From assembly GCA_021324185.1 (NCBI GenBank), contig JAJPJN010000090.1:1-33563 (forward strand): a DNA stretch of 33,563 nucleotides, read 5' to 3'. Numbering within the stretch: position 1 is the stretch's first letter; every line of letters starts with the position of its first letter. The notes under the pieces are model-generated. The model was not told the origin of the DNA, did not search any database, and saw only the letters and a program-made list of their open reading frames with translations. This document shows, in pieces, positions 1 to 33,563 of the stretch. Source of the stretch: Terriglobia bacterium. Lineage in GTDB: Bacteria > Acidobacteriota > Terriglobia > Bryobacterales > Bryobacteraceae. Both the position numbers and the translations under genes were made by a program.

Positions 1-106
1 AGTGGAATTGATCACGCCGGTGGCTATGGATAAAGGGCTGCGCTTTGCGATCCGCGAAGGCGGGCGCACCGTCGGAGCCGGAACGGTCACGGAGATTTTG
101 GAATAG
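1..106 (+). CDS. tuf: Elongation factor Tu, C-terminal end (partial)
   Basis: The window opens inside a gene read in the frame starting at base 2. The last 34 residues contain the typical EF-Tu tail [18 protein letters not shown] and end at a TAG. EF-Tu delivers aminoacyl-tRNA to the ribosome as a GTP complex, and this piece is the end of beta-barrel domain III. The gene lies 7 bp upstream of rpmG and belongs to the tuf-rpmG-tRNA-Trp-secE-nusG-rplK block common in bacteria. The identification is secure although only the tail is visible. Confidence 0.95.
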
Positions 107-113
107 AGCGCCT

Positions 114-266
114 ATGCCGCGAGAAATTATTCAATTACAGTGCAACGAGTGCAAGAATCGGAACTATAGTAAGACCAAGAACAAGAAGACCACAACGGAA
201 CGATTGGAGATGAAGAAGTTCTGCCCGTATTGCCGGAAACACCAACCGCATCGGGAGACTAAGTAA
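114..266 (+). CDS. rpmG: 50S ribosomal protein L33
   Basis: A 50-residue protein starting [18 protein letters not shown]. It carries two CxxC pairs (CNEC and CPYC), so it is the zinc-binding 'C+' form of L33. L33 is a small large-subunit ribosomal protein near the E site. The ATG at 114 is preferred over an upstream in-frame ATG at 45, which would read through the tuf tail and give a non-homologous N-terminus. It sits directly between tuf and tRNA-Trp, its usual place. Confidence 0.95.
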
Positions 267-349
267 CTGCCTTCGATTTCTGCTAGGCTGAAAGGGCCAG
301 CCACGTGCTGGCGCGGCAAGGGAAGCCAGCCGCGGTTGAGCACTGAAGC

Positions 350-425
350 AGGGGCATAGGTTTAACGGCTAGACCAGCGGTCTCCAAAACCGCGAGTGGG
401 GGTTCGAATCCCTCTGCCCCTGCCA
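350..425 (+). tRNA. trnW: tRNA-Trp (CCA anticodon)
   Basis: A full cloverleaf can be folded. The 7-bp acceptor stem pairs AGGGGCA (350-356) with TGCCCCT (415-421), followed by discriminator G and an encoded CCA (423-425). The anticodon loop is CTCCAAA with anticodon CCA, and the T arm has GGTTCGAATCC. Its position between rpmG and secE is the common bacterial arrangement for tRNA-Trp. Confidence 0.97.
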
Positions 426-497
426 TCTCGCCACCCGCCGTGCTGTTATGCGAACGGGCATGCGTAAGACAGTTGCACTTCTCACAACATAATTTTT

Positions 498-722
498 ATG
501 GACACGAGCAAGGCCCTCAGTTGGCCTCAACAGACCAAGTCATATATCGAGGAAGTAAGGGCAGAGATGCGGCGAGTGACTTGGCCGCGCCGCAAAGAGG
601 TGCTTGCAACGACGTGGGTCGTAATCGCAGCCACCTTTATGTTCGCAGCGTACTTCTTTGTGGTCGATAACATCGTCAACTCGATCGTGACCCGGATTAT
701 CAATTACTTTACGCATCGATAG
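498..722 (+). CDS. secE: Preprotein translocase subunit SecE
   Basis: A 74-residue single-span form of SecE. The N-terminal amphipathic stretch contains the family signature SYIEEVRAEMRRVTWPRRKE (about residues 14-33). One membrane helix follows (about residues 38-60, VLATTWVVIAATFMFAAYFF), then a short tail. SecE clamps the SecY channel in the inner membrane. The gene lies upstream of nusG, as in most bacteria, with 27 bp to the likely nusG ATG. No strong ribosome-binding site precedes the ATG. Confidence 0.94.
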   Translation: MDTSKALSWPQQTKSYIEEVRAEMRRVTWPRRKEVLATTWVVIAATFMFAAYFFVVDNIVNSIVTRIINYFTHR

Positions 723-749
723 AAGCGTCCGACGAGAACGGTGACAAGC

Positions 750-1526
750 ATGGACGACGAACAGTTCAAAGAAGAGCCGCTAGAGCAAGAGCCGGAGGAA
801 CACGAGCAGCAGTCCTCTACCGCAACGCATTTCCATGTTGCCGACCCGCTGGAACAATCGGAGAGCTTCCCGCCGGAAGAGATTCATGAGGAAGAACATT
901 CCGCCGGTACGGCAGCCGCACCGGAAGAGCACGGAGCGGGCGACGGAGTACATGACCACGCGCACGATGGAGCCGGCACAGCCGAACCGACAGCATCGCA
1001 GAAGAACTGGTACATCATTCACGCCTACTCGGGGTTTGAGCACAAAGTAGCGGAATCGTTGCGCTCACGCGCGCAGGCATTCGGATTTGCAGATCGTCTG
1101 GGCCAAATTCTTATTCCGACGGAAGAGGTCGTTGAGCTAAAGAACGGCAAGAAAGTTACGAGCAAACGGCTGCTTTATCCCGGCTATGTACTCGTCGAAA
1201 TGGAAATGGATGATGAGCTTTGGCATGCGGTAAAGTCGACACCGCGCGTGACGGGGTTCGTGGGCGGCGGCACAAAACCTGTTCCTTTAACGGCCGATGA
1301 GGTCAACTCCGTTCTGTACCGGCAGGCGTCGAGCGCCGATCATCCGCGGCCCAAGATGACGTTTGAAAAGAACGAAACCGTGAAAATTATCGATGGGCCG
1401 TTCACGAACTTTTCAGGCAAGGTGGATGAAGTCAATACGGAGCGCAACACGTTGCGTGTGATGGTCACAATTTTCGGTCGCTCTACGCCAGTCGAATTGG
1501 ATTTCCTGCAGGTAGAAAAGATTTAA
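750..1526 (+). CDS. nusG: Transcription termination/antitermination protein NusG with long acidic N-terminal extension
   Basis: NusG binds the RNA polymerase clamp helices and links transcription with Rho and the ribosome. The NGN domain begins at about residue 84 (NWYIIHAYSGFEHKVAESL) and includes LLYPGYVLVEMEMDD and the TPRVTGFVG segment. The KOW domain is near the C-terminus (IIDGPFTNFSGKVDEV, ending FLQVEKI). Before the NGN domain lies a low-complexity extension of about 83 residues rich in Glu, Asp and His, including HDHAHD; typical NusG is about 180 residues in total. I prefer ATG 750, which has GGTG six bases upstream, but an in-frame GTG at 741 is possible and would add three residues. 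Confidence 0.95.
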   Translation: MDDEQFKEEPLEQEPEEHEQQSSTATHFHVADPLEQSESFPPEEIHEEEHSAGTAAAPEEHGAGDGVHDHAHDGAGTAEPTASQKNWYIIHAYSGFEHKVAESLRSRAQAFGFADRLGQILIPTEEVVELKNGKKVTSKRLLYPGYVLVEMEMDDELWHAVKSTPRVTGFVGGGTKPVPLTADEVNSVLYRQASSADHPRPKMTFEKNETVKIIDGPFTNFSGKVDEVNTERNTLRVMVTIFGRSTPVELDFLQVEKI

Positions 1527-1567
1527 GTGGTTCGCGGCCGCCAAGAAACGGGAATAGGAAATAGAAA

Positions 1568-1996
1568 ATGGCAAAGAAAGTTACAGCAGAAGTAAAGTTG
1601 CAGATACCGGCCGGCAAGGCGACCCCTGCCCCGCCGGTCGGCACTGCGCTCGGCCCGCAGGGCGTGAACATCATGGAGTTCTGCAAGGCATTCAACGCAA
1701 AGACGTCGGCCAAGGACCAGGAAGGTTTGATCATCCCGGTCGTAATTACGATCTATTCGGATCGCTCGTTTACCTTCATCACGAAAACTCCGCCGGTTGC
1801 GATTCTGGTCAAGCGCGCGGTGAATCTCGCGAAGGGATCAGCGGAACCGAACAAAAACAAGGTCGGCAAAATCACCCAGAAGCAATTGGAAGAGATCGCC
1901 AAGATCAAGATGCCCGACCTGAATTGTTTCACGCTGGAAGCAGCGGTTGAACAGGTGAAAGGCGCCTGCCGCAGCATGGGCGTCGACGTCGTCTAG
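1568..1996 (+). CDS. rplK: 50S ribosomal protein L11
   Basis: At 142 residues this is full family length. It contains the N-terminal signature [20 protein letters not shown] and the C-terminal RNA-binding part with [15 protein letters not shown] and [12 protein letters not shown]11 binds the GTPase-associated centre of 23S rRNA. It follows nusG by 41 bp. In most bacteria rplA comes next; here the next gene is an unrelated minus-strand gene, so the ribosomal protein cluster ends at rplK. Confidence 0.96.
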
Positions 1997-2032
1997 CGGA
2001 TGGGGCGCCCTCAAACCTCGTTATAGCCGGTG

Positions 2033-2060
2033 AGGGCATCGCGATAAGCCGCGATGCCCT
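2033..2060. terminator. Hairpin between convergent rplK and PEP-CTERM gene
   Basis: A perfect 11-bp stem pairs AGGGCATCGCG (2033-2043) with CGCGATGCCCT (2050-2060) around a 6-base loop. It lies 36 bp past the rplK stop and 13 bp past the end of the minus-strand gene, so it could serve both directions. No T-run follows on either strand, so it is not a classic intrinsic terminator. It may instead block exonucleases or aid Rho-type termination. Confidence 0.5.
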
Positions 2061-2073
2061 GCCCTGCAAAGCG

Positions 2074-2881
2074 TTAGCGGCCGCACTTCTGTGTGGAGCG
2101 CCGCCGTACCCAGAACATCACCGGGAGACCCAGGCCGAGCAGCAGCCACGACGCAGGTTCCGGTGCAGTGCCCGTAGAAGAACTCGCGCTCGCGTAGATG
2201 GAACTCACCTGCGCGGCTGAGAGATCGTAATTCCACACGGCGACTTCATCGATACCGCCGTTGAACCAGCGATTGCTGAAAACCGAGCTGTTGCCGATCC
2301 AAAAGGCTCCTGTTTTGTTTGTGCCCGATCCAACGTTACCGCTGGAAACCAGGCTTCCATCCCAATAAATGTCCTGTGTATTGGTAGTGGCGTTAAACGT
2401 TGCGGCAATCATGTGCCATTGCCCCACCATCGAAGCAGTGTTCGGGGCATAGGAGATAGAAGTACCGGCGTCGGTATAGAAGTACAGCCTGTTATCGTTT
2501 TGAAATTGCAAATCGAAGTCGTTACCGTTCTGCGACTCGCCAGCGATATAGTAAGTACTGTTAGGGGACGGCAGCGATGCCAAATTGACCCACGCCCGTG
2601 TTGATGCCGCCTGACAGGCTTGTCGAGGCATATTGCAGGGATGCGTTATTCAATTTGAGATAGTTATTACTCGGTTCGCTTGGTATGGCTCCCGGGCTGC
2701 CTTCGCTAGCTCCATTTACGTATGTGGTGGTGTAGCCATTTACCAGGCTGCTGCCATTCACGGTTTCGAGCCGGAAGTAGGCCAGTGGATTGGTGGAAAT
2801 CACTGTCGAGATGAAATCCGCCTTCATAAGAGACGCACCGCTGATGCACAGCAGTAAACCGCCAAATAAAAGTTGCTTCAT
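2074..2881 (-). pseudogene. LamG-fold PEP-CTERM sorting-domain protein, frame-shifted
   Basis: Two overlapping frames make one protein. The first (start 2881) has a signal peptide (MKQLLFGGLLLCISGASLM) and a LamG/concanavalin-like start, ending early at FGIAAVP. The second continues with WVNLASLPSPNSTYY, GQWHMIAATFNA, GGIDEVAVWNYDLSAAQVSS, then the PEP-CTERM tail APEPASWLLLGLGLP plus a membrane stretch and RRR. The total length is 3n+1, so the net shift equals one extra base near 2589-2597, or a small deletion of 3n+2. The start has a strong ribosome-binding site (GGAGGA, six bases before ATG). PEP-CTERM proteins are exported and processed by exosortase. It may be a real pseudogene, a sequencing error or a programmed shift. 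Confidence 0.8.
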
Positions 2882-2925
2882 ATCACTTCCTCCGTAAGAT
2901 TCTGACTCCTCAGTGGCAACCTCAT
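2878..2925 (-). CDS. Possible 15-residue leader peptide upstream of PEP-CTERM gene
   Basis: On the minus strand a perfect AAAGGAGG (2938-2945) is followed, 12 bases later, by an ATG opening a 15-codon ORF (MRLPLRSQNLTEEVI). Its TGA stop overlaps the ATG of the PEP-CTERM gene as ATGA. This geometry suggests translational coupling. A short inverted repeat AGGTG-AAA-CACCT lies immediately upstream of the AAAGGAGG. The SD-to-ATG spacing is longer than ideal and there is no homology to judge by, so this is tentative. Confidence 0.3.
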   Translation of the reverse strand: MRLPLRSQNLTEEVI

Positions 2926-3003
2926 TGTGAAATTAATCCTCCTTTAGGTGTTTCACCTTGCTCGATTTTCGTTGCGGCAGGTTGCGTGCACAAGGTGGCA
3001 GAT

Positions 3004-3015
3004 CGTTGCGCAACG
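3004..3015. promoter_or_regulatory. 12-bp perfect palindrome in divergent intergenic region
   Basis: CGTTGCGCAACG is a perfect inverted repeat in the 246-bp region between the divergent PEP-CTERM and TPR genes. A dimeric regulator could bind here. No regulator is identified, and palindromes this short occur by chance in GC-rich DNA. Confidence 0.25.
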
Positions 3016-3127
3016 GCGCGAGACGGTCTAAAACTGCACCGCAGTACTGGCGCGGGTACTACACCGCTGTTGCAGCGACTTGCCCGATGCGCTGGGAGTT
3101 GGTTAGACTCAAATCCTAAGTAGTTCT

Positions 3128-5230
3128 ATGGCGGAAGACAACGTTGCGGAGCCCGTAGGTGTCCCGCATGACGTTATCCGTTCGCACGTGCGCCGGATAT
3201 TGGCATCGAAATCGTTTTCCGAGAGCAAGCGTACGAGCGCCCTGCTGCAGTTTGTAGTGGAAAACGCGCTTGCCGGAAATGGCGACCGGCTCAAGGAAGC
3301 GGTGCTTGCCGTCGAGGTTTTTGGCCGTGAGACGTCGTTTGACGGTAATGCAGATTCCATTGTTCGCAACGCGGCTCGCCGCTTAAGGGCCCGGCTCGGC
3401 GAATACTACGAGAACGAGGGCCGGTCCGACTCCTTGCGCATCGAGATTCCGCGAGGGGGTTATGTACCTGTTTTTCGCCCAGCGCAGCGTCCCGGACCCG
3501 GAGGCGAAGACAAGGGAACGGCCGGACATCCCGCGCCACGCAGATGGCTGCGCGAAAGCTGGCGAGCACCTGCCGCCGGAATGGCGATAGGTCTCCTGCT
3601 GCTTGGTATCGGGGCCTGGGTTGTCGCGCTTCGAGGCGGCAAGCCCAAAACGCAAACCGGGACAGCGGGGCTGTCGAACCTAATTCCCATCCGCTTGTAC
3701 TCGGCGACGGTGGACCGGCTGGCGGCGTTCGATCCAACGTCGGCGACCTCTCTGCTGGAAAAAGCGATTCAGGCGGATCCTGCTTCGCCGGTTCTTCACC
3801 TGCAGCTCTCGCGGACATGGCGATCGCTCGGATATTTGGAGAAGGCGCGCAACGAAGCTGAGGCCGCGTTCCGGTTTCGGGCCCGGCTTGGCCCGCAGGA
3901 TCAAGAGGAAATCGCGGCCTGGAGATATGAAGCCTTTTTCGATTACCCGCAAGCAGCGCAAATCTACACGAAACTGGTTGCCGAATCGCCGGCTAATGCG
4001 GACTATGCGCTCTACCTGGCGCAGGCACTCTCACACATGGGCAAATTAGATGCTGCGCTGGCCACTCTTGACCGCGCCGTGCAAACGAAGGGTAAGGCGA
4101 CGGAGGGTATCGATCTGCTGCGGGCCCGGGTGTTGGGCAGGGAAGGTGACTATCAAGCGGCTCTCAAATTCGCGCGTGAAGCGGCGCAGATCGCCTCGTC
4201 CGCCGGCAAGTGGCCCGCGTATGCGGACGGGCTTTTGCTAGTCCGCGGGCTGCTTATCAATCTGGGTCAGGCTGCCGCCGCCGCTGAGGTGCGGGAACAA
4301 GCCCAGACGGTATGCGAACAGATGCAGGATCGGAGCTGCCTCGCCAGATTGTTAAGAGTGGACGGAAATCTAGCCGTGCTTCAGGGGAGCGTTGCGGACG
4401 CGCGTAAAGCCTACGAGGGCGCGCTGGACATCGCGCGGCAGATGGGCAATCTTGAAGAACAGGCAAATATTCTGGAGGGGCTGGCGGCGGTTGCAATTCG
4501 CGAAAAGCGCCTTGATCGGGCCAAAGCGATGTATGCGGAAGCGCGGCGCGTCTCCGACGGCACTCCCCTGAGCCGGGCCGCTTTCGACCTTGATAGAGCC
4601 GATCTTGCTTTGCTGTCGAGAGACCTGCCGGATTCCGAGAAGTTTTGCCGGCAAGCTCTGCTGGAAGCGCGCGAGGCAGACGCTATCGAAACGCAAGCGG
4701 AGGCTTTGGAGCGCTTAGGGGGGATTGACGCGCTGGATGCGCATTTGTCCAGCGCGCAGCAGGATTTTGAAAAAGCGGCTGCCTTGTACAAGCAGGTCAA
4801 CGACAAATTCGAGTTTGCAGAGGTAAACGGCAGGGAAGAACGCGTGTTGGTTTCTCTTAACCGGCTTCAGGCTGCGGCTGCTTTGGAAAGATCGGCGGCT
4901 TCGGAAGCTGGAGGAAGTTGGGGCATCTCCCCCCGCGCGCACCTTGGGATCGCCGTGAGGCTGCTCGCCGAGAAGAAAAATCCTCAAGCTATCAAAGAAG
5001 CAGAAACCGCGGTTACTCTGGCCCGGCAGCAGCGGCGCGATTCCGATTACATTGCTGATGCATATCTCGTCTTATTGCGCGCTCTGATGCAAGCCAGGCG
5101 CGTAAAGGAAGCCGACGACGTGCAAGCCCAGTTGAGCCATTTGTGCAGCCAGACTCCCAACCAGATCGTTCAGCTCGAGTCCAGAGCGGCGGCCACACAA
5201 CTGAAGCTCTTGAAAACCTCGCTGCATTAG
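3128..5230 (+). CDS. TPR-repeat membrane protein with Acidobacteria-type N-terminal DNA-binding-like domain
   Basis: This is a 700-residue protein. Residues about 13-118 match a domain often found in Acidobacteriota, N-terminal to TPR or adenylate-cyclase-like regions: RRILASKSFSESKRTSALLQ, GNGDRLKEAVLAVEVFGRET, IVRNAARRLRARLGEYYENE and IEIPRGGYVPVF. One membrane helix follows (about 148-168, AGMAIGLLLLGIGAWVVAL). The rest is a helical Ala/Leu-rich array of TPR-like repeats. The likely layout is a cytoplasmic sensor or DNA-binding head with a periplasmic TPR scaffold, but the target is unknown. It ends 12 bp from the convergent HNH gene. A weak promoter candidate (TTGCCC-N18-TAGACT, 3080-3109) lies just upstream. 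Confidence 0.75.
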   Translation: MAEDNVAEPVGVPHDVIRSHVRRILASKSFSESKRTSALLQFVVENALAGNGDRLKEAVLAVEVFGRETSFDGNADSIVRNAARRLRARLGEYYENEGRSDSLRIEIPRGGYVPVFRPAQRPGPGGEDKGTAGHPAPRRWLRESWRAPAAGMAIGLLLLGIGAWVVALRGGKPKTQTGTAGLSNLIPIRLYSATVDRLAAFDPTSATSLLEKAIQADPASPVLHLQLSRTWRSLGYLEKARNEAEAAFRFRARLGPQDQEEIAAWRYEAFFDYPQAAQIYTKLVAESPANADYALYLAQALSHMGKLDAALATLDRAVQTKGKATEGIDLLRARVLGREGDYQAALKFAREAAQIASSAGKWPAYADGLLLVRGLLINLGQAAAAAEVREQAQTVCEQMQDRSCLARLLRVDGNLAVLQGSVADARKAYEGALDIARQMGNLEEQANILEGLAAVAIREKRLDRAKAMYAEARRVSDGTPLSRAAFDLDRADLALLSRDLPDSEKFCRQALLEAREADAIETQAEALERLGGIDALDAHLSSAQQDFEKAAALYKQVNDKFEFAEVNGREERVLVSLNRLQAAAALERSAASEAGGSWGISPRAHLGIAVRLLAEKKNPQAIKEAETAVTLARQQRRDSDYIADAYLVLLRALMQARRVKEADDVQAQLSHLCSQTPNQIVQLESRAAATQLKLLKTSLH

Positions 5231-5242
5231 CCGCTTGCTGCC

Positions 5243-5776
5243 CTAATCCGAATAAAACAGATATTTGCGCCATTGGTCGTCGCTGCGGCCAAGGAGGCGC
5301 ATCAGGTGCCGGCTGGTGTGCAGGCTGAATGGCCGAGGCGGCCGTAAGAGCTTCATGCCCGCTTCTTCCGGAGTGCGGTTGCCTTTGCGGTTATTGCACG
5401 GATGGCAGCAGGCGACCAGGTTTTCCCACGTGGTTTCGCCGGCGCGAGAGCGCGGGATCACGTGGTCCAGAGTCATCTCGCCGGAGGGTAAGGTTTTGTG
5501 GCAGTACTGGCAGGTGTAGCGGTCGCGCATAAGGATGTTTTTGCGCGAGAGGGCACGGGTCTGATGCGGGATGCGGCGGTATTCGAGCAGGCGAATCACA
5601 GAGGGGATGCTGAGCGTGCGCTTGGCTGAATGCACGTGCGCGGGCGCAACCTCTTCGGCAGACGCAACGCCCTTCAGAATCAGCACCAAGGCGCGGCGAG
5701 CCGCACAGATGTTGATTGGTTCGTAGCTTGCATTCAAGACGAGGACGGGTCTATGCAGTCGATCCGCGCTGGGCAT
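5243..5776 (-). CDS. HNH endonuclease family protein
   Basis: At 177 residues, it has a core spanning residues about 84-140. It shows a zinc knuckle CQYC (Cys89, Cys92), the catalytic segment [11 protein letters not shown] (Asp104, His105), [18 protein letters not shown] (Asn119, zinc Cys124 and Cys127, and the conserved NNRKG). The N-terminal [20 protein letters not shown] is typical of a widespread stand-alone HNH family close to housekeeping genes. A metal-dependent DNA nuclease fold is clear, but the biological role of this subfamily is not settled. It starts 16 bp downstream of comF, so the two are probably co-transcribed. Confidence 0.85.
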
Positions 5777-5792
5777 CCGGTAAAAACCTTCC

Positions 5793-6575
5793 TTAATTCA
5801 CTCCTGTTCCGGCGAACGACTCCCGGGCGCGCGCAAGGGGCCGACCCGCGCCGGTGGGCGGCGATACAGAATCAAATCCAAAAGTACGACGGTCCACTCG
5901 AGCCAAAGTGAGGGCACAGACGTAGCTTGCGCCGGCCGACTTCAGGGCCGACGCGGCGGCGCGCAGAGTCGCGCCGGTAGTAAAGACATCGTCAATAAGC
6001 AATACTCGCTTGCCGGCGACCTCCTGCGGCCGCACAACTTCGAAACAATTGCGCAAATTTTCGCGCCGCTGGGATTCGCTCAAGCCGGCCTGCGGCTTAG
6101 TGTAGCGGCGGCGGCGGAGATTGCTCGCAAGTCTTAATCCATAGCGTTTGGCGACAGGATGCGCGAGCAATTCAGCCTGATTGAAACCCCGCTCCCAGCG
6201 CTTGCGCCAATGCATGGGCATGGCGAGAATCAAATCGAACCGCTCATCGAGAGGAAGGCTCTGTAGAAGAAGGCGGCTGAGCGGACTGGCCAAGCTCTCC
6301 ACCTTACCGTATTTGTAAATGTGAACCATTTTTCGGAGGGGGCCTTCATAACTGCCGAAAGAGTAGGCGGCATCAAAGTTCGCCAGACTCTCGCGGCAGA
6401 CCCTACAGAGGTCGTGCTCATCCAGGGCGAAGTCATCCATAAAAGGTGTTCGGCAGGCGCGGCAGAAGAAGGCGGCGTCGAGAGGTTTCGGAAGGGCTAA
6501 ACAGGCGGAACAGATGGGGATTCGAGAGACATTATCGAGCGGCTTTTCGCAGATCCGGCAATCGTCCGGAAACAC
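5793..6575 (-). CDS. comF: ComF family phosphoribosyltransferase-like protein
   Basis: At 260 residues, the N-terminal zinc region has four CxxC pairs (Cys6/9, 22/25, 38/41, 57/60). The phosphoribosyltransferase domain follows, with [27 protein letters not shown] and the PRPP loop [14 protein letters not shown] (191-204). ComF proteins act in the cytoplasm during natural transformation in several bacteria. The start used is a GTG at 6575. The frame stays open upstream with a plausible extension ([13 protein letters not shown]), so the true start may lie further out. It is followed by the HNH gene after 16 bp. Confidence 0.88.
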
Positions 6576-6869
6576 TACATTGAAGGCGTTGCGAAGGACG
6601 GTGTTGAGGAGGCGAGTAAAGGCGCGCGGCTGAGCGCCACTTCGATGTATGACGGTGCGAGTCGAGAGACTAGGGAAGACACACCCCCACTAAATCGCGA
6701 TTGTACAACATTTGTTATTAAGAGGCTTCTAAAAAGAAAGGTATACGTTGGCGGTCAATCTGCAGCAAAAAATCTAATGGCGTGGTTGGCTTCACACGAT
6801 AGTACCAATAGCGGAGGCTGCCGTGCCCGTAGCTGCCAATAGGACTATACGGATTCCGTACACTGAATT
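6576..6869. other. Divergent intergenic region comF / receiver-HPt gene
   Basis: This 294-bp gap is AT-richer than its neighbours from about 6690 to 6790. It must hold the promoters of both divergent genes, but I could not find a convincing -35/-10 pair. A GG-N10-GC match to the sigma-54 spacing exists at 6750-6763 (TGGCGGTCAATCTGC), but its -12 box is poor. A 65-codon ORF inside it has no gene-like features. Confidence 0.4.
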
Positions 6870-7643
6870 ATGAATAACTTGCGTGTGCTGGTGATCGAAC
6901 GCGATCCGGAAAAGCTGCAGCGTATCACTGGGGTATTGACGGAAGCAAGTTATGAAGTTCTGCCCGCAGCGTCGTTTAATGACGGCATAGAAGCGCTGCA
7001 GGTACAACGATTTGATGCAGTTCTTATCGGTTCTCCAGGGGACACACCGGCCCAGGCAGAGTTTGTGTCGAAGCTGAGGAGCATGGAACGATCTCACGGA
7101 TGGGCTTCCAGGGTCCCCGTGCTGCTGTGTTCGGCGTCGGTACCCAACGGATTATGGACTACCACGCAAGAAGAGTGGGTGGATGCTTACTTAGGCGAAG
7201 AATTTGTTGCCGCGACATTTACGGACGCTGTTGTACGGCTGGCGCAAGCCGTTGCGCCGGCTGCCAAACTCAACGCCCAGATTAATCAATCCGATTTGCC
7301 AATCTTCGAGCCGGACAAGTTCCAGGCGCAGGTAGCCTACGATCGGGATCTACTGGTAGAAATCATCGACCTTTTCCTGTCCGAGCGGCGAGTCCAGGTG
7401 GCCGAGATGCAGGCAGCACTCGCCTCAGCGGACTTCACGCGGTTAAGCCGCGTGGCGCATACTATCAAGGGGTCGCTCGCCAGCCTGCACGCATCTCTCG
7501 CCAGGCAGCATGCGCAGGACCTGGAATCGGCGGCGAAAGCGGCCGACGCGCAAGTCTGCCGGTTCAGTTTGGCGGTCCTGGAACAGGATCTCGATGTTTT
7601 GGAACCGGAACTGCTAGCCCTGCGCAACTCCGTCCTTCAATAA
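6870..7643 (+). CDS. Degenerate response-regulator receiver fused to HPt domain
   Basis: At 257 residues, the N-terminal part (about 4-128) resembles a receiver fold: LRVLVIERDPEKLQRITGVL, then FDAVLIGSPGD where the phospho-acceptor Asp should stand. Glycine or serine occupies that place, so phosphorylation there is unlikely. Residues about 147-250 form a histidine phosphotransfer domain with VAHTIKGSLASL; His197 is the expected phosphorylated residue. The likely role is a phosphorelay intermediate using the HPt part, with the receiver-like part for binding only. No histidine kinase lies adjacent, so the partner is unknown. mqnD follows after 41 bp on the same strand. Confidence 0.75.
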   Translation: MNNLRVLVIERDPEKLQRITGVLTEASYEVLPAASFNDGIEALQVQRFDAVLIGSPGDTPAQAEFVSKLRSMERSHGWASRVPVLLCSASVPNGLWTTTQEEWVDAYLGEEFVAATFTDAVVRLAQAVAPAAKLNAQINQSDLPIFEPDKFQAQVAYDRDLLVEIIDLFLSERRVQVAEMQAALASADFTRLSRVAHTIKGSLASLHASLARQHAQDLESAAKAADAQVCRFSLAVLEQDLDVLEPELLALRNSVLQ

Positions 7644-7684
7644 TTGCGGCCTCTGTTACACTGAGGCTTTCCCGCACAGTTTGT

Positions 7685-8530
7685 ATGAGTTCTCCTCCTC
7701 CGACGGAAATTGTCTGCGCTCACAGCCCGGACTCGGATGACGCGTTTATGTTCTATGGTTTAGCGACGAAAAAAATTCGCTCGCGAATCCTAACCATCCG
7801 GCACGTGCTGGAGGACATAGAGACCTTGAACCGCAAGGCGACTCAGGGGCTGTATGAACTCACGGCGATATCGTTTCACGCCTATCCTTACGTGGCAGAT
7901 AAATATGTTTTGATGTCCGGCGGCGCGAGCGTGGGCGACGGTTATGGGCCTCTTGTCGTCAGTTCGCATCCCATGCAGCCGGAGGATCTCAAAGGCAGGC
8001 GGATTGCGATTCCAGGGACGATGACCACCGCTTTTCTTGCGTTGAAGTTGTTCGAGCCTGACTTTGAGCACGTGGTCACGCCCTTTGACCAGATCATTGC
8101 ATCCGTCAAGGAGCAGAAGGTGGATGCAGGGCTGATCATTCATGAAGGCCAGCTGACGTATGGGGACAGCGGTTTATTCAATGTGCTTGATTTAGGCAAG
8201 TGGTTTAAAGCAAAGTACCAGCTACCGCTCCCGCTCGGCGCCAATGCCATGCGCCGCAACCTGCCTGAAGATGTAAAGGCGGAATGCGCCAAGCTGCTGC
8301 GAGAGAGCATTCAATACTCGCTGGACCACCGCGAGGAGGCACTGAATTACGCCATGCAATTTGCGCGGGATCTCGACACCACACTGGCGGAGCAATTCGT
8401 GGGAATGTACGTCAATCACTACACGATTGATGGCGGAGATGTGGTGCCGCGAGCTGCACAGAAACTGCTGGATCTCGGCTTCGAGGCTGGTCTGATTCCT
8501 CACAGGATAACGGTTGAAGTCGCCAGCTAA
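7685..8530 (+). CDS. mqnD: 1,4-dihydroxy-6-naphthoate synthase (futalosine-pathway menaquinone biosynthesis)
   Basis: A 281-residue protein with the periplasmic-binding-like fold of the MqnA/MqnD family. It starts with CAHSPDSDDAFMFYGL, the equivalent of the SPCPNDTFIFY signature. It has the substrate-pocket segments GYGPLVVSS and GRRIAIPGTMTTAFLALKL. The segment DAGLIIHEGQLTY places a conserved His at 153, corresponding to the catalytic His of MqnD. In the family, MqnD splits cyclic dehypoxanthine futalosine to give the naphthoate ring precursor. MqnA is the main alternative; the IIHEGQLTY segment favours MqnD. No other mqn gene is in the window. Confidence 0.75.
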   Translation: MSSPPPTEIVCAHSPDSDDAFMFYGLATKKIRSRILTIRHVLEDIETLNRKATQGLYELTAISFHAYPYVADKYVLMSGGASVGDGYGPLVVSSHPMQPEDLKGRRIAIPGTMTTAFLALKLFEPDFEHVVTPFDQIIASVKEQKVDAGLIIHEGQLTYGDSGLFNVLDLGKWFKAKYQLPLPLGANAMRRNLPEDVKAECAKLLRESIQYSLDHREEALNYAMQFARDLDTTLAEQFVGMYVNHYTIDGGDVVPRAAQKLLDLGFEAGLIPHRITVEVAS

Positions 8531-8549
8531 GCCCGCTACGCTTCACAAT

Positions 8550-9848
8550 ATGCGGATGTGCCGTTTGTCTGCCTTTGCGCTCGTGGCTGTGGTGCTTGTT
8601 GGGGGACAATCCGAAGACAAGTTCAACACGAACCAGCGCATCAACCGTATTCGCGATTTGGGGAAAAAGGGTCTTCGCGTCATTCCAACGCTGGCCGAAA
8701 ACCTGTCGGATCCCAATCGCGACATCCGGATTGAGACGGTCAAAGCGATTGTGAAGATCGGGACTGAAGCGAGCCTCGCACCGCTGGTGCGTGCAACTCA
8801 CGATAACGATCCGGAAGTGCAGATTCGCGCCACGGACGGATTGGTCAACTACTATGTTCCGGGCTACGTAGTCAAGAGCGGCCTGACCGGTCCGCTGACG
8901 CGCGGCGTGCGGCAGATGAAAGCGTTTTTCGGCTCCCGGAATGATCAGGTGATCGATCCGGATGTGGTGGTGCGGCCCGATGTGCAAACCGCAATCGCAG
9001 ACGAAGTTAGTAGCGCTGCAAGCAGCGACGCCAGAGCCAATGCAGCCCGGGCTGCTGGAATTTTGCGGGACAAAGCTGCGGTTCCGATGCTCGAAAATTC
9101 AGTGCATGCACAGGACAGCCAATTGATCATTGAAAGCCTGATTGCACTCCAAAAGATTCGTGATCCGGCGGCGGGAGCGAAAGTAGCGTCGGTGGCGCAC
9201 GATCTCGATGAGCGAGTGCAAACAACCGCGCTTGAGACCATCGGCATTCTTCGCTGCCTCGTTTGCGCGCCGGACGTCCGGTCTGTTCTCTCCAATGCAC
9301 GCAACCTGCACATCCGCCGGCCGGCGCTGGAGACGTTAGCCATGCTTGCCATTCCCGGCGACCGCGGCACGTTTCAGCAATATGCAAAGGATTCGGATGC
9401 GGATTTACGCGCCTCGGCTTTAGAAGGATTGGGCCGAATCCGGGAGCCAGAAGACTTCCCTCTTCTCGAAGAGGCTTACAACCAGAAGGATGCCGATTGG
9501 AAAGTTCACCTGGCGGCGGCGTTTGCCATGGTGGATCAGGGCAAAGTAGATACGGGGGATTTCAGCCCGCTTACGTATCTATGGGAAAACCTGCAGACGA
9601 AAGGACGCGCCGCGACCGCGCAGGCCTATTTAGACGAGCTCGCGCATAGGGATGATGTGCGCCGCGCGCTGTTTTTGCTGGCGCCGCAATCGAGCAAGGA
9701 TCAGAAGATAGCGCTATGCTCGATTTTGGCTGATGCCCATGCAGCGGATGCGATTCCGACATTGAACACGCTTTCGAAAGATATCGATCCGGACGTTTCG
9801 CTCGCTGCCACGCGTGCTTTGCGAATTCTTCAAGCGCAGCGGGCGTAG
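8550..9848 (+). CDS. HEAT-repeat protein with signal peptide
   Basis: The protein is 432 residues from the ATG at 8550. A TTG at 8514 would overlap mqnD and add non-hydrophobic residues before the signal, so the ATG is preferred. The N-terminus MRMCRLSAFALVAVVLVGG looks like a Sec signal. The rest is alpha-helical HEAT/PBS-lyase-like repeats such as LSDPNRDIRIETVKAIVKIG, THDNDPEVQIRATDGLVNYY and AKDSDADLRASALEGLGRIR. These form a protein-binding solenoid, probably in the periplasm; no enzymatic motif is visible. It follows mqnD by 19 bp and is likely co-transcribed. Its partner is unknown. Confidence 0.8.
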   Translation: MRMCRLSAFALVAVVLVGGQSEDKFNTNQRINRIRDLGKKGLRVIPTLAENLSDPNRDIRIETVKAIVKIGTEASLAPLVRATHDNDPEVQIRATDGLVNYYVPGYVVKSGLTGPLTRGVRQMKAFFGSRNDQVIDPDVVVRPDVQTAIADEVSSAASSDARANAARAAGILRDKAAVPMLENSVHAQDSQLIIESLIALQKIRDPAAGAKVASVAHDLDERVQTTALETIGILRCLVCAPDVRSVLSNARNLHIRRPALETLAMLAIPGDRGTFQQYAKDSDADLRASALEGLGRIREPEDFPLLEEAYNQKDADWKVHLAAAFAMVDQGKVDTGDFSPLTYLWENLQTKGRAATAQAYLDELAHRDDVRRALFLLAPQSSKDQKIALCSILADAHAADAIPTLNTLSKDIDPDVSLAATRALRILQAQRA

Positions 9849-9855
9849 ACAGCGC

Positions 9856-12800
9856 TTAGAACTTCAGCTTCAGCGCCAACTCACCTATGCGCGGCTCTTT
9901 CGCGCTGGTTATCTGTCCGAAGGTTCCGGCGCCCAGGCTGGTGTTAGGGCCGTTGAAATTCGGGTGGTTGAAGACGTTGAAAAATTCGCTCCGGAACTCC
10001 AAATTAAAACGTTCGGTGATGCGAAAGTTTTTATAGAGCGCCATATTGAAATCGATCAGTCCGGGACCCATGAGGGTCCCATTACCCACGTTCCCGAAGA
10101 AGCCCGCCGGCGGTTTAGCGAACGAAGTAGTACTGAACCACTGCAGCAGCGTTTCCGGCATTGTTACAGGGGCGACCAGATTGGGGCGTGTGGCAAGGCC
10201 GGTGTTAGCAAGGCTCATGCCAACGGTTAGCGAACTGCCGCTGTAAATGGATGTCATATCCGAATATTTCCAGCCACCGAAGACCGCACGCTTCCAGCCC
10301 GCCGCCGCTTGGAACCAGGGTAGCGTATATATGATGCTCGTGGTGAACACGTGAGGAGTATTTAGGCTGGAGTTTCCGTAAGCCTGCTGAGGTTGGTATA
10401 CATTTTGAAATCCACCTGTATTGTCGAGGTTGTGGGACCAAGTGTAAGCAACTGTGAGGTAAACGTTGTGCCCTACCGGATGGCGCAGACCTATCTCGAG
10501 AGCAGTCCAATTATCTAGTCCGATTGGTTGATTATAAGTAATCGTGCTATAGCCTTGATATGGAGCGAAGTAAGCGGCTGCGTAACCGGTAGTATTGAGC
10601 AATGGATTAAAATCATACACGCCAAAATTCCGCGGTTGATTGAGATTCAGGGATGTTTGCAAGTCCCGGGCCAGGTCGCCGGCCCCTGCAATAGAAAGGA
10701 GCCAATTAGATCCGAACTGCTGCTGATAACTTACGCTAAAGGATCTGATTCGTCCGATCTTGTAATCCAAAGACTGACCGGCTACCGAACTGGCGGTGAG
10801 CGGCGCGGCGTGGCCACCGACAGGATTAGGGAAGTTTGCATTAATTAAATTTACCTGCTGAAGCACTGGATAGCTCAAGCATCCTTGCGAACAGGCCGCC
10901 CCCATCCCACCGTTCCTGTTATAAGTAATGCCGAAGCCGCCGCGAAGCGACGACCTACCGTTTCCCCAAATATCCCAGGCGAATCCCGCCACGGGGCCAA
11001 CGTAGATATTATGTTTGTTGCTGATGTTGATCGGGATGCCGTTTTCTCCATTAAAGATGATCCCGTTGGCAGGATTATACGTGGGCGTCGGAGTAAGTAT
11101 TCCAGTGGGTGACACGATTGGAGCATTAGCCGGATTGAACACCACTGGATCGAAGTCATCCATATATCCCCTCTGTGCATGTGGAAACGGCATGTAGAAG
11201 AATCGTAGGCCGGCGGTGAGCGTCAGGCGCCGATTTGCTTTCCATTGATCTTCGACGTAAGGCGAAACAATCGGATACTGAATATATTTACGAACCCCGT
11301 CGCTACCTTGCGCAAAGCTAGCGGAGTCGCCAAGTAGATAATCAGCTATTGGATTTCCGCTAAAACTGCCATTGAAGCTCACATCGCCTGTAGTATTGGC
11401 GTTTGTTGCCCACTGGCGCTTAGCTCCAAAGAGCAAGGTGCCGCCGGCTTCAAAAAAATGCTTTCCTACGAGCCAGCTCCAATTGTCGTTTAATGTTTTT
11501 TCCAGATCCGTGGCACGCGGAATAATATTGTTTGCGCTGGTCCCGAATTGCGACCAACCTCCCGTAAACGTGACGTGTGGAAGAAGATTTTGCAGGTAGC
11601 CCCCAGAATAGGGGAAATCTTCGCTATAACCGGAAACCTGCGAAATTTCCGTGATGCCTCCAAAAATATGATTGATGATGTAGCGATTCATCGCGATACT
11701 CACCTGGTTCACCATTGAGGATGTAATGGTGTGGGTCAGTTGCAGTTGAGCAAGCGAGTTGAATGTTTGAAAAATGTCATAGTTAGTAGAAAATGGAGAG
11801 CCCATTCTGGATGCGGCCGGATTGTAGCTATTCTGCCACTCATGGAAATACTCACCTGTCAGGCGAAATTTCGATGAGATGTTTTCGTCGATCTTTACTT
11901 CCTCATCGCGTTGATTTGTAATAGCCGGGTTGACATTGATGTAGTTATTAAATACGTTAGTCTGATCATTCGGCAGCGGGGCAAGAGCGTTGAGATAGGC
12001 CAGAGCAGCCTGATTGATGCGGCTGGCAGGGATCTGATTTCCGGGGAAGAATTGGCCATTTAAAGGATCTTTGATGGTTGTGGCATAGGGACCCGATGTT
12101 GGGAAAAGTCCCTCTCGCATGCCGGCCGTTGGGGAAGCACCCATAATTACCGAACCAACTTTTTGCTTCACCCATTGTTGATTGAAATAAAAGAACGTCT
12201 TCTGCCGGCTCGTGTTGTAAAGGTGAGGGATGTAGACGGGACCACCCAGATTCCAGCCGAAGATATTCCAGTCCAGCACGGAAACGGTGGGGCTAAAAAA
12301 GTTCCGGGCATTGAAATCGGTGTTGCGGAGGAACTCCCACCCACCTCCGTGGAAGGCGTCGGTACCGCCTTTTGTTTGCACAATGACGACGCTCGCTCCC
12401 ATAAGTGTGTAACGCGCATCGTAATTATTCTGCAGCACTTTGATTTCCTGAATCTCGTCAGGATTGGGCATAATCGTAGTCTGCGTCTCGTTGCCGGTGT
12501 TTTCGTTCCAGATTCCGTCGACCGTGTAGAAGCTGCCGCTGGATCCGCCACCATTGACATTCAGGGCATTAGAGGTGTTAAAACCGCCTGTGCCCATAGT
12601 GGCTATAGGCGATGTATTGATAACTCCGGGCATCAGGGAGCCGAGGCCCTGGTAGTTGCGGCCGTTCAGTGGCAGCGTTTCCGCCTCCTGGGCGGAAACC
12701 GTGCTGGAGATGTCGCTGGTGGTTGTCTGAACTTCCGTTGCGTTAGCCAGCACACTGACCGTAGTGGTCAGCTTGCCCGGCTTGAGCACAACATTCAGGG

Positions 12801-13116
12801 TAAAGACGCTTGCCGGCCCCAGGTAAATGCCCGCTTCACTAAATGAATTGAAGCCGGCTTTCGTTACCGTTACTTGATAATCCCCGACGGGCAGTCCGGC
12901 TTCAGAAAAGCGCCCATCACCGTTGGACATAGTTGTAGTTCGGTTTCCGGTAGCGGCATTCACCACACTCACGGCCGCTTGCGGGACCACGGCGCCGGAT
13001 TGGTCGGTGATGGTACCGCTGATCGTACCAGTCGTCATCAATTGAGCGGTACAAAGCTGGGCGGCGGCGGCGAAGCAAGCGGCCAACGCGGCGTGACGTC
13101 GATTTCTTACCAGCAT
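9856..13116 (-). CDS. TonB-dependent receptor, Oar-like, with carboxypeptidase-regulatory domain
   Basis: A 1,086-residue outer-membrane protein. A signal peptide (about 1-24, ending AQLCTAQ) is followed by an Ig-like carboxypeptidase-regulatory domain (GTISGTITDQSGAVVPQAAV through VVLKPGKL, about 28-115). The plug domain comes next (LPLNGRNYQGLGSLMPGV; IQEIKVLQNNYDARYTLMGA) and then a large beta-barrel ending in Phe (ALKLKF). Acidobacteriota carry many such receptors, thought to import plant polymers or other large substrates using TonB energy; the ligand here cannot be told. No glycoside hydrolase or SusD partner is adjacent. The start has a ribosome-binding site GAGGAG and a good promoter at 13164-13192. 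Confidence 0.9.
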   Translation of the reverse strand: MLVRNRRHAALAACFAAAAQLCTAQLMTTGTISGTITDQSGAVVPQAAVSVVNAATGNRTTTMSNGDGRFSEAGLPVGDYQVTVTKAGFNSFSEAGIYLGPASVFTLNVVLKPGKLTTTVSVLANATEVQTTTSDISSTVSAQEAETLPLNGRNYQGLGSLMPGVINTSPIATMGTGGFNTSNALNVNGGGSSGSFYTVDGIWNENTGNETQTTIMPNPDEIQEIKVLQNNYDARYTLMGASVVIVQTKGGTDAFHGGGWEFLRNTDFNARNFFSPTVSVLDWNIFGWNLGGPVYIPHLYNTSRQKTFFYFNQQWVKQKVGSVIMGASPTAGMREGLFPTSGPYATTIKDPLNGQFFPGNQIPASRINQAALAYLNALAPLPNDQTNVFNNYINVNPAITNQRDEEVKIDENISSKFRLTGEYFHEWQNSYNPAASRMGSPFSTNYDIFQTFNSLAQLQLTHTITSSMVNQVSIAMNRYIINHIFGGITEISQVSGYSEDFPYSGGYLQNLLPHVTFTGGWSQFGTSANNIIPRATDLEKTLNDNWSWLVGKHFFEAGGTLLFGAKRQWATNANTTGDVSFNGSFSGNPIADYLLGDSASFAQGSDGVRKYIQYPIVSPYVEDQWKANRRLTLTAGLRFFYMPFPHAQRGYMDDFDPVVFNPANAPIVSPTGILTPTPTYNPANGIIFNGENGIPINISNKHNIYVGPVAGFAWDIWGNGRSSLRGGFGITYNRNGGMGAACSQGCLSYPVLQQVNLINANFPNPVGGHAAPLTASSVAGQSLDYKIGRIRSFSVSYQQQFGSNWLLSIAGAGDLARDLQTSLNLNQPRNFGVYDFNPLLNTTGYAAAYFAPYQGYSTITYNQPIGLDNWTALEIGLRHPVGHNVYLTVAYTWSHNLDNTGGFQNVYQPQQAYGNSSLNTPHVFTTSIIYTLPWFQAAAGWKRAVFGGWKYSDMTSIYSGSSLTVGMSLANTGLATRPNLVAPVTMPETLLQWFSTTSFAKPPAGFFGNVGNGTLMGPGLIDFNMALYKNFRITERFNLEFRSEFFNVFNHPNFNGPNTSLGAGTFGQITSAKEPRIGELALKLKF

Positions 13117-13163
13117 AGGGGGACTCCTCGTATCCGACGCAGTTTTCTACTTCTGTTGCATGT

Positions 13164-13192
13164 ATGGTAGGGTGGCGGAAGACGACTGTCAA
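13164..13192 (-). promoter_or_regulatory. Sigma-70-type promoter of the TonB receptor gene
   Basis: On the minus strand a perfect -35 TTGACA (13187-13192) is followed after 17 bp by TACCAT (13164-13169, four of six matches to TATAAT). The predicted start would give a leader of about 40 bases with a GAGGAG ribosome-binding site before the ATG at 13116. Confidence 0.6.
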
Positions 13193-13222
13193 GAGAAAAG
13201 TGAATCGATTAGAAACACTGAA

Positions 13223-13238
13223 ACGTTCTATAGAACGT
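13223..13238. promoter_or_regulatory. 16-bp perfect palindrome upstream of TonB receptor promoter (putative operator)
   Basis: ACGTTCTATAGAACGT is a perfect inverted repeat 30 bp upstream of the -35 box of the receptor gene. It is flanked by an outer inverted pair CGATTAGA (13206-13213) and TCTAATCG (13255-13262), not quite concentric with it. The layout fits a dimeric regulator acting upstream of the promoter. No matching regulator gene is adjacent. Confidence 0.5.
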
Positions 13239-13317
13239 GTTACGACGAGAAATCTCTAATCGTTTTGCTCTTTTGCGATCTCGATTGGTGAAGGGACACA
13301 CGCCGTTGGCAAAACTA

Positions 13318-13440
13318 CAAAACGGCTTGTGGGGTTTGCGCTAATCGCGCAAAACGGCCTGTGGGGTTTGTTGTAGTCGCGCAAAGCGGCCTGTGGACTT
13401 TGCTTTAATCGCGCACAACGGCCAGCAAAACGGCCTGTGC
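13318..13440. repeat. 32-bp direct tandem repeat, three full copies plus partial copies
   Basis: Full copies are at 13318-13349, 13350-13381 and 13382-13413, sharing a core AAAACGGCCTGTGG and an end AATCGCG, with a few substitutions each. Partial copies follow at 13414-13423 and about 13426-13437. A hairpin TTTGCGC-TAATC-GCGCAAA (13335-13353) spans the first junction. The array lies just past the end of the small CPxC gene and upstream of the TonB promoter region. Confidence 0.85.
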
Positions 13441-13454
13441 GCGGGACGGGAGTC

Positions 13455-13664
13455 CTACTTTGCTTTCTTCTGTTTCTGTTGACCGACGCGGATCTTGAAC
13501 TGCTGCTGTTTCGATTCCTGAAACGCTTTGTGGTCGTGGCGGGCCACCGCGTCTGACAGATACTTTTCAACATCGGTGTCCTTGGGCAGGACAGCCATCA
13601 CAGTAAAATTCTCGTTGCAAGTCGGGCAAAAAGGCCGAAACCGCCTGATGTTCGGAATTGCCAT
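13455..13664 (-). CDS. Small protein with single CPxC knuckle
   Basis: A 69-residue protein that I do not recognise. It has one FCPTCNENF motif near the N-terminus (Cys13 and Cys16), a charged middle (TDVEKYLSDAVARHDHKAF), and a strongly basic Gln/Lys-rich tail (QQFKIRVGQQKQKKAK). The single knuckle could bind metal as a dimer or bind nucleic acid through the basic tail; this is inference. It begins 37 bp after the epimerase stop on the same strand and is likely the last gene of that run. The tandem repeat lies 15 bp past its stop. Confidence 0.65.
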   Translation of the reverse strand: MAIPNIRRFRPFCPTCNENFTVMAVLPKDTDVEKYLSDAVARHDHKAFQESKQQQFKIRVGQQKQKKAK

Positions 13665-13701
13665 ATGCCGTTAGTTTAGCATTTTTGATCGGTTTTTTGG
13701 C

Positions 13702-14598
13702 TCACTCGAGCAGGTTTCGAAGAGCACCCGCTAAATCGGGGTATTTGAATCGAAACCCAGCGGCTAAGGCAGCTTCAGGGATAACTCGCTGGCTTGCCGT
13801 CATGTATCGCGCCAGTTCGCCGAAGGCGAGCCGCAACGCGAACTGCGGAACGGAAAAGAGCGCAGGACGATGCAGCGCCCGGCCGAGCGCATGCGTAAAT
13901 GCTGCATTCGTGACCGGCTGAGGAGAGGTTGCGTTGAGCGGCCCTTCGACGTTCGGAGTTTCGGCAGAAAAGAGCAGAATGTTTATCAGATCCTCAATGT
14001 GTATCCAGGGCATCCACTGTTTTCCGCCGGCGAGACGGCCACCCAAGCCGGAGCGAAAGACGGGCAAAATTTTGGCCAGCATACCACCATCCCTACCCAG
14101 GACGGGCGCGATGCGGAGCAGCACAACTCGTAAACCGAACTCCTTTGCCCGTAAAGCTTCCTGTTCCCATTGCGCGCAGAGGCCGGCAAGAAAATCGTGC
14201 CCACGAGCGCTGGTTTCCGTAATGATTTCATCGGACCTGTCACCGTAGTAGCCCGTCGCCGAGGCGGAGATCAAAACCGAGGGTTTATGGCGCAGCCTTT
14301 CTATGGCTGAAACGAGGCGGCGCGTGGCATCTACACGGCTTTCGTAGATGCGCCGCTTGACCGGTTGGGTCCAGCGCTGGGCGACCGGCTCACCGGCGAG
14401 GTTCATAACGATGTCCACGGTGGGAACGCTATCGAGCGGCGGGGGCTCGCCCGGATTCCACAAATGAAAAGCCGCTCGGGAATCGAGCGACGCGCTGCGC
14501 CTGCGCGCGAGATAATTCACTTCATTTCCGGCTGCCAACAGTTTCGGTACAAGATGGCGGCCGATAAAACCAGTCGCACCGGTGATCAGGTAATCCAT
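13702..14598 (-). CDS. TIGR01777 family NAD(P)-dependent epimerase
   Basis: From the ATG at 14598 the protein is 298 residues: MDYLITGATGFIGRHLVPKL has the Rossmann signature GATGFIG at the very start. An upstream ATG at 14622 would put eight extra residues before it. Family marks include NLAGEPVAQRWT, the active-site-like SASATGYYGDRSDE, LLRIAPVLGRDGGML and MPWIHIEDLINILLF. The C-terminal DUF1731-like part (YMTASQRVIPEAALAAGFRF) is present. The family is a short-chain-reductase-like enzyme of unknown substrate (E. coli YfcH, plant SULA). It follows the NtrX-like gene by 46 bp. Confidence 0.88.
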   Translation of the reverse strand: MDYLITGATGFIGRHLVPKLLAAGNEVNYLARRRSASLDSRAAFHLWNPGEPPPLDSVPTVDIVMNLAGEPVAQRWTQPVKRRIYESRVDATRRLVSAIERLRHKPSVLISASATGYYGDRSDEIITETSARGHDFLAGLCAQWEQEALRAKEFGLRVVLLRIAPVLGRDGGMLAKILPVFRSGLGGRLAGGKQWMPWIHIEDLINILLFSAETPNVEGPLNATSPQPVTNAAFTHALGRALHRPALFSVPQFALRLAFGELARYMTASQRVIPEAALAAGFRFKYPDLAGALRNLLE

Positions 14599-14644
14599 AG
14601 CTGTTTTGTGAGGCTTGAGCAACGCGAAATCGCGAATGTGAAGA

Positions 14645-16012
14645 TCAGTCTTTCGGCGCGATGCCCAAAGCTTTCATTTTGCGGTACAGGTTGCTACGCT
14701 CCAGACCCAGCAGCTCCGAAGTTCGCGTAACATTTCCACCCGTTTCTTCGAGCTTGCGGAGAATGTAATCCCGTTCGGCTGCTTCACGCACCTCATGCAG
14801 GCTAGCAAACTCGTCGTGTATCTTACTAGCCCCGCCGCGGCGTGCCCCATCTAGCGAAAGATGGCGCGCCTCAATGCGCCGCTGCGGGTAGAGAATGACG
14901 ATTCGCTCCATCAAGTTTCGGAGTTCGCGCACGTTCCCGGGCCAGGAGTAGCGGGTAAGCGCGTCCATAGCTTCGGAAGTCAGCTCCTTGGACTTCTTTC
15001 CGTACGCCGTAGTAAATTCATTCAGAAAATGAACGGCCAACAGCGGGATATCTTCGCTACGCTCACGCAGTGGGGGGACAGTGAATGGGATGACGTTGAG
15101 GCGGTAGAACAGATCCTCGCGGAAGTTGCCGCGCTCGATCTCCATCTCCAGGTTTTTGTTGGTCGCCGCGATGACACGGCAATCGACCTGCACCGATTGC
15201 GGCGCCCCGACCGGCTCAAAACGATGTTCGTCCAGAGCCCGCAGCACCTTCGACTGAGTCCGCAGGCTCATATCGCCGACTTCATCGAGAAAAAACGTTC
15301 CGCCATGCGCCTTTTGCATTTTGCCGATTTTGTAATCGGCGGCGCCATCGAGGCGCGTGCGGCGATGTCCGAACAGTTCGCTTTCAATTAAGTCTTCGGG
15401 GAGAGCGGCGCAGTTCACCTCTACAAACGGGCCATTTGCACGCTGGCTGGCGCGATGAATGGCGCGGGCAACCAGTTCCTTGCCGGTGCCGCTTTCGCCA
15501 TAGATCAGCACCCGGCCATTGGTGCCGGCCATTAGTTTCATTTGTTGACGCAGCGCCTTCATCGGAACGCTGTTACCGATGAGTTCCGGGACTGCATTAT
15601 CTTCACGAAGGTGCTGTAACTGCAGGTCCATGCGCCGCTGTTTCAGCGCATTTTTCAAAACCACGCTGACTTTTTCGATGGTGAGTGGCTTCTCGACGAA
15701 ATCGAAAGCGCCCAACTTGGTGGCTCTCACGGCGGTTTCGATGTTGCCGTGACCGGAGATCATGACGACCGCAGGGCGGTCGACGGCCGGCAGTTCCTGT
15801 ATTCGGGCCAAGGTGGCCAAGCCGTCCATCCCTTTGAGCCAGATGTCCAACAGAACGGCCTCATAGGGCTGGCGAGCCAACTCGGCAAGACACGCTTCGC
15901 CGCTATCCACGGCATTCACATCGTAGTTCTCGTCGACAAGAACGCCACGCAAGGACTGCCGGATCGCAGCTTCGTCATCGACAACCAGGACTTTAGGGCC
16001 GCGTGCTTGCAT
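14645..16012 (-). CDS. ntrX: NtrX-like AAA+ response regulator lacking the GAFTGA loop
   Basis: At 455 residues it has a receiver (about 7-122) with Asp-Asp at 12-13, phospho-acceptor Asp56 (VLLDIWLKGMDG) and Lys108. The AAA+ domain (about 144-372) has Walker A GESGTGKE (172-179), Walker B GGTFFLDEVGD and REDLFYRLNVIPF. A Fis-type helix-turn-helix is at the C-terminus (GNVTRTSELLGLERSNLYRK). The sigma-54 contact loop, normally GAFTGA after ELFGH, reads RRTRLDGA instead. Activation of sigma-54 is therefore doubtful; some alphaproteobacterial NtrX and Rhodobacter capsulatus NtrC also lack this loop. It starts 12 bp after the NtrY-like kinase, its probable partner. Confidence 0.9.
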   Translation of the reverse strand: MQARGPKVLVVDDEAAIRQSLRGVLVDENYDVNAVDSGEACLAELARQPYEAVLLDIWLKGMDGLATLARIQELPAVDRPAVVMISGHGNIETAVRATKLGAFDFVEKPLTIEKVSVVLKNALKQRRMDLQLQHLREDNAVPELIGNSVPMKALRQQMKLMAGTNGRVLIYGESGTGKELVARAIHRASQRANGPFVEVNCAALPEDLIESELFGHRRTRLDGAADYKIGKMQKAHGGTFFLDEVGDMSLRTQSKVLRALDEHRFEPVGAPQSVQVDCRVIAATNKNLEMEIERGNFREDLFYRLNVIPFTVPPLRERSEDIPLLAVHFLNEFTTAYGKKSKELTSEAMDALTRYSWPGNVRELRNLMERIVILYPQRRIEARHLSLDGARRGGASKIHDEFASLHEVREAAERDYILRKLEETGGNVTRTSELLGLERSNLYRKMKALGIAPKD

Positions 16013-16024
16013 TCTGAATGGGAA

Positions 16025-18124
16025 CTACACCTTCAGAGTAGCGGCCGCTTGTTCGGGTTCCGGGCTGGCCTGGTCAAGCTGCACAGCACTCAAATGGATC
16101 ACGAACTGGGCGCCAGCGGGGTAGTTGTCTTCCACGTGAACCGTGCCGCGATGTTCGGTAATGATATGGCTGACGATCGCGAGCCCAAGCCCGGTTCCGC
16201 GCGATTTGGTGGAAAAATACGGGAGGAATAACTTTTCTTTGTCGCTTGCCGACACACCACATCCGGTATCTGTAACGGACAATTGCACCACATCCGGGGA
16301 AAACTGAGATGTCGCGATGGTGAGGTGACGCACGGGAGAGTCCGTCATGGCTTCCGCGGCGTTATCGACCAGATTCACAATGACTCGCTTCATCTGTTCT
16401 TTATCAGCGATTACCGGCGGCAAATTGGGGTCTAATTCCACCTGTAACTCGATCCCGTCGAGCCGCCCGTCAAAGAGCGCCACCGCGCCTTTGACGATCT
16501 CATTCAGATCGCAGGGTACTAGCTGCGCAGTGGGGAAGCGTGAGAAGCGTGAGAATTCATTTACCAGCGTCTTAACGGTTTCGACTTCCTGCTGGATTGT
16601 CTGTGTGCATTCCTCGAGAATGGCGCGAGCAGCCGGATCCAGTGAAACACGCGATAAGTGCCGGGCGATCCGGTCTGCAGATAACGATATGGGGGTGAGC
16701 GGGTTCTTAATTTCATGCGCGATGCGGCGCGCCACCTCTTGCCATGCGGCGGCCTTTTGGGCGCGAAGAAGGTCGCTGGTATCCTCAAGCACCAGCACAA
16801 ACCCGCGTTGCTCCTCGAGCGAAGCTACGGTAACGGCGAGGTGAAGAACCGAACGCGGGCGCTGAATATCCAATTGCGTGGCGGCAGCTCCGGTACGGCG
16901 CGCCCGCTTCAGCAGGTAACGAATTTCGGCGAGATCATCACCGGAAAAAAGATCTTCCAGGCGCTTGGCTCGGGCAACTACTTCCCGCGAAAAAATGCCC
17001 GAGAGAGCTCGATTGACGCGCTCGATCCGCTCGTCACGTGAGACCGAAATAACGCCGGTCGGAATGCTCTCGAGAATGGCTTCGGTAAATCGGCGGCGCG
17101 CCTCCAGCTCGCGTGAATTGGCATCGAGATCATTGGTCATTTCGTTGAATGCACGAACCAGCGTGGCCAGTTCATCGATTGCGTTCTCACGCACACGATA
17201 AGAGAGATTTCCGCGCCTTACTTCACTGGCCGCTTCGAGCAGGGCTGAGATGGGCACGCTGATCTGGCGGGCTAGGATCTGCGCCGACCAGGAAGCAAAG
17301 AACAGCACAAACAGCGTGATCAGACAGATGAGTTGAAAATAGGTCTCGCGATAAAACTTACGACGCCCCTCCTGCTCGTCGACGACCTGTTGAATGGTTG
17401 CCGCCAAGCCCTGATTCGCGGCCGCGTATCCGGTTAACGACGCGGTTAGGGTGATATGCCCGACCGGAACTCCAGCATCGGTTAAGGGCGCCTGGGCTTG
17501 AAGCGGAATGCCTTTCGCCGGGCCAAATCGCTGATAAAGCAGCATCGGGACGCCGGTGCGCGGGGTCAGAATCAGTTGCTGAATGCCGGCGTGCGTGCAG
17601 AGGTGCTCGAAAAAAGCCGCCTGCATGCGGCCTGTTTTTGCAGCTTCTCGCGTTTCCGGCAAGAGGCTGATCCAATCGGCTTGTGCCTGTAGCCGCGACT
17701 GTGCTTCCTTTCGATAGGAGCTATCCAGTTGCTTATAGGACTGGTCGAGTTCCCGCAATGCGTTCTGGGCGGAGCGGCTGAACCAGACATCCAAATGCCG
17801 GTTCAAAACGTAGCCGCTAAACAGGACTGTAAACAGAACCGGGGCAAGTGTCAGAACCAGCGCGCCGAAAAGAAGCTTGGACCGGATTCTGGAGCCTTCG
17901 CGATTTTTCTGCCGGTCAATATAGACTTTGACGCCCGCGCGGAACAGCAGAAACGCCAGCAGTACCGTCAGTAAAAAGATGAGCGTCGAAACAGCCCATA
18001 GGACGATGGTTTCGCTCAAGCTGGCAGGCGAATAGGGGATGCGGAATGAGCCCTGCCAGATCAGTAGGGCCAGCAGGATGACAAAGCTTAGCGCTGCGGC
18101 AGCAGAAGCCAGACGTCGGCGCAC
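16025..18124 (-). CDS. ntrY: NtrY-like membrane sensor histidine kinase
   Basis: From a GTG at 18124 the protein is 699 residues. An ATG at 18298 in the same frame would add 58 unlikely residues overlapping the PilZ gene. There are about four membrane helices: two near the start, one at KLLFGALVLTLAPVLFTVLF, and one at CLITLFVLFFASW after a periplasmic sensor loop. HAMP follows (ISALLEAASEVRRGNLSYRV), then PAS (AILESIPTGVISVSRDERI), then HisKA with RRIAHEIKNPLTPISLSAD carrying the phospho-His. HATPase_c has NLVDNAAEAM, DTGCGVS and GTGLGLAIVSHI. The order of domains and the H-box match NtrY, the partner of NtrX. The signal sensed is unknown. Confidence 0.9.
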   Translation of the reverse strand: MRRRLASAAAALSFVILLALLIWQGSFRIPYSPASLSETIVLWAVSTLIFLLTVLLAFLLFRAGVKVYIDRQKNREGSRIRSKLLFGALVLTLAPVLFTVLFSGYVLNRHLDVWFSRSAQNALRELDQSYKQLDSSYRKEAQSRLQAQADWISLLPETREAAKTGRMQAAFFEHLCTHAGIQQLILTPRTGVPMLLYQRFGPAKGIPLQAQAPLTDAGVPVGHITLTASLTGYAAANQGLAATIQQVVDEQEGRRKFYRETYFQLICLITLFVLFFASWSAQILARQISVPISALLEAASEVRRGNLSYRVRENAIDELATLVRAFNEMTNDLDANSRELEARRRFTEAILESIPTGVISVSRDERIERVNRALSGIFSREVVARAKRLEDLFSGDDLAEIRYLLKRARRTGAAATQLDIQRPRSVLHLAVTVASLEEQRGFVLVLEDTSDLLRAQKAAAWQEVARRIAHEIKNPLTPISLSADRIARHLSRVSLDPAARAILEECTQTIQQEVETVKTLVNEFSRFSRFPTAQLVPCDLNEIVKGAVALFDGRLDGIELQVELDPNLPPVIADKEQMKRVIVNLVDNAAEAMTDSPVRHLTIATSQFSPDVVQLSVTDTGCGVSASDKEKLFLPYFSTKSRGTGLGLAIVSHIITEHRGTVHVEDNYPAGAQFVIHLSAVQLDQASPEPEQAAATLKV

Positions 18125-18180
18125 AACACTGTCATGGTAGCCCAACCCAGAAGTTTTGAGGGTCTCCGGCGGCTTCTGAA

Positions 18181-18525
18181 CTACTTGTCGCGAGCCGGGC
18201 GGCTCTGTGTCCGGAATTCGTATTGCTGAATTTGTAACGCCACCTGGCCTTTGGCATTCCGGGTGACTCGTCCTCGGGCCACCAGGTTCAGCAGACATCT
18301 CTCATTGAGCTGTGCCGGCCAGCTAATGGAGACTTCTAATCGCGTTCCGAGCGGCATATCGTGCTCGGAGGTGAAAAGGACGCCCGAACTGCTGATATTC
18401 AGGGTTTTGCCGACTCCGGTGAGCAGTTCGGCTCTTTGATTGAGGGTTTTATATCTTATTTCGCGCTCAATCGGGAAACGGCTGGACCGCCGCCGCTCGG
18501 TTGAGGGGATCTCAGGAGCATCCAT
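18181..18525 (-). CDS. PilZ-domain protein
   Basis: The protein is 114 residues from the ATG at 18525, which has GGAAAG just upstream; an ATG at 18558 would add 11 residues. It has the PilZ marks RRRSSRFPIEREIRY (an RxxxR-type arm) and NISSSGVLFTSE (N/DxSxxG), which in the family bind cyclic di-GMP. The C-terminal barrel strand has VARGRVTRNAKGQVALQIQQ. It is an isolated PilZ domain, likely a small adaptor. It lies just upstream of the NtrY/NtrX pair on the same strand, so c-di-GMP could connect to that signalling pair; this is inference. Confidence 0.8.
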   Translation of the reverse strand: MDAPEIPSTERRRSSRFPIEREIRYKTLNQRAELLTGVGKTLNISSSGVLFTSEHDMPLGTRLEVSISWPAQLNERCLLNLVARGRVTRNAKGQVALQIQQYEFRTQSRPARDK

Positions 18526-18606
18526 GCGCTTTCCAAAAGTCAAAAGGGTTTCGAGCACAGCAGAAGGGCTCCCATCTCTGACATCAGGGATCGATAATCC
18601 ATTGAT

Positions 18607-19947
18607 TTAGCCGTTAGTTTCTGGTTTATTCGTTCGTTTTTCCGACAGCCATGCGAGCCGTTGGCGCAAAGTTTTCTCATAACCGCGATCTGTTGGCTGA
18701 TAGAAGCGATATCCGGCAAGCGCTTCCGGAAGACAAGCCATATCCGTTATCGCATCTGGCGCCTGGTGCGCATGTTCATATCCCCGGGAGTAGCCTAACT
18801 GTTTCATCAAACCAGTAGGAGCATTGCGCAAATGCAGCGGCACTGGCGGAGCGGGCGTGCTTTCGATAACGGCATCCACTTTGTTCAGGGCTTGGTAGGC
18901 GGCATCGGATTTGGGAGACAACGCTAAGTAAATAGTAAGTTGTGCCAACGCCAAATCTCCTTCCGGAAGACCTAAAAAATGAACCGCTTGCATACAGGCC
19001 ATGCCTTGTTCTATCGCCCTTGGATCTGCCAGCCCTATATCCTCTATCGCCATTCGCACCAATCGCCGGGCCAGGTAGAGGCGATCCTCCCCCGCCTTTA
19101 ACATCCGGCCGAGCCAATATAGGGAAGCATCCACATCGCTCGAGCGGACCGACTTATGGAGTGCAGAGATTAAATTATAGTGCTCTTCTCCCGTCTTGTC
19201 ATACAGCAAAACTTTCCGTTGCAGCGCATCTGCGACCGTTTGCCGGTCAATTACGGCGTTTTTTGCCGATTCGGCTGCAATTTCCAGCGTGTTCAGCGCT
19301 GCCCGCGCATCTCCACTGGATGCCACTGCAATCTCATCGAGTAATTCGTCGCTAACCTTTAGTCCCAGATGCCCCAGACCGCGGTAAGGGATGGCGAGGG
19401 CCCGTTTCAGAAGCTCGACAATTTCGGCTGTCTCCAGGGGACGCAACGTATAGACTTTCGTCCGGGACAGCAAGGCGGAAACGACTTCAAAGGAGGGATT
19501 TTCGGTCGTCGCACCGATCAAAATGACATCCCCGCGCTCCACATAGGGCAAAAACGCGTCTTGTTGGGCTTTGTTGAAGCGGTGGATTTCATCGATGAAA
19601 AGGACCGTGCGGGTACCCATGCGCTTGGCCCGTTCGGCATCCGCCATTACCGCTTTTATTTCCTTAATGCCGCTCAAGACCGCGCTAAACGGGATAAAAG
19701 CCGCGCCACTCTGCCGGGCCATCAAAAAGGCCAGCGTCGTTTTACCCGATCCTGGGGGACCCCACAGAATAATGGAACTCAAGTGGCCCGTATCGATCTG
19801 AATCCGTAGCGGTTTGCCCGGGCCCAAGATGTGTTCCTGGCCGATGTATTCATCGAGCGTCTGCGGACGCATGCGGTCGGCAAGCGGACGATCGGCGCCG
19901 ATGGTCTCTTGTTCTCCGGGAAAGGGAGATGGATCAAAAAGGCTCAC
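18607..19947 (-). CDS. rarA: Replication-associated recombination protein A (MgsA/RarA AAA+ ATPase)
   Basis: At 446 residues this is full family length. It has the N-terminal PLADRMRPQTLDEYIGQEHI, Walker A GPPGSGKTT, Walker B VLFIDEIHRFNKAQQDAFLP, sensor 1 GATTENPSFEV and the family C-terminal segment LRNAPTGLMKQLGYSRGYEH. RarA acts on stalled replication forks in the cytoplasm and interacts with SSB. The start is a GTG whose bases overlap the stop of the upstream methyltransferase gene (GTGA), with GGAG seven bases before it; the two genes are translationally coupled. Confidence 0.95.
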   Translation of the reverse strand: MSLFDPSPFPGEQETIGADRPLADRMRPQTLDEYIGQEHILGPGKPLRIQIDTGHLSSIILWGPPGSGKTTLAFLMARQSGAAFIPFSAVLSGIKEIKAVMADAERAKRMGTRTVLFIDEIHRFNKAQQDAFLPYVERGDVILIGATTENPSFEVVSALLSRTKVYTLRPLETAEIVELLKRALAIPYRGLGHLGLKVSDELLDEIAVASSGDARAALNTLEIAAESAKNAVIDRQTVADALQRKVLLYDKTGEEHYNLISALHKSVRSSDVDASLYWLGRMLKAGEDRLYLARRLVRMAIEDIGLADPRAIEQGMACMQAVHFLGLPEGDLALAQLTIYLALSPKSDAAYQALNKVDAVIESTPAPPVPLHLRNAPTGLMKQLGYSRGYEHAHQAPDAITDMACLPEALAGYRFYQPTDRGYEKTLRQRLAWLSEKRTNKPETNG

Positions 19948-20720
19948 GAGACGCTCCTTTGCTGTTGTGAGGCAAACAGCGCTATCGAGCAGGCAACAGC
20001 GGCGTTGATTGACTCCACTCTAACGGTTGGAATGGAGATGACCTCGGCGGCTGATAACAGTTCCGGGGAGACGCCTTTGGCCTCGTTGCCGGCGATCAGC
20101 GCCAGCGGACGGCTCAAATCAGCAGCGCTCAGGAGGGTACCGGCGTGGGCTTGGAGAGCGTAGAGCGACAGGCGGCTGGTCCGGACGTTCGACAATAATT
20201 CGGGCGCCGTTATACCCTCAATAAACGGCAGCCGGAAAATCGATCCAGCACTGGCGCGCAATAACTTTCCGTTTGCCACATGGGCCGCCCCTGCCAGAAA
20301 CACGACGCCGCTCCCTCCAAACGCTTCCGCGGAACGCACTATGGTACCTGCATTTCCGGGGTCTTGTATTCCGTCGAGCACGACTATCAAAGCCGGATCT
20401 CTGGTTAGTTCCGCCCAGGTCCAGTTGCGCGGCCGTAAAAGAGCCAGAATTCCCTGCGAATGCTGCGTCCCGGCAAGGGAATCAAAGGCCCGTTCTGAAA
20501 CCTCTACAACCTCTGTGTTCGCTCGGCGTAGCAGTCCGGTATACTTGCTCTGGCCGACGCTGGTGGTGAGGACTTGTGCAATATGCCAGGTTCCGCGAAG
20601 CGCCTCTTCGAGCAGATGCGGCCCTTCCGCCACGACCAAGCCGTCCCCGGTTGGCCGCCCCTCCCGTGCCGCTTTGCGAACGTTTTGCAGTAACGGATTG
20701 TGGATGCTCGTGATTTGCAT
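19944..20720 (-). CDS. TrmH/SpoU family RNA 2'-O-methyltransferase
   Basis: A 258-residue protein with an N-terminal substrate-binding part (MQITSIHNPLLQNVRKAARE) and a SPOUT methyltransferase domain. Motif I is VVLDGIQDPGNAGTIVRSAE, motif II is LALIAGNEAKGVSPELL, and motif III is ISIPTVRVESINAAVACSIA, forming the trefoil knot for S-adenosylmethionine. It should methylate ribose in rRNA or tRNA; which RNA cannot be told from sequence (RlmB-like and TsnR-like members look similar). It overlaps rarA by four bases. Confidence 0.88.
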   Translation of the reverse strand: MQITSIHNPLLQNVRKAAREGRPTGDGLVVAEGPHLLEEALRGTWHIAQVLTTSVGQSKYTGLLRRANTEVVEVSERAFDSLAGTQHSQGILALLRPRNWTWAELTRDPALIVVLDGIQDPGNAGTIVRSAEAFGGSGVVFLAGAAHVANGKLLRASAGSIFRLPFIEGITAPELLSNVRTSRLSLYALQAHAGTLLSAADLSRPLALIAGNEAKGVSPELLSAAEVISIPTVRVESINAAVACSIALFASQQQRSVS

Positions 20721-20785
20721 TTTGAGTGCGAATTATGATGCGAGGCGTAGACTGAAGTTTTTAGCCGGGTAAATCGGGCAGCCGC

Positions 20786-21376
20786 ATGAAGCGCGCCATT
20801 GCAGGCCTATTTGTCCTGTTTTCGCTCTCGATCTTAGGCTATCTGTTCTATGTGGCCCGACAGATCGCCAGGCAATCTGATTTGGTTGAGGACCATCCAG
20901 CCGACGTCATTATAGTCATGGGGGCGGCTGAATATCGGGGCCGGCCATCGCCGGTGCTTCGAGCGCGCCTGAATCACGCGCTATTCCTATATCTTAAAGG
21001 CCTTGCGCCCTACATATTGACGACCGGGGGCGCCGGCGGCGATCCCGATTACACTGAGGGCGAGGTGGGCCGTGCCTACCTGACGCAGCATGGAGTGCCT
21101 TCCGAGCACATACTGGTGGAACCGGAAGGGACAACGACGGCACAAAGCCTGGATGCGGCAGCCGAGATCATGCGCCGCATGAACATGACTTCGTGCATCA
21201 TCGTCAGCGATGGGTACCATATCTACCGCTCGAAGCGGATCTTGGAAGCCCAAGACATTAAGGTGTACGGTTCGCCGCGGCCAGGCGGCGCACCCGCAAG
21301 CCGCGCGGCCCGGCGATGGCTGTATTTTAAGCAGGCGGTAGGCTATCTGCTTTGGCAGATAGGGCTTAATATCTGA
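20786..21376 (+). CDS. YdcF/SanA family DUF218 membrane-anchored protein
   Basis: At 196 residues, it has an N-terminal signal anchor (MKRAIAGLFVLFSLSILGYL) followed by the DUF218 domain: DVIIVMGAAEYRGRPSPVLR, YILTTGGAGGDP, VEPEGTTTAQSLDAAAEIM and IIVSDGYHIYRSKRILEA. Family members include ElyC and SanA, which affect envelope and peptidoglycan metabolism at the inner membrane, though the biochemical reaction is not established. The gene is divergent from the trmH-like gene (65 bp). Its last 11 bases overlap the convergent MFS gene. Confidence 0.85.
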   Translation: MKRAIAGLFVLFSLSILGYLFYVARQIARQSDLVEDHPADVIIVMGAAEYRGRPSPVLRARLNHALFLYLKGLAPYILTTGGAGGDPDYTEGEVGRAYLTQHGVPSEHILVEPEGTTTAQSLDAAAEIMRRMNMTSCIIVSDGYHIYRSKRILEAQDIKVYGSPRPGGAPASRAARRWLYFKQAVGYLLWQIGLNI

Positions 21377-22583
21377 CGGCCACAAAGCTGACTCCTCGCT
21401 TTTCCCGGCCTGCTGCGGCAATTATCGCCGTAAGGACGAAAACCGTGGCTGCAGTGGCCGCCATTGCCGCTGCATAGCTCATTCTTTCGGCGAAAGCTGC
21501 TTCGATATACGCGACTGAGCCTGCAATCAGAACGCCGCATTGATATGCGAATCCCGGCAAGAAGCCGCGCACCTCGTTGGGCGAGAGTTCGCTCAGATGG
21601 GCGGGAATAACACCCCAGGCGCCTTGGACGAAAAACTGCATGAAGAACGCACCCGTATAGAGCAGAGTCATTTGCGGTGCATAGGCCCAAAGAGGAATGA
21701 TCAAAACGGCGAGCAATAAAGAACTAACAATCGCTTTGCGCCGGCCTGCGCGGTCGGAGAATAGGCCGACCAGCACGCCGCCGCTAATTGCACCGATCAT
21801 CGAGACGATCAATACGAGTGACCTGGCGTTCACGCCGAGATGCCAAAAACGCTGCAAGAACGTCGGGTACATATCCTGCGTGCCATGCGATGCCAGATTC
21901 ATGCCGGTCAAAAGCAGCACGAGATAGATGAAGAGCTTCCAGTTGTGAACGATGCTTCGCCCAAGGCCGCTCCAGGTCTCGGCTTTGCTCTTGCGCCACA
22001 CTTCCGATTCCTTCACGCGGAAGCGTACGAACAGCGCAAGCAGCGCGGGCAATCCGCCGAGAAAAAAGAGCGGCCGCCATCCCCAACGGTTAAACAGGAA
22101 GAGCAGGCATAGCGTTGCCAGCAGATTGCCGAGCGCGTAGCCCTGCTGCAAAAATCCGGATAGCACGCCGCGCCATTTTGGAGGCACTTTCTCCATCGCG
22201 AGGGATGCCCCGACACCCCACTCGCCGCCCATGCCGATGCCAAAGAGCGCTCGCAAGATCAAGAATGTTGTGAAATTCGGCGCAAAACCGGTTGCCACTT
22301 CAACCACGGAATAAAAGATCAGATCGATCATCAGCGGCAAGCGCCGGCCATAGCGGTCTGCGAGTAGTCCGAACAGGAACGCTCCAACCGGGCGGCAGGC
22401 GAGCGTCAGGGTAAGAGAGAGCGCGACCGCTTTGTCCGTCTGGTGAAATTCTTTGCCAATGGCGGTGAGACAGACGACCACAAGAAAGAAGTCGAAAGCG
22501 TCGAGCGTCCAGCCGAGAAAGCCGGCGAGGAGCGCTGCCCAGGCATCGCGGACAGATGCAGGCGCTGTCGCGCTAGCGTTCAA
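21366..22583 (-). CDS. MFS transporter, carboxylate:H+ symporter type
   Basis: At 405 residues it has about 12 membrane helices. It begins with FLGWTLDAFDFFLVVVCLTA and has the MFS loop-2 motif GLLADRYGRRLPL, then RALFGIGMGGEWGVGASLAM and WRGVLSGFLQQGYALGNLLA. These segments match the sialate/lactate (JEN-like) group of carboxylate transporters. The substrate is not certain, but a monocarboxylate is likely. The start is a TTG at 22583 overlapping the thiolase stop (TTGA), and no good alternative start follows, so it is coupled to thiolase translation. The coupling suggests uptake of an acid that feeds acyl-CoA metabolism. Confidence 0.82.
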   Translation of the reverse strand: MNASATAPASVRDAWAALLAGFLGWTLDAFDFFLVVVCLTAIGKEFHQTDKAVALSLTLTLACRPVGAFLFGLLADRYGRRLPLMIDLIFYSVVEVATGFAPNFTTFLILRALFGIGMGGEWGVGASLAMEKVPPKWRGVLSGFLQQGYALGNLLATLCLLFLFNRWGWRPLFFLGGLPALLALFVRFRVKESEVWRKSKAETWSGLGRSIVHNWKLFIYLVLLLTGMNLASHGTQDMYPTFLQRFWHLGVNARSLVLIVSMIGAISGGVLVGLFSDRAGRRKAIVSSLLLAVLIIPLWAYAPQMTLLYTGAFFMQFFVQGAWGVIPAHLSELSPNEVRGFLPGFAYQCGVLIAGSVAYIEAAFAERMSYAAAMAATAATVFVLTAIIAAAGREKRGVSFVAVRY

Positions 22584-23770
22584 TGGGCAGCCTCAAACAG
22601 GCCTGCGGCGCCTTGCCCGCCGCCCACGCACATGGTCACAACGCCCCATCGTGATCCCGGCCTGCGGGCCATTTCATTCGACAAAGTACCGGCCATGCGG
22701 GAACCCGTCACGCCGAATGGATGGCCGATAGAAATTGAACCGCCATTCACGTTTAACTTGTCCATCGGAATTCCGAGCCGGTCACGGCAATAGATTACCT
22801 GTACGGCGAAGGCCTCGTTCAATTCCCAAAGATCGATATCGCCGATGCTGAGCCCGTGACGCGCAAGCAGCTTTGGAACAGCGTAGATGGGACCAATTCC
22901 CATTTCATCGGGCTCGCAGCCGGCGACGGCAAACCCGCGGAAAATGAGTTTATAGGGAATTTTCAGTTCGTCTGCCCGCTGGCGGAGCATAAGCAGAGTG
23001 ATGGAAGCGCCATCGGATAGCTGCGATGAATTGCCCGCTGTCACAGATCCCTGGCCGCTCGTTGTGTCGAAAACTGGCTTAAGCGCAAGCAGGCCTTCCA
23101 GCATCGTATCCGGACGATTGCATTCGTCGCGATCGCAAGTGACTTCTTGTGTACCGATTTTCTCGCCTGTCTTTTTGTCGAGAATTGCCATCGTCGTTCG
23201 GAACGGAGCGATCTCAGCCGCGAAAAACCCCTCCCGCTGAGCGCGAGCGGTGCGCTGCTGGCTGGCGAGCGCGTATTCATCCTGCGCCTGGCGGCTGATT
23301 TTATAACGCTTTGCGACCACTTCCGCCGTCTGGCCCATCTCCATGTACAAACCGGGCGCTTTCTTCAGGAGTAGGGGATGCGGATTGACCTCCCGCTGCA
23401 CGAGGCTGATGCTTTCAACTCCACCGGCCATGACAGCACTTGCGCCTTCATTCAGGATTTCGTGAGCAGCCATGGCAATGGCCTGCAGACCCGAAGAACA
23501 AAAGCGATTTATCGTGGCACCCGGGACGGAGGCCGGCAAACCGGCCAGCATGGCGCAACGGCGGGCGACGTTTAAGCCCTGCATGCCATGAGGCTGTGCG
23601 CAACCAAGAACAACGTCTTCGATTTCCGCCGGATCAAGCGGCGATGTTTGGGCGAGGACAGCTTGAATGCAGTGCGCCGCCAGATCTTCGGGCCGTGTCA
23701 TGTTGAACGAGCCGCGGAATGATTTCGCTAGGCCCGTTCGCAAGCTCGCGACTATAACGGCTTCTCTCAT
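22580..23770 (-). CDS. fadA: Acetyl-CoA acyltransferase (thiolase)
   Basis: A 396-residue protein of normal thiolase length. Catalytic residues are visible: Cys91 in INRFCSSGLQAIAMA, His in NGGSISIGHPFGVTGSR, and the second Cys in TMCVGGGQGAAGLFE. It also has GGVESIS and the LNEAFAVQ segment. It performs the last step of beta-oxidation, splitting 3-ketoacyl-CoA with CoA; acetoacetyl-CoA synthesis is possible for some members. It is divergent from the hydratase/dehydrogenase gene with only 40 bp between, and downstream the MFS gene overlaps it. Confidence 0.92.
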   Translation of the reverse strand: MREAVIVASLRTGLAKSFRGSFNMTRPEDLAAHCIQAVLAQTSPLDPAEIEDVVLGCAQPHGMQGLNVARRCAMLAGLPASVPGATINRFCSSGLQAIAMAAHEILNEGASAVMAGGVESISLVQREVNPHPLLLKKAPGLYMEMGQTAEVVAKRYKISRQAQDEYALASQQRTARAQREGFFAAEIAPFRTTMAILDKKTGEKIGTQEVTCDRDECNRPDTMLEGLLALKPVFDTTSGQGSVTAGNSSQLSDGASITLLMLRQRADELKIPYKLIFRGFAVAGCEPDEMGIGPIYAVPKLLARHGLSIGDIDLWELNEAFAVQVIYCRDRLGIPMDKLNVNGGSISIGHPFGVTGSRMAGTLSNEMARRPGSRWGVVTMCVGGGQGAAGLFEAAH

Positions 23771-23810
23771 CTTCGGACACGCGACAGTATATACCTACAT
23801 AAGAGGATTT

Positions 23811-25937
23811 ATGCCCCAACTGGTTAAATTGACGCGCGACCACGACGTCGCGGTGATCACAATTGACAATCCGCCTGTGAATGCGATGAGCCCGGGAGTG
23901 CCGGAAGGCATTCAGACAGCCGTGCAGCGGGCAAACGAGGATCCCGATGTGAAGGCGATCGTTCTGATCGGCGCGGGCCGTACTTTTATTGCCGGCGCGG
24001 ACATCCGGGAATTCGGAAAGATTGTTTCGGGCGAGAGACCGCGGCTTAGCTTGCTTCCTTATCTCCGATCGATCGAGGACTCGCAGAAACCGGTTGTGGT
24101 CGCGATTCACGGCACGGCATTGGGCGGCGGTCTCGAGACGGCTATGTCCGGACATTACCGTGTCATCGCGCCTACCGCGCAGGTTGGCCAGCCGGAAGTG
24201 AAACTCGGTCTGATCCCGGGCGCGGGTGGAACACAGCGGCTGCCGCGTCTGGCAGGACCAGCGAAAGCGGCTGAGATGTGCACATTCGGCGATCCGATCA
24301 CTGCCAAAGAAGCGCACGATTTAGGAATTGCCGATTCGATTCTTGAAGGCGATCTGCTCGCGGGGGCCGTTGCTTTCGCGCGCCGCGTTGCCGGTGAGCC
24401 GGTTCCGCGGACCCGCGAGCGCAACGCCAAGCTGCAGAATTTCGATACCCGCATCTTCGATCAACTTCGCGAACTCGCTCGCAAAACAAAGCGCGGGCAG
24501 CGCGCTCCCCTTGCGGCTATTGACGCTGTTGAAGCCGCCACAAAACTGCCTTTTGAAGAAGGCTGCCAGCGTGAGGCGGAACTGTTCAACGAATGCCTGT
24601 TTGCCACTGAATCGAAAGCACTGATCCATGTCTTCTTTGGCGAGCGCACAGTGGCCAAAGTCCCTGGCATTTCGAAAGAGATAAAGCCGTTCGACATCAA
24701 GAGCGCCGCAGTCATTGGCGCGGGGACAATGGGCGGCGGTATCGCCATGAATTTTGCGAACGCCGGCATTCCAGTGAGGGTAAAGGAGACAGCGCAGGAG
24801 GCACTCGATCGCGGCATCTCTACGATCCGGAACAACTACGCCACGACGGTGTCAAAGGGCCGCTTAAAACAGGCAGAAATGGACCAGCGAATGGCGTTGA
24901 TTACTCCGCAACTGGGCTATGAAGGCTTTGCAGAAGCAGACATTGTCATCGAAGCGGTATTCGAAAAGATGCTGGTGAAAAAACAGGTATTTCTCGAGAT
25001 AGGCCGGATTGCGAAGCCTACATGTGTTCTGGCGACGAATACATCCAGCCTGGACATCGACGAGATCGCCTCCGCAACCAGCCGGCCGCACATGGTGGTT
25101 GGGACTCATTTTTTCAGTCCGGCCAATGTGATGAAACTTCTCGAGGTAGTGCGCGGCAAAGCAACGGCGCCGGAGGTAATCGCAACTGCGATGGCTTTAG
25201 GCAAGCGTCTGAACAAGATCGCCGTTTTGGCCGGCAATGCTCGCGGTTTTATCGGCAACCGCATTATTGGACCGTACCTGCGGGAGGCGCAATTTCTGGT
25301 AGAAGAGGGCGCATCCGTCGAAGAGGTGAACCAGGCGCTGTATGACTTCGGCATGGCGATGGGGCCGCTGGCGGTCGACGATCTGACGGGGCTCGATGTT
25401 TCCTACTACATTCGCCAGGAGTTCAAGCGATTCGAGAAGCCCGGCGTGCGCCAGCCGCTGGTGCCAGATCTTTTGGTACAAGCAGGACGGCTAGGCCAGA
25501 AGACGGGGAAAGGGTGGTCAAAATACGACCAAAATCGCCGGCCTATTCCCGATCCGGAGGTAGCGCAGTTGATTGAGAAGACGGCTCGAGAAGCAGGCAT
25601 CCAGCGCCGATCCATTTCGCAGCAGGAAATCGTGGACCGCTGTATTTACGCGCTGGTGAACGAAGGCGCGAAAACCTTGGAAGAGGGCATTGCACTACGC
25701 GCGGTCGACATCGACATAACGTACGTGTATGGCTACGGTTTCCCGGCATGGCGCGGTGGTCCGATGTTCTACGCGGACACAATCGGATTGAAAGACGTGC
25801 TGGCGCGCATTCAGGATTTCGAAAGGCAACATGGGCCGGACCTTTGGGCTCCGGCGCCGCTGTTGAAACGGCTGGCGGAACAAGGTGGAAGTTTTGAAGC
25901 TTATGACCGGCAGAAAGGGTCCGCAGCGGCAGATTAG
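23811..25937 (+). CDS. fadB: Bifunctional enoyl-CoA hydratase / 3-hydroxyacyl-CoA dehydrogenase
   Basis: The protein is 708 residues from the ATG at 23811, preceded by AAGAGGATTT. A longer frame back to 23667 would overlap the thiolase gene and lacks similarity. The hydratase domain has FIAGADIREF and ALGGGLETAMSGHYR, with catalytic Glu109 and Glu129 in QPEVKLGLIPGAGGTQRLPR. The dehydrogenase domain starts at about 297 with AAVIGAGTMGGGIAMNFA (NAD site) and has VVGTHFFSPANVMKLLEVV (His433). The C-terminal domain contains GFIGNRIIGPYLREA and GYGFPAWRGGPMFYAD. It does the second and third steps of beta-oxidation. The gene could equally be called fadJ-like. Confidence 0.93.
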   Translation: MPQLVKLTRDHDVAVITIDNPPVNAMSPGVPEGIQTAVQRANEDPDVKAIVLIGAGRTFIAGADIREFGKIVSGERPRLSLLPYLRSIEDSQKPVVVAIHGTALGGGLETAMSGHYRVIAPTAQVGQPEVKLGLIPGAGGTQRLPRLAGPAKAAEMCTFGDPITAKEAHDLGIADSILEGDLLAGAVAFARRVAGEPVPRTRERNAKLQNFDTRIFDQLRELARKTKRGQRAPLAAIDAVEAATKLPFEEGCQREAELFNECLFATESKALIHVFFGERTVAKVPGISKEIKPFDIKSAAVIGAGTMGGGIAMNFANAGIPVRVKETAQEALDRGISTIRNNYATTVSKGRLKQAEMDQRMALITPQLGYEGFAEADIVIEAVFEKMLVKKQVFLEIGRIAKPTCVLATNTSSLDIDEIASATSRPHMVVGTHFFSPANVMKLLEVVRGKATAPEVIATAMALGKRLNKIAVLAGNARGFIGNRIIGPYLREAQFLVEEGASVEEVNQALYDFGMAMGPLAVDDLTGLDVSYYIRQEFKRFEKPGVRQPLVPDLLVQAGRLGQKTGKGWSKYDQNRRPIPDPEVAQLIEKTAREAGIQRRSISQQEIVDRCIYALVNEGAKTLEEGIALRAVDIDITYVYGYGFPAWRGGPMFYADTIGLKDVLARIQDFERQHGPDLWAPAPLLKRLAEQGGSFEAYDRQKGSAAAD

Positions 25938-25950
25938 GTGGCTCAGCGCT

Positions 25951-27132
25951 TCATGCCACCGGCAAGCGGCCTTTCAGGTCTGACGGCTTGAATTCTTTTG
26001 ATTGTCCGATCAGCTCGCGTGCGTGATCTACCTGCCCCCAGGTATTCCAGAGCAGCACGCCGCGCACACGGCCTTGGTCCAGGTAATACACCACACCTTC
26101 ACGGAAAGGCTCTTTCCAGTCTTCGAAAACTTGCAGCCCGCTGTCGATTTCACCAACAGCTTCGAAGCCGAGATCGAACAGGTCGGAATAAAAGAACGGC
26201 AAATGATCATAGGCCACGGGCTCTCCGGCCATATTCGATCCTGCTGTTTCACCCATCGAGTTTGCAGCGTCCTCATGCTCCACACGCATGCGCTTCTTCA
26301 ACGCGGGATTAAAAAATTCCGCGACATCGCCCGCACCGGAGATGTCCGGATGGCTGGTTTGCAGATGTTGGTTCACGACCAAACCATTATTCGTCTTCAG
26401 GCCGGCTGCTTGGGCCAGTTCGAGATTGGGGCGGATTCCGATGCCTGCAACCACGCCGTCGACCTGCGCCGTGCGGCCGCCGGTGGTCTTCAGCTTTAGT
26501 GTGCCGTTGGCCCGCTCAATGGACGCAACCGTTTCGCCCGCTGCTACTTCGACCCCCTTCTGGCGGTACAATTCGTTCAAAAACATCGCAAGAGCGTGAG
26601 GAAACATGCGGGTTCCCAAGGCCGGCTGCGGGAAGAACATTGTGACCTTACGGCCCGACATGGCCAGCGCGGCCGCAATCTCCCAACCAATGAAGCCACC
26701 GCCGATGACGGCGAAAGTGTTTCCCGAATCCGCCAGCTTGCGAAGCCGCTGGTAGTCGTCGAATGTACGGAAGTAGATGATGTCGCCGCCTCCAAAAGGC
26801 AACTGGTTGACGGTGCCGCCAGTCGCGATCAGCAGTTTTTCGAAGCTGTATGCCGCACCTTGATCGTCGGTGACTTTCTTCTCTTGCGGATTAAGCTGGA
26901 CGATTTTGCGCCCGAGCCTCAGCTCCGCGCCTTGCGGCGCCGCAGTCCGCCAGATACTCTCGACCGCATCGCCTTTCCATAAGCCCTTCGAGAGCGGAGG
27001 ACGGTTGTAAGGGGCGTGCGATTCTGCGCCGATTAAAACGATTTCTCCGGTTGCATCGATCTTACGGATTCCTTGAACGGCGGAATCCGCCGCCATGCCG
27101 CCGCCGATGATCAGGTATTTTGCGCTGTGCAT
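25951..27132 (-). CDS. FAD/NAD-dependent oxidoreductase with AIF-like C-terminus
   Basis: A 393-residue pyridine-nucleotide-disulfide type flavoprotein. The FAD site is YLIIGGGMAADSA near the N-terminus, followed by PYNRPPLSKGLWKG. The NAD(P) site is FAVIGGGFIGWEIAAAL (about 140-156), and the second FAD contact is SGAGDVAEFF. The C-terminus (LPFFYSDLFDLGFEAVGEID, VRGVLLWNTWGQVDHARELI) resembles the C-terminal domain of mammalian AIF rather than a thioredoxin-reductase type. The electron acceptor is unknown; rubredoxin/ferredoxin reductase is an alternative. It lies convergent with fadB (13 bp) and divergent from the DUF488 gene. Confidence 0.85.
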   Translation of the reverse strand: MHSAKYLIIGGGMAADSAVQGIRKIDATGEIVLIGAESHAPYNRPPLSKGLWKGDAVESIWRTAAPQGAELRLGRKIVQLNPQEKKVTDDQGAAYSFEKLLIATGGTVNQLPFGGGDIIYFRTFDDYQRLRKLADSGNTFAVIGGGFIGWEIAAALAMSGRKVTMFFPQPALGTRMFPHALAMFLNELYRQKGVEVAAGETVASIERANGTLKLKTTGGRTAQVDGVVAGIGIRPNLELAQAAGLKTNNGLVVNQHLQTSHPDISGAGDVAEFFNPALKKRMRVEHEDAANSMGETAGSNMAGEPVAYDHLPFFYSDLFDLGFEAVGEIDSGLQVFEDWKEPFREGVVYYLDQGRVRGVLLWNTWGQVDHARELIGQSKEFKPSDLKGRLPVA

Positions 27133-27208
27133 TGTTCGAATCTCCCCGGGTGGGTGCGTCGCTTACAGTAGCCACGCTTCCAGTATCGTCGGCTATATAT
27201 TAGACACC

Positions 27209-27592
27209 GTGATTCATTTAAGGCGCGTCTACGAAAAGCCAGCGGCACACGAGGGGACCCGGTTTCTGGTGGAGCGCCTTTGGCCGCGAGGCATTCGCAA
27301 GACGGAGCTGGAAATCGACGGCTGGCAAAAGGACGCCGGGCCGAGTACCGATTTACGGAAGTGGTTCAATCACGATCCCCAAAAATGGCAGGAGTTTCAG
27401 CGGAGGTATTTTGCCGAGCTCGATACGCGCCCGGATGCCTGGGAACCGATTTTAAAAGCAGCCGAACACGGCGCCGTCACGCTGCTTTACAGCTCACACG
27501 ACACGGAGCACAACAATGCCATTGCTCTGAAAAAGTATCTGGAGACAAAATTGTCACGCGGAAGAGACAAAGCGCAGGTGGGGCACCATTGA
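27209..27592 (+). CDS. DUF488 family protein (YeaO-like)
   Basis: The protein is 127 residues from a GTG at 27209; an ATG at 27095 would overlap the divergent oxidoreductase. The family marks are VYEKPAAHEGTRFLVERLWP, RGIRKTELEIDGWQKDAGPS, TDLRKWFNHDPQKWQEF and VTLLYSSHDTEHNNAIALK, close to E. coli YeaO. The function is not established. No ribosome-binding site is clear and the leader may be very short. It ends four bases before the stop of the convergent acyl-CoA ligase gene. Confidence 0.85.
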   Translation: MIHLRRVYEKPAAHEGTRFLVERLWPRGIRKTELEIDGWQKDAGPSTDLRKWFNHDPQKWQEFQRRYFAELDTRPDAWEPILKAAEHGAVTLLYSSHDTEHNNAIALKKYLETKLSRGRDKAQVGHH

Positions 27593-27596
27593 AACG

Positions 27597-29189
27597 CTAG
27601 ATGCCCTTTACACGCCGTTCCTGACCGTGCCAGAACTGCTCCCGAAGTTCCCGCTTCAGGATTTTTCCTGTTCCGGTTTTGGGCAGCGGACCGGGCACAA
27701 ACTGCACCAGTTTTGGCAGCTTAAATTTCGCGAGGCGGTTTTGTAAAAAGGTGATCAATTCCGATTCACTGAGCTGCTCGCCGGGCTTCAGCACGACGAG
27801 AGCAGCGGGAATCTCTCCCCAGTGCGGGTCCGGAGCGGCCACGACGGCACATTCGAATATAGCCGCGTGCGCGAATATCGCCTTCTCAATTTCCAGAGAT
27901 GAAACATTTTCGCCGCCGCTGATGATGATATCTTTCTTGCGATCGACGATGTGTATGTAATTCTCTTCGTCCCAGACCGCCATATCACCTGTGTGAAGCC
28001 AGCCATTCGTAATCGCCTCTTTGGTTGATTCGGGTTCCCTGTAGTAACCATCCATCACGTTGTCGCCGCGAATTACGATTTCGCCAATCGTCTGCATATC
28101 GCGCGGCACATCGTGCATACTCGAATCGACTACATGAATTTCGTTGCCGACGATAGGCCAGCCTGCCATAGCCTTGTGCCTCAGCCTGTCTTCGGCATCG
28201 GCATAATGCAAGGTATCTTTATCACAGGCAGATGTTGCCACCGGAGACGTTTCGGTCAGGCCGTAGCCGGCCATGACGTGACAGCCGAAGGCCTTTTCCA
28301 TGCGCGCGATCAATTCAACCGAGGCCGCTGCGCCACCGATGTGAACCTCGCGCATGCTCGAAACATCGAACTTGCCGAGTTCCGGACAATTCAATAACGC
28401 ATTTGCCATCACCGGAACGAGCGACATTCCGGTTGCACGCTCCTCCTGAATCAAACGAAGCACATGCGCGGGTTCGAAGCGGCGGACCATCACCTGCTTG
28501 GTGCCATTCAATGTGGCTGTCTGCGGCCGGCCCCAGCCGTTGGCGTGAAAAAGGGGAATGGTGTGCAGCTCTACAAAATTATCGTCCTGAGTGACACTGC
28601 AACACACGCCCAGAGCGTGCAGATACAGGGTCCGGTGCGACAGCATGACGCCTTTGGGCGTGCCGGTACTGCCGCTGGTATAAAACAGTTCGGCAATTTC
28701 GTTTTCATCAAAGGAAAACGGCTCCGGGCGGCCGATCCGGCCATGCTCGAGTAATTCTTCAAAAGCCAGATCTGCCTCCGGGATCTTCGAATCGATTACG
28801 ACGTAACGTTCAATGGCCGGGCACATTTTGCGAAAGGCGGGAATCATGGGCGCGAAATCGCTTTCGAAGATCAACATGCGGGCGCCGGAATGATTGAGGA
28901 TCTGAATCAGTTCCGGCGGCGTAAGGCGTACGTTCAGAGGCATGACGACCGCGCGAATCAGCGGCACTGCGTAGTAGCCTTCGAGAAGCTGGTTGTTATT
29001 GAAGCTCAGGTATGCCACCCGGTCGCCGCGCTGGATGCCCTGTGCAAGCAGCCCCGCCGCCAGCTGCTCGCATCTTTCACCGAATTGCGCATAGGTGTAG
29101 CGCGATGCTCCGGAAACGATGCCGGTTTTTTTACCGTACAGATCGACGGCGCGATAAAGACAGCGAATGGGGGTGAGCGGAACAATCAT
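27597..29189 (-). CDS. Long/medium-chain acyl-CoA synthetase (AMP-dependent ligase)
   Basis: A 530-residue ANL-superfamily enzyme. It has the P-loop ELFYTSGSTGTPKGVMLSH, the adenine motif AGYGLTETSPVAT, WLHTGDMAVWDEENYIHIVD with the hinge DRKKDIIISGGENVSSLEIE, and the catalytic Lys in PKTGTGKILKREL. It activates a carboxylic acid as acyl-AMP and then acyl-CoA. The similarity is to fatty-acyl-CoA ligases of the short/medium/long group; the exact chain length is open. It is the third gene of a tight operon with a thioesterase and an acyl-CoA dehydrogenase (9 bp after the latter). Confidence 0.9.
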   Translation of the reverse strand: MIVPLTPIRCLYRAVDLYGKKTGIVSGASRYTYAQFGERCEQLAAGLLAQGIQRGDRVAYLSFNNNQLLEGYYAVPLIRAVVMPLNVRLTPPELIQILNHSGARMLIFESDFAPMIPAFRKMCPAIERYVVIDSKIPEADLAFEELLEHGRIGRPEPFSFDENEIAELFYTSGSTGTPKGVMLSHRTLYLHALGVCCSVTQDDNFVELHTIPLFHANGWGRPQTATLNGTKQVMVRRFEPAHVLRLIQEERATGMSLVPVMANALLNCPELGKFDVSSMREVHIGGAAASVELIARMEKAFGCHVMAGYGLTETSPVATSACDKDTLHYADAEDRLRHKAMAGWPIVGNEIHVVDSSMHDVPRDMQTIGEIVIRGDNVMDGYYREPESTKEAITNGWLHTGDMAVWDEENYIHIVDRKKDIIISGGENVSSLEIEKAIFAHAAIFECAVVAAPDPHWGEIPAALVVLKPGEQLSESELITFLQNRLAKFKLPKLVQFVPGPLPKTGTGKILKRELREQFWHGQERRVKGI

Positions 29190-29198
29190 GATTTGGGA

Positions 29199-30968
29199 TT
29201 ACAGAGCATAGCGCTCCCTTTCGAGCAGCCTGATCGCGATGTTATGACGAATTTCGGAGCTGTTGACCGGATCGTAAACCACCAGACGGCGCAGCATCTG
29301 CATACTGGCTCTAGAATTATTGCCCGCGGACGCACCAATCACGTCACGGGCCGCGAGTTCGATTCGCCCCATTGCGTCGCGCAGAAATACCGAACAGATT
29401 TCACCAGCGCGGGAAGTTTTGAGGCGCGCCAGCAGCTTCTCTTTACGAAGCCAGGCGGATTCCATGGCAAATGCCTCAAGGATGATATCCGCCAGACGCA
29501 TGCAGACCTGCTGTTGTTTTTCCAAGTCTGTCCCGAATCTTTCGTAGGCCATACCAATGGCAAGCAGTGCAATTTTCTTGGCGTTTTCGACCGGACGCTC
29601 TTCCTCGTCATGCACGTCCTTCAATGGTTCTCCCGATCTCACGGCCGCCCAAACCTTCTGAACAGCGGCTAATAGCGGAAGCTGGCCCTTTGCGGCGCGT
29701 TTCAAAAGCATGCCCACAATCAACAGTCGATTGATTTCATTTGTTCCTTCGAAAATCCGGTTGATGCGCGAATCGCGGTAAGCGCGTTCGACAGCATAAT
29801 CCTGGTGAAACCCATAGCCGCCGTGGATCTGCACGCCCTCGTCGACCACGTAATCCAACGCCTCTGACCCGTAGACCTTCGCGATCGAGCACTCAATGGC
29901 GAATTCTTCGAGGGCTTTCACGATCGTTGCCGATGCGTCTGGCTGATCCCAGGAAGAGCCTTCGATCTGCCGTTGAATCAATCCAGTAACCCGCCAGGAA
30001 ATGGATTCAGCCGCATAGGTGCGAATCGCCATTTCAGCCAGCTTGTACTGAATGGCCCCGAACTCTGCGATGGATGTGCCGAAGGCCTTCCTTTGTTTGG
30101 CATACTTCAGCGAGATGGCGAGAACATTTTTTGCGCCCCCCACGCATAGCGCGCCCAGCTTCAGCCGGCCCATATTCAGGATGTTGAACGCAATAACATG
30201 CCCGCGGCCGATCTCCCCAAGAACGTTGTCAACCGGGACCGGCACGTTCTCGAAATAAACGGCAGTGGTAGACGAGCCTTTAATGCCCATCTTCCTTTCT
30301 TCGGCCCCGCTCGTCACGCCTCCGAAGGCGCGCTCTATTAGAAAAGCCGTGAATTTCTCACCGCCGACCTTTGCGAATACGGTAAAAAGATCCGCTGCGC
30401 CGCCATTCGTGATCCACATTTTCTGACCGTTCACGATGTAATGCGTACCATCCGGACTCAGGTCCGCTCGCGTGCGGGCGGCCAAGGCATCCGAGCCGGC
30501 GTGCGGCTCGGTTAGAGCATAGGCGGCGAGCAGTTCGACTTTGGCCAGTTTCGGCAAGTATTTCTTTTTCTGCTCTTCGGTGCCGAAGTAAAGCAGCGGA
30601 AGCGTGCCGATGCCTGTGTGCGCGCCGTGCCAGCCCGCATAGGAAGCATCGCCGCTCAGGTTCTCCTCGGCGACCAGAGCCGAGGCGAGGTCGAGTTCCA
30701 TTCCGCCGTATTTCTCTGGAATCGAAATGGCTGTGAGCCCCAGTTCGGCGGACTTGCGCAGCAGCGCAAGTGCAATACCGGGTTCGTGGTGCTGAATCTC
30801 CTCGATTTTCGGCTGTACTTCCTGATTCCAGAATTCGGCCGCAGTTCGGGCGATAGCCAAATGCTCGCCACTCAGATCCTCAAAAGTGAAGATCGCGCCG
30901 GGAGTAAGGCTCTCCATAAGAAAAGCGCCTCCGGCCGATTTGGGTTGCGTCATCTGTGATGCCGCCAT
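29199..30968 (-). CDS. Acyl-CoA dehydrogenase (VLCAD/FadE-type)
   Basis: A 589-residue flavoprotein. The middle region has AYALTEPHAGSDALAARTRA and the FAD-binding MWITNGGAADLFTVFAKV. The C-terminal helical domain has KQRKAFGTSIAEFGAIQYKL, GGYGFHQDYAVERAYRDSRI and FEGTNEINRLLIVG, which carries the catalytic Glu of the VLCAD-type group. The extra C-terminal part of about 160 residues fits the long form. It does the first oxidation of beta-oxidation and passes electrons to ETF. The start has a good GAGGAG site made by the end of the thioesterase gene (9-bp gap). Confidence 0.92.
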   Translation of the reverse strand: MAASQMTQPKSAGGAFLMESLTPGAIFTFEDLSGEHLAIARTAAEFWNQEVQPKIEEIQHHEPGIALALLRKSAELGLTAISIPEKYGGMELDLASALVAEENLSGDASYAGWHGAHTGIGTLPLLYFGTEEQKKKYLPKLAKVELLAAYALTEPHAGSDALAARTRADLSPDGTHYIVNGQKMWITNGGAADLFTVFAKVGGEKFTAFLIERAFGGVTSGAEERKMGIKGSSTTAVYFENVPVPVDNVLGEIGRGHVIAFNILNMGRLKLGALCVGGAKNVLAISLKYAKQRKAFGTSIAEFGAIQYKLAEMAIRTYAAESISWRVTGLIQRQIEGSSWDQPDASATIVKALEEFAIECSIAKVYGSEALDYVVDEGVQIHGGYGFHQDYAVERAYRDSRINRIFEGTNEINRLLIVGMLLKRAAKGQLPLLAAVQKVWAAVRSGEPLKDVHDEEERPVENAKKIALLAIGMAYERFGTDLEKQQQVCMRLADIILEAFAMESAWLRKEKLLARLKTSRAGEICSVFLRDAMGRIELAARDVIGASAGNNSRASMQMLRRLVVYDPVNSSEIRHNIAIRLLERERYAL

Positions 30969-30977
30969 CTTTACTCC

Positions 30978-31397
30978 TCACTGGGCTGGGGCGGTGGTCA
31001 ATTCGCGCTCGAACTTTTCACGCATTTCCGCCGGAATGGCCATGGCCCGCTCGGTTTTCTTGTCGATGCATACAATTACGACGGCACCACGGGCAGCCAG
31101 CTTTCCTTCCTTCAGCGTTCGGAATTCAAGGCGAACCGAAGATCTACCCAGCTTGGTCAAGAATACTTCAATTTCCAGGAGGTCGTCGTGCACGATCGCA
31201 AGGAAGAAGTCACATTCGACGTGCACACGTGGGAAGCCGTACCCGAATTTGGTATAGCTGACGCCCAAACGGCGCATGAATTCGATCTCCGCCGATTCGA
31301 AATAACGGAACATGGCCGTGTAATGTATGCGGCCGCTGGAATCGGTGTCTATAAAGCGGATACGTGTTTGAAAACGGAACGGTTCCTTTGAACTCAC
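30978..31397 (-). CDS. Acyl-CoA thioesterase, 4HBT/YbgC hot-dog family
   Basis: A 139-residue single hot-dog domain. The catalytic motif is FIDTDSSGRIHYTAMFRYFE, with Asp19 as the likely active residue (DTDxxG), followed by the family helix ESAEIEFMRRLGV. It hydrolyses acyl-CoA to free acid and CoA in the cytoplasm. It is the first gene of the thioesterase-dehydrogenase-ligase operon, so it may tune acyl-CoA levels or release end products. The upstream region is shared with the divergent anti-sigma gene and holds two palindromes. Confidence 0.85.
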   Translation of the reverse strand: MSSKEPFRFQTRIRFIDTDSSGRIHYTAMFRYFESAEIEFMRRLGVSYTKFGYGFPRVHVECDFFLAIVHDDLLEIEVFLTKLGRSSVRLEFRTLKEGKLAARGAVVIVCIDKKTERAMAIPAEMREKFERELTTAPAQ

Positions 31398-31460
31398 CTC
31401 ATCAGGATGTCACTTCGGCTTCGGTTCAAAACGTTTCCATGATATTGTGTTCGGTTCAGT

Positions 31461-31491
31461 GCCAGCGCTGGCAATTGGCAGCGTGCGCTGC
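31461..31491. promoter_or_regulatory. Two adjacent GC-rich palindromes in divergent promoter region
   Basis: GCCAGCGCTGGC (31461-31472) is a perfect 12-bp palindrome. GCAGCG-TG-CGCTGC (31478-31491) is a second inverted repeat whose centre is 18 bp further. Both lie between the thioesterase operon and the anti-sigma kinase gene. They could be tandem operator sites or hairpins in the leader of the anti-sigma gene. No binder is known. Confidence 0.35.
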
Positions 31492-31520
31492 GGTTTATGA
31501 CATCGCGCGAGAGCCGCAAC

Positions 31521-31937
31521 ATGGAAAAAACGCACACCACCCTCGACTCAACTTTGGACAGCGTTGACAAGGCCGAGGATCTGGTCATGAAAGAGGCGGC
31601 AGCGGCCGGATTCGACGAAGATGAGCAGCAGCAGATTGGAATGGCAGTTCGCGAATGCGCGGTTAATGCTGTCGTACATGGCAACCGGTACAGCAAGAAT
31701 AAGAAGGTGCACCTGGATATAGAACGTTCGAAAGAATCCCTGGCGGTCACGATCGGTGACGAGGGCGCCGGTTTCGATATGGGTTCCCTACCCGATCCGC
31801 TGGCTCCCGAAAATCTGCTGCGTCAATCTGGCCGGGGATTATTGCTCATTCGAGCATTCATGGATGAGTTCGATCTTCATCCTCGCCCTGGAGGCGGCAC
31901 CGAGGTTCGCCTGGTAAAGCATTTACCCAATCGGTAG
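31521..31937 (+). CDS. RsbW/SpoIIAB-like anti-sigma ATP-binding serine kinase
   Basis: The protein is 138 residues from the ATG at 31521 (MEKTHTTLDSTLDSVDKAED), which fits the family start and has GAGAG seven bases upstream; an ATG at 31497 would add eight residues. The GHKL fold marks are the N box VRECAVNAVVHGN, G1 DEGAGFD and G2 SGRGLLLIRAFMDEF. In the family such proteins bind a sigma factor or another target and phosphorylate a STAS antagonist. The next gene, 44 bp downstream, encodes such a STAS protein. No sigma factor gene is in view, so the controlled target is not known. Confidence 0.88.
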   Translation: MEKTHTTLDSTLDSVDKAEDLVMKEAAAAGFDEDEQQQIGMAVRECAVNAVVHGNRYSKNKKVHLDIERSKESLAVTIGDEGAGFDMGSLPDPLAPENLLRQSGRGLLLIRAFMDEFDLHPRPGGGTEVRLVKHLPNR

Positions 31938-31981
31938 CAGAACAAATTTTTTGTATTGAAAAGATTGATTAGGAGGCACAA

Positions 31982-32326
31982 GTGAGTGTTAAATTGACGT
32001 CCCGGCAAGTGGGTGATGTGACTGTAATCGATGCAGCCGGACGAATTACGTTGGGGGAAGGCGCAAGCGCGTTTCGCGACATGATTCGAGACCTTGCGGC
32101 CAAAGGGAACAAGAAGCTGCTCTTGAACCTGGGCGAGGTGTCGTACATTGACAGCTCCGGTATTGGCGAGATGGTCTCAGGCTTTACGACCGTCACAAAC
32201 AACGGCGGCCAGCTAAAGCTGGTCGGGTTATCCAAGCGCGTAAAAGACCTGCTGCAAATCACAAAACTGTATACGGTTTTTGAAGTCTATGACGACGAAG
32301 CCGATGCAGTGCGCAGCTTCCACTAG
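31982..32326 (+). CDS. STAS-domain anti-sigma factor antagonist (SpoIIAA/RsbV-like)
   Basis: A 114-residue single STAS domain with a GTG start behind a strong AGGAGG site (seven bases upstream). The phosphorylation loop is VSYIDSSGIGEMVSG; Ser58/Ser59 is the expected kinase target, in the same place as Ser58 of SpoIIAA. Unphosphorylated antagonists bind the anti-sigma kinase and release its target. It follows the anti-sigma kinase and forms a partner-switch pair with it. A phosphatase (RsbU/SpoIIE type) that would complete the switch is not in this window. Confidence 0.92.
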   Translation: MSVKLTSRQVGDVTVIDAAGRITLGEGASAFRDMIRDLAAKGNKKLLLNLGEVSYIDSSGIGEMVSGFTTVTNNGGQLKLVGLSKRVKDLLQITKLYTVFEVYDDEADAVRSFH

Positions 32327-32479
32327 CATCGCCGCCATGCGCACAGAGCGCGCCATTGCCGCATACACGAAACCGGGTATGGCCCTGGAGGCGTAAACCG
32401 AGCGCACAAAAAGGCAGTTGCAACCGTAGTGCGCGATGTATATGAGACAAGTACGGGCTAGCAGGCACTACTACCACAA

Positions 32480-32497
32480 GCGTGGCAAACACCACGC
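32480..32497 (+). promoter_or_regulatory. Short inverted repeat upstream of response regulator gene
   Basis: GCGTGG-N6-CCACGC lies 12 bp upstream of the ATG at 32510. It could be an operator or a hairpin over the translation start region. The rest of the 183-bp gap (32327-32509) shows no gene and no clear promoter. Confidence 0.25.
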
Positions 32498-32509
32498 CCT
32501 ATACAAATC

Positions 32510-33211
32510 ATGCCTGGTTCTGCTGCACAGCCTGTCACACGATTATCTCCGGAAGTCCGGCCGATTGAGATTCTGATTGCCGATGAACTGACCCTCGTTC
32601 GAGAAGGCCTGTCCGCCCTATGTACTTCTCTCGGCGGCTATCGCGTTATCGCGCAAGTTAGTTCTGCCAACGCTGCATTGGCCGAGATCCAACGCCTGCA
32701 ACCCGCCATCGCGCTGCTAGATATGGGGCTGTCCGATCTGGCCGCGACCGAGGTGATCCGGCGCGTTCGCGACAAAGGATTGCGGACGCGATGTGCCGTC
32801 GTTTCCGCTCGCAAAGACCGCAAGATGGTGCTGGAAGTTCTTCGCACCGGCGCCTGTGGCTTTTTGCTCAAGAGCTCAACGGCTGAACAAATGTCAGAAG
32901 CTCTGAGCCAGTTCTGCCAGGGCGGCATTTACGTGTCTCCTCAAATTGAAGTCATGTCGCTGTTTTGCGAGAGCAATGGCAGAAACAATGCCGACGATCC
33001 GCTTGATCTGCTAAGCAGCCGGGAATATCAGGTCTTTTCCCTGCTGGTGGAAGGCGTTCGGGCGAAAGAGATCGCGGCCCGGCTGTCGTTGAGCCCGAAA
33101 ACCGTAGATACTTATCGCTCCAGCCTCATGCGGAAACTCGATATTCACGATGTGGCCGGCCTGGTGAAGTACGCGATCCAACGCGATCTGGCTGATACGA
33201 AAATCGCCTGA
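32510..33211 (+). CDS. NarL/LuxR-family response regulator
   Basis: A 233-residue protein. The receiver domain (about 18-140) has acidic residues in ILIADELTLVREGL (Asp25, Glu26), phospho-acceptor Asp71 in IALLDMGLSD, and a conserved Lys in CGFLLKSST. The C-terminal LuxR helix-turn-helix reads LSSREYQVFSLLVEGVRAKE, then IAARLSLSPKTVDTYRSSLM. It is a typical DNA-binding regulator activated by a kinase, but no kinase gene is adjacent, so its partner is unknown. Its place downstream of the anti-sigma/STAS pair suggests a signalling island, though a 183-bp gap separates them. Confidence 0.92.
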   Translation: MPGSAAQPVTRLSPEVRPIEILIADELTLVREGLSALCTSLGGYRVIAQVSSANAALAEIQRLQPAIALLDMGLSDLAATEVIRRVRDKGLRTRCAVVSARKDRKMVLEVLRTGACGFLLKSSTAEQMSEALSQFCQGGIYVSPQIEVMSLFCESNGRNNADDPLDLLSSREYQVFSLLVEGVRAKEIAARLSLSPKTVDTYRSSLMRKLDIHDVAGLVKYAIQRDLADTKIA

Positions 33212-33242
33212 CCAGAACTGCAAACAGCGCTAACCTGACGGT

Positions 33243-33563
33243 ATGGCGACCACCACGTTCGTACCGTTAGAGGAATACCTGAATACCGTCTACGAGCCGG
33301 ATTGCGACTACGTCGATGGTGAGGTGCTGGAACGTAACGTGGGCGAGACGGATCATGGCGGGTTACAGATGACATTGGGAGCGTGGCTATACGCGCGCCG
33401 CAAACAGCTTGGCATCCATGTGTTTACGGAGACCCGAACGCAAGTGGCGCCCAACCGTTATCGCATCCCCGACATCGCGGTCACCATTACCCGGCCGGCG
33501 GGTCGCATTCTGCGCGAGCCTCCATTTCTTTGCATTGAGATCTTGTCTCCGGAAGATCGTGCA
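33243..33563 (+). CDS. Uma2/DUF820 family putative endonuclease (partial)
   Basis: The first 107 residues are visible and the gene runs off the window. They contain the Uma2 start TFVPLEEYLNTVYEPDCDYV, DGEVLERNVGETDHGGLQM, and the PD-(D/E)xK-like active-site parts RIPDIAV and FLCIEILSPEDR. The family occurs in many copies in Cyanobacteria, Acidobacteria and others, and has a nuclease-like fold with largely unknown function. It lies 31 bp after the response regulator stop. Confidence 0.85.
   Translation, partial: MATTTFVPLEEYLNTVYEPDCDYVDGEVLERNVGETDHGGLQMTLGAWLYARRKQLGIHVFTETRTQVAPNRYRIPDIAVTITRPAGRILREPPFLCIEILSPEDRA

Follow-up and report, generated by a model that had tools for sequence, protein, structure and literature searches.

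Among the described systems, those closest to the locus reported here are the REP sequences. In the broad sense outlined in a passage of PMC12306157, these are mostly extragenic, palindromic, short (for example, 14 to 40 nt), repetitive with a shared consensus, and usually transcribed. A dedicated mover has been proposed for the GTAG class of REP-like palindromes and, as far as the relevant section of PMC3733652 goes, not for the others; for instance, the CGTC-tagged REPs are presented there as palindromic repeats without a dedicated transposase. In Acidobacteria and Planctomycetes, the class 3 TnpA-Y1 hairpins are characterized, in part of PMC6006769, as atypical structures that can reach a high copy number.

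Here, we analyze a short tandem array in a stretch of acidobacterial DNA of 33,563 nt (hereafter, the window; the genome that contains it is the host). The array is probably a tandem cluster, decayed in part, that belongs to a REP-like mobile DNA hairpin family, whose mover we did not find and for which the evidence speaks against a RAYT. The hairpin family occurs in the host genus and, patchily, across its Acidobacteriota family. The array and the features of the window that bear on it are as follows:

9856–13116, minus strand: outer-membrane beta-barrel protein gene (PF25183, PF13620), the downstream neighbour
13318–13334, plus strand: decayed unit 1, CAAAACGGCTTGTGGGG, left end lost (Tandem Repeats Finder and direct reading)
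13335–13346, plus strand: spacer/leader TTTGCGCTAATC, which pairs with the next GCGCAAA to form an incidental 7-bp hairpin at 13335–13353
13347–13366, plus strand: decayed unit 2, GCGCAAAACGGCCTGTGGGG, 12 nt short of the intact hairpin
13367–13378, plus strand: spacer/leader TTTGTTGTAGTC
13379–13398, plus strand: decayed unit 3, GCGCAAAGCGGCCTGTGGAC
13399–13410, plus strand: leader TTTGCTTTAATC of the intact copy, 12 nt, T-rich, with AATC at its end
13411–13442, plus strand: intact hairpin element, with outer stem GCGCACA/TGTGCGC, unpaired AC, inner stem GGCC/GGCC, and an 8-nt loop
13455–13664, minus strand: CPxC protein gene, 69 aa, whose 3′ end adjoins the array
32402–32434, minus strand: a second, diverged element of the family, found with a relaxed pattern (covariance model 33.6 bits, E 1.8e-8; itself in the training alignment)

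Tandem Repeats Finder places the array at 13318–13423, with a period of 32, 3.3 copies, 82% matches, and a score of 142, while the next-best of the five rows in the window scores 50; an extra row with a 12-nt period falls at 13413–13435. These values bear out the initial annotation insofar as it described a 32-bp tandem array between two genes with copies that had diverged by substitutions. It had also counted three full copies plus partial ones between 13318 and 13440; the array stands, but the assignment of full and partial copies does not, as the last unit, which had been called partial, is the full-length hairpin, and the range cut this hairpin, which ends at 13442, by two bases. In fact, the 32 bp are those of a decayed unit, equal to the intact one minus 12 nt, and the intact unit lies at the right edge of the array, where it reads GCGCACA AC GGCC AGCAAAAC GGCC TGTGCGC with TTTGCTTTAATC directly 5′ of it. 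Units 2 and 3 read GCGCA-AARCGGCCTGTG, and unit 1 is truncated further. One of the two internal AACGGCC repeats is gone (12 nt), so the left arm of the hairpin is lost in units 2 and 3, and three of the four units in the window cannot form the full stem. Elsewhere in the host genome, arrays of full-length units have periods of 39, 42, 45, and 48 bp.

A perfect 7-bp hairpin at one junction had also been noted, and this structure (TTTGCGC-TAATC-GCGCAAA, 13335–13353) is present and appears in the RNA fold as well, but we judge it to be incidental. The view that the locus is not a CRISPR holds, given that, as read from the sequence, it has no unique spacers and what separates the units are repeated leaders. 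The recurrence of CTAATCG near 13258 is a true match, for which we found no link to the hairpin family; the stretch at 13200–13263, upstream of the outer-membrane protein gene, is palindromic and operator-like, and its outer arm has this CTAATCG of the array leader. The covariance model described below matches 13401–13445 at 57.6 bits (E 6.3e-16; the element itself is in the training alignment). The second element of the window is flanked by a gene for a STAS-domain protein (32009–32326, plus strand) and one for a LuxR-type response regulator (32510–33211, plus strand).

As single-stranded DNA, 13411–13442 folds with −14.3 kcal/mol compared with −7.25 for shuffled sequences (z −4.0, with 0 of 200 shuffles equalling it), and the DNA folds of five element strands gave z below −3 in four cases and −1.9 in one. 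In general, the unit consists of a T-rich leader that nearly always terminates in C (often AAYC), followed by an imperfect palindrome of 25–50 nt whose ends are GCGCACAACGG...CCTGTGCGC. An AC is left unpaired on one arm, and the interior differs from lineage to lineage; the exact copies of the genus measure 29–33 nt, and those of some lineages measure up to 50 nt. In 194 de-duplicated exact instances, a C directly precedes the hairpin in 177 and a T directly follows it in 171, with T-rich sequence upstream, and in 53 of 190, the foot carries an exact AAYC. The ends appear fixed partly because the exact pattern demanded them, and relaxed matches have varied ends.

The alignment of 36 elements from the genus shows a nearly invariant outer stem, while its first inner pair is GC in 18 elements, CG in 12, AU in one, UA in one, and unpaired in four. 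Three of five covariation measures in these 36 elements exceed what was reached by any of 500 shuffles: standard pairs fill 95.2% of the cells (90.6% when shuffled), both partners are altered in 14 cells (6.3 when shuffled), and the covariation score is 0.090 (0.038 when shuffled). The other two, the number of pairs altered on both sides (1) and that of further pair types (5), are not above the shuffles. The first inner pair is formed in 92% of the genus elements compared with 52% after permutation (maximum 76%), and pair 23–33 is unpaired in 10 of the 36. Across all lineages, aligned in a simple register, position 1 is paired in 46% (permuted 27%, maximum 37%) and position 2 is at the chance level; the inner stems of other lineages seem to be longer or shifted. 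In a copy on host contig C98, the next pair outward shows a compensated change (GAGC/GCTC). These observations bear on the proposal that the repeats are an array of binding sites for a nucleoid or regulatory protein, copied by recombination. Near-fixed ends around a free interior would suit a site recognized by its two arms, as would tandem arrays with regular periods of 39–48 bp, but the inner-stem covariation indicates a folded single strand and orthologous positions differ between relatives, and we consider such an array highly improbable.

The hairpin is dispersed in the host genome. Allowing up to one mismatch, AAAACGGCCTGTGG is found at 15 places compared with five for the reversed control, so part of these places are due to chance. 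The exact hairpin pattern (GCGCACAACGG-N4..30-CCTGTGCGC, with the reversed pattern as the control) is found 21 times compared with none, and a covariance model trained on the 36 genus elements (E up to 0.01, with at most 150 candidates scored per genome) matches 57 times in 4.7 Mb, which is fewer than the more than 100 copies that a statement in PMC2817692 gives as usual for REPs. Counting the unit across the genome was a check proposed in the initial annotation, and the counts argue against the chance relic that it had considered. The same model gives 39, 23, 21, 10, 8, 7, 6, 3, 2, 2, and 1 matches in other members of the genus and none in five of the 17 members, while the exact pattern occurs in nine of the 17 and its reversed control in none. 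In a sample of the family, 30 of 160 genomes, representing 17 of 76 genera, contain the exact pattern (control 0), and in a phylum-wide sample of 396 genomes, it was found in two, including the host, with one match of the control. A scan of named GTDB records yielded at least 108 matching stretches; four loci among the 80 matches listed (L126, L128, L150, and L158) are non-acidobacterial by title, were treated as background, and were left out of later counts but kept in the set of 194 instances. Taken alone, the window array resembles a decaying tandem repeat and could be a chance minisatellite (VNTR) without wider meaning; the presence of the same hairpin at dozens of unlinked host loci and in 17 of the 76 sampled genera, with a control of zero, leaves this explanation with almost no probability.

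No Rfam family reached its gathering score over the elements in eight sources, where the only match was a tRNA at 350–422 of the window, and our literature search found no paper on this hairpin sequence family. Clusters hold one to six units. In the host, arrays of 42-bp full-length units stand at the ends of contigs C115 and C146, and contigs C69 and C85 start inside arrays. It is plausible that the array is a variable repeat locus, as had been suggested, considering clusters of one to six units and four contig ends inside arrays, in what is the one assembly of the species. Some subfamilies have been amplified within one genome; for example, in G016, one 31-nt hairpin occupies eight of the 13 exact places, at least two of which share flanks. 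We also observed a related array with a 60-bp unit, similar ends, and a long inner palindrome in another genus (G034, L037), as well as composite repeats of around 150–200 bp with several hairpin-like units in G002 (L066, L071, L076, L081, and L085) and G008 (L308), which seem to spread as a block. As a whole, the earlier reading was right about the repeat and its non-CRISPR nature, and it overlooked the family itself, the complete hairpin, and the indications that the element is mobile.

Most copies lie outside genes. With a hexamer-scored gene caller, used instead of a naive ORF caller that overcalled genes (92% of random positions fell inside them), 22 of 122 clusters are inside predicted ORFs; for random positions in these loci, the corresponding share is 86%. 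Where the context is readable (n = 93), 60 lie between co-directional genes, 18 between divergent genes, and 15 between convergent genes, and in the 60 co-directional gaps, the hairpin runs against transcription in 39 and along it in 21. Read in the opposite orientation, the leader can give GATTAAGGA ahead of a start codon, but close starts occur in both orientations, and we therefore do not claim a Shine-Dalgarno role. Hairpin pairs 150–4000 nt apart bracket a possible gene in 11 cases, eight of which have gaps of 190–440 nt (L025 and L101 being the same site). In G001, copies at L026, L027, and L031 lie within or beside paralogous genes, which presumably resemble four-helix-bundle (S23-like) genes and whose reading frame is apparently disturbed.

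Locations of this kind could also be expected of an element that acts at the RNA level, as an intercistronic or 3′-end stabilizer or processing site of mRNA, which selection would keep intergenic and whose spread would be secondary. Covariation maintains the inner pair in the genus, the RNA fold of the window array has a z of −2.9, and the preference for one orientation in tandem gene gaps (opposite in 39, same in 21) points in the same direction, but this bias is modest, three of the four window units cannot form the full stem, and upkeep of the stem would be equally expected if the DNA hairpin were the substrate of mobility. Copies between closely spaced operon genes, such as rplE and rpsN, would also suit a function in mRNA. 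At this junction of the S10 operon, the element is found in four of the 15 readable members among the 17 of the genus (G001, G010, G011, and G016), with three kinds of interior among the four genomes (those of G010 and G016 are alike). In the 11 other readable members, however, the element is absent and the gap is simply short, which counts against a role in the RNA. In 11 order-level genomes, the best match at this junction is not below five mismatches. G001 also has an array in the gap between rpsN and rpsH, and in both gaps, hairpins lie within an essential operon whose genes remain open. Considering both sides, we regard an RNA-level element as an unlikely explanation.

Differences between orthologous sites also bear on the mobile hairpin that we favour. 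In G010, an element on contig C49 (L063/L234) lies between two copies of the start of rpsN that are 32 nt long and differ by one mismatch, with the downstream copy keeping the gene open. Next to tRNA-Arg(CCT), a second, partial tRNA of 54–57 nt stands beside the element in G014, G016, and MAG SRVP_6, and no second piece of this tRNA was found in 253 nt of 11 other genus members. In G014, one contig with the element and one without it share the same flanks at this tRNA (L262 and L268; C223 and C44); as these are two versions of the locus in one MAG, the bin may mix strains, and the pair could equally be explained by a deletion through recombination between the tRNA copies. A similar arrangement, with 34 nt, is found at a tRNA-Ser of G002. 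In the host, a lone GCGCACAGGG, perhaps half an element, lies around 16 nt before tRNA-Arg(CCT) (L260).

Direct repeats that suggest target duplication accompany a minority of the copies. Repeats of at least 7 nt starting at the hairpin edge flank six of 145 blocks (mean 0.48 and maximum 3 in 1000 permutations), four of which are in or beside arrays or composites (L013, L100, L157, and L179) and two of which are clean single copies (L022 and L092); one further clean case, of 10 nt (TCGTATTAAA), appeared on host contig C15 in a sample of 23 loci (L314). Long flanking repeats occur in 11 of the 145 blocks (0–2 in 20 permutations), of which five look like repeats of arrays or composites (L098, L100, L066, L081, and L132) and six look like duplicated target (L015, L063, L069, L074, L078, and L108), involving a piece of tRNA, the start of rpsN, or a single other site. 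The duplication lengths are 7–10 nt for L022, L092, L157, and L314 and 30–57 nt for L063, L069, L074, L078, L108, and L015. A position-free test for flanking repeats in 91 single copies gave a weak signal (mean 4.0 compared with 3.74, and a maximum of 4.08 in 200 shuffles), while the test anchored at the hairpin edge was clearer at 7 nt or more and not at 4–5 nt. At around nine in ten of the 145 blocks or more, no target duplication was found, so we argue for insertion from this minority together with the presence and absence of copies at orthologous sites.

Copies are also found on predicted phage contigs. Eleven IMG/VR contigs (L315–L325, of which L319 and L320 are apparently one locus in two records) contain an exact copy, and all 11 were matched by the model, which is not independent of the pattern. 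Ten proteins encoded within 2.5 kb on six of these contigs were looked up, and major head, scaffold, head closure, large terminase, and portal families turned up on five of the six contigs; none was found on L315. With exact copies near phage structural genes, phages or proviruses can carry the hairpin. The copies on phage contigs lie between genes or at gene ends, which would also be expected of the RNA-level element discussed above.

The site of the window array provides a further comparison. No Pfam family matches the CPxC protein at E ≤ 0.001, and the outer-membrane protein on the other side of the array is one that we take to be of the Oar/TonB type. Orthologues of the CPxC gene are present in 14 of the other 16 genomes of the genus, as two fragments in G003, and none of the 14 has an element of the family near the gene, the sole match being one with four mismatches that lies 837 nt off in G013. 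A terminator-like hairpin with a T-rich tail follows the stop codon at 2–26 nt in 12 of these 14 relatives (weak in G013); G005 and G003 yielded none. In the host, no such hairpin was found within 110 nt of the gene, and the array stands in that place, which would again fit a function at the 3′ end of the mRNA. The host sequence beyond the array is, by inspection, unlike that of the relatives; with this difference and no element in the 14 relatives, the array is specific to its lineage among the sampled genomes and lies at a synteny break. It had been proposed that the repeats might be a transcription-stop region, but our results do not support an intrinsic terminator: a scan of 13100–13800 found none on the minus strand, where the neighbouring genes are encoded; on the plus strand, its single consensus match adjoins the hairpin at 13443–13456 (shuffle mean 1.0), and the T-rich tract is located 5′ of the hairpin. 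The array is not a canonical terminator.

As for what might move the hairpin, the most obvious candidate is a RAYT tyrosine transposase, in which case the family would be an ordinary REP or REPIN whose RAYT gene is absent from the assembly, has been lost, or acts from afar. The REP-like size, the extragenic location, and a hairpin with unpaired bases agree with this, and Y1_Tnp (PF01797) is present in 38 of the 60 relatives searched, including 12 of 16 congeners. In the host genome, however, no Y1_Tnp was found; the assembly is 96.85% complete in 184 contigs, and fragmented assemblies leave room for a missed transposase gene. None of 30 Y1_Tnp loci, one per genome, had a hairpin, but only five of these came from genus members with exact copies, and we therefore examined a further 30. 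Six congeners combine Y1 genes with exact copies; at all 35 of their Y1_Tnp matches, no element was found with the pattern at up to two mismatches in around 1.5 kb on each side where the contig allows, and the best covariance-model score was 14.3 bits (E 0.056). Y1_Tnp is similarly frequent in genus members with exact copies (six of nine) and without them (six of eight). Foot motifs that mark the known REP classes are likewise missing or infrequent: GT[AG]G stands directly at the hairpin in 0 of 190 instances in either orientation (within 6 nt, in 0 and 1 of 190), CnGA in 18 of 190 in the minus orientation and 0 of 190 in the plus orientation, and CGTC in 2 and 0 of 190. On the features tested, the family does not belong to the RAYT system, and an ordinary REP or REPIN with its RAYT out of sight has, in our view, only a small chance of being correct.

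Returning to a mobile hairpin with another mover, we observe its structure, dispersal, extragenic location, and presence or absence at given sites, and from there we infer that a dedicated factor inserts the copies and that the arrays grow by slippage. A trans-acting factor would recognize the folded ends and insert copies, and insertion would sometimes duplicate target DNA of variable length (7–10 nt, or around 30–57 nt). After insertion, slippage at the hairpins or unequal exchange there might enlarge the clusters, whose units would then decay; the cluster in the window, just past the CPxC gene, could have followed this course, with three units losing 12 nt between internal AACGGCC repeats. 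A bolder proposal, which we offer tentatively and with more doubt than belief, is that these hairpins represent a class of ultra-short mobile DNA, namely single hairpins of 25–50 nt in which the arms are fixed and the interior is free. An unrecognized enzyme other than a RAYT would move them, and at tRNA genes and within ribosomal operons, they would leave target duplications that vary in length; they would also be found in the head operons of phages, which would ferry copies between hosts. The window locus is ordinary as an array and unusual as a family: the family combines common arms in 17 of 76 genera, filled and empty sites, some target duplications, phage carriers, and no attached tyrosine transposase. 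With it, the question of what moves other palindromic repeats becomes testable, as the arms can be used as bait, and comparing the genomes that have the family with those that lack it offers a way to look for the mover gene.

Compared with known systems, the family agrees with REPs in the broad sense in being extragenic (22 of 122 clusters in ORFs against 86%), short and palindromic (as the folds indicate, with 29–33 nt and, in some lineages, 50 nt), and repetitive with a shared consensus (57 model matches in 4.7 Mb). It also resembles the GTAG REPs and REPINs associated with RAYTs, which are likewise short, extragenic, imperfect palindromes with unpaired bases, dispersed and sometimes clustered, with genome-specific subfamilies; in contrast to these, it has no GTAG foot, no adjoining Y1 gene (and none in the host genome), and it forms head-to-tail arrays and shows target duplications at some copies. 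The CGTC REPs, for which part of PMC3733652 gives stems of 8–9 bp and loops of 4–5 nt, have a tag that stands at the foot of our hairpins in only 2 of 190. To the extent that they are described in PMC6006769, the class 3 TnpA-Y1 structures are similar as atypical hairpins with a potentially high copy number in an overlapping phylum, but our family has CnGA in only 18 of 190, in one orientation, and the copies examined have no Y1 gene in their vicinity. MITEs are also small and non-coding, with inverted-repeat ends, and target duplications at some copies are a further likeness; in our family, however, the duplication varies in length and is missing from most copies, and the entire element is one hairpin of 25–50 nt. 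Finally, the GC clusters and double-hairpin elements of mitochondria are mobile short palindromes whose mover is also unclear, and they differ from the hairpin family in the organisms that carry them and in sequence.
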